Shown piece by piece: positions 1 to 64,000 of a DNA stretch of 64,000 bases; the stretch's first letter is position 1, and each line of letters opens with the position of its first letter. The stretch comes from Flavobacterium pallidum. Its GTDB lineage: Bacteria > Bacteroidota > Bacteroidia > Flavobacteriales > Flavobacteriaceae. The stretch covers positions 1,488,001 through 1,552,000 of the forward strand of contig NZ_CP029187.1 in NCBI RefSeq assembly GCF_003097535.1, given 5' to 3'. The notes under the pieces are model-generated. The model had not been told where the DNA came from, searched no databases, and was given only the letters and a program-made list of their open reading frames with translations. Position numbers and translations under genes: made by a program.

Positions 1-638
1 ATTTTCTCTGCAGTGCTTTCTCCAACGAAAAGATTATGCTGCGTACGCATATAATAAATAATGTCGTTTGTAAAAACATCACCTGCAATTTTCACCGATT
101 TGTCGCAAACGATACCGGCCAAAGCAATGACTGCAATTTCTGTTGTTCCACCACCGATATCGACAATCATGTTTCCTTTTGGCTGCATGATATCAACTCC
201 GATACCAATAGCAGCAGCCATTGGTTCATGGATCAGGTATACTTCTTTTCCGTTTACGCGCTCACAGGATTCCTTTACAGCGCGCATTTCCACTTCAGTG
301 ATTCCTGAAGGAATGCAGACGACCATGCGCAGGGCAGGGGTGAACATCCTTTTCTTCAATGCGGGAATACTGTTGATAAACATTTTAATCATCTGTTCCG
401 AAGCTTCGAAATCAGCGATGACCCCGTCTTTTAAAGGCCTGATGGTTTTGATGTTTTCATGTGTCTTACCCTGCATGAGGTTGGCTTCCTTACCCACATG
501 GGTAATTTTTCCTGAAACCCTATCGCGGGCTACAATAGAGGGGCTGTCAATCACAACTTTGTCGTTGTGAATAATCAGCGTGTTGGCTGTTCCGAGATCT
601 ATCGCGATATCCTCGGTCATGAAATCAAAAAATCCCAT
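1..638 (-). CDS. mreB: Rod shape-determining protein MreB (C-terminus beyond window)
   Basis: MreB is the bacterial actin that forms membrane-associated filaments and directs lateral cell-wall synthesis. About 212 N-terminal residues are present and the rest runs off the window start. The translation opens MGFFDFMTEDIAIDLGTANT, which contains the actin-family phosphate-1 motif DLGTANT, and further on has the phosphate-2 motif VDIGGGTTEIAV. The start at 638 is the first ATG before the conserved N-terminus. It lies 56 bases downstream of the purH stop on the same strand, so a purH-mreB transcript is likely. The family is certain. Only the truncation by the window edge is unusual. Confidence 0.95.
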   Translation of the reverse strand, partial: MGFFDFMTEDIAIDLGTANTLIIHNDKVVIDSPSIVARDRVSGKITHVGKEANLMQGKTHENIKTIRPLKDGVIADFEASEQMIKMFINSIPALKKRMFTPALRMVVCIPSGITEVEMRAVKESCERVNGKEVYLIHEPMAAAIGIGVDIMQPKGNMIVDIGGGTTEIAVIALAGIVCDKSVKIAGDVFTNDIIYYMRTQHNLFVGESTAEK

Positions 639-694
639 AGGTCTTTTATGAATTAAAGAAGGTTAAAATTTTTAAGTGGACAAAGTTACATAAA

Positions 695-2221
695 TTAATG
701 TTTGAAATGACGGGTTCCGGTAAATACCATCGCAACTTTATTTTCATTGCAATAATTGATGCTCAGTTCGTCTTTTATCGAGCCACCAGGCTGAATTACA
801 GCGGTTATTCCCGCATTGTACGCAATCTCGACACAATCCGGAAACGGAAAGAAAGCATCGCTGGCCATCACCGAATTTTTCAAGTCAAACCCAAACGCAT
901 TTGCTTTTTCAATGGCCTGTTTTAAAGCATCGACCCTTGAGGTTTGTCCAGTTCCTGAAGCAATCAATGTGTTGTCTTTTGCTAAAACGATGGTGTTGGA
1001 TTTGGTATTCTTGCAGATTTTAGAAGCGAAAATCAAATCGTCAACCTGTTGCGCGGTCGGTGCTGTATCTGTAACGGTTTTTAGTTGTTCTTTATTGTCG
1101 GTGATGTTGTTACGGTCCTGCACTAAAACGCCGTTTAATGCTGTGCGCAGCTGTTGTTGCGGCAAATCCACATCGTTTAAGATTAAGATGATACGGTTTT
1201 TCTTTTCGGACAAAATGGAAATGGCTTTATCGTCATAAGCAGGCGCAATCACGACTTCGCAGAAAAGCTTGTTGATTTCGGAAGCAGTATCCCCATCGAT
1301 TTTCCCGTTTGCGATCAAAACACCACCGAATGCGGAAGTAGGGTCGCCCGCCAAAGCATCGAGATAAGCCGCTTTCATGGAACTTCTTGTGGCGAGTCCG
1401 CAAGCGTTATTGTGCTTTAAAATGGCAAAAGTCGGTTTGTCGTTTTTGAATTCCAAAATCAGGTTTACCGCCGCATCAACATCCAGCAGGTTGTTGTAGG
1501 ACAACTCCTTGCCATGGAGTTTCTTAAACATAGCGTCAAAATCACCGAAGAACCAGCCTTTCTGGTGTGGATTTTCGCCGTAGCGCAATATTTGTCCACC
1601 GGAAATGCTTTGCTTTAAGATGGTTTCGTCGGTATTGAAATAATTAAAGATGGCCGTATCGTAATGCGAGGAAACGTGGAACGCTTTTGCAGCCAACAGT
1701 TTCCTGTCTTCCAAAGTCGTCGCGCCGTTTTGGTTTGTAATCAGTTCCAATAGTTTTGAATAATCATCCATCGAAGCGACGATGACGGTGTCCTTGAAGT
1801 TTTTCGCGGCAGCGCGGATCAGTGAAATGCCACCGATGTCGATTTTCTCAATGATATCAGCTTCGGAAGCGCCCGAAGCGACGGTTTTTTCGAACGGATA
1901 TAAATCGACAATCACCAGATCAATCTGCGGAATGTTATATTCAGTCATTTGCTGCACGTCGCCTTCATGGTCCTGGCGGTTTAAGATGCCTCCGAAAACT
2001 TTCGGGTGCAGCGTTTTTACGCGCCCGCCCAAAATGGAAGGATACGAAGTTACTTCTTCAACCGGAACGACCGGGATGCCAAGGTTTTTGATGAAATCCT
2101 CAGTACCGCCTGTGGAATAAATGATGACATCCTGCTCATGTAGTTTTTGTACAATCGGTTCGAGTCCGTCTTTTGAAAACACGGAAATCAGTGCGGATTT
2201 AATGGTTTTTGTGGTGTTCAT
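695..2221 (-). CDS. purH: Bifunctional AICAR formyltransferase / IMP cyclohydrolase
   Basis: PurH catalyses the last two steps of de novo purine synthesis: formylation of AICAR with 10-formyl-THF, then ring closure to IMP. The 508-residue protein has the usual full length. The N-terminal cyclohydrolase domain (about 1-200) has STGGT at 36-40 and KTLHPKVFGGIL around 69-80. The transformylase domain (about 205-508) has RYGENPHQ at 213-220 and the catalytic Lys269-His270 in KHNNACG. A TACTTTTG promoter element lies upstream on the minus strand, and mreB follows on the same strand. Product identity is secure. Confidence 0.97.
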   Translation of the reverse strand: MNTTKTIKSALISVFSKDGLEPIVQKLHEQDVIIYSTGGTEDFIKNLGIPVVPVEEVTSYPSILGGRVKTLHPKVFGGILNRQDHEGDVQQMTEYNIPQIDLVIVDLYPFEKTVASGASEADIIEKIDIGGISLIRAAAKNFKDTVIVASMDDYSKLLELITNQNGATTLEDRKLLAAKAFHVSSHYDTAIFNYFNTDETILKQSISGGQILRYGENPHQKGWFFGDFDAMFKKLHGKELSYNNLLDVDAAVNLILEFKNDKPTFAILKHNNACGLATRSSMKAAYLDALAGDPTSAFGGVLIANGKIDGDTASEINKLFCEVVIAPAYDDKAISILSEKKNRIILILNDVDLPQQQLRTALNGVLVQDRNNITDNKEQLKTVTDTAPTAQQVDDLIFASKICKNTKSNTIVLAKDNTLIASGTGQTSRVDALKQAIEKANAFGFDLKNSVMASDAFFPFPDCVEIAYNAGITAVIQPGGSIKDELSINYCNENKVAMVFTGTRHFKH

Positions 2222-2243
2222 TGTAGTTGTGTGTTTAGTGGTG

Positions 2244-2251
2244 CAAAAGTA
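2244..2251 (-). promoter_or_regulatory. Putative -7 promoter element of purH
   Basis: Read on the minus strand this is TACTTTTG, a match to the Bacteroidetes TAnnTTTG element, about 23 bases before the purH ATG. I saw no convincing TTG element at the usual distance upstream, so this is a partial promoter call. Confidence 0.45.
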
Positions 2252-2320
2252 GTTTTAAATGACAAAATTTACTAATTTGAAAATGAGATAATTTTAGCCA
2301 AGCGTCGGATTCTGGTACGG

Positions 2321-2409
2321 ATTGCAACAGGGATGGGAGCGGCATCCTTTTTTAATCCCGTAGGGTTGAAAAAGATATAGCGGACAGCCCGGGCCGCAGG
2401 CGTTGCCCA
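2321..2409 (-). repeat. Dispersed hairpin repeat, copy A
   Basis: One of four intergenic copies of an element of roughly 70-90 bp. On the plus strand it reads GGGAGCGGCATCC, then a hairpin arm (2347-2359), a short loop, the other arm (2363-2374), and AGCGGACAGCCCGGG. The arms form about 12 pairs, two or three of them G-T. The flanks match the other copies, but the stem sequence differs from them. It sits between divergently transcribed purH and the ABC permease gene. A reading frame on the minus strand here is a by-product of the repeat. Confidence 0.75.
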
Positions 2410-2476
2410 AATTAAAAATACCATTAGGATTTTGCCGAAAAAATGATGATTTTTACCATACTTCAAATAACATCCA

Positions 2477-3730
2477 ATGATTGTTTATTTACGCCTGCTC
2501 AGTGAAAGTTTCAGTTTTGCGATGAATGCGCTGCGGAATAATAAACTCCGCACATTTCTCTCTTTATTAGGTGTAACCATCGGGATTTTCTCCATTATAG
2601 CGGTGCTCGCGGCAGTAGATTCCCTGGACAGGAAAATTACGAAAGATTTGAGCAGCCTTGATAAGAATACGATTTACCTGTTCAACGATTCTTTCGCGCC
2701 GACCGATGTGCCGCAATGGAAAAAGAACCAGTTCCCGAACATGAAATACGAGGAATACCTTTACCTGAAAGGCGCGATGAGCCACCTCGACCAGATGGGT
2801 TACCAGATTTTTACCAAGCCGGAAACCTTGAAATATGATTCGAAAACCATGTCTTCCATCAATATCGTGCCTGTGTCTTATGAATTTATTGATATACAGG
2901 GATTGGAATTTCAAAGCGGGCGTTTTTATAACGAAGCCGAATCGACTTCGGGCGCGCGCGTTGTGGTGATTGGGGATGAGATTGCGCAGACGTTCTTTGG
3001 AAATGGGGATCCGATCGGGAAGGGAATCCGGATGTACGGACAGCGTTTTACGGTAATCGGGGTATTGAAAAAGCAGGGTTCAGGAGAAAGCATGGGGCCG
3101 AGCAATGATATTTCTGCATTTATTCCGGTAAATTTTCTGAGAAGATTGTACAGCGAAAGCAACAGGATGCTGACCAATGTCATTATCGTAAAGCCGGTAA
3201 AAGGCGTCGATATGGATGCGTTCAAGGCGGAACTTTCGCAAAAACTCCGCAATTTTCGCGGGATGAAGGCCGGTGATGAAGATGATTTCTTTATCAACGT
3301 TTTTTCGGGGCTTACAAACTTCATTGACAACATTATCAGGCAGATGAATATCGCGGGGTGGATCATCAGTATTTTTTCGTTGCTGGTGGGCGGTTTTGGA
3401 GTCGCCAATATTATGTTCGTTTCGGTAAAGGAGCGTACGAACCTGATCGGAATCCAGAAATCATTAGGCGCCAAGAATAAGTTTATTTTGTTCCAATTCC
3501 TTTTTGAAGCTATTATTTTATGTGTGATTGGCGGAATAATCGGAATGTGCCTTGTATATGTCGTGATGCTGGTGTTGACCAAAGTGCTTGACTTCGAATT
3601 TGTGCTTGGCCTGGGAAATGTAATGTTAGGGACCGGGCTCGCCGCCGGAATAGGATTGATATCGGGCTTGTTGCCGGCGATTTCGGCTTCGCGACTGGAT
3701 CCGGTGGAAGCGATCCGGAGCGGAATGTAA
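2477..3730 (+). CDS. MacB/FtsX-type ABC transporter permease
   Basis: This is a 417-residue inner-membrane permease of the MacB/FtsX family, which typically works with a cytoplasmic ATPase in efflux or lipoprotein release. The layout is typical: one N-terminal membrane helix after the conserved NALRNNKLRTFLSLLGVTIG segment (about 19-37), a large periplasmic MacB_PCD-like domain (about 45-280), then three C-terminal helices in the FtsX domain (about 290-410) ending ASRLDPVEAIRSGM. No ATPase gene is adjacent, so its partner must be encoded elsewhere. The substrate cannot be inferred. It is convergent with hppA and shares a bidirectional terminator with it. Confidence 0.88.
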   Translation: MIVYLRLLSESFSFAMNALRNNKLRTFLSLLGVTIGIFSIIAVLAAVDSLDRKITKDLSSLDKNTIYLFNDSFAPTDVPQWKKNQFPNMKYEEYLYLKGAMSHLDQMGYQIFTKPETLKYDSKTMSSINIVPVSYEFIDIQGLEFQSGRFYNEAESTSGARVVVIGDEIAQTFFGNGDPIGKGIRMYGQRFTVIGVLKKQGSGESMGPSNDISAFIPVNFLRRLYSESNRMLTNVIIVKPVKGVDMDAFKAELSQKLRNFRGMKAGDEDDFFINVFSGLTNFIDNIIRQMNIAGWIISIFSLLVGGFGVANIMFVSVKERTNLIGIQKSLGAKNKFILFQFLFEAIILCVIGGIIGMCLVYVVMLVLTKVLDFEFVLGLGNVMLGTGLAAGIGLISGLLPAISASRLDPVEAIRSGM

Positions 3731-3740
3731 TATTTAAATT

Positions 3741-3797
3741 ATGAATTACGAATTACGTTTGTATCATAATTTGAAATTCGTAATTCATAATTAAAAA
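3741..3797. repeat. 18-bp inverted repeat of the ATTACGAATTAC type
   Basis: The arms AATTATGAATTACGAATT and AATTCGTAATTCATAATT are perfect reverse complements around a loop of about 20 bases, just after the permease stop. Related single arms occur near 19337-19354, 23789-23850 and 43661-43678, always between genes. They look like a short dispersed AT-rich repeat. The function is unknown. Confidence 0.7.
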
Positions 3798-3828
3798 AAA
3801 TGCTCCCTTTTGAGGAGCATTTTTTTTT
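3793..3828. terminator. Bidirectional intrinsic terminator
   Basis: An A-tract, stem ATGCTCC / GGAGCAT with a short loop, and an 8-9 base T-tract lie between the convergent permease and hppA genes. A-rich and T-rich flanks allow termination in both directions. Confidence 0.85.
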
Positions 3829-3845
3829 ATAAGAAATGAATTTAG

Positions 3846-6347
3846 CTATTCATTGGCTTTCCTGAATTCGGCGATTTGTGCATCAACCTCTTCCATAGTG
3901 CCTGTAAATTCTTTTTTGTCTTCAACCGGAGCGCCACCGTCTGTAACGGTAGTCACGCTTACGATAGCTCTCACTACGCCATTGGTTGAATTTTTATCTA
4001 CAGAAATCTGTTTCTTAACGTCATGCTTGATTTCAGTCGTTGCAGCTGCAGTCATATGTTCGCAGGTTGGGTTTGTACAACCTTTAGCCACACATTCTTC
4101 TTTAGACATCGACATACATTTTCCTGAAGAAACCTCGCAACATGAAGCCGTTTTTGCAGTAGCAGTGTGGCTTCCTGATCCCAAAATAGGAGCGATAACC
4201 AGACCGATAAGGCATGTCAGTTTGATAAGGATGTTCATCGATGGACCTGAAGTGTCTTTAAATGGATCACCAACGGTATCTCCGGTTACGGCTGCTTTGT
4301 GTGCGTCAGATCCTTTGTAAGTCATCTCGCCGTTGATCATCACGCCAGCTTCGAAAGATTTTTTAGCATTATCCCAGGCGCCACCGGCATTGTTCTGGAA
4401 CACAGCCCAAAGTACCCCTGAAACGGTCACACCGGCCATATAACCACCAAGCATTTCAGCAATCAGTTGGTTGTTGTCAGCGTAAACTAATTTTCCAAGT
4501 AAAACGATCGCAATCGGGAAACCGATGGTCATGATTCCTGGCAACATCATTTCACGAAGCGCGGCTTTTGTAGAGATCTCAACACATTTGCCATATTCAG
4601 GTTTTCCTGTTCCGGCCATAATACCCGGGATTTCCTTGAACTGGCGACGCACTTCATAAACCATATCCATAGCGGCTTTTCCAACGGAGTTCATTGCCAA
4701 AGCAGAGAATACCACAGGAATCATGCCTCCTACGAAAAGCATCGCCAATACCGGTGCTTTGAAGATGTTGATCCCGTCGATGCCTGTGAAAGTCACATAG
4801 GCAGCGAATAAGGCCAATGAGGTCAATGCAGCAGAAGCGATTGCAAAACCTTTACCGGTTGCTGCAGTTGTGTTTCCAACGGAATCCAAAATGTCTGTCC
4901 TTGTACGTACTTCTTTTGGCAATTCGCTCATTTCAGCGATACCACCGGCGTTGTCAGAGATTGGTCCGAAAGCATCGATAGCCAACTGCATGGCCGTTGT
5001 AGCCATCATCGCAGAAGCTGCCAAAGCCACTCCGTAGAAGCCTGCCAATGCATAAGATCCCCAGATAGCACCTGCAAATAAAAGTACGGTTGGGAATGTT
5101 GAAATCATACCTGTAGCCAAACCAGCAATTACGTTGGTTCCTGCACCTGTAGATGATTTTTGTACGATGGCCAAAACCGGTTTTGTGCCCAGCCCTGTGT
5201 AATATTCTGTTACGGAAGAAATGGTTCCCCCTACAATCAATCCAACGATAGTAGCATAAAATACACGCATTGACGAGATATCCTGAAGGCCTTCACCAAA
5301 GAAAGTCATCTTCATCGTTTCAGGCAACATATATCTTACAAGGAAGAAACAGGAAATGGCGGTCAATACGATAGAAACCCAGTTCCCGATATTCAGTGCT
5401 CCCTGTACTTGTTTTTCTTTTGCGTCATTGCTGCTGATTTTCACCAACATCGTTCCAATGATAGAGAAAAGGATTCCGAAACCGGCAATCGCCATTGGCA
5501 ACAAGATTGGCCCGATTCCGCCGAAAGCATCAGCAATACTTCCACCCATATCTTTAATGACATAGTTTCCAAGAACCATGGCAGCCAAAACGGTCGCTAC
5601 ATAAGAACCGAACAAATCGGCACCCATTCCGGCAACGTCACCTACGTTATCACCTACGTTATCAGCGATAGTAGCAGGGTTACGCGGATCATCTTCCGGA
5701 ATTCCAGCTTCCACCTTACCTACAAGGTCAGCACCAACGTCAGCAGCTTTGGTATAAATACCACCACCAACACGGGCAAACAATGCGATGGATTCCGCTC
5801 CAAGGGAGAAACCGGCAAGTGTTTCCAAAACAACGGTCATGCCTTCAGTATCAGTCCATACACCGCCCATAAAAAGCTGGTAGAAAATGATGAAAAACGT
5901 TGTCAATCCTAAAACCGCAAGACCAGCAACGCCAAGACCCATAACAGTACCACCGCCGAAAGACACTTTTAATGCCTGTGGAAGGCTTGTACGGGCGGCC
6001 TGTGTCGTCCTTACGTTAGTTTTTGTAGCGATTTTCATCCCCATGTTCCCGGCCAAAGCAGAGAAAATAGCACCGAAAATGAATGCAACAACGATTAAGT
6101 AATGTGTTTTAACGCCGTCAATTAAAGTAATTCCGGCTAAAGCGGCACTTGCAACAACCACGAAAATCGCAAGAAGTTTGTATTCAGCTTTAAGGAAAGC
6201 GAGTGCGCCTTCATAAATGTAATCTGAAATTTCTTTCATTTTACCATCTCCGGCATCTTGTTTCAACACCCAGGCTCTTTTGGCCCACATGAACAGAAGC
6301 CCGATAACTGCCATTACTATTGGCAAATAGATCATCATTGAATCCAT
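3846..6347 (-). CDS. hppA: Membrane ion-pumping pyrophosphatase with Cys-rich C-terminal extension
   Basis: This membrane pyrophosphatase couples PPi hydrolysis to cation export. With the chosen start it has 833 residues and begins [19 protein letters not shown]. An ATG 72 bases upstream lies beyond the promoter and is rejected. The active-site region contains [11 protein letters not shown] and [17 protein letters not shown]. The segment [10 protein letters not shown] has Ala where potassium-independent enzymes carry Lys, so a K+-dependent type is inferred. Whether H+ or Na+ is pumped cannot be told. After the last membrane segments comes a non-membrane tail of about 100 residues with six cysteines in roughly 27 residues, then a segment rich in charged residues. 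Confidence 0.93.
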
Positions 6348-6380
6348 AAATAAAAATTTTGTTCTTAATTTAATCGCCTG

Positions 6381-6410
6381 CAAAAGTAACAAAACATTAA
6401 CAATATACAA
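6381..6410 (-). promoter_or_regulatory. Promoter of hppA
   Basis: On the minus strand: TTG (6408-6410), 19 bases, TACTTTTG (6381-6388), a good match to the Bacteroidetes housekeeping consensus. Transcription would begin near 6374, which rules out the ATG at 6419 and supports translation from 6347. Confidence 0.7.
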
Positions 6411-6504
6411 GAGCTTCAATAATTAATATTAATAATGAATAATTGACAATTTAGGAATGCGTAAATGCGACATGTGCATCACATTATCCTTTGTCCATCC
6501 TCAA

Positions 6505-7107
6505 TTAATAGCCGGAAACCCGATTCCGCTTCCGCAGATAATAATGCCACAATAAGAACGTGGCAGCAGATTTGTATGGACTCCATCTGTTGCTGGCGGT
6601 TTCCATTTCCTGCGGCGTATGAAGGTCGAGCAATTCCTTAATCGTATTGACGATGGCGATGTCGCCCAGCGGGATGACGTCAGGTGCGCCAAGGCAGAAC
6701 AGTAAATACACGTCGATGGTCCAGTTTCCGATGCCTTTCAGCCGGATCAATTCGGCGCGGATGTCGTCGGCGGATTTTGACGGCAGGCTTTCCAGATTGA
6801 TCTCATTATTTAAAACAGCTGATGAAAGTCCTTTGATGTAGTTGGTTTTTTGTCGGCTGACCCCGGCTTCACGGTAAATTTCATCGGGAAGTTCGGCGAG
6901 GAATCTTGGCTCGAAAGCAGCTACTTTTGCTTTGAGTTTTCCAAAAACGGCACGCGCGGAATCAATCGAAACCTGTTGTTCTAAAATCAATAACGCCAAA
7001 GTTTCAAAACCCGGTGGTCGCTTCGGGATTTCCGGAACGCCATAAATGTCAATGATTTTTACGAAAACCGGATCGGCTTGCTTCAGGAACTCAAACGCAT
7101 TTTTCAT
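6505..7107 (-). CDS. DNA-3-methyladenine glycosylase (HhH-GPD family, AlkA-like)
   Basis: This 200-residue base-excision repair glycosylase would remove alkylated purines from DNA. The helix-hairpin-helix is seen as LIRLKGIGNWTIDVYLLFCLG (about 136-156), followed by the catalytic Asp in DVIPLGDIAI (about 163). ILEQQVSIDSAR is the typical substrate-pocket helix. No C-terminal Fe-S cysteine cluster is present, which argues for the AlkA/MAG branch over EndoIII/MutY. Its ATG overlaps the TGA of the upstream DUF5686 gene (ATGA at 7106-7109 on the minus strand), so translation is probably coupled. Confidence 0.88.
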   Translation of the reverse strand: MKNAFEFLKQADPVFVKIIDIYGVPEIPKRPPGFETLALLILEQQVSIDSARAVFGKLKAKVAAFEPRFLAELPDEIYREAGVSRQKTNYIKGLSSAVLNNEINLESLPSKSADDIRAELIRLKGIGNWTIDVYLLFCLGAPDVIPLGDIAIVNTIKELLDLHTPQEMETASNRWSPYKSAATFLLWHYYLRKRNRVSGY

Positions 7108-9587
7108 CAGAAATAAAATCCGAAGGAACCTTTTACGCCGAAGTTAGTGGTATTTGGACCGATATAGCTTCCTCTCCATGCGAATTCAATCCGGAATACC
7201 TTAAAAATATTCCCGATTCCTGCATTGTACTCCCAGTAAAAATCTTCCGGTGCCTGGTAAGTCAGTCCTGATGGTATGTTGATCAGGCGGTTCTTATCAC
7301 TGATGGTGCCATAAACGCCTTTAAATCCTATGGTTTCACGCCAGTTCAATTTTCTCAGGAAAGGGATCCGCGAGAAAATCCTTCCTCCGAAATTGTGCTG
7401 CAATTGGATCGTAGCATACGTATCGGCTTCAAATTCATAGAAATCCAACAGGTTAAACGTGTTTTCAATGGAGAAATAAGTCTGGTTTCCTGGAACGATA
7501 CTCATCAATCCCAACGGAATATAACTGTATGTTTTCCCCAATTCCGTAATCACATCCAACCTTCCCAAACCGCCGATATTCATAGGCTGTTTGTAAAATA
7601 ACTGGAATTTTTCATAGTCGAAATCGCTGTCCAAAACCCCTTTCAATCCCTGGCTGTAATTCAGGAATACTCTGGGAAACGGGCTGTCAACGGTGTGCCT
7701 TTCCACGCCATAGCCGACACTTTTTCGACGTGGTGTATAGTCAATCTGGAAATTCAATTCCGATTGCGTAATATCGGATTTTATTTTTTGCTGGGTTAAG
7801 TCGGTATAATAGGCAAGGCTGAAAGTTGGCGATGCCGATTCCAGGGTGCGGTACGAAAATCCAAGTTGGAACGTCAGGTTTTTTACAGGCTCGATTTCCA
7901 AAGCGACGGAACTGAGGTTGATGTTCGTCAGTTTCCCATTGCTGCCGCTTGTAAATAAAGCCGATGACGCGAAACTTCTTCCGAGAATATCATTGGTTGT
8001 GGTTAAGCTTGCGCCAATCTGTTCAATGTCACGGCGGTTTCCTCCGGATAAGATCAGCCTGTTCTTACGGTTGAGCAACCACATTCCGGTAAGCCCATAT
8101 TTGAATTTATCATCCTTGAACCCATAAGCGACATAACCCTGGATACGCCACGGATCGTTCTGTCCGAAGTATGTCCGGCCACCCGTCCGCAATCGCAGTC
8201 CCTCGACTTCATTATATCCGAAAGTGGAAAAAATCGGGCCGTAATCAAAATGCCCTTTCTGTATATAACCGCTTCCGATGATTTCGACCAGGCTGTACAG
8301 TTGCCGGAATTTCTTGTTGGTTTTCAGTGTGTCGAGCATTTTATACACACCGACTTCATCTTTATTCAGGTTTTCGAACCGGTTCTCTTCCCAGAATTCA
8401 TCAGGTTTTGTGTACACCGTCTCATCAAATTTATTGACATCTTCCTTGTAAAAACTGTCAGGCTTTTCAATGTCGAACTGATGGTTCCTGTATAAGGTTG
8501 TACGCTTTCCGTAAACCCCACGCGATTTCTCTTTTTTATTCAGTGCGAAATCCGTCATCATATAATCGCGCTTGAGTAAAAAGACAGAGTCATTCAATAC
8601 ATCAAATTGCTGTGCAATGTAAATTTCCTTCACCCAGTTAATGTTGGCGCTTTTTGTAACGGCCATATTGATGTCCTTGATGGCCCAGGTGGTGTCGTTT
8701 ACCCAAAAATCGCCTTTAAAAGTCAGCTCATTTTTGCGCCGCGGATAATACACGATATTATAGCACCATTTCTTGTCAATAAAAGCACTGTCCGCCAATA
8801 CATAATTGTATACGTCAATACCGGTTTTTGACAGCGGGCTGGTAAAGGCTTTATCAAAGAATTTCAGGTAGTTGTCATAAATATCATAATCGGCATAAAG
8901 ATCCTTAATAAAGGAAATCAGTTGCTGGTTATTGCTGAAACCTGAGTTCTTATTGGCTTTCAGGATGTCTTTTACTTTGTTTTTAATGTTATCGCCATAC
9001 ACATCCGAAAGCGCTTCATTGATGAAAATCGGCAGATACGTTTTCCCGGTGACATCAGAAGTATCTACAGAGTTGAAGATGAATTCCATGCCCCTGAAAA
9101 TCCGGCTTTTCATAAACGCGCTGTCGATCGTATTCATGTCAAACTCTACCTTCTCGTATTTTTCCATCTGATATTGCTTGAACATACGAAGTCCGTTCTT
9201 GCGCTTCCTTGCCCATATTTTCCTTAAGATGTCGATTGCAGGATTATTTTTCTTGGAGGTTTTCCCTGAATAAATCTTGACTTCTTCAAGTTGCTGCCCG
9301 GATTTCAGGACGACCTTCATATTATAGGTAACCGCTTTATCAAGGTTGATTTTTACGGTATCATAGCCTACAAATGAGATTTGCAGGATCTTACGGTCTT
9401 CATTGGATTCAAGATAAAATCGCCCATCCTCGTTGGTGATGATTCCTTCCGAAGTGCCAAGGAAACCGACATTCGCGTAGGCAACGGGCTTGTTTTCCTC
9501 ATCAAGGACGATGCCACTGACTTTGGTCTGTGCAAAGGATAAAACCGTGAAAAGCAGTAATACAAGGGAAAGTAAATTCTTTTTCAT
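7107..9587 (-). CDS. DUF5686 / carboxypeptidase-regulatory-like outer-membrane protein
   Basis: This 826-residue envelope protein opens with a signal peptide (MKKNLLSLVLLLFTVLSFAQ). A carboxypeptidase-regulatory-like beta-sandwich follows at about 22-100 (GIVLDEENKPVAYANVGFLG, NEDGRFYL), then a long region ending in alternating beta strands typical of an outer-membrane barrel (final residues GVKGSFGFYF). This matches the DUF5686 family common in Bacteroidetes, whose biochemical role is not established. An upstream ATG at 9626 is rejected because it lies inside the promoter element. The alkA-like gene is coupled downstream. Confidence 0.85.
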   Translation of the reverse strand: MKKNLLSLVLLLFTVLSFAQTKVSGIVLDEENKPVAYANVGFLGTSEGIITNEDGRFYLESNEDRKILQISFVGYDTVKINLDKAVTYNMKVVLKSGQQLEEVKIYSGKTSKKNNPAIDILRKIWARKRKNGLRMFKQYQMEKYEKVEFDMNTIDSAFMKSRIFRGMEFIFNSVDTSDVTGKTYLPIFINEALSDVYGDNIKNKVKDILKANKNSGFSNNQQLISFIKDLYADYDIYDNYLKFFDKAFTSPLSKTGIDVYNYVLADSAFIDKKWCYNIVYYPRRKNELTFKGDFWVNDTTWAIKDINMAVTKSANINWVKEIYIAQQFDVLNDSVFLLKRDYMMTDFALNKKEKSRGVYGKRTTLYRNHQFDIEKPDSFYKEDVNKFDETVYTKPDEFWEENRFENLNKDEVGVYKMLDTLKTNKKFRQLYSLVEIIGSGYIQKGHFDYGPIFSTFGYNEVEGLRLRTGGRTYFGQNDPWRIQGYVAYGFKDDKFKYGLTGMWLLNRKNRLILSGGNRRDIEQIGASLTTTNDILGRSFASSALFTSGSNGKLTNINLSSVALEIEPVKNLTFQLGFSYRTLESASPTFSLAYYTDLTQQKIKSDITQSELNFQIDYTPRRKSVGYGVERHTVDSPFPRVFLNYSQGLKGVLDSDFDYEKFQLFYKQPMNIGGLGRLDVITELGKTYSYIPLGLMSIVPGNQTYFSIENTFNLLDFYEFEADTYATIQLQHNFGGRIFSRIPFLRKLNWRETIGFKGVYGTISDKNRLINIPSGLTYQAPEDFYWEYNAGIGNIFKVFRIEFAWRGSYIGPNTTNFGVKGSFGFYF

Positions 9588-9623
9588 GCGTATAAAAATA
9601 TCACCGTTTTTGCGATGAAGGGT

Positions 9624-9631
9624 CAAATATA
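9624..9631 (-). promoter_or_regulatory. Putative -7 element of the DUF5686 gene
   Basis: TATATTTG on the minus strand fits TAnnTTTG and lies 36 bases before the chosen start. It supports the start at 9587 over the ATG at 9626. Confidence 0.5.
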
Positions 9632-9728
9632 GTCAATTAGATAATTGGATAATTAGCGAATGAGAAAATTAGCAACTCGAGGCTTTAGCCAAACAGGCGA
9701 AGCAATTAGCGAATGACATCTGACCCTA

Positions 9729-9770
9729 ATAAAAAAAGCCTTCTAAAAAGAAGGCCAATATTTTTTTTTT
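9729..9770 (-). terminator. Intrinsic terminator of pdhB
   Basis: On the minus strand the stem GCCTTCT / AGAAGGC with a 4-base loop is followed by a T-tract of 6-7 bases. It lies just after the pdhB stop. The A/T tracts on both sides would also allow bidirectional use. Confidence 0.8.
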
Positions 9771-9792
9771 AAGTATGTCAAACATTCGCTGA

Positions 9793-10770
9793 TTATTTAT
9801 ACATCACTTTCTTCACCGCCTTCACAACATCCTCCGAATTCGGAAGCCATTCTTTTAATAAGGTAGGAGAATAAGGAGCAGGCGCATCAGCAGTCGTAAT
9901 TCTTTGGATTGGTGCATCAAGATAATCAAACGCTCTTTCCTGTACGATATAAGTGATTTCAGAAGCGACGCTTGCAAACGGCCAGGCTTCTTCCAGAACA
10001 ACCAGTCTGTTTGTTTTCTTTACTGATTTCAAAATCGCATCGTGATCCATCGGACGTACAGTGCGTAAATCGATGATTTCACAAGAAATTCCTTCTTTCT
10101 GCAGGGCATCAGCAGCGATATGTGCTTCTTTTATAATTTTTCCGAATGACACAATCGTCACATCGGTTCCTTCTCGTTTAATATCGGCAACACCAAGCGG
10201 AATCGTATATTCTCCTTCGGGCACTTCGCCTTTGTCGCCATACATCTGCTCTGATTCCATGAAAATTACAGGATCATTATCGCGGATGGCTGATTTTAAT
10301 AATCCTTTCGCATCATAAACCGTTGACGGCACAACCACTTTTAATCCAGGGGTGTTCGCAAACCAGTTCTCAAAAGCCTGTGAGTGCGTCGCGCCCAATT
10401 GTCCTGCAGAGGCTGTCGGACCACGGAACACCATCGGCATCGGGAATTGTCCGGCAGACATCTGGCGCATTTTTGCTGCGTTGTTGATGATCTGGTCAAT
10501 ACCTACCAATGAAAAGTTAAACGTCATATATTCTACAATCGGGCGGCAGCCGTTCATCGCTGAACCTACTGCGATTCCTGCAAAACCAAGCTCGGCAATC
10601 GGTGTGTCGATCACGCGTTTCGGGCCGAATTCGTCAAGCATTCCTTTCGAAGCCTTGTACGCTCCGTTATATTCTGCCACCTCTTCACCCATTAGGTAAA
10701 CCGACTCATCGCGGCGCATTTCTTCGCTCATCGCTTCGGCAATCGCCTCTCTGAATTGTATCGTTTTCAT
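9793..10770 (-). CDS. pdhB: Pyruvate dehydrogenase E1 component, beta subunit
   Basis: The 325-residue E1-beta subunit forms, with E1-alpha, the thiamine-diphosphate enzyme that decarboxylates pyruvate in the PDH complex. It begins MKTIQFREAIAEAMSEEM and has the E1-beta segments GFAGIAVGSAMNGCRPIVEY, RGPTASAGQLGATHSQ and a transketolase C-terminal domain (ISCEIIDLRTVRPMD). Length is normal. No pdhA or E2 gene is adjacent, so the complex subunits are dispersed here. It has its own promoter and terminator. The pyruvate assignment over a branched-chain 2-oxoacid enzyme rests on overall resemblance. Confidence 0.9.
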   Translation of the reverse strand: MKTIQFREAIAEAMSEEMRRDESVYLMGEEVAEYNGAYKASKGMLDEFGPKRVIDTPIAELGFAGIAVGSAMNGCRPIVEYMTFNFSLVGIDQIINNAAKMRQMSAGQFPMPMVFRGPTASAGQLGATHSQAFENWFANTPGLKVVVPSTVYDAKGLLKSAIRDNDPVIFMESEQMYGDKGEVPEGEYTIPLGVADIKREGTDVTIVSFGKIIKEAHIAADALQKEGISCEIIDLRTVRPMDHDAILKSVKKTNRLVVLEEAWPFASVASEITYIVQERAFDYLDAPIQRITTADAPAPYSPTLLKEWLPNSEDVVKAVKKVMYK

Positions 10771-10805
10771 ATATATGAATTGTTTTCGTCTTGTTAAATG
10801 AAACG

Positions 10806-10834
10806 CAAAAATAAAAATTTTTTATCCGCTCAAA
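10806..10834 (-). promoter_or_regulatory. Promoter of pdhB
   Basis: On the minus strand: TTTG (10831-10834), 17 bases, TATTTTTG (10806-10813). Good consensus match, about 35 bases before the ATG. Confidence 0.65.
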
Positions 10835-10858
10835 GCATTATTTCAGGTTTAATTCTTT

Positions 10859-10940
10859 GGGAGCTATTCCCGCTTTCGGCTGTATCTTCCCGCCGCTAAA
10901 GAAGCGGCAGGAAGGATGCCGCCTTAATCGGGGCTAAAAA
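10859..10940 (+). repeat. Dispersed hairpin repeat, copy B
   Basis: Same element as the copy at 2321-2409 but inverted relative to it. It reads TTTCGGCTGTATCTT, a GC-rich hairpin (CTTCCCGCCGCT with AGCGGCAGGAAG, one mismatch), then GGATGCCGCCTTAATC. It lies in the 280-base gap between divergent pdhB and etfB. Nothing else recognisable was seen in that gap apart from the pdhB promoter. Confidence 0.75.
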
Positions 10941-11050
10941 GGTCCCGCGAAATCGATGTAATACAGTGATTTATTATGCACGCATAGTTTATTTTGTAAA
11001 AATAAATTAGTATTTTCGCGGCTCGAAATATCCAATAAATTTTTTATACG

Positions 11051-11797
11051 ATGAAAATATTAGTCTGCATCAGCCATGTGCCTGATACTACTTCAAAAAT
11101 CAATTTCACGAACGGCGATGCTGAATTCGACACGAACGGTGTACAGTTCGTCATCAACCCGAATGATGAATTCGGCCTGACGCGTGCCATCTGGTTCCAG
11201 GAACAACAGGGTGCGAACGTTACTGTGGTAAATGTTGGCGGTGCTGATACTGAGCCGACTTTAAGGAAAGCACTGGCCATCGGTGCGAATGAAGCAATCC
11301 GTGTGAATGCCAATCCGACTGATGGTTTCTTCGTGGCCACACAATTGGCTGAAGTGATAAAGAACGGCGGATACGATTTAGTGATTGCCGGCAAAGAATC
11401 TTTGGATTACAATGGCGGCATGGTTCCGGGAATGATTGCCGGATTATTAGGCTATAATTTCCTGAATTCCTGTATCGGGATTACGGTTGATGGAAACGCA
11501 GTAAAAGCTTCCCGCGAGATTGACGGCGGAAAAGAAACCGTTTCAACTTCTTTACCTTTAATTATAGGTGGACAAAAAGGTCTGGTGGAAGAAAAAGACC
11601 TGCGTATCCCAAACATGCGTGGTATCATGACAGCACGTACAAAAGCACTTACTATACTTGAGCCGGTAACTGCCTCAAGTGAAACCAAAGCGGTAAAATT
11701 TGAAAAGCCCGCTCCAAAATCAGCAGTGAAATTATACACGGTAGATCAATTGGACGAGTTGGTAAACGCGCTGCATAACGAGGCAAAGGTCATTTAA
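11051..11797 (+). CDS. etfB: Electron transfer flavoprotein, beta subunit
   Basis: EtfB binds AMP and, with EtfA, shuttles electrons from acyl-CoA dehydrogenases to the respiratory chain. The 248 residues begin MKILVCISHVPDTTSKINF and contain the AANSIEK-like region as GIMTARTKALTILEP, with GKESLDYNGGMVPGMIAGLL in the middle. Length is normal. etfA follows after 133 bases occupied by a dispersed repeat. The two genes are very probably co-transcribed. Confidence 0.95.
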   Translation: MKILVCISHVPDTTSKINFTNGDAEFDTNGVQFVINPNDEFGLTRAIWFQEQQGANVTVVNVGGADTEPTLRKALAIGANEAIRVNANPTDGFFVATQLAEVIKNGGYDLVIAGKESLDYNGGMVPGMIAGLLGYNFLNSCIGITVDGNAVKASREIDGGKETVSTSLPLIIGGQKGLVEEKDLRIPNMRGIMTARTKALTILEPVTASSETKAVKFEKPAPKSAVKLYTVDQLDELVNALHNEAKVI

Positions 11798-11805
11798 CGA
11801 GATAC

Positions 11806-11890
11806 TGCGTTAGGGATTGCAGCGGCATCCTTTTGCGGAGTTTACGAAGCAAAAGATAGAGCGGAAAGCCCGGGCCGAAGGCAACGCCCA
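11806..11890 (-). repeat. Dispersed hairpin repeat, copy C (inside the etfBA operon)
   Basis: Plus strand reads GGGATTGCAGCGGCATCC, hairpin CTTTTGC / GCAAAAG, then AGAGCGGAAAGCCCGGGCC. Same orientation as the copy at 2321. It fills most of the etfB-etfA gap, so it is likely to be transcribed within that mRNA. Confidence 0.75.
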
Positions 11891-11930
11891 ACATTTAAAA
11901 TTTAAAATATAACATTCAAAATAATTAAAG

Positions 11931-12899
11931 ATGTCAATATTAATATACGCGGAATCAGCCGAAGGGAAATTCAAGAAAGTAGCTTTTGAGCTCGCATCCT
12001 ACGCGAAAAAAGTAGCCGGAGATTTAGGAACAACCGTCACTGCGGTAACAGTTAACGCCGGAAATATATCGGAATTGTCGAAATACGGCGTGGATAAAGT
12101 CCTTAAAGTAAACAGCGATAAATTATCAGGTTTTAATGCTAAAGCTTATGCAGATGTAGTAAAACAGGCGGCAGAAAAAGAAAATGTAAAGCTTGTTTTG
12201 TTGTCATCAACTACAGACAGTTTGTATATGGCACCGCTTGTAGCTGTGGCTTTGAAAGCCGGTTATGCATCAAATGTTGTAGGATTGCCGGTAAGTACTT
12301 CGCCATTCCAGGTAAAAAGAAACGCGTTTTCTAATAAGGCGTTCAATATCACGGAAATTGCAACAGAAGTGAAGGTTTTAGGTCTTGCGAAAAACTCATA
12401 TGGCGTTTATGAAAATGCTTCTTCATTGACGGAAGAGGATTTCAATCCATCGTTGAATGATGCAGATTTCAGCGTAAAAGTAGAATCAACTGAAAAAACA
12501 ACCGGAAAAGTAACGATTGCCGATGCCGATATTGTGGTATCCGGCGGACGCGGACTGAAAGGCCCTGAAAACTGGGGCATGCTGGAAGAAATGGCATCCG
12601 TTTTAGGCGCTGCAACCGCTTGTTCTAAACCGGTTTCGGATTTAGGCTGGAGGCCACACAGTGAGCACGTAGGGCAGACCGGAAAACCGGTAGCAACGAA
12701 TTTATATATTGCGGTTGGAATTTCAGGAGCTATCCAGCATATTGCGGGAATCAACTCTTCAAAAGTAAAGCTGGTTATTAACAGTGATGCGGATGCGCCT
12801 TTCTTCAAGGTCGCGGATTACGGAGTGGTTGGCGATGCGTTTGAAATCGTACCAAAACTGACTGAGAAACTGAAGGCTTTTAAAGCGCAGAATTCATAA
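11931..12899 (+). CDS. etfA: Electron transfer flavoprotein, alpha subunit
   Basis: EtfA (322 residues) carries the redox-active FAD. The C-terminal FAD domain is clear: VSGGRGLKGPENWGMLEE (about 203-220), then HVGQTGKPVATNLYIAVGIS and GAIQHIAGINSSKVKLVIN. The N-terminal half is the ETF Rossmann-like domain shared with EtfB. It is the downstream partner of etfB and is followed by a terminator. Confidence 0.95.
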   Translation: MSILIYAESAEGKFKKVAFELASYAKKVAGDLGTTVTAVTVNAGNISELSKYGVDKVLKVNSDKLSGFNAKAYADVVKQAAEKENVKLVLLSSTTDSLYMAPLVAVALKAGYASNVVGLPVSTSPFQVKRNAFSNKAFNITEIATEVKVLGLAKNSYGVYENASSLTEEDFNPSLNDADFSVKVESTEKTTGKVTIADADIVVSGGRGLKGPENWGMLEEMASVLGAATACSKPVSDLGWRPHSEHVGQTGKPVATNLYIAVGISGAIQHIAGINSSKVKLVINSDADAPFFKVADYGVVGDAFEIVPKLTEKLKAFKAQNS

Positions 12900-12920
12900 A
12901 ATTTTGTAGCATACAGATAT

Positions 12921-12957
12921 AAAGGCTGTCTGGATAAACATTCAGGCAGCTTTTTTA
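12921..12957 (+). terminator. Intrinsic terminator after etfA
   Basis: Stem GCTGTCTG / CAGGCAGC (one G-T pair), loop of about 10 bases, then six T residues. Confidence 0.7.
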
Positions 12958-12998
12958 TTTTTAGTCAAAATTGTTTTCGGATTATATTATATAGATTG

Positions 12999-13006
12999 TA
13001 TTTTTG
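12999..13006 (+). promoter_or_regulatory. Putative -7 element just before the BFN-family gene
   Basis: TATTTTTG fits TAnnTTTG and ends only five bases before the ATG at 13012. If it is used, the mRNA would start at or next to the start codon. No good TTG element was seen at normal spacing. Confidence 0.4.
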
Positions 13007-13011
13007 CAGTT

Positions 13012-13635
13012 ATGAGCTTAGTAAAATTAACCATAAAGGGCATCTCATACAGCCAGACACAAAATGGGGCTTATGCGCTGATCCTTAATGAAGTGGACGG
13101 CGACAGGAAATTGCCGATTGTTATAGGTGCTTTTGAGGCACAATCCATTGCCATTGCGCTGGAGAAGGAGATAAAACCACCGCGTCCGCTGACACATGAT
13201 TTGTTCCGCAATTTTGCTGACCGCTTTGATATCGTGGTAAAACAGGTGATTATCCACAAATTGGTGGATGGTGTTTTTTATTCGAGCATCATCTGCGAAA
13301 GGGATAAGATTGAGGAAATCATCGATGCGCGTACCTCTGATGCGATTGCGCTCGCTTTGCGATTCAATGCACCGATATTTACTTATAAAAACATATTGGA
13401 CAAAGCCGGAATTTACCTGAAAGTGAATCCGCTCGAAAGTGAAAAAACTTCCCATGATATGGACGATGTATTGACCACGCCAGAAACTTTCGGCCTTGAA
13501 GAAACCAATCAATCTGGGCAATATACAAAGCATAGTCTTTCCGAATTGCACGAAATGCTTGAAGGAGCAGTTCGTGAGGAGGATTATGAGAAGGCAGCGA
13601 AGATCCGGGATGAGATTTCGAAGAGGGAGAGTTAG
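13012..13635 (+). CDS. Bifunctional nuclease (BFN/DUF151) family protein with UVR motif
   Basis: This 207-residue protein joins two recognisable parts. Residues 1-135 match the bifunctional nuclease domain (DUF151): GISYSQTQNGAYALILNE, LPIVIGAFEAQSIAIALE, ARTSDAIALALRFNAPIF. Residues about 170-205 form a UVR motif (LHEMLEGAVREEDYEKAAKIRDEI), the helical hairpin by which UvrB and UvrC interact. The BFN founding member is a plant nuclease, and the bacterial role is not settled. The fusion suggests a nucleic-acid or UvrC-like partner, but that is inference. Confidence 0.85.
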   Translation: MSLVKLTIKGISYSQTQNGAYALILNEVDGDRKLPIVIGAFEAQSIAIALEKEIKPPRPLTHDLFRNFADRFDIVVKQVIIHKLVDGVFYSSIICERDKIEEIIDARTSDAIALALRFNAPIFTYKNILDKAGIYLKVNPLESEKTSHDMDDVLTTPETFGLEETNQSGQYTKHSLSELHEMLEGAVREEDYEKAAKIRDEISKRES

Positions 13636-13670
13636 TCGCAGTTGGCAGTCACAGTAAGCAGTAAAAACAG
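13636..13670. repeat. CAGTCACAGTAAGCAGT-type dispersed sequence
   Basis: The short gap before thyA contains GGCAGTCACAGTAAGCAGT. Very similar text occurs at 60061-60115, upstream of rsgA. It looks like a short intergenic repeat with no coding capacity. Confidence 0.45.
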
Positions 13671-13676
13671 AACAAG

Positions 13677-14501
13677 ATGAAGCAGTATTTAGACCTGGTA
13701 AAACATGTGATGAAGGACGGTGTCCAAAAAGGCGACCGTACCGGAACGGGAACGAAAAGCGTTTTCGGATACCAGATGCGTTTCGACCTGAGTGAAGGTT
13801 TTCCAATGGTGACGACAAAAAAACTCCACTTGAAATCCATCATATATGAACTGCTATGGTTTTTGAAAGGAGAAACCAATATTGGTTACTTAAACGAAAA
13901 CGGCGTAAAGATCTGGGATGAATGGGCTGATGAAAAAGGTAACCTTGGTCCTGTGTATGGTCATCAGTGGCGAAACTGGAACAGTGAGGAAATCGACCAG
14001 ATTTCTGAATTGATCGACACGCTGAAAACCAACCCAAACAGCCGCCGTATGCTGATTTCTGCGTGGAATCCTTCAGTATTGCCTGATACTTCAAAATCTT
14101 TTGCTGAAAACGTGGCGAATGGAAAAGTAGCTTTACCGCCATGCCATGCGTTTTTCCAGTTTTATGTAGCTGAAGGGAAGTTGTCGTGTCAATTGTACCA
14201 AAGGAGTGCTGATATCTTTTTAGGTGTTCCTTTTAATATTGCTTCCTATGCCTTGCTAACCATGATGATTGCACAGGTTTGTGATTTGAAGCCGGGTGAT
14301 TTCATTCATACTTTCGGTGATGCACATATTTATAACAATCATATAGAACAGCTTGAACTGCAATTAAGTCGTGATCCAAGACCCTTGCCAACAATGAAGC
14401 TGAATCCTGGAGTGAAAAACATCTTAGATTTTACGTTCGACGATTTTACGCTTGAAAATTACGATCCGCATCCACATATTAAAGGTGCCGTAGCCATATA
14501 A
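13677..14501 (+). CDS. thyA: Thymidylate synthase
   Basis: ThyA converts dUMP to dTMP using methylene-THF and yields dihydrofolate. The 274 residues are close to the usual length. The catalytic Cys is residue 156 in [13 protein letters not shown], followed by the dUMP-binding [20 protein letters not shown]. The end is [13 protein letters not shown], close to the family C-terminus. folA, which recycles the dihydrofolate product, lies about 2.9 kb downstream, separated by the glycosyltransferase and a pseudogene. Confidence 0.97.
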
Positions 14502-14552
14502 TAATAACTACGATAAAGCGCTGCATTTACGGTCGCAACAGTAAAATACAAT

Positions 14553-15278
14553 ATGATTGTAACTAAATTATCCATCATTATCCCGGCATATAACGAAGAG
14601 GCGACAATCCATTTGATATTAGACAAGATCAAAGCCGTAAATCTGACTTCCGGAATTGAGAAAGAAGTCATCATCGTAAATGACTGCTCAAGCGATAATA
14701 CTGAAAATGCAATACTGCGATATATCTCACAGAATGCGGCGTTAGGAATTAAATACCTGAAACACGAACACAATAAAGGAAAAGGGGCGGCGCTCCATAC
14801 CGGAATCAACAATGCAACGGGTGAATTTCTAATAATCCAGGATGCCGATCTAGAGTACGATCCTCAGGAATATAAAGATTTATTAGGGCCTGTTTTGAAT
14901 GGGTATGCTGATGTGGTTTACGGTTCGCGATTTATTGGCGGCAGACCCCATAGGATATTGTTTTTTTGGCATACAATCGGAAATAAGTTCCTTACCCATA
15001 TGTTAAACCTGTTTACCAACCTGAACCTGACAGACATGGAAACCTGTTATAAACTCTTCAATACAAAATTAATACAATCCATTCATTTAACGGAAAAGCG
15101 TTTTGGCTTTGAACCTGAAGTCACTGCGAAGATTTCCCGTGTTGAGAATATCAGGATTTATGAAGTCGGTATTTCATACTATGGGAGGACTTATCAGGAA
15201 GGGAAGAAAATAGGCTGGAAAGATGGATTCAGGGCGCTTTGGTGCATATTGAAATTTGGACTTTTCAAAGCAGCATAA
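14553..15278 (+). CDS. Glycosyltransferase family 2 (polyprenyl-phosphate type)
   Basis: This 241-residue GT-A enzyme resembles dolichyl/polyprenyl-phosphate sugar transferases. It has LSIIIPAYNEEATIHLILDK (about 5-24), VNDCSSDNTE with the nucleotide-binding Asp, and the metal-binding DADLEYDP (about 97-104). RFIGGRPHR follows. No membrane anchor is seen at the C-terminus. The next gene, starting 2 bases after its stop, is a broken multi-pass membrane protein. The pair may once have made a lipid-linked sugar and its transferase, but that is inference. Confidence 0.88.
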   Translation: MIVTKLSIIIPAYNEEATIHLILDKIKAVNLTSGIEKEVIIVNDCSSDNTENAILRYISQNAALGIKYLKHEHNKGKGAALHTGINNATGEFLIIQDADLEYDPQEYKDLLGPVLNGYADVVYGSRFIGGRPHRILFFWHTIGNKFLTHMLNLFTNLNLTDMETCYKLFNTKLIQSIHLTEKRFGFEPEVTAKISRVENIRIYEVGISYYGRTYQEGKKIGWKDGFRALWCILKFGLFKAA

Positions 15279-15280
15279 CA

Positions 15281-16446
15281 ATGACGGCAATCCTGGTATC
15301 AGCGTTATTATCATTAGTTCTTTTCGTATCCCTTGGTATTCTTTTTTCCAGACTCATTAAAATCCGTTTCAGCCTCATTGAAACTTTATTGGTTGGATTT
15401 GTAGTTTGCAATACTCTTGCCACAAGTCTCTCTTTTTTCTTCCAAATCAACAGTTTTGTTTTAATGTCGTTACTTGGCCTTTGCCTGTTTTTTATACGAA
15501 CTGTGAGTAAGGACACTAAAGGATATATCGATAGCCAAAAACAAGAAGGCTGTTTTTTACGCACTTCCTTTTATCGCAACCGCGTTTATTATTGCGCTAA
15601 ATGCTCCCGAAAGTTATGACACCGGCCTATACCACTTACAGGCTGTGAAGTGGATAGAAGCACATCCGGTAGTCCCGGGCTTGGCAAACCTGCACTGCAG
15701 ATTTGGATTTAATCCTAATGCTTTCAACTTTTTTTCTCACTGACTTCCCTTCATGATGTATTCGGGCAAGAGGTAAATTCATTGAGTTTTCTTTTGTTTT
15801 CTTTGTTTACAGTTTACTTTATACATAAAATATATGCTATTTATAAACAGGAAGGAGTTTCAAATTTGTTCGTTTTCTTTTTATTGATGTTCTTAATACT
15901 CTTAAGTCTGAATGATCTGTCCTCACCGTCGCCGGATTTTTTAGTGATAACATTTTTGCTTTTCATTTTTTCAAGGATCGTTGACCTTTCCTCACAGAAA
16001 GAAGAAGCAAATTTCGGCAATTATATTCCAATTGTAATTTTGAGTGTTTATTTGATAACTGCTAAAATGGCATCAATACCTGTTTTATTGTTATCTGTTT
16101 TTGTCTGCATAAAGTTTATAAAGGATTTTAAGAGAACAGTTTGGTTGCTGCCCTTCCTGATTTTGATAGTTATACCTTGGCTAGTGCGGAACATTATCCT
16201 TACAGGATTGTTGATTTATCCTTTCCCTTTACTGGACTTATTTGGCTTTGACTGGAAAATGCCATTAGAAAATGTAAATTTATAACTTTCAAAGCCGGCA
16301 ACGAAGATATATACATTCCTGCTCACGGCGACAGGTGTTATGATCATAATTTATCCTGTGCACCTTACCGTGATACAACGCTGGTGTTGAGGAATGAAAA
16401 GATTGCTTCTGGTTTCAGATGTAAACGACCTGGAAGGGAACAATAA
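15281..16446 (+). pseudogene. Decayed multi-pass membrane protein gene (LIC_10190-like)
   Basis: Conserved-looking segments occur in three frames. Residues from 15281 (MTAILVSALLSLVLFVSLGI) are open until about 15530. The text then continues in the next frame as FIIALNAPESYDTGLYHLQA and VVPGLANLHCRFGFNPNAF until a T7 tract at 15729-15735. It returns to the first frame (SLHDVFGQEVNSLSFLLFSL) and stops at 16285. A tail (GNEDIYIPAHGDRCYDHNL) follows in the third frame and ends at 16446. Two compensating frameshifts and a probable internal deletion therefore inactivate it. The segments recall a family of large flavobacterial membrane proteins; I name that family from memory. Confidence 0.75.
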
Positions 16447-16476
16447 AAAAATCCGCTCTAAGGCGGATTTTGATTT
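16445..16476 (-). terminator. Intrinsic terminator of the CBM48-like gene
   Basis: Stem AATCCGC / GCGGATT with a short loop and A/T tracts on both sides. It serves the minus-strand gene ending at 16492 and could also stop readthrough from the pseudogene. Confidence 0.75.
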
Positions 16477-16491
16477 TTTAAGCTAAATGAA

Positions 16492-16788
16492 TTACAAAGC
16501 CAATACGCTGTTTTCAGCATTGGCGAAGTCATTCCACTGATAAGAATCAGCTTCAGTCTCGTTGATGAAAGTTCCATCAACCAAATACCTGAACTCGTAA
16601 GAAGCATCCTTCCCTAAATCGAAAGTACCTTTGAAAGTGCCGTTTTTCAGTTTGCTCAATTCGCCTTCAGCAGGATTCCAATTGTTGAAGTCACCAATTA
16701 CTGCAGCAGTATTTGCCTCTTTAGCTTCCAGTGAAAAAGTAACTTTTACGACCGGTTTTGTTTTTATAACTTGTTTCTTAATTGCCAT
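16492..16788 (-). CDS. Small CBM48 / isoamylase early-set domain protein
   Basis: A 98-residue stand-alone beta-sandwich resembling the glycogen-binding module of branching enzymes and AMPK. The typical core is VIGDFNNWNPAEGELSKL followed by FKGTFDLGKDASYEFRYLVDG. It has no signal peptide, so it would be cytoplasmic. It lacks a catalytic domain. A role in binding glycogen or another glucan is possible, but the partner is unknown. It lies opposite to its neighbours, between the pseudogene and the 2TM gene. Confidence 0.8.
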   Translation of the reverse strand: MAIKKQVIKTKPVVKVTFSLEAKEANTAAVIGDFNNWNPAEGELSKLKNGTFKGTFDLGKDASYEFRYLVDGTFINETEADSYQWNDFANAENSVLAL

Positions 16789-16977
16789 AACTTATTCTGT
16801 TTTAGAATTATAGCGCAAAGAAAATGAATTCATGTCAAAACGCAATAACACTGGTGCAGATTTGCCGCATTGGCAAAAACTATGTTATAAATAAAGTGTA
16901 TTCTTAGTTTTTAGCGGTTTAAATTTAACATGTTAAAAACGAAAACCTTTGCACGGTAAATTATTGTCAGCGGCCAA

Positions 16978-17008
16978 TTGTTAATTTTCAAAATTAATTT
17001 TACCTTTA
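16978..17008 (+). promoter_or_regulatory. Promoter of the 2TM-folA operon
   Basis: TTG (16978-16980), 20 bases, TACCTTTA (17001-17008), one mismatch from TAnnTTTG. It supports translation of the 2TM gene from 17029. Confidence 0.5.
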
Positions 17009-17028
17009 AAAGCCAAAAATCGCCAAAA

Positions 17029-17358
17029 ATGGAAAGAGACACGCACGAACAATATGAATATGCGCGAAGCAGGTTACGCCAGAAGAAATACCTGTTCTAT
17101 CATTTTGTACTGTTTTTAATCGGAAGTTTGTTTATGTTTGTGGCCAATGAACTACTGAAGTTCGGTGAGCCTGAAGAGTGGGATATCTGGGCATCAACCA
17201 TTTGGTTTTTCATCATTATCCTTCATTTTATAAAAGTATATATCATGGACCGGTTCATGAATAAGGAGTGGGAACGCGCACAAATTGACAGGCTCATGGC
17301 AAAACAGCAAAACCGTATACGACAGCTTGAATCCAAAATCGATACTGAGAAAAACTAA
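17029..17358 (+). CDS. 2TM domain-containing protein
   Basis: A 109-residue inner-membrane protein: an N-terminal charged stretch (MERDTHEQYEYARSRLRQKK), two hydrophobic helices (about 21-42 and 54-72) joined by a short loop with a conserved-looking WDIW, then a basic, coiled-coil-like tail. This is the layout of the Bacteroidetes 2TM family (often the histidine-kinase-associated 2TM domain standing alone). Its function is unknown. The start at 17029 is favoured over an in-frame ATG at 16978, which falls in the promoter. folA follows after 6 bases. Confidence 0.8.
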   Translation: MERDTHEQYEYARSRLRQKKYLFYHFVLFLIGSLFMFVANELLKFGEPEEWDIWASTIWFFIIILHFIKVYIMDRFMNKEWERAQIDRLMAKQQNRIRQLESKIDTEKN

Positions 17359-17364
17359 GTTCAC

Positions 17365-17847
17365 ATGATTATAATGATTGCCGCTGCCGCAGAAAACAAT
17401 GCGCTGGGAAAAGACAACAACTTATTGTGGCACCTGCCTGACGATTTTAAAAGATTCAAGCAACTTACCTCGGGACATCATATCATCATGGGAAGGAAGA
17501 CTTTCGAAAGTTTTCCGAAGCCACTTCCAAACCGTACCCATATTGTTATCACAAAACAAAAAGACTATCATCCTGAAGGCTGCATCGTCGTTGGAAGTAT
17601 GGAAGAAGCGCTTTCCAAAGTTCCGCCAAATGAGGATACTTATATAATTGGAGGAGGACAGATTTATGAATTGGGGATGGCTTTCGCCGATAAACTGGAT
17701 ATTACAAAAGTCCATGCGCGTTTTGAAGCCGATACGTTTTTCCCTGAAATCAATCTGCATCTGTGGAAAATGACTGAAAATGAATTCCATCCGAAAGACG
17801 AACGGCACCAATATGATTTCAGTTTTCAGACTTTCGTCAGAAAATAA
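17365..17847 (+). CDS. folA: Dihydrofolate reductase
   Basis: FolA reduces dihydrofolate to THF with NADPH. The 160 residues have the standard length. Visible motifs are [20 protein letters not shown] (Met20-loop region and the active-site Asp), [15 protein letters not shown] (NADPH pyrophosphate site) and IIGGGQIYE (second NADPH glycine motif). A second ATG lies three codons in (MIIM), so the true start could be either. It is in line with the 2TM gene and menG. Confidence 0.96.
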
Positions 17848-17872
17848 AAACCGGTTTTCCCGAAATCTCGTT

Positions 17873-17880
17873 TATCTTTG
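17873..17880 (+). promoter_or_regulatory. Putative -7 element of menG
   Basis: TATCTTTG is a full TAnnTTTG match 14 bases before the GTG start at 17895. The upstream TTG element is not evident. Confidence 0.45.
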
Positions 17881-17894
17881 CAAAAATTTTATCT

Positions 17895-18626
17895 GTGCCG
17901 GAAAATATCACTCCTTACAAAGATTCGCAGCTGGGCAAGAAAGCCCAGGTCACCCAGATGTTTGACAATATCTCCGGCAACTACGACGGACTGAACCGCG
18001 TCATCTCGTTCGGGATAGATATCAAATGGCGTAAAAAGGTGTTGAAGATGGTGGCTGCCACAAATCCGGAGAAAATACTTGATATTGCAACAGGTACCGG
18101 GGATTTAGCGATACTAATGTCACAGACTGGTGCCAAAAAGATTGTTGGACTGGATATTTCTGCAGGCATGCTGGAAGTCGGGAAAAAGAAAATCAGCGAC
18201 AAAAAACTCTCGGACAGGATTGAAATGGTCATCGGTGATTCAGAAAACATGGATTTTGCAGACAATACATTTGATGCCATTACAGTCGCTTTCGGTGTCA
18301 GGAATTTTGAAAACCTTGAAAAAGGCCTTGCTGAAATCCTTCGGGTATTGAAGCCCGGCGGGATTTTCGTCATTTTAGAAACCTCTCAGCCGCAAAAATC
18401 ACCGTATAAACAATTTTACCGATTTTACTCTAAAAATATATTGCCGCTCATCGGCAGGATGTTCTCAAAGGACAATTCGGCGTATAAATATTTATCTGAT
18501 TCCGCTTCCGTTTTTCCTTATGGCGCCGCGCTGAACAATATTTTAACGAAAACCGGGTTTATAGAAGTTCAGTCGCTTCCGCAGACTTTTGGCGTGGCAA
18601 CGATTTATTCAGCATCGAAAAGTTAA
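17895..18626 (+). CDS. menG: Demethylmenaquinone methyltransferase (UbiE/MenG)
   Basis: This SAM-dependent C-methyltransferase performs the last step of menaquinone synthesis. The 243 residues begin at a GTG codon ([19 protein letters not shown]), chosen because the family N-terminus starts there and no ATG fits. SAM motif I is [13 protein letters not shown], with [12 protein letters not shown] and the UbiE signature region [20 protein letters not shown]. porT begins 2 bases after the stop, a menG-porT pairing that I recall from other flavobacteria. Confidence 0.95.
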
Positions 18627-18627
18627 T

Positions 18628-19332
18628 ATGAAAAAGTTTTTTTTCTTCCTTATATTGTTGGTAACGACGGTTTCGCAGGCACAGTTTGGCAGCCTCTTTG
18701 CGAAAAACCCCATCATCAACCTTGAGAATTTTGACAAGCAGCGTGTGCATTGGGGCTATTTCCTCGGCTTCAATTCCTACGATTTTAAATTCGATTATAA
18801 AACGACACCTGATGTAGATGTTTTGGTCGAATCCACGATCGGATTTAATGTCGGTTTGGTAGGAAACCTGCGCTTTAACGATTACTTCGACCTGCGTTTC
18901 GAGCCCGGATTGTATTTCAATCAAAGGAACCTGACATTTCCCGGTTTTACAAATGTATATGACGGGTTGCGCGAGGTGAAATCTACTTACCTGCATTTTC
19001 CGCTTTTATTGAAAATATCGTCTGTAAGGACCGGAAATATCAAGCCGTACCTGATAGGCGGTGTCGGGACTGCACTAAATCTTTCCAGCAACGCTACCGC
19101 TAAGGATGACAATTCGAATAACCGTTTCAGAATGATCAAATGGACGAACTTTTACGAAGTGGGTGTGGGGATTGATATTTATTTCGAGTATTTTAAATTC
19201 TCGCCTTCGATACGCGGGGTGTTCAGCCTGAATGACGAACTCGTGCGGGACAATGACCCTAACAGCCCGTGGACCTCGAATATTGAGAAAATGACAACGC
19301 GTGCCGTTTTTGTAAACTTTACGTTCCACTAA
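18628..19332 (+). CDS. porT: PorT-like outer-membrane beta-barrel protein (T9SS)
   Basis: PorT/SprT is required for type IX secretion and gliding in Bacteroidetes. The 234 residues start with a signal peptide (MKKFFFFLILLVTTVSQAQF), then an eight-stranded-like barrel with NFDKQRVHWGYFLGFNSYDF near the N-terminus and an aromatic C-terminal strand ending RAVFVNFTFH. An in-frame ATG at 18589 lies inside menG and is rejected. Assignment to PorT over a generic porin-family barrel rests on resemblance and on the menG neighbour. Confidence 0.85.
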   Translation: MKKFFFFLILLVTTVSQAQFGSLFAKNPIINLENFDKQRVHWGYFLGFNSYDFKFDYKTTPDVDVLVESTIGFNVGLVGNLRFNDYFDLRFEPGLYFNQRNLTFPGFTNVYDGLREVKSTYLHFPLLLKISSVRTGNIKPYLIGGVGTALNLSSNATAKDDNSNNRFRMIKWTNFYEVGVGIDIYFEYFKFSPSIRGVFSLNDELVRDNDPNSPWTSNIEKMTTRAVFVNFTFH

Positions 19333-19358
19333 AAAAATTAGGAATTACGAATTACAAA

Positions 19359-20084
19359 TCAATTCCTCCTGAATTCGCTCAGGATAATTGCGGTTGCCGT
19401 GGCTACATTCAGGCTTTCGGTTTGCTGTAGGGTTCCGAATCTCGGGATGGCAATCCGTCGTTTTGTAAGTTTTTCGATTTCTTTTGAAATGCCGTTCGCT
19501 TCATTTCCCATCACAATAATCCCTTCTGTGGCCAAATCGGTTTTATAAATGTTGTCGCCATCCATAAAAGTCCCGAAAACAGGAAGTTTTGTTTTGGCTA
19601 AAAAATCTCCAAGATTGACATAACCGACTTTCACGCGGGCCATCGAACCCATGGTAGCCTGTACGACTTTCGGATTGTAAAGGTCGGCGGTTTCCTGCGA
19701 GCAGACGATTTGCGCAATCCCGAACCAATCGCAAAGGCGGATGATCGTGCCAAGGTTTCCCGGATCGCGGATGTCGTCGAGCGCCACGATCAGGCCTGAC
19801 GGCGTAATATCTGCGGAAGCGGGAATCTTAAAAACAGCCAGTGCATTGTTGGCAGTGGCGAGCGCACTCATTTTCTTAAGGTCGGTTTCCGAAATCATCG
19901 TTTTTCCTGAAACCGGAATTTCAGGGAAAAGAGGTTCTGTGACATACAAATGTTCCAGCTCGAACTGCGAGCCGATCAATTCGCTGATTACCTTTATACC
20001 TTCCGCAATGAAGAGGCCATGGACGGCGCGGAATTTTTTTTGGTGCAGCGACGAGATTAATTTTATTTGGTTTTTACTAACCAT
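19359..20084 (-). CDS. TrmH/SpoU-family RNA 2'-O-methyltransferase
   Basis: A 241-residue SPOUT enzyme that methylates ribose in rRNA or tRNA; the target cannot be read from sequence. Three family motifs are present: LDDIRDPGNLGTIIRLCDWF (about 111-130), VMGNEANGIS (about 191-200) and IPRFGTLQQTESLNVATATA (about 213-232). The N-terminal part is a substrate-binding domain of the L30e-like type. It is convergent with porT and its ATG overlaps the proposed divergent ATG of the next gene by two bases. Confidence 0.9.
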   Translation of the reverse strand: MVSKNQIKLISSLHQKKFRAVHGLFIAEGIKVISELIGSQFELEHLYVTEPLFPEIPVSGKTMISETDLKKMSALATANNALAVFKIPASADITPSGLIVALDDIRDPGNLGTIIRLCDWFGIAQIVCSQETADLYNPKVVQATMGSMARVKVGYVNLGDFLAKTKLPVFGTFMDGDNIYKTDLATEGIIVMGNEANGISKEIEKLTKRRIAIPRFGTLQQTESLNVATATAIILSEFRRN

Positions 20085-22671
20085 GGAAAAAATGTACTTT
20101 TGGATAAATTTCCGCGACCACTTGAGACACGCATTTGCAAAAATAGCTTTAATTATTATAATCGGGATTATTTATTCCGGATGCAATGCCGTCAAAAGGG
20201 TTCCCAACAGGAAAAGCCTGCTCATAGATAATAAAATCACAGTTGATGGTGAGAAGGACGGCGTGCTGAACGACCTTTTGTATCAAAAGCCGAACAGCTC
20301 TATATTAGGTTACCGCTTCCGCTTAAATTTGTACAATCTGGCCAAAAAAAATCCGGACTCTTCGTACAAAGCTAAATTTTTAAACAATCCGAAAAAATAC
20401 AATCGCCAGGTCAAATTGCTTTCGGCGAAACAGGTGGCGCGCAAAGGGCAGTCTTTTTGGTATTTTGGGGTGCATAATTTCCTGAAGAAAATTGGTGAAG
20501 CGCCTGTGATTATTGATGAGACCAAAGTAAAGAAGTCCATTGCCAGGGTGAAAGCCTATTATTTCAATAATGGTTATTTCTATGCAGAAGGAACTTATAA
20601 AATTGATACGCTAAAAGGGAAAAAGGGGAAAGTCAGCTATGCGTTCACAAAAGGCAACGTTTCCAGGCTCGATTCGATCAGGACCAAAATTTATACGAAG
20701 GCGCTTGATTCCTTATACCAAAGCACCAAACAATTGTCGAATCTCAAAAAAGGAGAGGTCTTCAAAACAGAAAACTTTGATGCCGAGCGCAACAGGCTCA
20801 ATACCTATTTCAGGAACAATGGCGCGTTTTATTTCCAGCAGGGCAATATCAATTTCAACCTCGATACGATCAAATCGACGAGCAGGACCAATGTGGAAAT
20901 GGTAATCAGCGACCAGAATGTGCGCGTTGGCGATTCGAGCTATACAAAGCCGTTCAAACTGTATAAGATCAGCAAGGTGAACATTATCACCGACAATTCC
21001 AATGACGTGGACAAGACCAAGATCAGCGACAGCGTCGCATACAACAACTTTAACCTTTACAGTTACAAAAAACTGAAATACCGCCCGAAAGCCATTACTG
21101 ATGCAGTCTTTATAGCGCCGGGAACGGTGTATTCCGATTTCCGTACCAACCTCACGGTGCGTTATCTGGGCAATCTGAAGATTTTCAATTATCCGTTGGT
21201 ACAATATAAGGTGGATGAAAAAGATGAAAATTCGCTTATTGCCAATATCATCCTGACCCCTCGACCGAAATACAGTTTTGGTGCTTCGCTAGATTTTACA
21301 CATTCAAATATCCAGGATTTCGGAATTGCCGCCACGACTTCGCTTACGATCCGCAATGTATTCAACCGTGCCGAAACGTTGGAAATTGCGGCAAGGGGAA
21401 ATATAGGGTCTTCCAAAGATCTGGCGAATCCGGACAATACGTTCTTCAATATTTCAGAATATGGATTGGACACGAAACTGAATTTTCCGCGTGTGCTTTT
21501 GCCTTTCAATACTGAGAATATCATCCCGAAAAAGATGATTCCATCCACGACGCTGAGTTTTGGTTTTGCGAAACAACGAAACATTGGTCTGGATAAGGAA
21601 AATTTTACGGGTTCCATGACTTACAACTGGACACCGAAGCGAAACCACACGGCGCGTTTTGATTTATTTAATATTCAGTATGTCAATAATTTAAAGGTGG
21701 ATAATTATTTTAAGGTGTACCGGTCTTCCTATGATGCGCTCAATGAATACGGGCAGCAGTACAATGTCAATCCGGCCAACTTAAATGAGGATGGCGATTT
21801 GAGCATTCCCGACGGAACCTCAGGCTTTGTGGGCGACGTATTGGGCGGACAAACCAGCCTTAACTCAAATGACAGGGATTTTAAATCCATCAGGAGTATT
21901 GAGGAAAGGCGAAAAAGGCTTACCGAAAATAACCTGATCCTGGCCTCAAGCTATAGTTTTTCGAAAACGACAAAGACATCGTTTACGGACAATGATTTTT
22001 ACATTTTCAGGACCAAACTTGAGTCTGCCGGAAATGTATTGTCGCTTTTCGCCACCGCCACAAAAACCATCGACAACCAGATTTCAAAGAAGCGCGTTTT
22101 CGGGATTGAATATTCCCAATATTTTAAAACCGAACTGGAATATATCCGCCATTGGGATTTCAAGCGTGAAAAAGTGCTGGCGATACGCGGCTTTTTTGGG
22201 ATTGCAATCCCATACGGGAATTCGACCAGCGTGCCTTTTTCGCGAAGCTACTTTGCAGGCGGTTCCAACGACATCCGTGCCTGGCAACCTTACAGCCTCG
22301 GTCCGGGACGCAGTGGGGCCATCAACGATTTTAACGAAGCCAACCTGAAGCTTACAACCAGTGCCGAAATGCGTTTCAAGATATTCAACAGTTTTAAAGG
22401 AGCATTGTTTGTCGATGCCGGGAACATCTGGAATATCTATGATGACGGGCCTTATGAAGCTGAGGGCGGGAACTTTGAAGGCATTCGTTCGCTGAAGGAC
22501 ATTGCCGTGGGATCAGGATTCGGATTGCGGTATGACCTGAGCTTTTTCGTTGTGCGTGTTGATATGGGTTTCAAGACCTATAATCCGGCGGACACCTCAG
22601 GTAAGAAATGGTTCAGGGAGTACAATTTTGGGAACTCGGTTTTAAATATCGGTATTAATTATCCGTTCTAA
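20083..22671 (+). CDS. BamA/TamA-like outer-membrane surface-antigen lipoprotein
   Basis: An Omp85-superfamily protein: a lipoprotein signal (IIIIGIIYSGC, lipobox Cys 34), POTRA-like repeats in the first half, and a C-terminal Bac_surface_Ag barrel with YFAGGSNDIRAWQPYSLGPG and RYDLSFFVVRVDMG, ending in aromatic VLNIGINYPF. It may help assemble or move outer-membrane components. From 20083 it has 862 residues. A TTG at 20122 would give a shorter, more typical lipoprotein signal (MRHAFAKIALIIII) and lies downstream of a TACTTTTG at 20095-20102, so the start is uncertain. Confidence 0.85.
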   Translation: MEKMYFWINFRDHLRHAFAKIALIIIIGIIYSGCNAVKRVPNRKSLLIDNKITVDGEKDGVLNDLLYQKPNSSILGYRFRLNLYNLAKKNPDSSYKAKFLNNPKKYNRQVKLLSAKQVARKGQSFWYFGVHNFLKKIGEAPVIIDETKVKKSIARVKAYYFNNGYFYAEGTYKIDTLKGKKGKVSYAFTKGNVSRLDSIRTKIYTKALDSLYQSTKQLSNLKKGEVFKTENFDAERNRLNTYFRNNGAFYFQQGNINFNLDTIKSTSRTNVEMVISDQNVRVGDSSYTKPFKLYKISKVNIITDNSNDVDKTKISDSVAYNNFNLYSYKKLKYRPKAITDAVFIAPGTVYSDFRTNLTVRYLGNLKIFNYPLVQYKVDEKDENSLIANIILTPRPKYSFGASLDFTHSNIQDFGIAATTSLTIRNVFNRAETLEIAARGNIGSSKDLANPDNTFFNISEYGLDTKLNFPRVLLPFNTENIIPKKMIPSTTLSFGFAKQRNIGLDKENFTGSMTYNWTPKRNHTARFDLFNIQYVNNLKVDNYFKVYRSSYDALNEYGQQYNVNPANLNEDGDLSIPDGTSGFVGDVLGGQTSLNSNDRDFKSIRSIEERRKRLTENNLILASSYSFSKTTKTSFTDNDFYIFRTKLESAGNVLSLFATATKTIDNQISKKRVFGIEYSQYFKTELEYIRHWDFKREKVLAIRGFFGIAIPYGNSTSVPFSRSYFAGGSNDIRAWQPYSLGPGRSGAINDFNEANLKLTTSAEMRFKIFNSFKGALFVDAGNIWNIYDDGPYEAEGGNFEGIRSLKDIAVGSGFGLRYDLSFFVVRVDMGFKTYNPADTSGKKWFREYNFGNSVLNIGINYPF

Positions 22672-22719
22672 AATAAGAATTGTTATTTTTGTAGACTTAA
22701 CTTTAAACAGACACACACT

Positions 22720-23787
22720 ATGGGCCACAATATAAAACCGGGGGTTGCAACAGGCGATCAGGTACAGGAAATTTTCAGGTATGCAAAAGAAAAAGGCTTT
22801 GCCCTTCCGGCAGTAAATGTGACAGGTTCCAGTACGATTAATGGTGTTTTGGAAACGGCAGCGAAGTTAAAAGCACCCGTAATTATCCAGTTTTCAAATG
22901 GCGGTGCGCAGTTCAATGCAGGAAAAGGACTTTCCAATACTGGCGAGCAATCGGCTATTTTAGGGGCTATTGCCGGAGCGAAACACATCCATACTTTGGC
23001 AGAAGCTTATGGCGCTACCGTAATCCTTCATACTGACCATTGTGCCAAGAAATTATTGCCTTGGATTGACGGATTGCTTGATGCCAGCGAAGCATTTTTT
23101 GCTGAAACCGGAAAACCACTTTACAGTTCGCATATGCTTGACCTTTCGGAAGAGCCAATGCATGAAAATATTGAGATTTGTAAAAAATACCTCGAAAGAA
23201 TGAGCAAGATGGGCATGACGCTCGAAATTGAACTTGGCATTACGGGAGGAGAAGAAGATGGCGTTGACAATTCCGGTGTGGATCATTCAGAATTATATTC
23301 TACGCCTGAGGATGTGGACTATGCCTATTCCGAATTGCTGAAGGTAAGTCCGCGTTTCACCATTGCTGCCGCTTTCGGTAACGTACACGGTGTTTACAAA
23401 CCTGGCAATGTGAAGCTTACGCCAACCATTTTAAGGGATTCGCAGGATTATATCCAGAAGAAGCATAATACGGGCAAAAATCCGGTTGATTTTGTGTTCC
23501 ATGGCGGTTCCGGATCGACGGTTGCCGAAATCAGGGAAGCAATCAGTTATGGTGTCATTAAAATGAATATCGATACGGATTTGCAATTTGCCTTTACGGA
23601 AGGGATCCGCGATTATATGACCGGAAAAATCGATTACCTGAAAACACAGATCGGCAACCCGGAAGGAGCTGATGCTCCTAATAAAAAACACTACGATCCA
23701 AGAAAATGGGTGCGTGAAGGAGAAGTAACTTTCAACACAAGGCTGGAGCAGGCTTTTGCCGATTTGAACAACGTAAACACTTTATAA
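22720..23787 (+). CDS. fbaA: Class II fructose-bisphosphate aldolase
   Basis: This zinc aldolase cleaves fructose-1,6-bisphosphate into DHAP and GAP in glycolysis. The 355 residues match the FbaA subgroup. Zinc ligands and active-site features are seen in VILHTDHCAKK (about 105-115), ELGITGGEEDGVDNS, FGNVHGVYKPGNVKL and FVFHGGSGST. The C-terminal RKWVREGEVTFNTRLEQAF is typical. A TATTTTTG element at 22684-22691 may be its promoter. accD follows after 72 bases. Confidence 0.96.
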   Translation: MGHNIKPGVATGDQVQEIFRYAKEKGFALPAVNVTGSSTINGVLETAAKLKAPVIIQFSNGGAQFNAGKGLSNTGEQSAILGAIAGAKHIHTLAEAYGATVILHTDHCAKKLLPWIDGLLDASEAFFAETGKPLYSSHMLDLSEEPMHENIEICKKYLERMSKMGMTLEIELGITGGEEDGVDNSGVDHSELYSTPEDVDYAYSELLKVSPRFTIAAAFGNVHGVYKPGNVKLTPTILRDSQDYIQKKHNTGKNPVDFVFHGGSGSTVAEIREAISYGVIKMNIDTDLQFAFTEGIRDYMTGKIDYLKTQIGNPEGADAPNKKHYDPRKWVREGEVTFNTRLEQAFADLNNVNTL

Positions 23788-23788
23788 T

Positions 23789-23850
23789 TTCAATTACGGA
23801 TTACGAATTGCGAGTGGTGACCATTCATAATTCCTAATTCAAAATTCATA
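23789..23850. repeat. AT-rich ATTACGAATT / AATTCATAATT arms between fbaA and accD
   Basis: The fbaA-accD gap contains ATTACGGATTACGAATT and, about 30 bases on, ATAATTCCTAATTC and AATTCATAATTT. These are imperfect versions of the inverted-repeat arms at 3741-3797. Confidence 0.5.
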
Positions 23851-23859
23851 ATTTAAGAT

Positions 23860-24714
23860 ATGGCTTGGTTTAAAAGAACAGAAAAAGGAATTACCACCGC
23901 AACAGAAGATAAGAAAGATGTGCCAAAAGGCCTTTGGTATAAATCGCCCACAGGTAAAATTATTGATGCGGATGAATTGGCAAGAAATCTTTATGTAAGT
24001 CCGGAAGATGGCTTCCATGTAAGGATTGGCAGCAAGGAATATTTCGAAATCCTTTTTGATAACAACGAATTCAAGGAACTCGATGCAAAAATGACCTCGA
24101 AGGATCCGCTACACTTTGTCGATACCAAAAAATATTCTGACCGTCTTAAGGATGCCATGGATAAGACCAAGCTCAAAGATGCCGTCCGTACCGGTGTTGG
24201 AAAATCTAAAGGACGTGACCTGGTAGTTTGCTGTATGGATTTCGCGTTCATCGGAGGTTCGATGGGAGCAGTAGTGGGTGAAAAAATTGCGCGTGGGATC
24301 GATTATTCGATAAAAAATAAAGTGCCCTTTGTAATGATTTCAAAATCAGGTGGTGCCAGGATGATGGAAGCAGCGTATTCCCTGATGCAATTGGCAAAAA
24401 CCTCTGCAAAATTAGCACAATTGGCAGATGCACAGATTCCTTACATTTCCCTTTGCACGGATCCGACCACAGGTGGGACGACCGCATCTTACGCCATGCT
24501 TGGTGATGTCAATATTTCTGAACCAGGTGCTTTGATCGGATTTGCCGGACCGCGCGTTGTGAAGGATACTACTGGTAAGGACCTTCCGGAAGGTTTTCAG
24601 ACAGCAGAGTTCGTCCTGGAGCATGGATTCCTGGATTTTATCACACCACGTAAGGAATTAAAAAATAAAATAAATCTTTATCTTGATTTGATTTTAAATC
24701 AAAAAATAAGATAA
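23860..24714 (+). CDS. accD: Acetyl-CoA carboxylase carboxyltransferase, beta subunit
   Basis: AccD, with AccA, transfers the carboxyl group from biotin to acetyl-CoA to form malonyl-CoA. The 284-residue crotonase-fold protein has the carboxyltransferase segments [53 protein letters not shown] and GFAGPRVV. The N-terminal zinc ribbon of the E. coli protein is degenerate: where the four Cys would lie (about 25-45) the text is [11 protein letters not shown] and YVSPEDGFH with no cysteine. The rest of the domain aligns, so the protein is probably functional without zinc. Confidence 0.95.
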
Positions 24715-24742
24715 ATCTTACAAAATTTAAAGAAAGTGCCAT

Positions 24743-24771
24743 AAAAATACCCCCTAGGGGGTATTTTTTTT
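24743..24771 (+). terminator. Intrinsic terminator of accD
   Basis: Palindrome AATACCCCC / GGGGGTATT with a 2-base loop, followed by eight T residues, 28 bases after the accD stop. Confidence 0.85.
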
Positions 24772-24794
24772 GTCATATACCTTCGCCATCTTTG

Positions 24795-24994
24795 TATGTG
24801 TTCAAACCACTATAAGATTGTAACTGCGTCACCCGCCGCATAATTTATTTTTTGGGGGACATTGGGTAAATTATTTTCCGTAAAGCCGGTGACCGGTTAC
24901 AGGTTTGCGTTTTTTATAAGCTTAGGGGGCTTACATTTAGAAAATTATCCCGGTTCATTTCATTCTTGATGAAATAATCGGGATATGTTTTTTT
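24795..24994 (+). ncRNA. Candidate small RNA or leader between accD and the hexosaminidase gene
   Basis: About 200 bases lie between the accD terminator and a second terminator-like hairpin, with no reading frame. The 3' hairpin pairs TCCCGGTT-CATTTCAT with ATGAAATAATCGGGA (one bulged C), followed by T7 at 24988-24994. An inner GTAA-CCGG-TGA-CCGG-TTAC hairpin is also visible. A weak CATCTTTG element precedes the region. A short independent RNA is possible. It could equally be a leader whose hairpin attenuates the downstream gene. No known family was recognised. Confidence 0.3.
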
Positions 24995-25017
24995 ATCTTA
25001 GTCCCAAACTTCGAATC

Positions 25018-26604
25018 ATGCTTAGAAAAATAGGCTTCCTTTTGTTTTTTATGCACCTGGCTTCAGCGCAGTCACCTTTGCCCTTAATCCCGCAACCGAA
25101 GCAAGCATTGATCGGGAAAGGGGACTTTACATTAGATAACGACACACGCGTTTTTGCTGAGGAAAATTCTTTCGAAGCAAAATTCCTTATTGATTATATT
25201 GAAAAACAATATGGGATAAAGCTCAAAAAAACATCAGTGATGCCGAAAGAGGACGTTCCTGTCATTGCTTTTAACCTTCAAATTCCGGATGCCACTAATT
25301 TCGACCGTGAATATTATACATTGGAGGTAAACCCAAAGCGGATCGATATATCGGCCGCGGCAACAAACGGACAGTTCTATGCAGTCCAATCCTTAATCGA
25401 ATTGCTTCCAACGGCAAAATCAAAACCATTCAAAATACCCTGCGTTCAAATATCAGATGCACCAAAATTCAAATGGCGCGGGATGCACCTCGACGTTTGC
25501 AGGCATTTCTTCTCCGTTGATTTTGTTAAAAAATATATCGATTGCCTCGCTTTATACAAGTTCAATACATTCCACTGGCACCTGACCGATGACCAGGGTT
25601 GGCGTATCGAAATTAAAAAATACCCAAAACTGACCCAAATTGGTGGCTGGCGGAACGGTACGATGGTTGGGCATTATAACGAACAACGTTATGACACGAT
25701 AAAATACGGCGGATTTTATACACAGCAGCAAATCAAAGAAGTTGTTGATTATGCACAGGAAAGGCACATCACGGTTGTCCCTGAAATTGAAATGCCGGGT
25801 CATGCATTGGCAGCACTTTCGGCTTATCCCGAACTGGCATGTACCAGCGGCCCATTTGAAGCGGCAAAAGGCTGGGGTGTGTTTGACGATGTATTTTGTC
25901 CAAAGGAAGAAACTTTTTCATTCCTTCAAAATGTGCTGTCAGAAGTGATGGATCTGTTTCCGTCGGCATATATCCACATCGGAGGCGATGAGTGCCCTAA
26001 AACACGCTGGAAGGCCTGTGCGCATTGTCAGGGGCTGATTAAGGAATTGGGCTTAAAGGACGAACATGGACTGCAAAGTTATTTCATCACAAGAATTGAA
26101 AAATATGTGAACTCCAAAGGCCGTAAGATTATCGGCTGGGACGAAATACTCGAAGGCGGGCTGGCGCCGAATGCCGCTGTGATGAGTTGGCGCGGTACCG
26201 AAGGGGGGACTGCAGCGGCGAAATTAAACCACAATGTTGTCATGTCGCCAGGTTCCCATTGCTACTTCGATCAATACCAGGCCGACCCGAAAACACAGCC
26301 GCTGGCTATCGGAGGGTTGATTACGCTGGAAAAAGTATATTCGTTTAATCCGGTGCCGGAAGCACTTTCGACCGAAGAATCACAATACATCCTCGGGGCG
26401 CAGGCCAATGTCTGGACAGAGTATATGCAAACTGAAGATGATGTGGAATATATGGTTTTTCCAAGGATATCAGCATTAGCTGAAGTGCTTTGGGGAACTG
26501 CCGATCCAACAAGATATGATGATTTTACGAACAGGCTTTCGCTACATCTAAGACTACTCGATAAATGGAAAGTGACTTATTGTAAAGTGCCTTTCAAAAA
26601 CTAA
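25018..26604 (+). CDS. Beta-N-acetylhexosaminidase (GH20)
   Basis: A 528-residue secreted exo-hexosaminidase that removes terminal GlcNAc/GalNAc from chitin or glycans. It has a signal peptide (MLRKIGFLLFFMHLASAQ), a GH20b N-terminal domain (about 20-145), and the catalytic barrel from KWRGMHLDVCRHFF on. The substrate-assisted catalytic pair Asp324-Glu325 is in HIGGDECPKTRW. The region also has FHWHLTDDQGWRIEI, GHALAALSAYPEL and GWDEILEGGLAPNA. The start at 25018 is chosen over an ATG at 24985 that lies in the terminator hairpin. Its stop overlaps the convergent dNK gene by four bases. Confidence 0.94.
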   Translation: MLRKIGFLLFFMHLASAQSPLPLIPQPKQALIGKGDFTLDNDTRVFAEENSFEAKFLIDYIEKQYGIKLKKTSVMPKEDVPVIAFNLQIPDATNFDREYYTLEVNPKRIDISAAATNGQFYAVQSLIELLPTAKSKPFKIPCVQISDAPKFKWRGMHLDVCRHFFSVDFVKKYIDCLALYKFNTFHWHLTDDQGWRIEIKKYPKLTQIGGWRNGTMVGHYNEQRYDTIKYGGFYTQQQIKEVVDYAQERHITVVPEIEMPGHALAALSAYPELACTSGPFEAAKGWGVFDDVFCPKEETFSFLQNVLSEVMDLFPSAYIHIGGDECPKTRWKACAHCQGLIKELGLKDEHGLQSYFITRIEKYVNSKGRKIIGWDEILEGGLAPNAAVMSWRGTEGGTAAAKLNHNVVMSPGSHCYFDQYQADPKTQPLAIGGLITLEKVYSFNPVPEALSTEESQYILGAQANVWTEYMQTEDDVEYMVFPRISALAEVLWGTADPTRYDDFTNRLSLHLRLLDKWKVTYCKVPFKN

Positions 26605-27215
26605 AACAAACCGTTGATTTCAGCATTGATACGGTCCAGGATGCTTCCAAGGTCTTCAGGATTATTCACGAAATCAATATTATCCACGTCGATAATCAAC
26701 AATTTCCCTTTATTATAAGTCTGGATCCACGCTTCATAACGCTCGTTCAGCCTGCTGAGGTAATCAATTGAAATTGAATTTTCATAATCACGGCCACGCT
26801 TATGAATCTGCCCCACAAGGTTTGGGATGGAGCTTCTTAAGTAAATCATCAAATCGGGCGCCTTCACCAGGCTTTCCATCAATTCGAAAAGCGAAGTATA
26901 GTTCTGGAAATCACGATTGGTCATCAGTCCCATGGCATGAAGGTTCGGGGCGAAAATATGCGCATCTTCATAAATCGTCCTGTCCTGGATGATTTTTTTA
27001 CCGCTTTCACGAATTTGCAGGATCTGCCTGAAACGGCTGTTCAGGAAATAAATCTGGAGGTTGAACGACCAACGCTCCATCTGGTGGTAAAAATCATCCA
27101 GATATGGATTGTCAACCACATCCTCATAATGGGGTTCCCATTTAAAATGCTTGGCCAGCAAACGTGTAAGGGTGGTTTTTCCGGCGCCGATATTTCCTGC
27201 TACTGCTATATGCAT
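26601..27215 (-). CDS. Deoxynucleoside kinase
   Basis: A 204-residue salvage kinase that phosphorylates deoxynucleosides with ATP. The P-loop is GNIGAGKTTL (7-16). The substrate motif is QDRTIYEDAHIFA (the ERS/DRS region with Thr at the third position), and the LID is KRGRDYENSISIDYLSRLNE. This fits the deoxyadenosine/deoxyguanosine kinase group, but base specificity cannot be assigned. Its ATG overlaps the TAA of the upstream gene (TAATG), implying translational coupling. Confidence 0.9.
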   Translation of the reverse strand: MHIAVAGNIGAGKTTLTRLLAKHFKWEPHYEDVVDNPYLDDFYHQMERWSFNLQIYFLNSRFRQILQIRESGKKIIQDRTIYEDAHIFAPNLHAMGLMTNRDFQNYTSLFELMESLVKAPDLMIYLRSSIPNLVGQIHKRGRDYENSISIDYLSRLNERYEAWIQTYNKGKLLIIDVDNIDFVNNPEDLGSILDRINAEINGLF

Positions 27216-28000
27216 TACGGTAAACTGATTTTGTAATTGATTATTTCGGGGCCTGTAAAAATAGATAAAATTTGGTCTTTCAGAAAAAAACTTTTGGGTA
27301 ACACCCCATTATTTTCAAACAGGTAGCTTTTGGCTGTCCTGGAGTCGAAAATCGATATTTTATTTTTTTTCCGATAGGCAAACAGCGCGTTATCCGATAG
27401 CTGCCCATCGTCAAAATCAGGGACTTCTGCCACTGGAGCTATCTTGCCATAAATATTACACTCAAACCAATTGTTATGCTCATCTATCCATTGGAACGTA
27501 TTGTAATCCGTGCCATAAATCCGGATGTTTCCCTGTAATGGCGGGGCAATATCCTTTAATGTATTGTTGAGGTAATCAAAAAGGATCAATTTTTGTGAAA
27601 CCGAATCATACACCCAAAGCCGGTTTTGCGACGCAGTACCACAGGCAGCTACCGTTAGCGGTTCGGGCAAAGCTGAAAAACTGATCCGCTGCACTTCATT
27701 GAGCTGGTTGTCAAGCAGTACTGCGCTGTTGAAGTTTCCGTAAAACAACAGGATCTTTAGTGGGTTTTGAAGATCTACCCTGGTAATTTTACCCAATGAA
27801 ACATTTTGGTATTCGGTAAATTTTCCATCCTTAACTTTAAAGAAAGTATTGCCTTGCCGGATTCCGTAATAAAAACCCAAATTATCCGATCCGCAATAAA
27901 CATCAGCCCAGATCGAAATTTCTGATTCCGTTTCGAATTTCAGTTGTGCGTTGCAAATGTTTCCTGCCAGTAAGATAAAAAGTAAAAAAAAATGTTTCAT
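27215..28000 (-). CDS. Secreted protein of unknown function (beta-rich)
   Basis: I do not recognise a named family. The 261 residues begin with a signal peptide (MKHFFLLFILLAGNICNAQ) and are beta-rich with loosely repeated strands (KILLFYGNFNSAVLLDNQLN, NRLWVYDSVSQKLILFDYLN, DNALFAYRKKNKISIFDSRT), which suggests a small propeller. It is likely periplasmic or exported. The start at 28000 is chosen because it opens the signal peptide. The downstream kinase gene overlaps it by one base, so the pair is an operon. Confidence 0.75.
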   Translation of the reverse strand: MKHFFLLFILLAGNICNAQLKFETESEISIWADVYCGSDNLGFYYGIRQGNTFFKVKDGKFTEYQNVSLGKITRVDLQNPLKILLFYGNFNSAVLLDNQLNEVQRISFSALPEPLTVAACGTASQNRLWVYDSVSQKLILFDYLNNTLKDIAPPLQGNIRIYGTDYNTFQWIDEHNNWFECNIYGKIAPVAEVPDFDDGQLSDNALFAYRKKNKISIFDSRTAKSYLFENNGVLPKSFFLKDQILSIFTGPEIINYKISLP

Positions 28001-28112
28001 CGTTGCGCCAAAGTACAAAAAAATAAAACAATCATAATCTGTTATTTAACAAAAAAAGTGTAACGAAAACAGTGCGCTTTCGCCATATTTGCAAACATTT
28101 TAAAACATTACC

Positions 28113-29015
28113 ATGAAAATAAATCACGTCAAAAGCATTTTTGCAATCGTTTTATTCCTGGCGTTTAAGCCGGCTTTCGCCCAAAAGGAATTCCAGGGCA
28201 TGGCGGTGTATGAATCCAAAACCAGCACTGCCGATTTCAAGTCGCGTATCAGTGATAACAAAGAGATCACGCCCGAAATGCAGAAAATGATCGAAGAGCG
28301 CATGAAAAAGATGTTCGAAAAGACATTCATCCTCAGTTTTGACAAGAACGCCTCCATTTATAAGGAGGAGGAAAAACTCGAAGCGCCTGGGCAAAACGGC
28401 GGGATGCGGATGATGAATTCGATGATGGGCGGCGGCGGAACTTATTACAAAAACATCAAAGAGAAAACCTATACGGTAGATAAGGAATTCATGGGAAAAG
28501 AATTCCTTGTAAAAGATTCACTGCCGAAACTGAACTGGAAAATGGAAAGCGAAACCCGCCAGATCGGTGGTTACACCTGTTATAAAGCAACTGCTTTAAT
28601 GCCGGTGAGCAAGACCGATTTCAAGAATTACAGGCTCAAGAAAAAAGACGAAACCAAGAAGGAAGATGAAGCCAAAAAAGACGAGCCAAAGAAAACCAAT
28701 TTCATGGATGATGTCGAAATCCCGACCGAAATCCTGATTACGGCCTGGTATGCGCCTGAAATCCCTGTAAGCCAGGGACCTGACAATTACTGGGGTTTGC
28801 CGGGATTGATCCTCGAAGTCAATGATGGCAAAACGATCATCCTTTGCTCGAAAATCGTCATCAATCCCAAAGAAAAAGTCGAAATTAAGGCACCCAAAAA
28901 CGGCAAGGAAGTTTCCCAGAAGGAATATGATGAAACTGTCATGAAAAAGATGGAAGAATTCAAAGACATGGGCGGTCCGGGAGGCAACCGCATGCAATTC
29001 AGGATGCGCGATTAA
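28113..29015 (+). CDS. GLPGLI family protein
   Basis: A 300-residue exported protein with a signal peptide (to about KPAFAQ, residue 24). It contains the family name motif literally as WGLPGLILEVNDG (about 229-241), preceded by PVSQGPDNYWGLPG. A Lys/Glu-rich stretch lies at about 175-200. The family is a Bacteroidetes-specific periplasmic group of unknown activity. The next gene, 25 bases on, is an outer-membrane beta-barrel, the usual neighbour, so the two probably work as a pair. Confidence 0.92.
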   Translation: MKINHVKSIFAIVLFLAFKPAFAQKEFQGMAVYESKTSTADFKSRISDNKEITPEMQKMIEERMKKMFEKTFILSFDKNASIYKEEEKLEAPGQNGGMRMMNSMMGGGGTYYKNIKEKTYTVDKEFMGKEFLVKDSLPKLNWKMESETRQIGGYTCYKATALMPVSKTDFKNYRLKKKDETKKEDEAKKDEPKKTNFMDDVEIPTEILITAWYAPEIPVSQGPDNYWGLPGLILEVNDGKTIILCSKIVINPKEKVEIKAPKNGKEVSQKEYDETVMKKMEEFKDMGGPGGNRMQFRMRD

Positions 29016-29040
29016 TTCCCAATTTCCCAAATACAAACCC

Positions 29041-31713
29041 ATGAGAAAATTCCTGCTGCTGTTTGCGCTCATTTCTTTTAGCGCACAGGCACAAATCATA
29101 AAAATGGAAGGTTCTGTCACTGATGCTGCCGCCGTTCCTATGGAAATGGCTAATGTCATGGCCGTGAATTTAGAAACCAAAGCCATGGATTCCTATTCGA
29201 TTACCAACGACAAGGGAAAGTTCCAGCTTGCCTTGAAACCGAATACCGCTTACAGCATTAAAATCAGCTATATCGGTTTTAAAGCGGTAGAAATGACCGT
29301 CAATACCACTACCGAAAACATCGTTAAAAATATCACGCTCGAAGAAGGCGCGGTGCTCGATGAGGTGGAGATTGTTCATGAAATGCCGGTTTCGATCAAG
29401 GGAGATACCATCGTTTACAACGCTGATTCTTTTACCAGCGGCACCGAAAAGAAACTGGAAGATGTGCTCAAAAAGCTTCCAGGTGTTGAAGTCAATGCCG
29501 ATGGAGAAGTGGAAGTGGAAGGCAAGAAAGTCCAGAAACTGATGGTGGAAGGCAAGGATTTTTTTGACGGCGATACCAAACTCGGCGTGAAGAATATCCC
29601 GGCCGACGCGATTGACAAAGTGCAGGTTTTACGAAATTACAACGAAATCGGGGCGTTAAAAGGGCTTGAAAACAATGAGGAAAGTGTCGCGATGAACATC
29701 AAGCTTAAAGACGGTAAAAAGAATTTCTGGTTTGGGGATTTTACAGCAGCGGCAGGTCCTGACGAGCGTTACCTTGTGAATCCGAAATTGTTTTATTACA
29801 ATCCGAAATACAGCATCAACCTGATTACCAATTTCAATAATGTCGGGGAACTGCCGCTTACTATGCAGGATTATTTCAAGTTTACGGGCGGTTTTCGGAA
29901 CATGATGAAAAAAGGGGGCAGTAATTTTAATGTATCGTCAAACGATCTTGGGATTTCATTGCTGCGCAACAACCGCGCCAAGGAAATCGAAACGCGTTTC
30001 GGGGCGACGAATTTTTCCTATAATGCAAGTAAAAGCTGGAGTTTGAGCGGTTTCGCTATACTTTCTTCATCAACCACAGAAACGGAAACAAAATCGCAAT
30101 CCGTTATCCTTGATACGAACGACCAGCAAAAAAGCGACGACAAATCGCTGCAGAAAAGTGACTTGGGATTATTCAAACTCAGCTCAAGCTACAAGCCAAA
30201 CACCAAATTCCAATTTGATTACGACCTGCTTTCCAAATTGTCAAAACAAAAGGAATATGATGGGCTTTTCAGAGAATCTATTGTTGACAATGCAGCTTCT
30301 TCTGAAAATATTTATACCAATAAAAACCAAAGCCCGACATCGGTGAACCAGAACCTGAGCATGTATTACACCCAAAGCGATAAAAACGTTTTTGCGCTCG
30401 AAGTGCAGCACCTGTACCAGGATGAAGATCCTTTTTACAATGCGAACCTGCAGACGCAGCCTTTCAACCTGCTAGGGTATGTGTCAGGGCAAAACAGGAA
30501 CGACATCAATCAGGAGCGATTTGTGAAAACCAATAAGCTCGATGCCAAACTGGATTACTATTACATGCTTACGCCGAAAAGCAACATCAACCTGACTTTT
30601 GGCGATACGTATTCGCACCAGGATTTCAACTCGCATATCTTCCAGGTTTTGGATGATAACTCCCGCAATGACCTTGATGAGCCGATCAATAATAACAAAG
30701 TGCGTTACAATTTCAACGATGCTTTTGTTGGGCTGCATTATAAGATACTGACCGGGAAATTCACGTTTACCCCGGGTTTCAGCGTGCATTCTTACACGAT
30801 GAATAATGAGCAGTCAGGCAAGGAATACAAACAGGATTTCTTCAGGGTTTTACCGGATTTCTTTGCTTTGTACCAGATTAAGAAGTCGGAAACACTGACG
30901 TATAATTTTTCGGTCTCAAATGATTTTACGGATATCAGCCAGCTTATTGAAGGCAATGTATTTTCGTCCTACAGCGGCTTGTTTCGTGGTAACAGCACGT
31001 TGGAAAACGCCACTTCACAGGTGCATTCGCTGCGGTATTTCAAATACAATATGTTCAATTTTGAGAACATCAGCGGTTACCTTCAATATTCGAGGAAAGT
31101 CGATGCGGTTAAAACCAATGCGGTTTTTGACGGAATCAACCAGACTTCAAATCCATACAATTCCAATTTCGCTGATGAGAATTTTTCCGCTTTCGGGAAT
31201 TATGGGCGTTCCTTCCTGAGGAATTATAAGGCCTCAGTCAATGCGAGTTTCAATTGGTCCAAATTCAACAATATCCAGAACGGCGTTTTGCGGGAAACGG
31301 AAAGCTTTACGCACAGCTATACGCTGAAGGCGGCTACAATTTATAAAAACCTGCCCAATATTGAAGTCGGGTACAACATCAGTATCAATGATTACAACAA
31401 CTCGACATTTATTACGGACAGGCCGTTCGTAAACCTTGATTATTTTTTCATGAAAAGTTTTGCTTTTACGGCAGAATATGAATTTTACCATTACCGCAAT
31501 GATGACAACACCGTCAGCAATGAATATGATTTCCTGACAGCCAGCCTGAGCTACCAAAGGGAAAACAGCAAATGGGAGTTTAAGCTTTCAGGCACAAACC
31601 TTTTAAACACCACTTCGCTGAATGATGACGGGTTTACGCAGTTTTCGACCAGGACTTCGCAATATTTTGTCCAGCCCAGATATGTATTATTTGGCATAAA
31701 ATATGAGTTATAA
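29041..31713 (+). CDS. TonB-dependent-receptor-like outer-membrane beta-barrel protein
   Basis: An 890-residue outer-membrane protein: signal peptide (LISFSAQAQ), a carboxypeptidase-regulatory-like domain (about 20-105, with YIGFKAVEMTVN), a plug-like segment (GDTIVYNADSFTSGTEKKLE, LPGVEVNADGEVEVEGKKV) and a long beta-barrel (about 230-890) ending RYVLFGIKYEL. It fits the outer-membrane beta-barrel family related to TonB receptors. No clear N-terminal TonB box was seen. Paired with the GLPGLI gene upstream. The ligand is unknown. Confidence 0.88.
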   Translation: MRKFLLLFALISFSAQAQIIKMEGSVTDAAAVPMEMANVMAVNLETKAMDSYSITNDKGKFQLALKPNTAYSIKISYIGFKAVEMTVNTTTENIVKNITLEEGAVLDEVEIVHEMPVSIKGDTIVYNADSFTSGTEKKLEDVLKKLPGVEVNADGEVEVEGKKVQKLMVEGKDFFDGDTKLGVKNIPADAIDKVQVLRNYNEIGALKGLENNEESVAMNIKLKDGKKNFWFGDFTAAAGPDERYLVNPKLFYYNPKYSINLITNFNNVGELPLTMQDYFKFTGGFRNMMKKGGSNFNVSSNDLGISLLRNNRAKEIETRFGATNFSYNASKSWSLSGFAILSSSTTETETKSQSVILDTNDQQKSDDKSLQKSDLGLFKLSSSYKPNTKFQFDYDLLSKLSKQKEYDGLFRESIVDNAASSENIYTNKNQSPTSVNQNLSMYYTQSDKNVFALEVQHLYQDEDPFYNANLQTQPFNLLGYVSGQNRNDINQERFVKTNKLDAKLDYYYMLTPKSNINLTFGDTYSHQDFNSHIFQVLDDNSRNDLDEPINNNKVRYNFNDAFVGLHYKILTGKFTFTPGFSVHSYTMNNEQSGKEYKQDFFRVLPDFFALYQIKKSETLTYNFSVSNDFTDISQLIEGNVFSSYSGLFRGNSTLENATSQVHSLRYFKYNMFNFENISGYLQYSRKVDAVKTNAVFDGINQTSNPYNSNFADENFSAFGNYGRSFLRNYKASVNASFNWSKFNNIQNGVLRETESFTHSYTLKAATIYKNLPNIEVGYNISINDYNNSTFITDRPFVNLDYFFMKSFAFTAEYEFYHYRNDDNTVSNEYDFLTASLSYQRENSKWEFKLSGTNLLNTTSLNDDGFTQFSTRTSQYFVQPRYVLFGIKYEL

Positions 31714-31719
31714 TGCAAT

Positions 31720-31748
31720 AAAAAATCCGTCTTGAAGCGGATTTTTTT
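31720..31748 (+). terminator. Intrinsic terminator after the beta-barrel gene
   Basis: A-tract, stem AATCCG / CGGATT with an 8-base loop, then T7. Confidence 0.8.
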
Positions 31749-31760
31749 ATGTGCTGATGT

Positions 31761-31789
31761 TTTGCCGAAATAAAAAAACAATATCTTTC
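31761..31789 (+). promoter_or_regulatory. Promoter of the 763-residue protein gene
   Basis: TTTG (31761-31764), 17 bases, TATCTTTC (31782-31789), one mismatch from TAnnTTTG. It sits between the terminator and the start codon at 31816. Confidence 0.55.
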
Positions 31790-31815
31790 TGCTTCAAAAA
31801 AAAACAATCACAAAT

Positions 31816-34107
31816 ATGAAAAAGCTATTGCTTTTAATGCTGCCTCTCTGTGGTGCTTTTGCCCAAACCAAAGATGTCAGGCCCGGCGTGTATGAGTCGA
31901 ACAGTATGGGGACTAATTTCTTATTGCGTGTCAACGACAACAACACGTATGAACTGGTGTTCCTGCATGGTGATTTTGAAAAGGAGGGCGATACGCTCCG
32001 GCTGAAGACAAAAAAATCGACTGAAGGGGATTTTGCCGTCACGCCCGTGGCAACAGCTAAAAATGCCACTGCGCTGACACTTACTTTCCGGGGCATGACA
32101 TCACGCTATTTTTTACGGAGTGTTTTCATCGGGACACAACACAGCGATTCGCGTCCGCCGGAGTATAAGAGCGCACGTGATTACATCAAGACCGCCAATG
32201 CAGAAACGGATGAATATACGAACAGTGAGCCGGTATCGATTAAAATCGACAGGACGAAATATTTGTATCTGCTGAACTACAAAAATTACTTCTCAAGGGG
32301 AAATACCGAAAACCCCACCATCATCTCTAAGTTTGAAATCCCTGACGACGTGTCCGAAGTGGATGTAGAGTTTGATGTCAACAAGATGGGCGACATGAAT
32401 TTCAGGATTTATAAAAATGAAAAAGACCAGTTGGTAATGACGGAAGGTAAATCGCCGCTGGTTTTTGTTTTTAAGGAGGAGAATGGCCAGGCAAAAGCTT
32501 CGAATAAATTATCGGCGCAGTTGATTGAAGACAAGGATTTTGCCAAGAATGCCGGATTTGTACCCGATTCTGATGAAATCCTTGAAGGAGTGATTGAAGA
32601 AAACACGCCTTCATACACCTTTAAATACACTATCGACAAATCTTTTACAGAGGCGCAGAAAGCGATAGCCAAATCCAAAAACAAATTCCTTGTTGTGGAT
32701 TTTGATTATGAAAATAAGAACAGCCAGGCGGATTTCGATAAATTCATAAAGCGTGCGGAAACGGAATTGGGCTACGCCATGAACTCAGAATACGTGGAAA
32801 GTGAAGACCATTTCAATTTTTACCATGCGTCAGATAAGGATAAAAATCAGCTTTCGAAAAATAAGCTTGACGCTAAAAAACCGCAAATCCTGATTTATAA
32901 TGCCGATGGGGATCTGATTTACCATACGTCGTCAACCTTGAAAAAATCAGGGTATTTCAGTAGCTATAATTCCATTTACAGCGAATTGAAACAAGCTGAT
33001 GACTACCTGAAATTCGACCGTGCGGTTTCTAACAAAAAGGCTACTGTGCCTGAATTGGCCAAAATCTTTAGGGCTGGAGTCCATATGGAAAAACCTTATG
33101 CCGCTTCAGGTGCGCAAACCACGTATATTGAGAATGAGGCTGTCGTGGAGGCAGTTGACACTACAACTGCCGTTTATGATTATGAGGTGCATGAAAGTGT
33201 CATCGGCGACAGGGAAAATCTCTACAAATTAAAAACAACGCCTGAAGCCGTAAAGGCAAAATGGGCACAAATCGTTGCGTTTTACAAGAAATCGAATGCT
33301 TACAATCAGGATTATATCGATGCAGGGCTTAATGAAATCAGCAACAATGGTTTGACTTCGAAGCTTTTCAGTGAAAGCAAAAATGAACTTTCCGGAGTCA
33401 CGTTCGATTTCCTTGATTATGTTTTTGCGCACAGGGCAGAAATTAAGAAAGCAGAAGCGGGCTTCAGCGGAGAAGATGATACAGCATGGCATTATGACGG
33501 GAATGATGTCGATAGTTTGCTCAATGCGTTCTTCGGAGCGCAGGCTTATGCAGAATCCGTAGATAAGCCGCAGCAGGATAAATTGCGAGATTATTACAAA
33601 AAATATGTTGCGTTGTCAGGCGGGGATCCGCTTTTGCAGCAATCGTATTTTTACTTTGTGCAGAATGGGGTTTCACCCGAAACCGAGCGCGAGTATCTTG
33701 ATGCTTACGCGAAGTTTTTTAACTCGGTAATCAAGTCGGACAGCAGCATTATTGAAAATCTGGACCGGGCTTTCAGCGATTCATTTTCAGGGAGTAACGA
33801 CTGGCAGAGTTTTAAATATGAATTTGCCAACACGGCCAACAATCTGGCGTGGTATGTTGTAGAACACAGGCTGGGCCCTGCCGACCTTAAGGAAGCCATC
33901 CGTTGGTCCGAGGCAAGTTTGAGGATTGAAATTAAGAATGCCTATTACCTCGATACCTTGGCGCAACTGTATTACCTGAATGGGCAAAAGCAAAAAGCAA
34001 TTTTTACCGAAGAGCGCGCCGCATCGGCCGCTGGGGAACTTGACGATCCCGAAATCAAATTAAAATATGAGGAGATCCTTCAAAAAATGAAACAGGGCAC
34101 TTATTAA
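31816..34107 (+). CDS. Secreted protein of unknown function with thioredoxin-like segment
   Basis: I do not recognise a named family. The 763 residues begin with a signal peptide (MKKLLLLMLPLCGAFAQ). Residues about 20-240 are beta-rich. Residues about 275-395 look like a thioredoxin fold (KNKFLVVDFDYENKNSQADF, then KPQILIYNADGDLIYHTSST) but lack any CxxC, so redox activity is unlikely. The C-terminal third is helical and ends in a TPR-like stretch (LAWYVVEHRLGPADLKEAIR, YYLDTLAQLYYLNGQKQKAI). The stop abuts that of the convergent gene. Likely periplasmic. Confidence 0.75.
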   Translation: MKKLLLLMLPLCGAFAQTKDVRPGVYESNSMGTNFLLRVNDNNTYELVFLHGDFEKEGDTLRLKTKKSTEGDFAVTPVATAKNATALTLTFRGMTSRYFLRSVFIGTQHSDSRPPEYKSARDYIKTANAETDEYTNSEPVSIKIDRTKYLYLLNYKNYFSRGNTENPTIISKFEIPDDVSEVDVEFDVNKMGDMNFRIYKNEKDQLVMTEGKSPLVFVFKEENGQAKASNKLSAQLIEDKDFAKNAGFVPDSDEILEGVIEENTPSYTFKYTIDKSFTEAQKAIAKSKNKFLVVDFDYENKNSQADFDKFIKRAETELGYAMNSEYVESEDHFNFYHASDKDKNQLSKNKLDAKKPQILIYNADGDLIYHTSSTLKKSGYFSSYNSIYSELKQADDYLKFDRAVSNKKATVPELAKIFRAGVHMEKPYAASGAQTTYIENEAVVEAVDTTTAVYDYEVHESVIGDRENLYKLKTTPEAVKAKWAQIVAFYKKSNAYNQDYIDAGLNEISNNGLTSKLFSESKNELSGVTFDFLDYVFAHRAEIKKAEAGFSGEDDTAWHYDGNDVDSLLNAFFGAQAYAESVDKPQQDKLRDYYKKYVALSGGDPLLQQSYFYFVQNGVSPETEREYLDAYAKFFNSVIKSDSSIIENLDRAFSDSFSGSNDWQSFKYEFANTANNLAWYVVEHRLGPADLKEAIRWSEASLRIEIKNAYYLDTLAQLYYLNGQKQKAIFTEERAASAAGELDDPEIKLKYEEILQKMKQGTY

Positions 34108-35481
34108 TCACCAAAGGCATTTACAAGAGCCGTTAGGCTGTATTTTCCTGAAATTCAAATAGCGGTACCACCATTTTGTCCTGATAAAATCAGTTTTACT
34201 GAGGTCGGCAAACCTGGTGGTATCGCCTTTATAAACGAGGGTGCAGCTTATTTTCCATTTGGGGTGGCTTTTAACCCAATTGGCCGCACGATGACGAAAT
34301 TCGGTTACAGGCAACATAAATCCTTCGACTTTTTCCTTTTGCAGCCGCTGATCTAATTTGAGGATGAGGAGATTGTCTTCTTCAAAATCAAAAATTTTGG
34401 TTTTACGGGTGTCAATCAGCAAATGATTGCTCCTGCTTTTTTCGGTAACCAGGTTGCTGAACATCGTGAGGTTTGCAGAATTTCCAAGACCGATGTAGGT
34501 TTTCATCGACCAAACACTAATCAGCAGGCAGCAACAGGCGGGCAATATATATTCTTTTCGGCTCAGCTTGCTGCCTGTGGGTTGATAATTTTTCAGGTAA
34601 AATATAAAAAACAATATGGCACCGATATTGAATATGGCACCGTGAATGTGCGGGACATGTTGGGCAACGATGTATTTGTCCAGAAAGGGTTTGAGTAAGT
34701 TCGTTGCGATGATGAGGAATAAATAAGTACGGATGTATTTTAATAGCCTGAAATCGAATTTTGCCGCTTCAAAATCAACAAGGCAGCCCAGGATCAGAAA
34801 ACAGGCCAGCGCTGAAAAATCCCCGAAAACAGTCAGCCCAAGGTAAATATGGAATGACAGTAAAATGATGGCGCTGTATTTTCGGGTTTTTGTCCAAAGC
34901 AGGCCAAAAGGAACAATGATTTCTGTAAAAATGGTTGCGTATTGGAAAAAACCGGATATTCCTGAAGAAAGCGCAATCGGTTTTGAAGTGAGTATGGAAA
35001 GTGCATAAGTATTGATGTCATTGACGCAGCTCACATTGCTGTTGAAAAAATCGGTATTGAGTTTGTGGAAACCGGTGTAGAAATAGACTGTGATTAGAGA
35101 AAACCGGAAAAGCGTAGCTGCCATGTTGGGCGGTATTGAAAAACGCCGGTTTGCTATTTTAGCCAGCAGCAGCACCAGAATGATGATTTCTATGAAGAAT
35201 TCGAGATTGGAATGGTTGGCCATTCTTGGGAATTTGCCGCCGAAATGCACCATCGTAAAAACACCATTCGCAACAGAGGCCCACCAATACCTGATATTGA
35301 TCATGGAAATGATTCCAAAGAAAAGCAAGACTATGATAAAGCTGAGGTCTTTCCTGTAGATGGAATGGAAATTCATCAGTAGTGCGCCGTTGAAAAATGC
35401 AAGCAACATCAGGTAATTCGGATTGGAGATCAGTCCTGTTGCAGGTTGTATCAGTAAAGGGCGGATGAATTTATCGTACAT
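34108..35481 (-). CDS. Multi-pass membrane protein, HTTM-like
   Basis: A 457-residue membrane protein with roughly ten hydrophobic segments in its first 300 residues and a soluble C-terminus (about 330-457). FRFSLITVYFYTGFHKLNTD and YATIFTEIIVPFGLLWTKTR resemble the HTTM/vitamin-K-dependent carboxylase membrane core, in which xxxKLN follows a helix. I cannot show the carboxylase catalytic Lys, so this is a distant relation at best. The C-terminal part contains WVKSHPKWKISCTLVYKGDT and ends in Cys-x-Cys. It has no evident functional link to metK downstream. Confidence 0.65.
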   Translation of the reverse strand: MYDKFIRPLLIQPATGLISNPNYLMLLAFFNGALLMNFHSIYRKDLSFIIVLLFFGIISMINIRYWWASVANGVFTMVHFGGKFPRMANHSNLEFFIEIIILVLLLAKIANRRFSIPPNMAATLFRFSLITVYFYTGFHKLNTDFFNSNVSCVNDINTYALSILTSKPIALSSGISGFFQYATIFTEIIVPFGLLWTKTRKYSAIILLSFHIYLGLTVFGDFSALACFLILGCLVDFEAAKFDFRLLKYIRTYLFLIIATNLLKPFLDKYIVAQHVPHIHGAIFNIGAILFFIFYLKNYQPTGSKLSRKEYILPACCCLLISVWSMKTYIGLGNSANLTMFSNLVTEKSRSNHLLIDTRKTKIFDFEEDNLLILKLDQRLQKEKVEGFMLPVTEFRHRAANWVKSHPKWKISCTLVYKGDTTRFADLSKTDFIRTKWWYRYLNFRKIQPNGSCKCLW

Positions 35482-35505
35482 CGTTGTTTTGTCTGTTGCA
35501 AAATA

Positions 35506-35533
35506 ATAAAAAAAGCCCGACTAATGCCGGGCT
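35506..35533 (-). terminator. Intrinsic terminator of metK
   Basis: On the minus strand the stem AGCCCG / CGGGCT is followed by TTTTTTTA, about 20 bases after the metK stop. Confidence 0.85.
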
Positions 35534-35554
35534 CCTGTATTTATATTCTTCAGA

Positions 35555-36805
35555 TTACAATCCGAAAACTGATTTTACTTTGTCAACGAAATCCAGTTTT
35601 TCCCAGGTGAATAATTCGACCGTTAATGATTTAGTCTCGCCTGTCGGGCTTTTAAAAGTCTTGGTTACGGTTTCCGGTTTCCTTCCCATGTGGCCGTAAG
35701 CAGCTGTTTCGCTGTAAATCGGGTTTCTCAATTTCAGCCTTTGTTCGATAAAATAGGGACGCATGTCGAAAATGTCCTCGACTTTTTTAGCAATTTCACC
35801 ATCGCTCAGGCTTACTTTTGAAGTGCCATAAGTATTGATGTAAATACCCATTGGTTTGGCTACACCGATGGCATAGGAAACCTGTACCAGGATTTCATCT
35901 GCAATGCCGGCAGCAACGAGGTTTTTGGCGATATGCCTTGTAGCGTACGCTGCGCTGCGGTCAACTTTACTCGGGTCTTTTCCTGAAAATGCTCCACCAC
36001 CATGTGCGCCTTTGCCACCATAAGTATCTACGATGATCTTGCGGCCTGTCAAGCCGGTATCGCCATGTGGCCCGCCTATAACGAACTTGCCGGTCGGATT
36101 GATATGGTATTCGATTTTGTCGTTGAACAAATGCGCGTATTGTGGATATTTCCCGATAATCCTCGGGATAAGCAGTTCAATAATGTCTTTCTTGATTTTT
36201 GAAAGCATCAAAGCTTCCTCGTCAAAATCGTCGTGCTGCGTTGATATTACAATCGCGTCAATACGTGAAGGTTTATTATTGTCGTCGTATTCCAGCGTTA
36301 CCTGTGATTTTGCATCAGGCCGCAGGTAAGTGATTTCGGAATTTTCACGGCGCATTTCCGCCAGTTCCTGAAGTAATTTATGTGACAGGTCGAGTGCCAA
36401 TGGCATATAATCTGCAGTTTCATTGGTGGCATAACCAAACATCATCCCCTGGTCTCCGGCCCCTTGATCCTCTTTGTTTGCACGGTCAACACCCTGATTG
36501 ATATCTTGTGATTGCTCATGGATAGCAGATAAAACGCCGCAGGAATTGGCCTCGAACATATATTCACTCTTGGTGTATCCTATTTTCTTAATGACATCCC
36601 TGGCGATCTGCTGTACATCGAGATATGTTTTTGACTTTACTTCTCCGGCGAGGATTACCTGACCGGTTGTCACAAGTGTTTCACAGGCCACTTTTGAATC
36701 AGTGTCAAAAGCAAGGAAATTGTCAATTAAAGCGTCAGAAATCTGATCGGCAACTTTGTCGGGATGTCCTTCACTAACAGATTCCGAGGTGAACAAATAA
36801 GCCAT
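35555..36805 (-). CDS. metK: S-adenosylmethionine synthetase
   Basis: MetK makes SAM from methionine and ATP. The 416 residues are slightly longer than the E. coli enzyme (384). Signatures are [20 protein letters not shown] near the N-terminus, [10 protein letters not shown] (about 114-123), [20 protein letters not shown] and [19 protein letters not shown]. Upstream on the same strand are a promoter, a leader of about 130 bases and a SAM-II-like aptamer, so its own product probably feeds back on expression. Confidence 0.97.
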
Positions 36806-36844
36806 AAAAATTGATTTTTTTATTTAATTCCGGAGGGTCTTGTC

Positions 36845-36879
36845 GATTGCGCAGGCTAAAGAAGGGAACTTGCTTTAGC
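36845..36879 (-). promoter_or_regulatory. Putative expression platform of the metK riboswitch
   Basis: On the minus strand GCTAAAG (36873-36879), the 3' strand of the aptamer pseudoknot, is followed by CTTTAGC (36855-36861), its exact complement, and then by GCAATC (36845-36850), the exact complement of GATTGC (36896-36901) in the aptamer loop. The two pairings are nested, so a single alternative stem could dismantle the SAM-binding pseudoknot. There is no T-run after it, so control of translation initiation about 40 bases downstream is more likely than intrinsic termination. Confidence 0.55.
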
Positions 36880-36917
36880 ATTTTTTCATGAGGTTGCAAT
36901 CAGTCAAATTTCTCCTC
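36872..36917 (-). promoter_or_regulatory. SAM-II riboswitch aptamer upstream of metK
   Basis: Minus-strand text: P1 5' strand GAGG (36914-36917), AU-rich loop AGAAATTTGACTGATTGCAA, P1 3' strand CCTC (36890-36893), then ATGAAAAAAT and GCTAAAGC. The order ATTGCAA, P1 3' strand, A-rich linker, GCTAAA is that of the compact SAM-II pseudoknot as I remember it. The GATTGC in the loop can pair with GCTAAA to form the pseudoknot helix. Location before metK is consistent. Promoter and start codon bracket it correctly. Confidence 0.75.
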
Positions 36918-36935
36918 TTTTTTAATTTTCGCCTG

Positions 36936-36968
36936 CAAATGTATGAAACCGTTTCTTAAAATTTACAA
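36936..36968 (-). promoter_or_regulatory. Promoter of metK
   Basis: On the minus strand: TTG (36966-36968), 22 bases, TACATTTG (36936-36943). The -7 element is a full match and the spacing is a little long. Transcription would start just before the aptamer. Confidence 0.6.
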
Positions 36969-37043
36969 GGATTTGAAAATAAGTTTTTTTTATTTCAAAA
37001 AAGGATTACTTTTACCGTTCATTAAATCAATTAATTAAAAATT

Positions 37044-38564
37044 ATGAAAAAACTATTACTATTATTTGGGATTGCCCTGACTGGTGCCGGTGCTTTTGCA
37101 CAGGGTGCTTCGTGTGCGGCCGCCACTACAGTAACTTCGGGATCGACTTATGTTATGGCACCGATTGCTTCAGGTACGTATGTTAACGGATGTAATTCGG
37201 ATACTGCACCTAATGGAAAGTGGTATAAATTTACCGCTCCTTCAGGAGGTATGATTAAGGTTGATGCGACCCTTGCTGTGAACCCTGGTGGAACTACCGG
37301 AGTGGATACTGCAGTTCACGTATTTTCAGGAACTTGTGGAACGCTGGCCTGCGTGGCTTTTAATGATGATTCTGCTGCGGCTGATTACAGGTCTTTGATT
37401 GCAGATTTAGTGGTTACTGCAGGAACGACTTATTATATCGAATGGGATAACAGATGGCAAGATAACGTAGGATTTTCATGGCAGTTTACTTTTACGCCTG
37501 TAAGTTGTTTTGCACCAACAGGATTCACTTATGTACCTCCTGCACCTACAACAACTTCGGTTGCTTTGGGATGGACGGCTCCTGCGCAGGGATTACCTGA
37601 AGGATATCAATTTGAATGGGGTCCAATCGGATTCACTCAGGGAACAGGTACTTTGATATCAACTACTGACACAAGCGTTGTCTTGTCTACTTTGAGCCCG
37701 AATTCAGTTTATGACTTTTACATCAGGACTGACTGTGGATTGGGTGACTACAGCATTTGGGAAGGGCCTATCTCTTTCTCAACTGAGTTTGACGTTGCTT
37801 CCGTACCTTACAACACAAGTTTTGAAGAGGCTAATTTTGGTTTCGTAGGCTGGACACAGGATGCTCCTACGGGCTATGCAGGTCAGGCATGGAGGGTTTA
37901 TAATGCTGGTCCAAATACGCCATTGACTCAGGAAGGAGAGCGCTCTGCTTTGGTTTTTGCAGGTGCTGCAGCTGACGGAAATAATGATGTATGGTTGCTT
38001 TCAAGAGGACTTAACCTTGCTGCCAATTCACCGGTAACAGTTACTTATTATATAAGAAACTATTTGGCAACTGGAAGTACAGGTTCAACAACATATGAAT
38101 TAAAAGCAGGTACAACACAGGATGTTGCAGGAATGACTATTCCAATCGCTGCTGAGACTGTAACAGACGTAGCTTTTGCACAGAAGACTTTTAACTTCAC
38201 GCCAACTACAGCTGGAACTTATTTCTTAGGTTTCCACTCTACAAATGTTGTAAATGCAGGTACACAAGCTACTTTCCTTGACAACGTGACAGTTAGTCAG
38301 GTATTGGGTACTGAAGATGTTTTTGCATCGCAATTCGCAGTATATCCAAACCCTGCGACTAGCACTGTAAACATCAGCAACACTACTGATGCTTTGATTA
38401 CCAATGTTAAAGTTACGGACTTGAAAGGACGCACAGTGAAAAACAACAACTTTGTGGCTTCTTCCAATATTCAAATCAATACCTCAGATTTGTCTTCAGG
38501 TGTTTACATGCTGAACATCACTTCTGATAAAGGTACTGCTGTAAAGAAAATCGTGAAAAAATAA
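37044..38564 (+). CDS. Secreted protein with fibronectin type III region and T9SS sorting domain
   Basis: A 506-residue T9SS cargo protein. It has a signal peptide (to about GAFAQ, residue 20), a beta-sandwich resembling Bacteroidetes pre-peptidase/choice-of-anchor domains (about 22-150), a fibronectin type III-like domain (about 153-250: ALGWTAPAQGLPEGYQFEWG), a second sandwich (about 255-415: VPYNTSFEEANFGFVGW), and a type A C-terminal sorting domain (about 430-506: FAVYPNPATSTVNI ending GTAVKKIVKK). It carries no catalytic motif that I can see. It is followed by a strong terminator. Confidence 0.88.
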   Translation: MKKLLLLFGIALTGAGAFAQGASCAAATTVTSGSTYVMAPIASGTYVNGCNSDTAPNGKWYKFTAPSGGMIKVDATLAVNPGGTTGVDTAVHVFSGTCGTLACVAFNDDSAAADYRSLIADLVVTAGTTYYIEWDNRWQDNVGFSWQFTFTPVSCFAPTGFTYVPPAPTTTSVALGWTAPAQGLPEGYQFEWGPIGFTQGTGTLISTTDTSVVLSTLSPNSVYDFYIRTDCGLGDYSIWEGPISFSTEFDVASVPYNTSFEEANFGFVGWTQDAPTGYAGQAWRVYNAGPNTPLTQEGERSALVFAGAAADGNNDVWLLSRGLNLAANSPVTVTYYIRNYLATGSTGSTTYELKAGTTQDVAGMTIPIAAETVTDVAFAQKTFNFTPTTAGTYFLGFHSTNVVNAGTQATFLDNVTVSQVLGTEDVFASQFAVYPNPATSTVNISNTTDALITNVKVTDLKGRTVKNNNFVASSNIQINTSDLSSGVYMLNITSDKGTAVKKIVKK

Positions 38565-38586
38565 TTTTTTCCTTTCTTATAAACTA

Positions 38587-38614
38587 AGGCCCGCTATATA
38601 GCGGGCTTTTTTTT
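38587..38614 (+). terminator. Intrinsic terminator after the T9SS cargo gene
   Basis: Stem GCCCGCTA / TAGCGGGC followed by eight T residues. It isolates the metH leader from upstream transcription. Confidence 0.9.
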
Positions 38615-38655
38615 GGTTCGAACTAAAACGTTTTCGGAATATTTTGCCTGAAATG

Positions 38656-38686
38656 TTGCGGGAACAGTTTCTTATCACGTACTTTG
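38656..38686 (+). promoter_or_regulatory. Putative promoter of the metH leader
   Basis: TTG (38656-38658), 21 bases, TACTTTG (38680-38686). The downstream element is one base shorter than TAnnTTTG. It would start transcription about 15-20 bases before the SAM-I aptamer. Confidence 0.4.
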
Positions 38687-38708
38687 CAGCGTTCATTACT
38701 TTATTGAA

Positions 38709-38808
38709 AGTTATCACGAAAGGCAGAGGGATTAGACCCGTTGAAGCCTTAGCAACCCTTTACCTATAAAGAAGGTGCTACATTCTACCGGTTTCCGGAT
38801 AGATAACA
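38709..38808 (+). promoter_or_regulatory. SAM-I (S-box) riboswitch upstream of metH
   Basis: P1 is GTTATC (38710-38715) with GATAAC (38802-38807). Between them are the conserved S-box strings GGCAGAGGGATTAGACCCG, TTGAAGCCTTAGCAACC, GGTGCTACATTCTACC and GGATAGATAAC in the correct order, forming P2-P4 and the kink-turn/pseudoknot region. The metH start is about 62 bases downstream. No GC-rich terminator follows. An AU-only hairpin (ATAAAT / ATTTAT) ends just before the ATG, so control may be at translation. Confidence 0.9.
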
Positions 38809-38870
38809 ACATAAATACTTTATTGTATTTTCTGCTTTCCTGATGACATTCATAAATATAAATTTATTGT

Positions 38871-39872
38871 ATGTCAAGAATTCATGATATTATCCAAAAA
38901 AGAATCCTCGTGCTCGACGGCGCTATGGGCACCATGCTGCAACGTTACAATTTCTCTGAAGACGATTTCCGTGGGAGCCGTTTTAAAGATTTTGCATTTC
39001 CACTGAAAGGGAACAACGACCTTTTATCACTTACCCAGCCACAAGCTATTCGCGAGGTTCACAGACTTTATTTTGAAGCCGGGGCCGACATCGTTGAGAC
39101 CAACACTTTTTCGTCAACTACAATTGGAATGGCCGATTATCACCTGGAGGATTTTGTTTACGAACTTAATTTCGAATCTGCTAAAATTGCGCGTGAAGTA
39201 GCCAATGAATTCACCGCTGCAAATCCTGATAAGCCTCGTTTTGTAGCAGGATCGATAGGGCCAACGAACAGGACTGCCAGCATGTCGCCTGACGTCAATG
39301 ATCCGGGATTCCGTGCCATCACTTTCGACGAGCTCAGGGTGGCGTACAGACAGCAAACAGAAGCCTTATTAGACGGTGGCTGTGATCTTTTACTGGTCGA
39401 AACCATTTTCGATACGCTGAATGCCAAGGCTGCTTTATTCGCGATTGAAGAGGTCAAAGAAGAACGTCGATCTGACATCCCTGTAATGGTTTCCGGAACA
39501 ATTACCGACGCTTCCGGAAGGACATTGTCCGGGCAGACCGTGGAAGCATTTCTAATTTCGATTGAACATCTACCTTTATTGAGTATAGGATTTAACTGTG
39601 CTTTGGGAGCAGATCAGCTCAAGCCTTATCTTAAAAGGTTGGCCAGGAATACCAGCCTGAATATTTCCGCGCATCCTAACGCCGGACTTCCAAATGCATT
39701 CGGGCAATATGATCAGACCCCGGAAGAAATGCAATTGCTTATCAGGGAATATCTGACCGATAATCTCATTAACATCATCGGTGGTTGCTGCGGGACAACG
39801 CCGGAGCATATCAAACTGATCGCCGAAGTCGCTGCACAATTTAAGCCAAGACCCATTTTAGAAAACGCCTGA
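38871..39872 (+). CDS. metH: Methionine synthase, homocysteine-binding module
   Basis: This 333-residue protein is the N-terminal homocysteine S-methyltransferase module of MetH, encoded as its own gene. It starts [20 protein letters not shown]. Zinc ligands are Cys in GFNCALGA (about 242) and the Cys pair in [10 protein letters not shown] (about 305-306). Its TGA overlaps the ATG of the next gene by one base, which supplies the folate, cobalamin and reactivation domains. Together they give a full-length MetH of about 1220 residues. The SAM-I riboswitch controls both. Confidence 0.94.
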
Positions 39873-42544
39873 TGCCTCAAAACAAATATTTAAGATTATC
39901 CGGACTCGAGCCGCTGATTGTTACTCCTGAAACGAATTTTGTCAATATTGGTGAAAGGACCAATGTCACTGGCTCCAGGAAATTCCTGCGCCTCATAAAA
40001 GAGGAACGCTATGAAGAAGCACTTGAAATCGCCCGTACGCAGGTTGAAGGTGGCGCACAGATCATCGACATAAACATGGACGAAGGGATGCTTGACGGTG
40101 TTTATGCGATGACGGTTTTCCTGAACCTGATTGCGGCCGAGCCTGACATCGCCCGTGTCCCGGTGATGATTGACAGCTCAAAATGGGAAATTATTGAAGC
40201 CGGCCTCAAAGTGACCCAGGGGAAAAGTGTGGTAAACTCGATTTCGTTAAAAGAAGGGAAAGACAACTTTATCCGTCAGGCGAAATTGATTAAAAGATAC
40301 GGCGCCGCAGTCATCGTAATGGCTTTTGACGAAAACGGCCAGGCCGATACTTACGAGCGCCGGATCGAAATCTGTAAAAGGTCTTATGATGTTTTGGTCA
40401 ACGAAGTGGGTTTTGCTGCTGAAGACATCATTTTCGATCCGAATATTTTTCCAGTGGCCACGGGCATGGAAGAACACAAGCGGAATGCGCTTGATTTTTT
40501 CAACGCGACTAAATGGATCCGTGAAAACCTGCCACATGCCCATGTCAGCGGCGGTGTCAGCAACGTGTCTTTTTCCTTCCGGGGTAATGATAAAGTGCGT
40601 GAAGCGATGCACTCGGCTTTTCTGTATCATGCGATACAACATGGCATGACGATGGGAATCGTGAATCCGGAAATGCTGGAAGTGTATGATGAGATTCCAA
40701 AGGATTTGCTTGAACGCGTAGAGGATGTCTTGCTGAACCGCCGCGAAGATGCTACGGAAAGATTACTCGATTTCGCTGAAAATATTAAAGGAGACACCAA
40801 GAACACCGAAAAAGTAGTTCAGGAATGGCGTTCCGGTTCAGTCCAGGAAAGGATCACGCATGCTTTGGTAAAAGGCATTGATGAATTTATTGAAAAGGAC
40901 GTTGAGGAGGCCCGTTTGTCAGCTGCCAAACCCATTGAAGTAATCGAAATCAACCTGATGACAGGAATGAATGTCGTCGGGGATTTGTTCGGGAGCGGAA
41001 AGATGTTTTTGCCGCAGGTGGTCAAATCGGCGCGGGTGATGAAAAAAGCGGTGGCATATCTGCTTCCGTTTATTGAAGCCAGTAAAAACAATGTAAAAAG
41101 CACCAACGCCAAAATCCTGATGGCCACTGTAAAAGGAGATGTCCATGATATCGGCAAGAATATCGTTTCAGTGGTTTTAGCCTGCAATAATTATGAAATC
41201 ATTGACTTGGGTGTGATGGTGCCACCTGAAAAGATTATTGAAGCGGCTGTAAAAGAAAACGTCGATATTATCGGGCTTAGCGGTTTGATCACGCCTTCGC
41301 TCGATGAAATGGTGTACCTCGCCAGAGAACTCGAAAGCCGCAACATTAATATTCCTGTTATGATTGGCGGAGCCACGACTTCGCGTGCGCATACGGCGGT
41401 AAAAATCGCTCCGGAATACAGCCATACTGTAATCCATGTGAACGATGCTTCACGCGCGGTTACGGTCGCCGGAAATCTTATCAATGCTGCCGGGAAAGCG
41501 GAGTATGCCCAAACGTTACGAGCCGAATATGACGAACTCAGGGAAGGATACCTGAGCCGGGCACGCGATAAGCATTTCCTGAAAATTGAAGATGCCAGAA
41601 ATAATAAGCTGAAACTGGATTGGGAAAACTTCGAGCCTGTCCTTCCAAAATTTCAAGGTGTAAAAACCATTGAAGTCGACCCGGAAATATTAATCCCATA
41701 CATTGATTGGACACCGTTTTTCCGTACATGGGAATTGTTTGGGAAGTATCCGGCCATCCTGACCGATAAGATTGTAGGCGAGGAAGCTACAGCGTTGTTT
41801 AAGGATGCGAAACAGCTTTTATCCCAGATTTTTGAAGAAAAAAGATTTACCGCAAGAGGCGTGTTCGGTGTTTTTGAAGCAAACCAGGTTAACGATGATG
41901 ATATTGAAATCCGTGATGTTAAGGGAAACATCGTCGATAAATTCTTAACCCTGCGCCAGCAGTCGCAAAAGACTAAAGGCGCACCGAATCTCGCTTTAGC
42001 CGATTTTATTGCGCCAAAAGCGTCAAACAAAAAAGATTTTATCGGGGCATTTTGCGTTACCACAGGTTTTGGCGTGGAAACATGGGCGGCGGAATTCGAA
42101 AAAGACCTTGACGATTACAACGCCATTATGGTCAAAGCATTGGCGGATCGGCTTGCGGAAGCTTTTGCGGAATACCTGCATGAAAAAGTCCGGAAGGAGT
42201 CCTGGGGGTACGCTTCCGATGAAAACCTGACAAACGAAGAACTGATAGAAGAAGAATATAAAGGAATACGCCCTGCGCCGGGTTATCCGGCCTGTCCTGA
42301 CCATTTGGAAAAACCGACGATTTGGAAAATCCTCGATGTCGAAAGCCATATCGGGGTAAAGCTGACCGAGAATATGGCAATGTGGCCGGCATCGTCGGTG
42401 TCGGGATATTATTTTGCAAATCCGCAAAGTAAATATTTCGGGTTGGGGAAAATCAAGGAGGATCAGGTTCAGGATTACGCGAAACGCCGTGGGATTTCGA
42501 CTGCCGAAGCACAGAAGTGGCTGGGCCCCAACATCGTCGATTGA
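39872..42544 (+). CDS. metH: Methionine synthase, folate-, cobalamin- and SAM-binding modules
   Basis: An 890-residue protein continuing MetH. The pterin-binding domain spans about 10-275 ([32 protein letters not shown]). Next is the cobalamin cap and B12 domain, with the D-x-H-x-x-G motif as Asp423-His425 in [16 protein letters not shown], His being the lower cobalt ligand. The activation domain (about 560-885) has [12 protein letters not shown], which binds SAM for reductive reactivation. It transfers methyl from methyl-THF through cobalamin to homocysteine held by the upstream module. The downstream gene makes methyl-THF. Confidence 0.95.
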
Positions 42545-42616
42545 CGCAGGGACCGCGTGAGGGATTGCAGCAAGGTGCCGTGCACCGCGGAAAGCCCGAC
42601 CCGCAGGGGCACGCCA
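42545..42616 (-). repeat. Dispersed hairpin repeat, copy D (between metH and metF)
   Basis: Plus strand GAGGGATTGCAGC, a short hairpin GGTGC / GCACC, then GCGGAAAGCCCGACCCGC. Flanks match the other three copies, and the stem is the shortest of the four. It lies in the metH2-metF gap and is probably in the operon mRNA. The remaining 80 bases of this gap hold a tandem AACCCTGAACCCTGAACCC-like stretch and nothing else recognisable. Confidence 0.7.
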
Positions 42617-42703
42617 AAAAAATAAAAATAATAATTGGTTCAAGGCGCAGGCTACAGGGTATAATTCCCAAGACCTAAACCCTGAACCCTGAACCCATAT
42701 GAA

Positions 42704-43660
42704 ATGAAAGTCACGCAACATATAGAAAACGCCCAGGGGAAATCACTGTTTTCGTTTGAAATACTACCGCCGTTGAAAGGGCAGAACATCCGTTCGATTT
42801 TTGACAGCATCGATCCGCTGATGGAGTTTAATCCGCCGTTTATCGATGTGACCTACCATCGCGAGGAATTCGAATTTAAGGAACTCGGGAACGGTTTGCT
42901 GGAGAAAAAAATCGTGAAAAAGCGCCCGGGAACTGTCGGGATTTGTGCGGCGATACAGAACAAATACCAGGTGGATGCGATCCCGCACATCCTATGTGGC
43001 GGCTTTACCAAAGAAGATACCGAGAATTTCCTGATTGACATCGATTTCCTTGGCATACAAAATGTCGTGGCTCTGCGCGGCGACGCGATCAAGAGCGAGA
43101 TTTATTTCAGGCCGGAAAAAGAAGGGCATCATTATGCGTCAGAATTGGTGACACAGATTGACAACCTGAACAAGGGCATTTACCTCGATCCGGATTTGCA
43201 GAATTCGGCCCAGACGGACTTTTGCATCGGTGTGGCGGGTTATCCGGAAAAGCATATGGAAGCGCCGAGCCCGGACAGCGATATTTATTTCCTGAAGCAG
43301 AAAATCAGGAACGGCGCGGAATACATCATTACGCAAATGTTTTTCGACAACAAAAAGTACTTTGATTTTGTTGCGAAATGCCGTGCAGAAGGCATTACGG
43401 TCCCAATCATTCCGGGACTGAAACCGATTGCGACAAAGAAACAGCTTAATATGATCCCGCATCGTTTTAAAGTGGATTTGCCCGATGAGCTGATCATGTC
43501 GGTAGTGAAAGCCAAAGACAATGATGCCGTGAAGCAAATCGGGATTGAATGGTGCATTCAGCAAAGCCAGGAATTGCTCAAAGCCGGAATCCCGGTACTG
43601 CATTATTATTCGATGGGGAAAGCGGAGAATATCAAGGCGATTGCGAAGGAGGTTTTTTGA
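42704..43660 (+). CDS. metF: 5,10-methylenetetrahydrofolate reductase
   Basis: MetF reduces methylene-THF to methyl-THF, the methyl donor for MetH. The 318-residue TIM-barrel flavoprotein begins with FSFEILPPLKGQ (conserved Glu) and contains FIDVTYHREEF, VALRGDAIKSE (FAD site), CIGVAGYPEKHMEAPS and FITQMFFD-like ITQMFFDNKKYFDF. It is co-directional with metH1-metH2, probably in the same SAM-regulated operon despite the 159-base gap. Confidence 0.95.
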   Translation: MKVTQHIENAQGKSLFSFEILPPLKGQNIRSIFDSIDPLMEFNPPFIDVTYHREEFEFKELGNGLLEKKIVKKRPGTVGICAAIQNKYQVDAIPHILCGGFTKEDTENFLIDIDFLGIQNVVALRGDAIKSEIYFRPEKEGHHYASELVTQIDNLNKGIYLDPDLQNSAQTDFCIGVAGYPEKHMEAPSPDSDIYFLKQKIRNGAEYIITQMFFDNKKYFDFVAKCRAEGITVPIIPGLKPIATKKQLNMIPHRFKVDLPDELIMSVVKAKDNDAVKQIGIEWCIQQSQELLKAGIPVLHYYSMGKAENIKAIAKEVF

Positions 43661-43678
43661 TTAAAAATTACGAATTAC
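43661..43678. repeat. ATTACGAATTAC-type arm
   Basis: AAAATTACGAATTACTT lies between the convergent metF and gldA genes, a single arm of the repeat type seen at 3741-3797. Its end overlaps the last codons of gldA. Confidence 0.4.
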
Positions 43679-44571
43679 TTCCCTGTCACATCCCTGAAAA
43701 TCGCCTCCAGGTTTTTGTTCTTTTGGTTTAATTGCAAAGTACGCAATCCATTAGCGCTGGCGAAGTCGAACACCGCAGGCCTCATGTCCACTTCTGAACG
43801 GAAGGTAAGTTCCCATGTCATGTCGTGTATGTTTTTGTAAGAAACCAATTCCGGAATCGCAGCAATCAATTGTTCTTCGACCTTGAAATCGAATTCTACT
43901 TCAATGATCTGTTCTGCCCTTTCCTTGAGGTTGGTCAGTTTCTTGTCAGTAACGATTTTGCCTTTGTCGATTATGATCACGCGGTCGCAAATCGCTTCGA
44001 CTTCCTGCATGATGTGTGTGGAAAGAAAAACGGTTTTGTCCTTCCCGACATTGCGGATGACATTGCGGATTTCGACCAACTGGTTCGGGTCAAGCCCGGT
44101 AGTAGGTTCATCAAGGATCAATACGTCCGGATTGTGTAGTAAAGCATTTGCAAGTCCGACGCGTTGCCGGTATCCTTTAGACAATTGCCCTATCTTTTTA
44201 TGGCTTTCCGGCGAAAGTCCTGTCAGTGCAATCACTTCTTCAATCCTTTGCTTTGGCATTTTATAGACATCGGCGTTGAAAGCCAGATATTCCCGGATGT
44301 AAAGATCGAGATACAACGGATTATGCTCGGGCAGGTAACCTACGGATTGCTGTACCGCCCTCTGGTTTGTATTGACGTTATGCCCGTTTACCGCAGCGGT
44401 ACCTTCATCAGCACTGAGGTAAGTGGTCAGGATTTTCATCAATGTCGATTTCCCCGCGCCGTTCGGACCCAGGAAGCCAACGATTTCCCCCTTGTTTACT
44501 GTAAATGAAATGCTGTCCAGTGCTTTCTGGGTTCCGTAGTGCTTTGAAATATTGCTGACTTCTATTGACAT
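43675..44571 (-). CDS. gldA: Gliding motility-associated ABC transporter ATPase GldA
   Basis: GldA is the ATPase of the GldA-GldF-GldG transporter linked to gliding in Flavobacterium. The 298 residues contain Walker A GPNGAGKST (35-43), a variant signature LSKGYRQRVG (130-139), Walker B LILDEPTTGLD (151-161) and the H-loop His in LSTHIMQEVE. The C-terminal region (about 215-298) resembles that of GldA-like ATPases. gldF and gldG are not adjacent. A non-gliding role remains possible, since similar ATPases occur in non-gliders. Confidence 0.88.
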   Translation of the reverse strand: MSIEVSNISKHYGTQKALDSISFTVNKGEIVGFLGPNGAGKSTLMKILTTYLSADEGTAAVNGHNVNTNQRAVQQSVGYLPEHNPLYLDLYIREYLAFNADVYKMPKQRIEEVIALTGLSPESHKKIGQLSKGYRQRVGLANALLHNPDVLILDEPTTGLDPNQLVEIRNVIRNVGKDKTVFLSTHIMQEVEAICDRVIIIDKGKIVTDKKLTNLKERAEQIIEVEFDFKVEEQLIAAIPELVSYKNIHDMTWELTFRSEVDMRPAVFDFASANGLRTLQLNQKNKNLEAIFRDVTGK

Positions 44572-44636
44572 GACAAAATGGGTTTTGGCAAAAGTAAATA
44601 ATTGCAGCGTTAAATTTTTTCAAAAAAAATAATTCT

Positions 44637-44668
44637 TTTGTCGAAACGAAACCAAATTTTTATATTTT
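44637..44668 (+). promoter_or_regulatory. Promoter of the candidate small RNA
   Basis: TTTG (44637-44640), 20 bases, TATATTTT (44661-44668), one mismatch from TAnnTTTG. It points into an intergenic region that ends in a strong terminator. Confidence 0.5.
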
Positions 44669-44671
44669 AGC

Positions 44672-44811
44672 CCTGATAACAAAAAAGCCGTGTTTATTGA
44701 TCGCTTTTTGTGGCACCAATCCGTTTGCTTTTAAGCATGGTTGCTGTACGGTTATTTGAAAATTATTAATTCAAGACAAATATAAATCCCGGTGTGAATC
44801 GGGATTTTTTT
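44672..44811 (+). ncRNA. Candidate small RNA between gldA and aroG
   Basis: A promoter-like element at 44637-44668 and an intrinsic terminator at 44784-44811 bracket about 140 bases with no reading frame. Possible internal pairing includes AGCCGT with ACGGTT and a perfect TGCTT-TT-AAGCA hairpin. The downstream gene has its own TATCTTTG element at 44845-44852, so the RNA need not be its leader. Together with the flanking bases this accounts for the 307-base gap. No known family was recognised. Confidence 0.4.
44784..44811 (+). terminator. Intrinsic terminator of the candidate small RNA
   Basis: Stem AATCCCG / CGGGATT with a short loop, followed by T7. Confidence 0.8.
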
Positions 44812-44844
44812 ATGCCTTTATCTAAATTAAGACACGGATGGCAT

Positions 44845-44852
44845 TATCTTTG
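44845..44852 (+). promoter_or_regulatory. Putative -7 element of the DAHP synthase gene
   Basis: TATCTTTG matches TAnnTTTG, 28 bases before the ATG at 44879, downstream of the small-RNA terminator. Confidence 0.45.
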
Positions 44853-44878
44853 CGATCGGGTTCCACGCTGCAACTACT

Positions 44879-45961
44879 ATGAAGAATAACATTGAAATGA
44901 GGAAATGGCTTGATGATTTCAAACTCGATCATCCACTGGTGATTGCCGGGCCGTGCAGTGCTGAAACCGAAAAGCAGGTGTTAAGGATCGCACACGAGTT
45001 AAAGCACTCGGATGCCAGTATCTTCAGGGCAGGGATCTGGAAGCCCAGGACACGGCCCGGAGGCTTTGAAGGCGTGGGTGCGATCGGGCTGAAGTGGCTG
45101 CAGAAAGCAAAAGCCGAAACCGGCCTGTTAATGGCAGTTGAAGTAGCGAATGCGACGCATGTGAAACTGGCCATCGACCACGACATCGATGTGCTGTGGA
45201 TAGGCGCCAGGACGACCGTCAATCCGTTTGCGGTACAGGAAATCGCGGATGCCTTACAGGGGACCGACAAAATCGTTTTGGTGAAAAATCCGGTCAATCC
45301 CGATCTTGCCTTATGGATTGGCGGCGTGGAAAGGCTTTACAATGCCGGGATTAAGAAACTGGGCGTGATACACCGTGGGTTTTCAACTTATGAAAAAACC
45401 AAATACCGCAACATCCCCGAATGGCAGATTGCCATTTCATTGCAGAGCCGCTTTCCTGATTTGCCATTAATCTGTGATCCCTCGCACATCACAGGCAGGC
45501 GCGACATGATCCTGGAAGTGTCGCAACAGGCACTCGACCTGAATTATGACGGTTTGATGATTGAAACGCACGACGATCCTGACCATGCGTGGAGTGATGC
45601 CGCACAGCAGGTGACGCCATCTGCGCTGAAGATGATCTGCCAGAACCTGAAAATCAGGAGGCAAACATCGGACGAGGATGATTTCAATATGGAGATGATC
45701 AAGCTGCGCGCCAATATCGATGTGGCCGACAGTAAACTCATCGAAATACTGGGCAGCAGGATGAAGGTTTCGGAACAGATCGGAGCATTGAAAAAAGCAA
45801 AAAACGTAGCGGTGCTGCAAAACAAGCGCTGGAATGAAATCCTTGGCAAAATGATTTTGGAAGGAGAGCAAAAAGGGCTTAGTGAAGAATTTATCCTCAA
45901 GATCTTCAAGGCGATCCATCAGGAAAGCATCAGCCATCAGGAGAAGGTGATGCGTTCTTAA
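44879..45961 (+). CDS. Bifunctional 3-deoxy-7-phosphoheptulonate synthase / chorismate mutase
   Basis: A 360-residue fusion for the first step of aromatic amino-acid synthesis plus chorismate-to-prephenate conversion. The DAHP synthase part (about 1-255) has PLVIAGPCSAETEKQV, RAGIWKPRTRPGGFEG, GARTTVNPFAVQEIA and LPLICDPSHITGRR. The chorismate mutase part (about 268-355) has LRANIDVADSKLIEILGSRM and a C-terminal helix with NKRWNEI. The order (synthase first) is as in related Bacteroidetes fusions. Fusion may let prephenate regulate the synthase; that is inference. Confidence 0.93.
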   Translation: MKNNIEMRKWLDDFKLDHPLVIAGPCSAETEKQVLRIAHELKHSDASIFRAGIWKPRTRPGGFEGVGAIGLKWLQKAKAETGLLMAVEVANATHVKLAIDHDIDVLWIGARTTVNPFAVQEIADALQGTDKIVLVKNPVNPDLALWIGGVERLYNAGIKKLGVIHRGFSTYEKTKYRNIPEWQIAISLQSRFPDLPLICDPSHITGRRDMILEVSQQALDLNYDGLMIETHDDPDHAWSDAAQQVTPSALKMICQNLKIRRQTSDEDDFNMEMIKLRANIDVADSKLIEILGSRMKVSEQIGALKKAKNVAVLQNKRWNEILGKMILEGEQKGLSEEFILKIFKAIHQESISHQEKVMRS

Positions 45962-46125
45962 TTTGCAGTCTCATTTAAGCCCAATACCTGAATACTGAGC
46001 CCAAACCCCGCTTACTTTTAATCAGCTGGCTTACGTAGTTGCAACTGGGACTGAAAACTTGTGAACAACCACATTTTTTCGTATCATCGCAGTCCATAAA
46101 AAACAATAAAACATAACCCGTTACA

Positions 46126-47781
46126 ATGAAAAAAACGCTTTACACTGCCCTTATGGGTATTGTTTTGTGCTGCTTTTCCGGCAATGCACAGACAAAAATC
46201 GACAAATTATCCATCAATTACGGAGAAGAAATTACAGATGATTCCGGGAAAATCGTAAAGATTATCGGTGAAGCCAACGACCACATTTATACGTTGGTCC
46301 TTAAAGGCAAAAGCGATTACTCACTGAAGATTTTCGATTCCAAAGCCATGAAGCTCACCTCGAACAAGCCAATCATTATGCCTGAAATCAAGGATAAGGA
46401 TGTGGATTTTGAAGATGTGTTCCTGCTGAATGATAAGATTTATGTTATCGGAAGCGTATACCACCGCAAGGATAAAGTCTTTACGCTGGTGGCTATCGGG
46501 GTTTCTGACAAGGGAATCCTGTCCAAGGACCAGATCACGCTTTTTGAATCCAAGGTGGCCAGGAGCTCTGATCGCGGCGGATTCTACTTCAGGAAATCGC
46601 CCGATGAACGGATGCTGTTGGTGATGCATACCGCACTTTTTGATAAGGAAGATGCGATGAAGTATGAAATCAAACTTTTTGACGAAAACATGAATCAGGC
46701 TTTCTTTACAGAGGACAAAGTGTCTTTTGACGACAATAAGAAGGATTTCCAGTTTACGATTTCGGATTTCGACGTGAATGACAACGATGATGTTTTTTTG
46801 GTGGTGAACGAAGGTTATCGCGACAATAAAAAGAAAGAACATGTAGAGAAGTTTCAATTATTCCTGTTCAAAAACCAAAACAACTACACAAAAGAAGTAG
46901 TCAATATTGATGTAACCGACAAGGAAATCATCAACTGTAAAATGCTTTCTACCAACAATGGCATCGTACACCTCACCGGATTTTATTCAAGCGTCAGGGA
47001 AAGCGGGCGTGCCAACTGGGATTTGAAGGGCGTTTACAATGCGACGGTAAACCTTTCGGGAAACACCGTGGGCAACCTGGTATTTAACGAATTTGATTAT
47101 GCTACTAAAGTAAAATTGCTTGGCGAAAGGAAGGCCAAGAAAGGCAGGGATGTCAAACCATTGTATAACATCCATTCCATTATCGAGAAAAATGACGGCG
47201 GCCTCATCGTGTTGTCAGAATACCAGACCGTATACGTCGGGCAGACGAGCGGTATCGGACCCCTCGGATTCACGCCGATCACCTACACCACCAATGAAAT
47301 CATCGTGACCAGCCTGAAGCCCGACGGCACACTGGACTGGAGCAATGTAGTGCCAAAGGAGCAGTCTGCGAGCATCACCGTAACGAGTTTCAACCTGTTT
47401 GCAGTGGTTGGTTCTGGAAATTTCAGGGTTGGGGTCAGCCTTACTTTCCCGTTGGGCGTTATGGGCAAAGGGCCGGAATACCTGAGTGCCATCCCGATTT
47501 ACAGCAATGGTGAACTCAACATCGTTTTTAATGACAATGCCAAAAACAAAGGTGTCACCGATATCGAGAAAATCAAGTCACTGGGCAACTACAACAACTC
47601 AGTGCCTACCTTATTCACTTTTGATGATAAAGGAAACATCACCAGGAAGGACCCTGATGAAATCGTGAAGCACCAGGTGGTGATCCGCCCGGGTGTGTAC
47701 TGCAGGAAAAGTGCGAATGAATACATTATTTATGCTTCAAGGAAATCCCAGGATAAGCTGGGGCGGATGTTTTTGGATTAA
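46126..47781 (+). CDS. Secreted protein of unknown function
   Basis: I do not recognise a named family. The 551 residues begin with a signal peptide (MKKTLYTALMGIVLCCFSGNAQ) and are rich in short beta strands with repeated hydrophobic-aspartate patterns (FEDVFLLNDKIYVIGSVYHR, FDVNDNDDVFLVVNEGYRD, KNDGGLIVLSEYQT), which suggests a propeller. No T9SS sorting tail or lipobox is visible. The end (KSQDKLGRMFLD) is not a beta-barrel signal. It is likely periplasmic, and it ends in a strong terminator. Confidence 0.75.
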   Translation: MKKTLYTALMGIVLCCFSGNAQTKIDKLSINYGEEITDDSGKIVKIIGEANDHIYTLVLKGKSDYSLKIFDSKAMKLTSNKPIIMPEIKDKDVDFEDVFLLNDKIYVIGSVYHRKDKVFTLVAIGVSDKGILSKDQITLFESKVARSSDRGGFYFRKSPDERMLLVMHTALFDKEDAMKYEIKLFDENMNQAFFTEDKVSFDDNKKDFQFTISDFDVNDNDDVFLVVNEGYRDNKKKEHVEKFQLFLFKNQNNYTKEVVNIDVTDKEIINCKMLSTNNGIVHLTGFYSSVRESGRANWDLKGVYNATVNLSGNTVGNLVFNEFDYATKVKLLGERKAKKGRDVKPLYNIHSIIEKNDGGLIVLSEYQTVYVGQTSGIGPLGFTPITYTTNEIIVTSLKPDGTLDWSNVVPKEQSASITVTSFNLFAVVGSGNFRVGVSLTFPLGVMGKGPEYLSAIPIYSNGELNIVFNDNAKNKGVTDIEKIKSLGNYNNSVPTLFTFDDKGNITRKDPDEIVKHQVVIRPGVYCRKSANEYIIYASRKSQDKLGRMFLD

Positions 47782-47799
47782 GCTTTTTACAGAAATAGA

Positions 47800-47845
47800 G
47801 TGGGCAGTACGTGCAGGATTATATTGCACGACTGCCCATTTTTGT
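47800..47845. terminator. Strong terminator hairpin after the unknown secreted protein gene
   Basis: The long stem TGGGCAGT-CGTGCA with TGCACG-ACTGCCCA, one bulged base and a 9-base loop, is followed by TTTTTG. The hairpin can fold on both strands, so it could also end the minus-strand remnant. Confidence 0.85.
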
Positions 47846-47859
47846 TTTATGAGCGATAA

Positions 47860-48155
47860 TTATAGGTAACGCATTTCAATGCGCGCAGAATATGCTCCCC
47901 CTTCGGGCAATGAATTGAACTGGAAATTGCCTTTGCTGTTTGCGGTAAACGGCTCTGCATCGATGTTGATGGCGACGTGCTCCAGCGGGGCGGATGCACA
48001 GTCGTGTGCGCCGCGTGTACATCCATCCGGAACCCGTACACAGTCATCAGGAATGACTGCACGGCCGTTTTGGGATTGAAATGAACGGTGGGACGGTTAC
48101 CATCTACACTACCGGGTAATTCATTATTCTGTTCAGTAACGACATTGTATAATCT
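47860..48155 (-). pseudogene. Remnant of a protein-coding gene, C-terminal part
   Basis: On the minus strand two adjacent frames read as plausible protein: first LYNVVTEQNNELPGSVDGNR and PTVHFNPKTAVQ, then after a shift near 48045-48055 VIPDDCVRVPDGCTRGAHDC, INIDAEPFTANSKGNFQF and NSLPEGGAYSARIEMRYL to a stop at 47860. No start codon fits and stops close the frame upstream, so this is a truncated, frameshifted gene end. The family was not recognised. The rest of the 47782-48359 gap holds the terminator hairpin and AT-rich sequence with no other feature. Confidence 0.5.
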
Positions 48156-48359
48156 TCATTAGATCAGTGAAATGATTGTTTTTACAGCATTAAACCAAGT
48201 ATTTTTACGGTTATATTTTTGCGAAATCAGCAAGCGATTTTTTGATTTTGGTGTAGTAAATTTATCCTGTTCCCACATATGCCCTAAAGTAAAATGGGAA
48301 GAAAAGGACTGTTTCCCCAAGAGACTCCTCCAGACCGAAAACACTTAAAACACCATATC

Positions 48360-50312
48360 ATGAAGACAACCGCCCTGTTTGTGTTGTTGCTGTTGCCTGT
48401 CTTTGCCGCTGCGCAGGACATCCAATGGGAACAGTCCTATGGCGGCCGCCAGGCCGACTATCTCTTCGATGTACAACCTACCGCCGATTATGGCTTTATC
48501 CTTGCGGGGAGTTCGCTGTCCACCGCCTCCGGCAATAAAGCCGACGGGCCCATTGGTGGCGACCTGGACTACTGGGTGTGGAAGATGGATGAGCGTGGCC
48601 GCGAAGAATGGCAAAAATCCTTCGGTGGCTCTGGCAGCGATTTATTGCAATCATTAAAATGTACCCCTGATGGCGGTTTTATACTCGCAGGCACCTCCAA
48701 TTCCCAAAAGGGTAAGGGTAAAGCCAAGGAAGGTTTTGGCGGCAATGATTACTGGGTCATCAAGCTCAATGCCAAAGGCGAAGAAGAATGGCAGAAAACG
48801 TACGGCGGTGTCGGGCAGGACGATTTAATCACTGTCATTGCTACACGCGACGGCGGTTATCTGATCGGCGGCAACTCCGCTTCCTCGCGAATCAATGATG
48901 GTGCACAACCATTGCCCTGTTCCAAAAAAGAGGACAGCCGCGGCAATATGGATTACTGGATCATCAAGGTCGACAGTAAAGGCGAGGAACAATGGCAGCA
49001 TACCTATGGCGGCAAATATGCAGACATGCTCAAAAGCATGGAGCAGACCACTGATGGAGGCTATATTTTAGGAGGATACTCCAACAGTCCAGCGGGTATT
49101 GGGCAGGCACTGTCAAAGCATGTAACATCAAGTGAAAAAGAAGCAGGCAACTTCGGCAAAGGAAATGACTACTGGGTACTGAAACTGGATAAGGACGGTG
49201 GTATCACATGGCAGCGCACACTGGGCGGGGATATGGACGACCAGTTGTTTGCAGTGCACCAGACTTATGATAAAGGTTATATCCTGGGCGGGAATTCGAA
49301 CAGCAGCGCTACGGGAAACAAAAGTAAAACCAATGGTGACGGCACCGATTTCTGGGTGGTAAAACTCAATGAACAAGGCAATATTCTCTGGCAGCAGACC
49401 TATGATTTTGGCAAGGCGGACATCCTGACCTCCATTGTAGAAAATGAAGACCACAGCTTTGTGATTGGCGGTTTTGCACAGTCCGAGAAAGTGAAGGACA
49501 GTGAAGGCATCAACGACTACATCCTGCTCAAGGTTTCCGAAAAAGGAGACGTACTCTGGGATAAATCCGTCGGGAGTGATGGAGAGGACATCCTGCGTAA
49601 AGCCATCATGACGCGCGATGGCGGGTATTTGCTGGCAGGTACTTCAAATCCGGAACAAGTCAGGAAGTCCGCAAGACCGAAAGACAAAAAATTAGTGAAC
49701 GGCGTGGATACTTCCGGACAGCTTGCCGGTGCCGAAAAAGCACAGAAAGCCATGGACGATGCTGTAAACGAAGGTACTGATAAGATAAACGATTATTATA
49801 AAGATAAAGTGGATGCCGGAGCCAATGCCATGAAAGAGGCACTGGGCCAAAAGGAGGATTCACGCGCTAAGGTGGGATTCGGCCAGGCTGGAAATGTATT
49901 GGGAACGGGACACGGAACGCAGAGTAACGGACACAATGGCGGTGCAGCCGGGCAGCAGCGAGGCCCTAAACAAGGGCTTGGCGCATCACGCGAGAAGAAA
50001 ACCAACTATGGCGGCAAGGATTTCTGGGTCGTGAAATTAAAGGATAAAAATAAAGGCGAGGAAGAAAAAGCCAAAATCGAGGCATTCCCAAATCCCGCTG
50101 TATCGTTCACAAATGTGGTGATTGGTTTTGATTTTGACAGGGGCACCGCTGAGGTTTATGACTTATCCGGGCGGCAGCTGCAATCGTTTAAGATTGATAG
50201 TCGTACAGTACCGGTAAATTTATCCTCTTATCCGGAAGGGATTTATATTGTGAAGATATCTACAAACAAAGGGGATGCTTCCATGAAAATCATAAAAGGC
50301 ATTACCAAATAG
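48360..50312 (+). CDS. Secreted repeat protein with T9SS sorting domain, upstream of RHS
   Basis: A 650-residue protein with signal peptide (MKTTALFVLLLLPVFAAAQ). About seven repeats follow of the type W-x-[QK]-[ST]-[FY]-GG-x3-D with GGF/Y-IL-AG, for example WQKSFGGSGSDLLQS, WQKTYGGVGQDDLIT and WQHTYGGKYADMLKS, forming a likely propeller. A low-complexity linker (about 440-560) precedes a type A sorting domain (about 573-650: IEAFPNPAVSFTNV to SMKIIKGITK). The start at 48360 opens the signal peptide. The RHS gene begins 25 bases downstream, so the two are probably co-expressed and may act together at the cell surface. Confidence 0.85.
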   Translation: MKTTALFVLLLLPVFAAAQDIQWEQSYGGRQADYLFDVQPTADYGFILAGSSLSTASGNKADGPIGGDLDYWVWKMDERGREEWQKSFGGSGSDLLQSLKCTPDGGFILAGTSNSQKGKGKAKEGFGGNDYWVIKLNAKGEEEWQKTYGGVGQDDLITVIATRDGGYLIGGNSASSRINDGAQPLPCSKKEDSRGNMDYWIIKVDSKGEEQWQHTYGGKYADMLKSMEQTTDGGYILGGYSNSPAGIGQALSKHVTSSEKEAGNFGKGNDYWVLKLDKDGGITWQRTLGGDMDDQLFAVHQTYDKGYILGGNSNSSATGNKSKTNGDGTDFWVVKLNEQGNILWQQTYDFGKADILTSIVENEDHSFVIGGFAQSEKVKDSEGINDYILLKVSEKGDVLWDKSVGSDGEDILRKAIMTRDGGYLLAGTSNPEQVRKSARPKDKKLVNGVDTSGQLAGAEKAQKAMDDAVNEGTDKINDYYKDKVDAGANAMKEALGQKEDSRAKVGFGQAGNVLGTGHGTQSNGHNGGAAGQQRGPKQGLGASREKKTNYGGKDFWVVKLKDKNKGEEEKAKIEAFPNPAVSFTNVVIGFDFDRGTAEVYDLSGRQLQSFKIDSRTVPVNLSSYPEGIYIVKISTNKGDASMKIIKGITK

Positions 50313-50337
50313 TTTCCCAACTCCAAAATCAAGAACA

Positions 50338-53300
50338 ATGAAGACAATTCAATCCATCATACAAAAAGCGGCTTTAATAGCTGTGTTATTTACCACACTA
50401 TTATCGAATGCGCAGGAATTGGCAACCATGCCTTCCCTTCCTTCCATTACACCGCCTTCACCTACGGTTGCGGGCCTGATGCACTTTGAAGAAGTGCCTG
50501 TCGATAAATACACAGGGCAACCGGATATTACGATTCCGCTGGTTTCAAAGAATTTAGGGTCAGGACTGACACTGTCGGCAACGCTCAAATACAATACGAT
50601 GGGTGTGCGTGTCAACGAACGCTCGGGTTGGACCGGTACGGGTTGGTCGCTGGATGCGGGCGGGGTCATCTCAAGGACGGTCCGTGGCGTTCCTGATGAG
50701 GCAAAAAAACCCACTTTATATGATACCCATAAGATTGCAACAGGAATTTACCACCTTGATGTATATTGGAATTATAATTCTTATTCCGAAGCCCAAAGAA
50801 GTGAATTCAGGTGGAACGTTAACGGGACCAGGTTGAATCGCTACGACTGTGAACCGGATCTGTACCAGTTTAGCGTGCTGGGGTATACGGGACGATTTAT
50901 CGTCGATAAGGTTGGCTCGATTTTGGTGCCAAAACTATTAACAAAGGATAATGCTGTCAAGGTTGTTTTAGCGCCCGGTGATTATGATATGAATTACAAC
51001 ATCATCAGGTTTAAGGTAATCGATGCCAATGGGAATTCTTACCTTTTTGACCAGAAGGAAACCATCACGTCCACTACTTCTGCGGTCGCTGTTCCTTATA
51101 ATAGTACTGAACCCATCGCGCCGTCAATGGACCATCCCATCACGAGCTATACTTCGTCCTGGCATTTGTCTGAGATCAGGGGGGCTTTAGGGCAGTTGTT
51201 AGCCACTTTTACATATGATGATTCAACCGAAGCTTATGATGGGGTGCCCAGCATTACAATCAATAAGGTAACCAACCTTAGTGATGTGGAACTCCACAAT
51301 CCTTACAACACTTCCATGATACGCCCTGAAAGGAGCACCGCCACTACGGCTATTGTTGCAGAAACAAAGAAACTGGCTGGTATCTTTTTTAAAGATGGTA
51401 CCAGGCTTGCATTCACGGTATCGGCCGCACACAGCCATCCCGAAACAGATGGCGTTTACCTGACAAAAGTTGAATATAAAAAGGGCACTAATACCCTTAT
51501 TAAGGAATTTGACCTTAATTACGATGGCATAAATAACGGCCAAAGGTTATTCCTGGTGAAAGTTACGGAAAACGGTACGCTCGGATATGATTTGAAATAC
51601 AATAACAAACAATTGCTGCCTTCATTCGGGGATCAAGAAAACGAGGATGAGTGGGGATATACCCGTACTTTTTTCAAAGGACATGTACCCGGCCATACCT
51701 ATAACGAATACAATTGGCAGGCTTCTTATTATGGATTATTGGAAAGTATCAGCTATCCTACGGGAGGAAAGACAACATTCGGGTTCGAACCACATACTTA
51801 TTCCTTCAACGGCAGCACACCGATTACAGATTTTAAGGCAAATCCACGCAATTACAATTATGGAACAAGCTCGCAGCGTTTTCATGTCAATTCCAGTGCC
51901 TGCAGGACTTACGGGTTTGGCAACACAAATACCTGTACTTTAAACCCCGTCAATACATTTCCGGGTTTCTACCTAACCCATGAGCAAATAATATATGCCA
52001 GCTACAGCGATGCAAGTGAACACGATTGCGGTGGAGCAGTAGGGATACCTCCGATAGCACTTTATGATATCGAGTTCTATAATACTGATACAAATACCGG
52101 CTATAAATTACCTCTGGCAAATTCGGAAGGCCTCCAAAAATTACTGCCTGAAGGACATTATATTTATAAGTTAAAGCCGACTACCTATCAATCTCCTGGT
52201 TTAGATCCTGAGGATCCGGAGAATCCTGGTAATGGACCGGTTCAGGGTATCGACCTTTATATAAAAATCCGTCTTGAATTTGAAGAATATTTCGAAGCCT
52301 ACAAACATCTTATCGGCGGAGGTGTCAGGATTGCCAATATCATGTTTTATGAAGGATCCGAACTGAAAAGGCGCGTTCAATACAACTATTCCGAGCATGG
52401 CCAGGAGTTTCCGGACCAGGATGGTTACATTGAAGGCTCAGACCTTAGCCCCTACTTTTTATCTTCGGGGGCTATTGACAGCAGGCTTGATCATATCAGG
52501 AAAACGTATGAATTCGGGGAGCAGAAACAATTGTTTTACGGAGGTACAGGTTCGATATTTTTTGGCGCTACAGGCGTGGGGTATGAGGTCACTACCAATG
52601 AAATCGGGGCGGAACTTTCGAAAGGGAACTATGTAGGTTACAAATCTGTACGCGTGAGTGAAACTGATAATGGGTTTACAGACTACACCTACAGTTCTGC
52701 AAGGGAATGGCCAAGCCCGCCGACGACATTCGTTTATCCATTCCGGCCATCTATGAATCTTGATTACAAACGCGGGCTGCTTTTCCGAACCAGCGTGTTC
52801 AGGAATGACGGTAAAAAGATTTCTGTAAATGACAATTCATATTGTTATCAGGAGGATGTGGTCGCCGTTACCCATACCATAGGCGAAACATCGTGCAGCT
52901 GGAAACAATTTTTCGATACCTATGATGACTACGCAAATATTACGGGTTATTTTGACAGGCATCCCGGTTGCTGCCTTCCCGGAGGCGTGCTTAACTGCGG
53001 TCCTTCAGCACCGTTCAGCTATGTTTCGGATGACCTGAAAGCAGGATGGGCAAAACTTACCGGAAGTGTGAAGAAAGAATACTTCTATAACGGTTCCTCT
53101 ACAAATATGGTGGAGACCAGCGATTCATTTGTATATAATGATTTAAACTATCAGGTCAAGACTCAGGAGAGGCTTATCAAGGAAGGCAGTGTGATACAGC
53201 ATTATAAGACAGCGTATGAATATCCTGTAGGTGATTATGATTTCGGCCTTTTTACGTCTTCTGAAAATGCCAGCATCACGGCCATGCGTAATGCCAATAT

Positions 53301-56300
53301 CATCAACAGCCCGGTTACTGTAACTTATTCGAAAGATTCGGAACAGTTGCAGCAAGTGATCAATACTTACAGGTCTGACGGGCTTCCCGCAAGCGTACGT
53401 GTAAGCAAGGGGACGGGAACGCCTGAAACGCGGATCACCTACAACTCTTACGACGATTCAGGAAACATTCAGGATGTATCCATGCCCGGTGGCGCACATA
53501 CTACTTATATCTGGGGATACAATAAAACGCTTCCTATTGCCAAGATAGAAAATGCTTCGTTTGATAAGGTTTATGGCGCGGTATTTCATCCAACGGGACC
53601 TCCACCGTATTTGGATGTCTTCAGTGAAGCTAACCTGCCAGCGATAAATGCGCTCAGGGATGCCCCGGCGTTTGATAAAGCGATGATTACTACGTTCGTG
53701 CATAACCCCGGAACCGGGCTGGTTTCATTAACCGATCCTAAAAAGGATTCACTTCATTTCTATTATGATACTTTTCAGAGGCTGATCGCCTCTACAGACA
53801 ACCTCAATAATCTTGTAGGCATCAATAAATACCGTTACGCCAGCGAAGATGCTGCAGGTCACAATTGGGTTGAGACCACGCTGTTCAAAGAGGCGCTTCC
53901 GTATGATCCATTAGATGACTATACATCTGTTCCGGATGCAGATAAAACCGTCGGTATCACATACCTTGACGGTCTTGGCAGGCCTGTTCAGCAAATTGCA
54001 AAAGGGCAGTCGGGACTGGGACACGACCTCATTACTTTTATGAAATATGACATGCTGGGCAGGCAGCCTTTCCAGTACCTTCCATATGTCCGACAAGACA
54101 ACAGTACCGAATTTGACACTAGTGCAGAATCAAACCAGGCCCTCTTTTATGCAGATACTTCCGGATCACTCACAGGCAATCCTGATTTCGAAAACACCAC
54201 GAATCTTGGCGCTGAGACCAAATATGAAGCCTCACCCATGAAGAGGCCGATAGAACAGGCCGCACCGGGCAATGCCTGGGCAAGTGCTACAGAACACACA
54301 CTGAAATCTGAAATCCTTAGTAACGATGCTAATGAAGTTAGGCTTTACAAGGTAACCGCCAATTGGAACCCCACTTTCGAAATCTATGATGCAACACTAA
54401 GCTACAGCAGCTATTATCCTCCAGGCGAGCTATACAAGTCGGTAGTGAAAGATGAAGACTGGAGAACTGGACAGCCCTATCCAAACGAGCATACTACCGC
54501 TGAATTCAAGAATCCGGAGGGCCGGGTAGTGTTGAAGAGGCGATATAAAGAAAATGAGACTTTCGATACGTATTATGTTTACGACCAATATGGCAACCTG
54601 AGCTTTGTAATCCCGCCTAAAGCAAACATCACTGAAGTCGCAACCTCTACGGATGCAATCAATGGGCTGTGTTACCAGTATCGTTACGACAGGCGAAACA
54701 GGCTTGCTGAGAAAAAGCTTCCAGGCAGGCAATGGGAATATATCGTATATGACAAACTGGACAGGGTTGCACTTACCGGCCCTGCTGCTTCCCCCTTTCT
54801 TGATGGCGGAACAGGATGGATTACAAACCGTTATGACGCATTGGGACGTGTTGTTTACACTGCGTGGAAAAGCCAGGCAGCAACTAGGGAAAACAGGAAA
54901 TCACTTCAATTTGACCAGGATAATTCGTTTTTGCATGAGGTAGAGGCCGAAGCGCACAACATCAACGGTATCCTGGTTCCTTACAGTAACAATGTCAAGC
55001 CACAGGATGGGTTGCATATCCTGACTATCAATTACTATGACGATTACGACGAGACTCTGGCGCTGCCATTACCGACAGATATCGAGACCCAGCCCATACG
55101 GAACAACGTACACGGTATGGCTACCGGTAGCTGGGTGCGGGCGCTTGAAGGGGTCAATAATACGAATGGAACCAGTTCTTTTGTGCTGTATGACGAGAGG
55201 AGCAGGCCGGTAAGCACCTATTCCAAAAACTACATTGGCGGCCATACGCAGGTCAACACGCTGCTGGATTTTACGGGCAAGCCTGAATATACGCTGACGA
55301 TGCACAGGCGTACCAATGCCGATGATGAAATCGTGTTGAAGGACAACTTTACATATGACGCGCAGGAGCGCCCTGTGTCGCACATCCACCAGATCGGCAC
55401 AGGCACGCCCGAACTGCTGTCGTATAATCAATATGATGAACTTGGCCAGCTCATTGTAAAAAAGACCGGCGGACAGGATACTACCGGAAATACTTTTTAC
55501 CAGCATATCGATTATTCGTACAACATACGCGGCTGGCTCACTAAAATTAACAATGTAAACGACCTGAACGATAGTTCCGGCATGCGCGACCTGTTTGCCT
55601 ATAAGATCAATTACAACACCGTAGAACATACTATGCCCAACGTTACGAAACATTTTAACGGTAACATTGCCGAAACCTACTGGATCAGCGACAACGACGA
55701 TACGCAACGCATGTACGGTTATGCGTATGATGTGCTGGACCGCCTTACCGATGCACATTATGCCAAGAATACCGATACCGGCACGCCTGTCATGATTGAT
55801 TCGTATTACGAGCATGCATCCTATGACAAGAACGGCAATATAGGCACCCTGCAACGCAACGGGGAATATGACGACGATACCGATATCCTCCAGATCGACA
55901 GCCTTAGCTATACGTATAGCGAACAGAACCTAAACCGCCTGATCCGTGTTGACGATGACACTGATAACCCCAATGGCTTTAATGATGCGAATACGAACAG
56001 CAATGACTACGGGTATGACGACAACGGCAACATGACTTCAGACCTGAACAAGAACATCACGGCAATTACTTACAACCACCTGGACTTGCCGACGAAAGTG
56101 CAATTCGGTACAGGAGACAATTATATTACCTATCTTTACGATGCCACTGGCAATAAGCTAAAAAAAGTGGTTTACAAGATGGCGGACCCCGTCCCTGATC
56201 CGCCGTTGCCCAATGCGGAAGCGACGTATTACCTGGACGGTTTTCAGTACAAGAAGGGGATTTTGCAATTTTTCCCGACCAGCGAAGGCTATGTAAGGAA

Positions 56301-57477
56301 CACGTTCTTTGATGATACGAACCATTTCAATTATGTGTATAACTATACGGACCATCTGGGGAACATCAGGCTGAGTTTTGGGTTTGATGATTATGATGCG
56401 ACTGTGAAGATTCTGGAGGAGAACAACTATTACCCGTTCGGACTCAAGCATATGAACTACAACATGGGTAAGGTCGATTATGACAAGCTTTACCCTGATG
56501 GCGGGATCAGCCTGGTGCCACGAGCCCGCCTGCCTTACCAGTATAAATATAACGGCAAGGAACTGCAGACGGAGCTGGGATTGCAATGGTACGATTACGG
56601 CGCGCGCAACTATGATGCGGCGTTGGGACGTTGGATGAATATGGATCCATTGGCGGAGACTTCGCGACGATTTTCGCCGTATGCATATGCTTTGGACAAT
56701 CCGGTGCGGTTTATTGATCCTGATGGTATGGAGGCGGATTCGACTGTGGATGCGGAGGTTGAAATGGGTGAAAAGAAGATTGATGGGGAGAGTGCTATTG
56801 AAGGTGATGACTGGATAAAAAGCCAAGAAACAGGTGCTTATGAATGGAGAAACGAAGTGACTTCTCAAAGTGACACCCCTGAGGGGTATTCTTATGTAGG
56901 GAAAGAAGATGTTGCGATAGTTCAGGATTTGTTCAACTCAGGCAATTCGTCAGTTTCTGACTGGGATACAGGATTGATTTCTACAGAAGATTTTGATAAC
57001 CCCTATTCTGCAAGTGGTGCGGGTTTTAATAATATGAGTGCAAAGACTACTATGTCTGTAAATATTGCCGCCGATGTTACAACCACATATAATAGTGATG
57101 GAAGTATACAAAGCAAGCAGTTTAATGGCGTCAACATCAGTTCTTCTATTTCCGGAGAAGTGGTTGCTCCTTATCCAGGAGTAGAAATTAAGATGGTTGG
57201 CTTCAGTATGACATTGCAGGGGAATGAAATGAGTGCTTCCGTAATGAACAAGCAACCGGAGCTTAGGCGTGGTGGAGATGTGCCGACTTTAACATATTCA
57301 AGCCACTGGAATAGTACTTCAATACAAAACAACAGTGGAAAATCTTTTAATTTAAATTTTAACTTTAAAGGTCAATATTTTAATGGAACTTCAGGAATGT
57401 CACTCATAGGAGCATTCGGTAATACTGGTATTCCCAACACAACAAATTTATCAACATCAATTAAATTTTCTCACTAA
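50338..57477 (+). CDS. RHS repeat-associated core protein with polymorphic C-terminal tip
   Basis: A 2379-residue exported giant. It has a signal peptide (to about LLSNAQ), an N-terminal region with PVDKYTGQPDITIPLVSKN and GWTGTGWSLDAGGVISRT, and a DUF6443-like part around 1200-1250 (LDGLGRPVQQIAKGQ). YD/RHS repeats fill the middle, and the hyperconserved core lies at about 2000-2130 ([45 protein letters not shown]). RHS shells encapsulate and deliver C-terminal toxins. The tip after DPDGM (about 235 residues) is unlike any family I recognise and is rich in Asn/Ser/Thr beta strands. A candidate immunity gene follows. Confidence 0.9.
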   Translation: MKTIQSIIQKAALIAVLFTTLLSNAQELATMPSLPSITPPSPTVAGLMHFEEVPVDKYTGQPDITIPLVSKNLGSGLTLSATLKYNTMGVRVNERSGWTGTGWSLDAGGVISRTVRGVPDEAKKPTLYDTHKIATGIYHLDVYWNYNSYSEAQRSEFRWNVNGTRLNRYDCEPDLYQFSVLGYTGRFIVDKVGSILVPKLLTKDNAVKVVLAPGDYDMNYNIIRFKVIDANGNSYLFDQKETITSTTSAVAVPYNSTEPIAPSMDHPITSYTSSWHLSEIRGALGQLLATFTYDDSTEAYDGVPSITINKVTNLSDVELHNPYNTSMIRPERSTATTAIVAETKKLAGIFFKDGTRLAFTVSAAHSHPETDGVYLTKVEYKKGTNTLIKEFDLNYDGINNGQRLFLVKVTENGTLGYDLKYNNKQLLPSFGDQENEDEWGYTRTFFKGHVPGHTYNEYNWQASYYGLLESISYPTGGKTTFGFEPHTYSFNGSTPITDFKANPRNYNYGTSSQRFHVNSSACRTYGFGNTNTCTLNPVNTFPGFYLTHEQIIYASYSDASEHDCGGAVGIPPIALYDIEFYNTDTNTGYKLPLANSEGLQKLLPEGHYIYKLKPTTYQSPGLDPEDPENPGNGPVQGIDLYIKIRLEFEEYFEAYKHLIGGGVRIANIMFYEGSELKRRVQYNYSEHGQEFPDQDGYIEGSDLSPYFLSSGAIDSRLDHIRKTYEFGEQKQLFYGGTGSIFFGATGVGYEVTTNEIGAELSKGNYVGYKSVRVSETDNGFTDYTYSSAREWPSPPTTFVYPFRPSMNLDYKRGLLFRTSVFRNDGKKISVNDNSYCYQEDVVAVTHTIGETSCSWKQFFDTYDDYANITGYFDRHPGCCLPGGVLNCGPSAPFSYVSDDLKAGWAKLTGSVKKEYFYNGSSTNMVETSDSFVYNDLNYQVKTQERLIKEGSVIQHYKTAYEYPVGDYDFGLFTSSENASITAMRNANIINSPVTVTYSKDSEQLQQVINTYRSDGLPASVRVSKGTGTPETRITYNSYDDSGNIQDVSMPGGAHTTYIWGYNKTLPIAKIENASFDKVYGAVFHPTGPPPYLDVFSEANLPAINALRDAPAFDKAMITTFVHNPGTGLVSLTDPKKDSLHFYYDTFQRLIASTDNLNNLVGINKYRYASEDAAGHNWVETTLFKEALPYDPLDDYTSVPDADKTVGITYLDGLGRPVQQIAKGQSGLGHDLITFMKYDMLGRQPFQYLPYVRQDNSTEFDTSAESNQALFYADTSGSLTGNPDFENTTNLGAETKYEASPMKRPIEQAAPGNAWASATEHTLKSEILSNDANEVRLYKVTANWNPTFEIYDATLSYSSYYPPGELYKSVVKDEDWRTGQPYPNEHTTAEFKNPEGRVVLKRRYKENETFDTYYVYDQYGNLSFVIPPKANITEVATSTDAINGLCYQYRYDRRNRLAEKKLPGRQWEYIVYDKLDRVALTGPAASPFLDGGTGWITNRYDALGRVVYTAWKSQAATRENRKSLQFDQDNSFLHEVEAEAHNINGILVPYSNNVKPQDGLHILTINYYDDYDETLALPLPTDIETQPIRNNVHGMATGSWVRALEGVNNTNGTSSFVLYDERSRPVSTYSKNYIGGHTQVNTLLDFTGKPEYTLTMHRRTNADDEIVLKDNFTYDAQERPVSHIHQIGTGTPELLSYNQYDELGQLIVKKTGGQDTTGNTFYQHIDYSYNIRGWLTKINNVNDLNDSSGMRDLFAYKINYNTVEHTMPNVTKHFNGNIAETYWISDNDDTQRMYGYAYDVLDRLTDAHYAKNTDTGTPVMIDSYYEHASYDKNGNIGTLQRNGEYDDDTDILQIDSLSYTYSEQNLNRLIRVDDDTDNPNGFNDANTNSNDYGYDDNGNMTSDLNKNITAITYNHLDLPTKVQFGTGDNYITYLYDATGNKLKKVVYKMADPVPDPPLPNAEATYYLDGFQYKKGILQFFPTSEGYVRNTFFDDTNHFNYVYNYTDHLGNIRLSFGFDDYDATVKILEENNYYPFGLKHMNYNMGKVDYDKLYPDGGISLVPRARLPYQYKYNGKELQTELGLQWYDYGARNYDAALGRWMNMDPLAETSRRFSPYAYALDNPVRFIDPDGMEADSTVDAEVEMGEKKIDGESAIEGDDWIKSQETGAYEWRNEVTSQSDTPEGYSYVGKEDVAIVQDLFNSGNSSVSDWDTGLISTEDFDNPYSASGAGFNNMSAKTTMSVNIAADVTTTYNSDGSIQSKQFNGVNISSSISGEVVAPYPGVEIKMVGFSMTLQGNEMSASVMNKQPELRRGGDVPTLTYSSHWNSTSIQNNSGKSFNLNFNFKGQYFNGTSGMSLIGAFGNTGIPNTTNLSTSIKFSH

Positions 57478-57498
57478 TCTCGTATTATCTTAACAGCA

Positions 57499-58101
57499 AT
57501 GAAAATAATCTTTTGCATATTCTTTTTTACAATTTTGTCTTGTAATAGTTCAACAAGATATATATCAGATAGAGAATTAAATAATCTGGTAAATTCAGCG
57601 AATACTAAATTCTTTCAAACAAAGGATAGGGAGGTTTTATTAACGGTTTACAAAAAACTAAAATGTAATAAGAATTTTAAAAAGGAAGGTCTGACAGGAA
57701 ATAATTCTTTACCAATCATAGCTCTTTTTATGAATTTGAACAAATATGATGAATTGGAAAAACTATTGATTGAAGATGAAAATATAAATACTTATTACAG
57801 GAAAAATACATTGAACGTTGTTCGTTACTTAAAGAATTTTAATAGGGATAAAGTGAAATCTCAATCATACATAAATGAGAATATTAATAGAATAACTGAC
57901 TCAATCAGGAAGTCTCCAAAGGATTCGCTGCTATACGGTGATTATTTTGCTATGAGGATGTTTTTAAACGGAAAAGCAAAAACTCTTGTAGAAATTGACA
58001 GTATGCAGGCGGTGAATAAAAAATATTCTGAAATATTTTATGAATCGATTTTAAAGGACGCAGTAAAAGAATATCCGGATGATTATTTACCTGTAAAATA
58101 A
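57499..58101 (+). CDS. Small lipoprotein, candidate immunity protein for the RHS tip
   Basis: A 200-residue protein starting 21 bases after the RHS stop. It has a lipoprotein signal (MKIIFCIFFFTILSC, lipobox Cys 15) and a helical, Lys/Asn-rich body (DELEKLLIEDENINTYYRKN, KDSLLYGDYFAMRMFLNGKA). Base composition is clearly more AT-rich than the RHS body, suggesting recent acquisition with the tip. The position directly after a polymorphic-toxin gene is the usual place for a cognate immunity gene. No family was recognised, and the immunity role is inference. Confidence 0.6.
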   Translation: MKIIFCIFFFTILSCNSSTRYISDRELNNLVNSANTKFFQTKDREVLLTVYKKLKCNKNFKKEGLTGNNSLPIIALFMNLNKYDELEKLLIEDENINTYYRKNTLNVVRYLKNFNRDKVKSQSYINENINRITDSIRKSPKDSLLYGDYFAMRMFLNGKAKTLVEIDSMQAVNKKYSEIFYESILKDAVKEYPDDYLPVK

Positions 58102-58120
58102 GCAATAGCTGGTAATGTAT

Positions 58121-58180
58121 CCGATCGCGCGGATGTTCAACGGTTAGATCGCGTGGATTTGCAATCCGTACCCACAACGC
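58121..58180. repeat. GATCGCG-type module-boundary repeat, copy 1
   Basis: Contains CGATCGCGCGGATGTTCAA, GATCGCGTGGATTTGCAATC and CCGTACCCACAACGCAT. GGATT-TG-CAATCC is a small palindrome. A diverged copy lies after the second immunity candidate (59878-59952). Both follow a toxin-immunity pair. Confidence 0.4.
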
Positions 58181-58223
58181 ATATTAAAAAAGCTTTTCAG
58201 ACTCATCCAGCAAAAACTGCAAT

Positions 58224-59440
58224 CCGACGAGCGAAGGCTATGTAAGGAACACGTTCTTTGACGATACGAACCATTTTAATTATGTGTGTAACTACACGGA
58301 CCATCTGGGGAACATCAGGCTGAGTTTTGGGTTTGATGATTATGATGCGACTGTGAAGATTCTGGAGGAGAACAACTATTACCCGTTCGGGCTCAAGCAT
58401 ATGAACTACAACATGGGTAAGGTCGATTATGACAAGCTTTACCCTGAGGGAGGAATCAGCCTGGTGCCGCGTTCACGCCTGCCTTACCAATATAAATATA
58501 ATGGAAAAGGAACTGCAGAACGAACTGGGATTGCAATGGGACAATTACGGCGCGCGTAACTATGATGCGGCGTTGGGACGTTGGATGAATATAAATCCTT
58601 TGGCGGAGACTTCGCGACGGTTTTCGCCGTATGCATATGCTTTAGACAACCCGGTACGTTTTATTGATCCTGATGGTATGGAGGCGGATTCTACGGTGGA
58701 TGCGGAGACGGATATTGGTTATGGGCGGAAAGTGGACATTAGAAACAATGTATCTGCTGTTAATTATTATGATTTTAGAGATGGGATTGGTGGGATTCGA
58801 GTGATGGAGACACTCATTACGAAGATGAAAATGGTAATACGTTGGCCAATACTAAAGATGGTAATAATGCAACAGTGGTTGTGTCAAACGAAAGAAGTGA
58901 GGCTTTCAAGAAAGAGTACGAAGGAACGTCAGTGCTCCTTCAGGATAGTGCGGCAAAAAATACTCAATGGATAGGTGAATATGGAGAAGGAATGGTTGCA
59001 GCACAGGGGCTACTGTTAAGCCTTGGGCGACTAAAGCAATGGGAGATAATACTGGAAGCCTTGTAAAGATTGGCATTGATCTGGGTATAACAGCAGGTTA
59101 TGAAGGCCTAAAAGGAAAAACATTTAGAATCTTTAACAAAGGTGGAACGAATTTTAGCCCAAAAATTTATTCAGGATGGAAAGGCGGAAGTGCGGGGGAA
59201 ATTAAAACTTATGGGCTTGGTGGTGCTACTAAATTACTTAACTATGCTGGAAAGGGTCTTGGATATTATGGTATGGCTGGATCAATATACGATACGGCAA
59301 CTGGAAAATGTTCTATTGCAAGAGGTGGCGTTGATTTAGGTTTTGGCGCACTTGGAGTTTGGGGTGGCTGGCAGGGAGCACTAATATCTGCGAGTTATGA
59401 ATTAGGTAAAGTTGCTGGTCCTAGTAAATGGTTTGACTAA
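58224..59440 (+). pseudogene. Orphan RHS core fragment with a second C-terminal tip, frameshifted
   Basis: 58224-58707 duplicates 56275-56757 of the intact gene with about 30 differences by eye, then diverges right after the [14 protein letters not shown] boundary into a different tip. There is no start codon or N-terminal region. Three frameshifts are visible: an extra A in GGAAAAGG at 58503-58509, a shift near 58775-58790 (YYDF to [11 protein letters not shown]), and an extra G in CAGGGG near 59005-59010 (VAAQ to GATVKPWATKAM). The last part (GLGYYGMAGSIYDTATGKCS, FGALGVWGGWQGALISAS) is glycine-rich and hydrophobic. It is a silent alternative-tip cassette or a decayed orphan. Confidence 0.8.
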
Positions 59441-59450
59441 ATTATAAATT

Positions 59451-59852
59451 ATGAAATTGTTTCTTTATCATTTTTTTTATAGGATGTATTGGTGGAATAC
59501 TCAAATTGTTAAAGAGAAAAACTTTCCTGTCTTTTCTGCTTTGCTGGGCGTTAGCGTCTTCACTATGTTAAACATAACAACCATTATATTCGCCTATTTA
59601 GTTTTTGTCTTAAAAAATCCCCTCGCATATCCAAAATGGCTACATATAATCGTAAGTGCTTTTGCCCTCGTGTTAAATTATTTTATTTATGTTCACAAAA
59701 AAAAATATCTAAGTATTTTAAAAACCATGTCTGAAGTTGCCAAATCAAAGATTCGGGTTAGGGACGCATTATCAACTTTGTATATACTTCTCTCATTTAG
59801 CATGGTTGTTTGGATAGTGATATGCAGTAGGAATGCCTTAGGTATAAAGTAG
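59451..59852 (+). CDS. Small membrane protein, candidate immunity protein for the orphan tip
   Basis: A 133-residue protein 10 bases after the orphan tip. Three or four hydrophobic segments are visible (VFSALLGVSVFTMLNITTII, IIVSAFALVLNYFIYV, LYILLSFSMVVWIVICS). It is more AT-rich than the flanking housekeeping genes. An integral-membrane immunity protein would suit a membrane-acting toxin, and the tip upstream ends in a hydrophobic glycine-rich domain. No family was recognised, and the role is inferred from position. Unlike its partner, it is intact. Confidence 0.55.
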   Translation: MKLFLYHFFYRMYWWNTQIVKEKNFPVFSALLGVSVFTMLNITTIIFAYLVFVLKNPLAYPKWLHIIVSAFALVLNYFIYVHKKKYLSILKTMSEVAKSKIRVRDALSTLYILLSFSMVVWIVICSRNALGIK

Positions 59853-59877
59853 ACTACTGAGGTTTTCAACATCAAGA

Positions 59878-59952
59878 CCCCGATCGCGCAGATTTGTACT
59901 CGAACGTAGCGAACAGACTGAAGGTAACCGTGCCCACGCTGCATCAAAATAT
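59878..59952. repeat. GATCGCG-type module-boundary repeat, copy 2, and remaining gap
   Basis: Contains CCGATCGCGCAGATTTGTAC and CCGTGCCCACGCTGCATCAAAA, a diverged form of the text at 58121-58190. The rest of the 312-base gap before rsgA has no gene. It holds a CAGTCACAGT-type stretch (60061-60115) like that before thyA, then the rsgA promoter element. Confidence 0.4.
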
Positions 59953-60152
59953 AAAGCCACAACAACAGAGGCTTGAGGTTTATTCATCAAACATGTGGGT
60001 GGTTTTGGAAATGGTACGGGATCCCCAAAACGAACTAGGGCCCGCCGTGAAAAAGTTTACAGTAAGCAGTCACAGTTTGCAATTCACGTCCTGCACTGCT
60101 TACTGCCACTGCCCACTGAATACTGAACACTCCCCACTTCAACTGAAATCCC

Positions 60153-60160
60153 TATCTTTG
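60153..60160 (+). promoter_or_regulatory. Putative -7 element of rsgA
   Basis: TATCTTTG fits TAnnTTTG and ends four bases before the ATG at 60165, so the transcript would be leaderless or nearly so. Confidence 0.5.
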
Positions 60161-60164
60161 CCGC

Positions 60165-61145
60165 ATGACAGGAACGGTTTACAAATCGACGGGGAGCTGG
60201 TACACGGTAAAATCCGAAAGCGGGGATTTTATCGAATGCCGCATGAAAGGGAAATTCCGCATGCAGGGCATCAAGAGCACCAACCCGATTGCGGTGGGCG
60301 ACATCGTGGACCTGGAGCTCGATGAGAAGTCGGATAAGACCACCGGTGTCATCCACCACATCCACGACAGGAAGAATTACATCATCCGCAAATCAGTGAA
60401 CCTTTCCAAGCAGGTTCATATCATTGCGGCGAACATCGACCTGGTGTTCCTGCTCGTTACGATTGACAACCCACCTACCACCACTACCTTCATCGACCGT
60501 TTCCTGGTCACTGCCGAAGCGTATGATATCGAGGCGGTTTTGATTTTCAATAAAATCGATACGCTGACCGAACAGACGCTGGACGAGCAATTGTACCTGC
60601 AGCACATTTACCAGGAAATCGGGTACAAATGCCTGCGGATTTCGTCGACCGAAAAGAAAGGAATCGATAAGCTGCGCGACATGATGCTGGGGAAAGTAAG
60701 CATGTTTTCAGGGCATTCGGGTGTCGGGAAATCGACTTTGGTCAATGCAATCGAGCCCGATCTGAAACTGAAGACCACCGAGATTTCCGAGCAAAGCAAG
60801 CAGGGCCAGCATACGACGACTTTTGCAGAAATGTACGACCTTTCGTTTGATGCCACAATTATCGACACGCCGGGGATCAAAGGCTTTGGCATTGTGGATA
60901 TGGAGAAAGGTGAAATCAGCGATTATTTCCCGGAATTCTTTAAGCTTAAAGAGCAGTGTAAATTCAACAACTGCCTGCACAAGGATGAGCCGCATTGTGC
61001 GATAAAAGCCGCACTGGAAGACGACCGCATTGCGTGGTCCCGCTATAAAAGCTACCTGCAGATCCTTGAAGGCGACGACGAGCATTACCGCACCGATATT
61101 TACAATGACGACCGCATGGCCAGCGACGAAACCCGCAAGTCATGA
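60165..61145 (+). CDS. rsgA: Ribosome small subunit-dependent GTPase A
   Basis: RsgA is a circularly permuted GTPase that checks late 30S assembly. The 326 residues show an OB-fold (about 1-80), G4 NKID (129-132) before G1 GHSGVGKST (183-191) and G3 DTPG (234-237), and a zinc finger (Cys265, Cys270, His272, Cys278). This order is diagnostic of the permuted family. The dtd start codon overlaps its TGA (ATGA at 61142-61145), so translation is coupled. Confidence 0.96.
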   Translation: MTGTVYKSTGSWYTVKSESGDFIECRMKGKFRMQGIKSTNPIAVGDIVDLELDEKSDKTTGVIHHIHDRKNYIIRKSVNLSKQVHIIAANIDLVFLLVTIDNPPTTTTFIDRFLVTAEAYDIEAVLIFNKIDTLTEQTLDEQLYLQHIYQEIGYKCLRISSTEKKGIDKLRDMMLGKVSMFSGHSGVGKSTLVNAIEPDLKLKTTEISEQSKQGQHTTTFAEMYDLSFDATIIDTPGIKGFGIVDMEKGEISDYFPEFFKLKEQCKFNNCLHKDEPHCAIKAALEDDRIAWSRYKSYLQILEGDDEHYRTDIYNDDRMASDETRKS

Positions 61146-61594
61146 GGGTAGTCATTCAAAGGGTCTTATCGGCATCGGTGACGATTGATGGACAGGTTAC
61201 CGCATCGATTGGCAGCGGACTGTTGGTGCTTCTTGGGATTGAAGAAACGGACAATAGGGAAGATATCAGTTGGCTGGTAAACAAAATTACCAACCTGCGG
61301 ATTTTTGGAGATGAAAACAGTGTGATGAATCTTTCGGTGAATGACATCAAGGGTGACATCATTGTCGTAAGCCAGTTCACGCTTCATGCACAAACCAAAA
61401 AAGGAAACCGTCCTTCCTACATAAAAGCGGCGCGCCCGGAAACCGCCATCCCATTATACGAAGCATTTTTAAAGGAATTGCAGGCCGTTACCCCGAATAA
61501 AGTGCAAACCGGTACTTTCGGAGCCGACATGAAAGTGGCGCTGATTAATGACGGGCCGGTCACCATTTTGATTGATTCTAAAAACCGGGAATAA
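61142..61594 (+). CDS. dtd: D-aminoacyl-tRNA deacylase
   Basis: Dtd hydrolyses D-amino acids from mischarged tRNA. The 150 residues have normal length. Active-site motifs are SQFTLHAQTKKGNRPSYIKA (the SQFTL region) and NDGPVTILID (the cross-subunit Gly-Pro motif, here GP preceded by ND). The N-terminus MRVVIQRVLSASVTIDGQV is typical. It is coupled to rsgA by a 4-base overlap. Confidence 0.96.
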   Translation: MRVVIQRVLSASVTIDGQVTASIGSGLLVLLGIEETDNREDISWLVNKITNLRIFGDENSVMNLSVNDIKGDIIVVSQFTLHAQTKKGNRPSYIKAARPETAIPLYEAFLKELQAVTPNKVQTGTFGADMKVALINDGPVTILIDSKNRE

Positions 61595-61642
61595 AGTTAA
61601 ATATTTCTTAAAAAAGTTTACATTTGGTGAAATTGAAATCAA

Positions 61643-63553
61643 ATGAAAGTGTATTTCCCGTGCGCTGTTTTTTTGCTTGTCTCGTGGGTAAGCTATTGCC
61701 AAAAAGAAAATTTTGCCGTCTCTCTGATTGCTGAAGAACTGAAAGAAAATGCCAATGCCGTGGTCCGTTTGTCTAAAACGGATATTGCCATAAATTCCCA
61801 GCGCAGCATGATCCTCACTGAAAAAAGGGCCGTTACTGTATGGAATGAATATGGGCTTGACGATATCAATGCGACAGCGTATTATGATTCCAAAAGGAAA
61901 ATCAACAAAATCCAGGCTACTGTGTACGATGCTTCAGGAAAGGAAATAAAATCGTATAAGCGGAAGGATTTCAAGGATTTCAGCGCTGCCGACGGATTTT
62001 CGGTATTCCAGGACAACAGGCTGCTGCACCTCGATTATACTCCGGTACAATATCCGTTTACGTTCGTTTTCGAAAGCGAAGTGGAAACTTCCAATACTGC
62101 CTTAGTACCTTCCTGGGCACCCCTTGAGGGATATTATATCAGTACGGAAAAATCTGTAATAAATGTCACTTATCCCGAACCCCTGGGCTTTAAATACAAA
62201 GAGGACCATTTTTCGACGCAGTACGACCTGCAGCGTACTGAAAAACCAGGCAGCATCAGTTATACAGCCCAAAACCTGCGTGCGCTTAAGGGTGAAGAAA
62301 GCAGCCCCAAACTCACAGACATCGTTCCGGTCGTGTATATGAAAGTCGAGAAATTCAATCTCGAAGGTGTAGATGGTGCCGCAAAAACATGGGAAGAGTA
62401 CGGGAAATGGTATTACGACAGCCTGCTTACAGGAACTGATGAGCTTCCGGAAGAATCCCGCGCCAAAATAAAGCAGCTCGTCGGGAATGAGAAGGATCCG
62501 CTTGAGATAGCCAGGATCGTCTATGAATATGTGCAAGGCAAAACCCGTTACGTCAGCATACAGGTGGGTATTGGCGGATACAAGCCCATGCTGGCCAAAG
62601 ATGTCGATAAACTCGGTTATGGCGATTGTAAAGCACTGTCTAATTATACGCGGTCATTGCTAAAGGCGGTCAACGTCCCGGCTTATGATGTGCTTATCTA
62701 TGGTGATCGGAACGTGCGTGGATTCCAGCCCGATTTTCCGGCGCTTCAGGGTAATCACATGATTTTATGCATCCCTGATGGCGACAAATTCATATGGCTG
62801 GAATGCACCAGCCAGACGACACCGTTCGGTTACCAGGGAACTTTTACCGATGGCAGGGAGGCGCTTGTCGTGACGCCTGAAGGGGGGCGTATCGTCAGGA
62901 CACCGGATACCCCGGCGAGGGACAACAGCCAGATAAGTAAAGGGTCTTATAGCGTTTCTGCTGAAGGGAATCTTTCCGGAATGCTGCACATCAGTTCAAA
63001 AGGGACACAGTATGACAGCGTGTACCAGCATGAGGCTTTATCGGCGGAGGAGAAGGATAAGTTTTATAAAGAATATTTCCTTACCCTGAACAATCTCAAG
63101 TTAGAGAAGGTAAGTTACAAAAATGACAGGAAAGCAATCGATTTTGTACAGGACCTGCAGCTATCGGCAAAAGGATTTACGAGCGTTACCGGAAACAAAA
63201 TGATATTTGCGGCGAATGTTTTCAATACCAATCCGAATACGCCGAAGCGCTATCGCAACCGCGAGAATCCTTTCCAGATTACACGCGGTTATTATGATTA
63301 TGATGAAATTACCATCACACTCCCGGAAGGTTTTGACATAGAATTCCTGCCCCAGGATTTTGAATTGAAGAGCAAGTATGGCGAGTATCAGACCACGCTG
63401 AAGAAAAATACTGACGGAACGCTTACCTATACCAGGTCGGTGTTGATCAATAAAGGCCATTATGATAAGGCGGAATATGAACCGTACAGGCTTTTTCGTG
63501 AACAAATTGCAAAAAACGACAATGCTAAGATCGTACTAACCAAAAAACTATAA
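61643..63553 (+). CDS. DUF3857 / transglutaminase-like secreted protein
   Basis: A 636-residue exported protein. It has a signal peptide (to about VSWVSYCQ), a DUF3857 beta domain (about 55-220), then a transglutaminase-like core at about 275-390 with the catalytic Cys in KLGYGDCKALSNYTRS (about 329), His in GNHMILCIP and an acidic residue in WLECTSQTTPFGY. A C-terminal DUF2569-like sandwich (about 430-630) ends IVLTKKL. The substrate is unknown; a peptidase or cross-linking role is possible. The next gene, one base after the stop, starts with the same type of N-terminus. Confidence 0.88.
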   Translation: MKVYFPCAVFLLVSWVSYCQKENFAVSLIAEELKENANAVVRLSKTDIAINSQRSMILTEKRAVTVWNEYGLDDINATAYYDSKRKINKIQATVYDASGKEIKSYKRKDFKDFSAADGFSVFQDNRLLHLDYTPVQYPFTFVFESEVETSNTALVPSWAPLEGYYISTEKSVINVTYPEPLGFKYKEDHFSTQYDLQRTEKPGSISYTAQNLRALKGEESSPKLTDIVPVVYMKVEKFNLEGVDGAAKTWEEYGKWYYDSLLTGTDELPEESRAKIKQLVGNEKDPLEIARIVYEYVQGKTRYVSIQVGIGGYKPMLAKDVDKLGYGDCKALSNYTRSLLKAVNVPAYDVLIYGDRNVRGFQPDFPALQGNHMILCIPDGDKFIWLECTSQTTPFGYQGTFTDGREALVVTPEGGRIVRTPDTPARDNSQISKGSYSVSAEGNLSGMLHISSKGTQYDSVYQHEALSAEEKDKFYKEYFLTLNNLKLEKVSYKNDRKAIDFVQDLQLSAKGFTSVTGNKMIFAANVFNTNPNTPKRYRNRENPFQITRGYYDYDEITITLPEGFDIEFLPQDFELKSKYGEYQTTLKKNTDGTLTYTRSVLINKGHYDKAEYEPYRLFREQIAKNDNAKIVLTKKL

Positions 63554-63554
63554 C

Positions 63555-64000
63555 ATGAATCAGAATGTAAAAATCCTTTTGCTTTTACTGTTTGCCATTT
63601 CCCCGGTAACGTCGCAAAAGTTCGAGATCGGGAAGGTATCCATTGAAGAACTGCAGCAGAAATCACATCCGGCGGACTCTTCTGCGGAAGCAGCCATATT
63701 ATTCAAAACAGGCATAACTACCTTTGATTTTACTCCGGAGCAGGGCTTTTTGATGACAACCAAAGTAAAGACCAGGATCAAGATTTATAAAAAGGATGGA
63801 TATGACTGGGGCAATTTCGAACAGGAATATTACAAGGAAAATAACAATTCGCGGGAAAAGGTCAGCTTTTCCGATGCCGTAACTTACAATCTGGAGAATG
63901 GGAAGATCGTCAAATCGAAACTCAAAAGCGAGGGCGAATTTGACGAGCAGGTCAATAAATTCTGGGGAAGGAAAAAAATCACGATGCCTAATGTAAGGGA
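63555..64000 (+). CDS. DUF3857-type secreted protein (C-terminus beyond window)
   Basis: The first 148 residues are present. They open with a signal peptide (MNQNVKILLLLLFAISPVTS) and continue with TKVKTRIKIYKKDGYDWGNF and KVSFSDAVTYNLENGKIVKS, the start of a DUF3857 domain as in the preceding gene. It begins one base after that gene's stop, so the two form an operon of related proteins. The transglutaminase part lies outside the window and cannot be checked. Confidence 0.8.
   Translation, partial: MNQNVKILLLLLFAISPVTSQKFEIGKVSIEELQQKSHPADSSAEAAILFKTGITTFDFTPEQGFLMTTKVKTRIKIYKKDGYDWGNFEQEYYKENNNSREKVSFSDAVTYNLENGKIVKSKLKSEGEFDEQVNKFWGRKKITMPNVR

Follow-up and report, generated by a model that had tools for sequence, protein, structure and literature searches.

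The leader of the SAM synthetase gene metK in Flavobacterium pallidum is, by its sequence, a SAM-II riboswitch aptamer of a known class, with predicted binding of SAM. SAM-II riboswitches are small pseudoknots and have been studied well. In our main reading, to which we assign a probability of about 0.7, the metK mRNA would begin with this riboswitch and the linker between aptamer and gene would carry an anti-aptamer strand, in competition with the SAM-bound pseudoknot. More precisely, three consecutive linker segments would pair, in nested order, with both strands of the pseudoknot and with part of the 5' side of P1. Without SAM, the linker would fold back on the aptamer and remove its strands, presumably the ON state; with SAM, the pseudoknot would close and the linker would be freed, presumably the OFF state. 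The anti-aptamer fold excludes the SAM-bound fold because both use the same strands. For Flavobacterium itself we infer both the control by SAM and the output.

The window (the whole 64,000-nt stretch that was analysed) was searched with covariance models. RF01726 matched the metK leader over the full model with 67.5 bits against a gathering score of 44 (E 1.4e-12 in a search of 1201 bases), so that the fit to the SAM-II aptamer claimed in a preliminary description of this DNA, which had also suggested the model search, is borne out. The other SAM-II model, RF00521 (SAM_alpha), gave no row at E up to 1 in positions 36300-37500 of the window and none genome-wide, and control genomes were also without a match to it. 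The gene context is that of a SAM-II riboswitch, with the aptamer about 60 nt ahead of metK, and in a pattern search 232 of 246 fetched loci showed an aptamer core with metK after it. Of 140 genomes sampled from the genus, 135 carried SAM-II (116/116 of those with completeness of 90% or more and contamination of 5% or less), as did 270 of 395 genomes of the order and 45 of 296 genomes sampled across the phylum, genus and order members among them. The encoded MetK is 89-90% identical to Flavobacterium records (F. hibisci, F. notoginsengisoli, Flavobacterium sp.), and the first row of its matches is titled Pedobacter polysacchareus (90%). One or two extra hairpins occur in the aptamer loop of L112, L114-L140 and other genus leaders (the 'long loop' form), between the 3' strand of P1 and the A-rich stretch; the window leader is without them.

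Positions of the leader features are collected in the table. The linker measures 66 nt from the end of GCTAAAGC to the metK start codon. Upstream, the promoter-like box TAnnTTTG, of a type described for F. psychrophilum (PMC9723704), occurs in the 60 nt ahead of the approximate start of P1 in 208 of 216 leaders (171 of these at 20-26 nt), compared with 7/216 for the next 60 nt. A box directly upstream of P1 places the aptamer probably at the very start of the RNA.

Table. Features of the metK leader (positions in the window)
Feature	Position	Strand	Basis or remark
Span of the finding in the preliminary description	36845-36917	-	Exact on checking
Promoter-like box TACATTTG (TAnnTTTG)	36936..36943	-	Sequence; RNA start would be a few bases downstream, before P1
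SAM-II aptamer RF01726 (P1 GAGG/CCTC plus pseudoknot)	36865..36923	-	cmscan, 67.5 bits, full model 1-60
GAGGAGAAATTTG	36917..36905	-	Exact position check
P1 5' strand GAGG	36914..36917	-	Sequence
GGAG, portion of P1 5' side paired in the alternative fold	36912-36915	-	Sequence, fold
GATTGC, pseudoknot 5' strand (as assigned in the preliminary description)	36896..36901	-	Sequence
AACCTC	36895..36890	-	Exact position check
P1 3' strand CCTC	36890..36893	-	RF01726 match, sequence
GCTAAAGC, pseudoknot 3' strand (as assigned in the preliminary description)	36872..36879	-	Sequence
Putative anti-aptamer strand 1, CTTTAGC, exact complement of GCTAAAG	36855..36861	-	Sequence, fold, genus-conserved block, clade G/A matching
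Putative anti-aptamer strand 2, GCAATC, exact complement of GATTGC	36845..36850	-	Sequence, fold, genus alignment
Putative anti-aptamer strand 3, CAAGACCCTCC	36832..36842	-	Fold; lineage-specific linker complementarity to aptamer 5' strand
A-U hairpin AUAAAAA/UUUUUAU, including AU of the start codon	36804..36823	-	Fold prediction, both states
metK, SAM synthetase, 416 aa, start codon 36805	35555..36805	-	Open reading frame

The linker of the window carries CTTTAGC and GCAATC as exact, nested complements of GCTAAAG and GATTGC, as had been described and as a check of the exact positions confirms. A third, imperfect complement had been missed: in the predicted fold, CAAG and CTCC of CAAGACCCTCC pair with UUUG (36908-36905) and GGAG, respectively, at the 5' side of P1. 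The expectation by chance was estimated from 20,000 dinucleotide shuffles of the 66-nt linker, among which CTTTAGC appeared in 148, GCAATC in 369 and both in order in none; a motif pair tolerant of G-U pairing appeared in order in 16. Folded by minimum energy, 36920..36825 forms the nested anti-aptamer hairpin, which joins all three complements at -19.8 kcal/mol, a modest excess over shuffles (z -1.67; 12 of 200 equally good).

Conservation was assessed in the genus leaders, that is, the fetched portion of the genus SAM-II matches. Both motifs (YTTTAG then GYART) are present in 90 of 125 distinct leaders, where 0.9 were expected, and the other 35 lack both motifs in order by the pattern used. 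The two observations on which the preliminary description had made its proposal depend, a model match and complements kept in relatives, are thus both found. An alignment was built from 43 of the 65 listed leaders without the extra loop (67 before removal of near-duplicates), and in it the two complement blocks stand out as the chief stretches of linker with almost no variation. Among its 559 pair cells, 95.2% form standard pairs, compared with 33 to 50% when the strands are slid by one to three columns; the 95.2% is biased upward and is an upper figure, since the 22 omitted leaders include some without the GCAAT strand, and 90/125 is the unselected figure. Departures from Watson-Crick pairing comprise 46 wobble and 27 unpaired cells. 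This alignment contains no two-sided pair change: the aptamer side hardly varies inside the genus, which leaves covariation with the pseudoknot strands invisible there. RNAalifold on 43 genus leaders missed the alternative fold, giving 3 pairs at -1.11 kcal/mol. Two further features of genus linkers were seen. The stretch CTCGCTTAATT recurs after the GCAAT block in one subgroup (leaders such as L117-L134), beyond what pairing with the aptamer needs, and a second small hairpin lies shortly upstream of the metK start in L043 (e.g., GATGCTGAACTAAATTCAGCATAAAA), L049, L064, L066, L069, L074 and L082.

The analysis was extended to the order, using 217 leaders that remained from the 246 loci after removal of 14 without core and metK, 8 that failed the pseudoknot pattern and 7 duplicates; f5, f7, f8 and f11 below are tool labels for other families of the order. 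Aptamer and linker form a predicted duplex of -20.9 kcal/mol, compared with -13.9 kcal/mol for shuffled linkers (mean z -2.57; p 0.05 reached singly in 143/217), and 24.5 aptamer-linker pairs are expected in the free ensemble against 12.6 for shuffles. Linkers match their own aptamers: the own-partner contrast over 95 distinct aptamer 5' strands is -6.28 kcal/mol, compared with -0.95 (sd 0.38) for shuffled linkers and 0.04 (sd 0.51, lowest -1.76) over 300 permutations, and it amounts to -1.57 inside the genus against 0.07 (sd 0.64). Between closest disjoint leader pairs (n=88), the own partner is favoured in 64 and opposed in 19 (sign p 7e-7), with 53 for and 18 against when the metK distance is below 0.25 (n=76). 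The matching is visible at a single base. Aptamers with GCTAAAG, ending in G, go with linker CTTTAG in 90 leaders, TTTTAG in 8 and neither in 60, and those with GCTAAAA, ending in A, with CTTTAG in 2, TTTTAG in 23 and neither in 32 (2 leaders have other forms). The register of the complement also varies by lineage: Flavobacterium linkers target both pseudoknot strands; 10 of 20 leaders from other genera of its family hold a sequence such as GTCAAATC (L141, L148) that is complementary to GATTTGA(C); 12 of 13 leaders of f11 carry GCCAAAT or GCCAAGT against GATTTGGC; and in some others (L012, L014) the complement covers P1 itself. A set of 80 named metK records, with possible overlap in species with the 217 leaders, includes 43 with a SAM-II-like core by pattern; their mean z is -1.74, and 23/43 are below -1.64. 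The linker is thus complementary to the aptamer and the complementarity is kept by covariation, in agreement with the covariation that the preliminary description had proposed to look for; it is found between clades, and inside the genus there is conservation only. We regard this lineage-specific matching as good evidence of selection on the linker for pairing with the aptamer. That the linker carries an anti-aptamer strand is, as judged from these comparisons, well supported. A SAM sensor encoded in the leader together with a complementary stretch kept in many relatives suggests a choice between two folds in which SAM would tip the balance.

How the released linker would be read appears to differ between families. 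Opening costs of the start-codon region (-14..+6) were predicted by folding, with the aptamer left out (the SAM-bound, sealed state) or present (free). Over the 217 leaders, the sealed minus free cost is 1.78 kcal/mol compared with 0.41 for shuffles, and comparison of opening energies by clade reveals that the effect is clade-bound. On average, sealed opening energies exceed those of shuffles in f5 (7.92 against 6.20 kcal/mol), f7 (8.95 against 6.20) and f8 (11.08 against 6.31), with p 0.05 reached singly in 6/25, 6/18 and 3/4 leaders, respectively. In the same three families the complementarity of the linker peaks at -20..+10 (mean z -1.32, -1.46 and -1.49), with secondary signals at +30..+60 in f5 (z -1.02) and at +120..+150 in f8 (-0.81). 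Disjoint pairs for linker and start region count 51 for and 36 against over all leaders (n=108), including 7/1 in f7 (n=8), 4/3 in f5 (n=11) and 4/2 in f11 (n=6). By eye, L193 and L196, from one genus of f7, form the helices AUCGCAA/UUGCGAU and GCGCAA/UUGCGC beside the start codon. In these predictions, the linker of f5, f7 and f8 tends to mask the start-codon region once the aptamer is sealed; the freed linker would pair with that region and translation would be blocked.

For Flavobacterium, such a masking step is not visible. The start region of the window costs 2.85 (sealed) and 2.74 (free) kcal/mol to open, which is below shuffles. The A-U hairpin over the start codon is predicted in both states and is therefore no switch by itself. 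For the genus as a whole, the sealed opening energy shows no mean excess (5.53 against 5.59 kcal/mol for shuffles), and the sealed minus free difference is 0.85 against 0.42, with p 0.05 in 16 of 125 leaders. Other genera of the family show a small excess (5.90 against 5.49) and a difference of 1.92 against 0.36. Linker z at -20..+10 is +0.40 in Flavobacterium and +0.38 in these genera, for which disjoint pairs stand at 3 for and 5 against (n=9). Opening energy, contrasts, disjoint pairs, segment contrasts and positional z together give weak mixed signals for the genus, and start-region masking was set aside there. Two other partners for the linker were tried and rejected: pairing of the freed linker with metK codons is too weak (genus z -0.66 at +30..+60), and pairing of the CTTTAG strand with codon 2 was judged from counts that ignore relatedness (GCT with YTTTAGC in 49/59 and with YTTTAGT in 22/49).

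The preliminary description had pictured a simple switch with neither a Shine-Dalgarno site nor a terminator. Both absences hold: Bacteroidetes lack Shine-Dalgarno sites (PMC6847099), and no terminator-like site with a loop of 3-8 nt was found in the linker and metK start of the 217 leaders (2.0 expected from shuffles) or in positions 36600-37050 of the window, so that an intrinsic terminator was rejected as the output for loops of this size. A complete simple switch is not supported, since access to the start codon in the window folding is alike in both states. The output in Flavobacterium would most likely work without an intrinsic terminator. We give about even odds to an effect on ribosome loading that reaches beyond local folding; action of Rho on the freed C- and U-rich, G-poor linker is a lesser possibility, and RNA decay a smaller one still.

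The strongest alternative is a classical translational switch everywhere, in which the freed linker masks the start in Flavobacterium too and the energy model underestimates A-U-rich helices. Among 80 genus leaders, some do have a perfect helix of the GCAAT strand with the start region (11 bp in L118; 9 bp in L035, L052, L072, L092, L132 and L134), the linker/start-region contrast of the genus is -1.22 against 0.01 (sd 0.25) for permutations and -0.01 (sd 0.26) for shuffles, and segment contrasts are -0.58 and -0.48 against controls of 0.07 and 0.78. However, disjoint pairs in the genus are evenly split (23 for, 23 against, n=61), and the lack of excess opening energy, the positive positional z and the absence of any such signal in the window render this alternative doubtful. 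Rather unlikely, in our estimate, is a scheme for the Flavobacteriaceae as a whole in which Rho or a nuclease, and not the ribosome, reads the freed linker. The genus has neither a terminator-like site (loops of 3-8 nt) nor a clear masking helix, as this scheme would have it, and its linker strand is C- and U-rich in sequence, a composition that follows from its being the complement of a G-rich aptamer strand.

A free-state hairpin GCTAAAG/CTTTAGC, closed by GATTGC/GCAATC and followed in many relatives by a U-rich tract, could instead be an intrinsic terminator, with SAM turning metK on. A five-T run does come soon after GCAAT or GTAAT in 68 of 125 genus linkers. We consider this terminator very improbable, given the empty scan for terminator-like sites (loops of 3-8 nt), a window without a U tract after GCAATC, a U tract that doubles as the complement of GGAAAAAU and, in L090, a complement of the leader's own aptamer in place of the U tract; furthermore, SAM switching on a SAM synthetase would be backwards logic. 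Leftovers of an inverted duplication, or chance, would agree with the modest z of the window fold and the RNAalifold result, but are scarcely credible beside the empty shuffle count for the ordered pair, its retention in the genus, the excess of wobble over unpaired cells in the 43 selected leaders and the lineage-specific matching between clades.

The aptamer belongs to what is already known. The 'SAM-II long loops' of Bacteroidetes (RF01726; Weinberg 2010, PMC2864571) share both aptamer model and phylum with the metK leader, and the available text of that article names the aptamer alone, with reference to Additional File 1, and does not describe a downstream anti-aptamer strand. With proteobacterial SAM-II (RF00521) the leader shares a pseudoknot SAM sensor near the mRNA start; published effectors there are an intrinsic terminator (in many, as for metZ) or a Shine-Dalgarno site inside the aptamer (metA), and the S. 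meliloti metA and metZ leaders have predicted alternative folds too (PMC1273637, PMC2258182, PMC9373788). The metK leader differs by its 66-nt linker and by the absence of a terminator-like site (loops of 3-8 nt). The logic different from the proteobacterial leaders that the preliminary description had seen is therefore upheld for the effector, with the proteobacterial side taken from published descriptions, and not for the competing strand, because a strand that competes with an aptamer helix is ordinary riboswitch logic. Pairing of aptamer sequences with the expression platform in the ligand-free state has been described for riboswitches (PMC2258182) that share this competition between aptamer helix and platform; unlike in those, the metK strand covers, nested, part of the 5' side of P1 and both pseudoknot strands. 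New, as far as we can see, are the extent of the anti-aptamer strand and its different wiring between families. The literature searched, without supplements, yielded no description of an anti-aptamer platform for SAM-II and none of the way in which a Bacteroidetes SAM-II acts on its gene; the parts of PMC12121620 and PMC7366714 available to us hold nothing on SAM-II.

These comparisons suggest that related families, in a phylum that does without Shine-Dalgarno sites, have connected one and the same aptamer to different readouts. Tentatively, and at well below even odds, we propose that in Flavobacterium and its family a conserved anti-aptamer strand of SAM-II would govern metK, its release being read neither by an intrinsic terminator nor by start-codon masking, and that other families would have wired the strand into a mask of the start codon. 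If true, the expression platform would act through an output of a third type: Rho, a nuclease or a distant effect on ribosome loading. The anti-aptamer strand as such gives Bacteroidetes SAM-II a concrete, testable platform, one seen singly, at the threshold given above, in two-thirds of the sampled leaders.

Other RNA motifs were noted in the window. A SAM-I riboswitch (RF00162, 77.6 bits) lies at 38708-38809 (+), 2 kb from the SAM-II leader and upstream of metH-like genes (named by eye) that start from 38871. SAM-I and SAM-II occur together in 119 of 140 sampled genus genomes by hand count; the available text of a 2007 article found no species with both (PMC2258182). The window also holds three copies of Flavo-1 (RF01705), a motif without known function, at 10862-10939 (-), 2322-2398 (+) and 11813-11872 (+).
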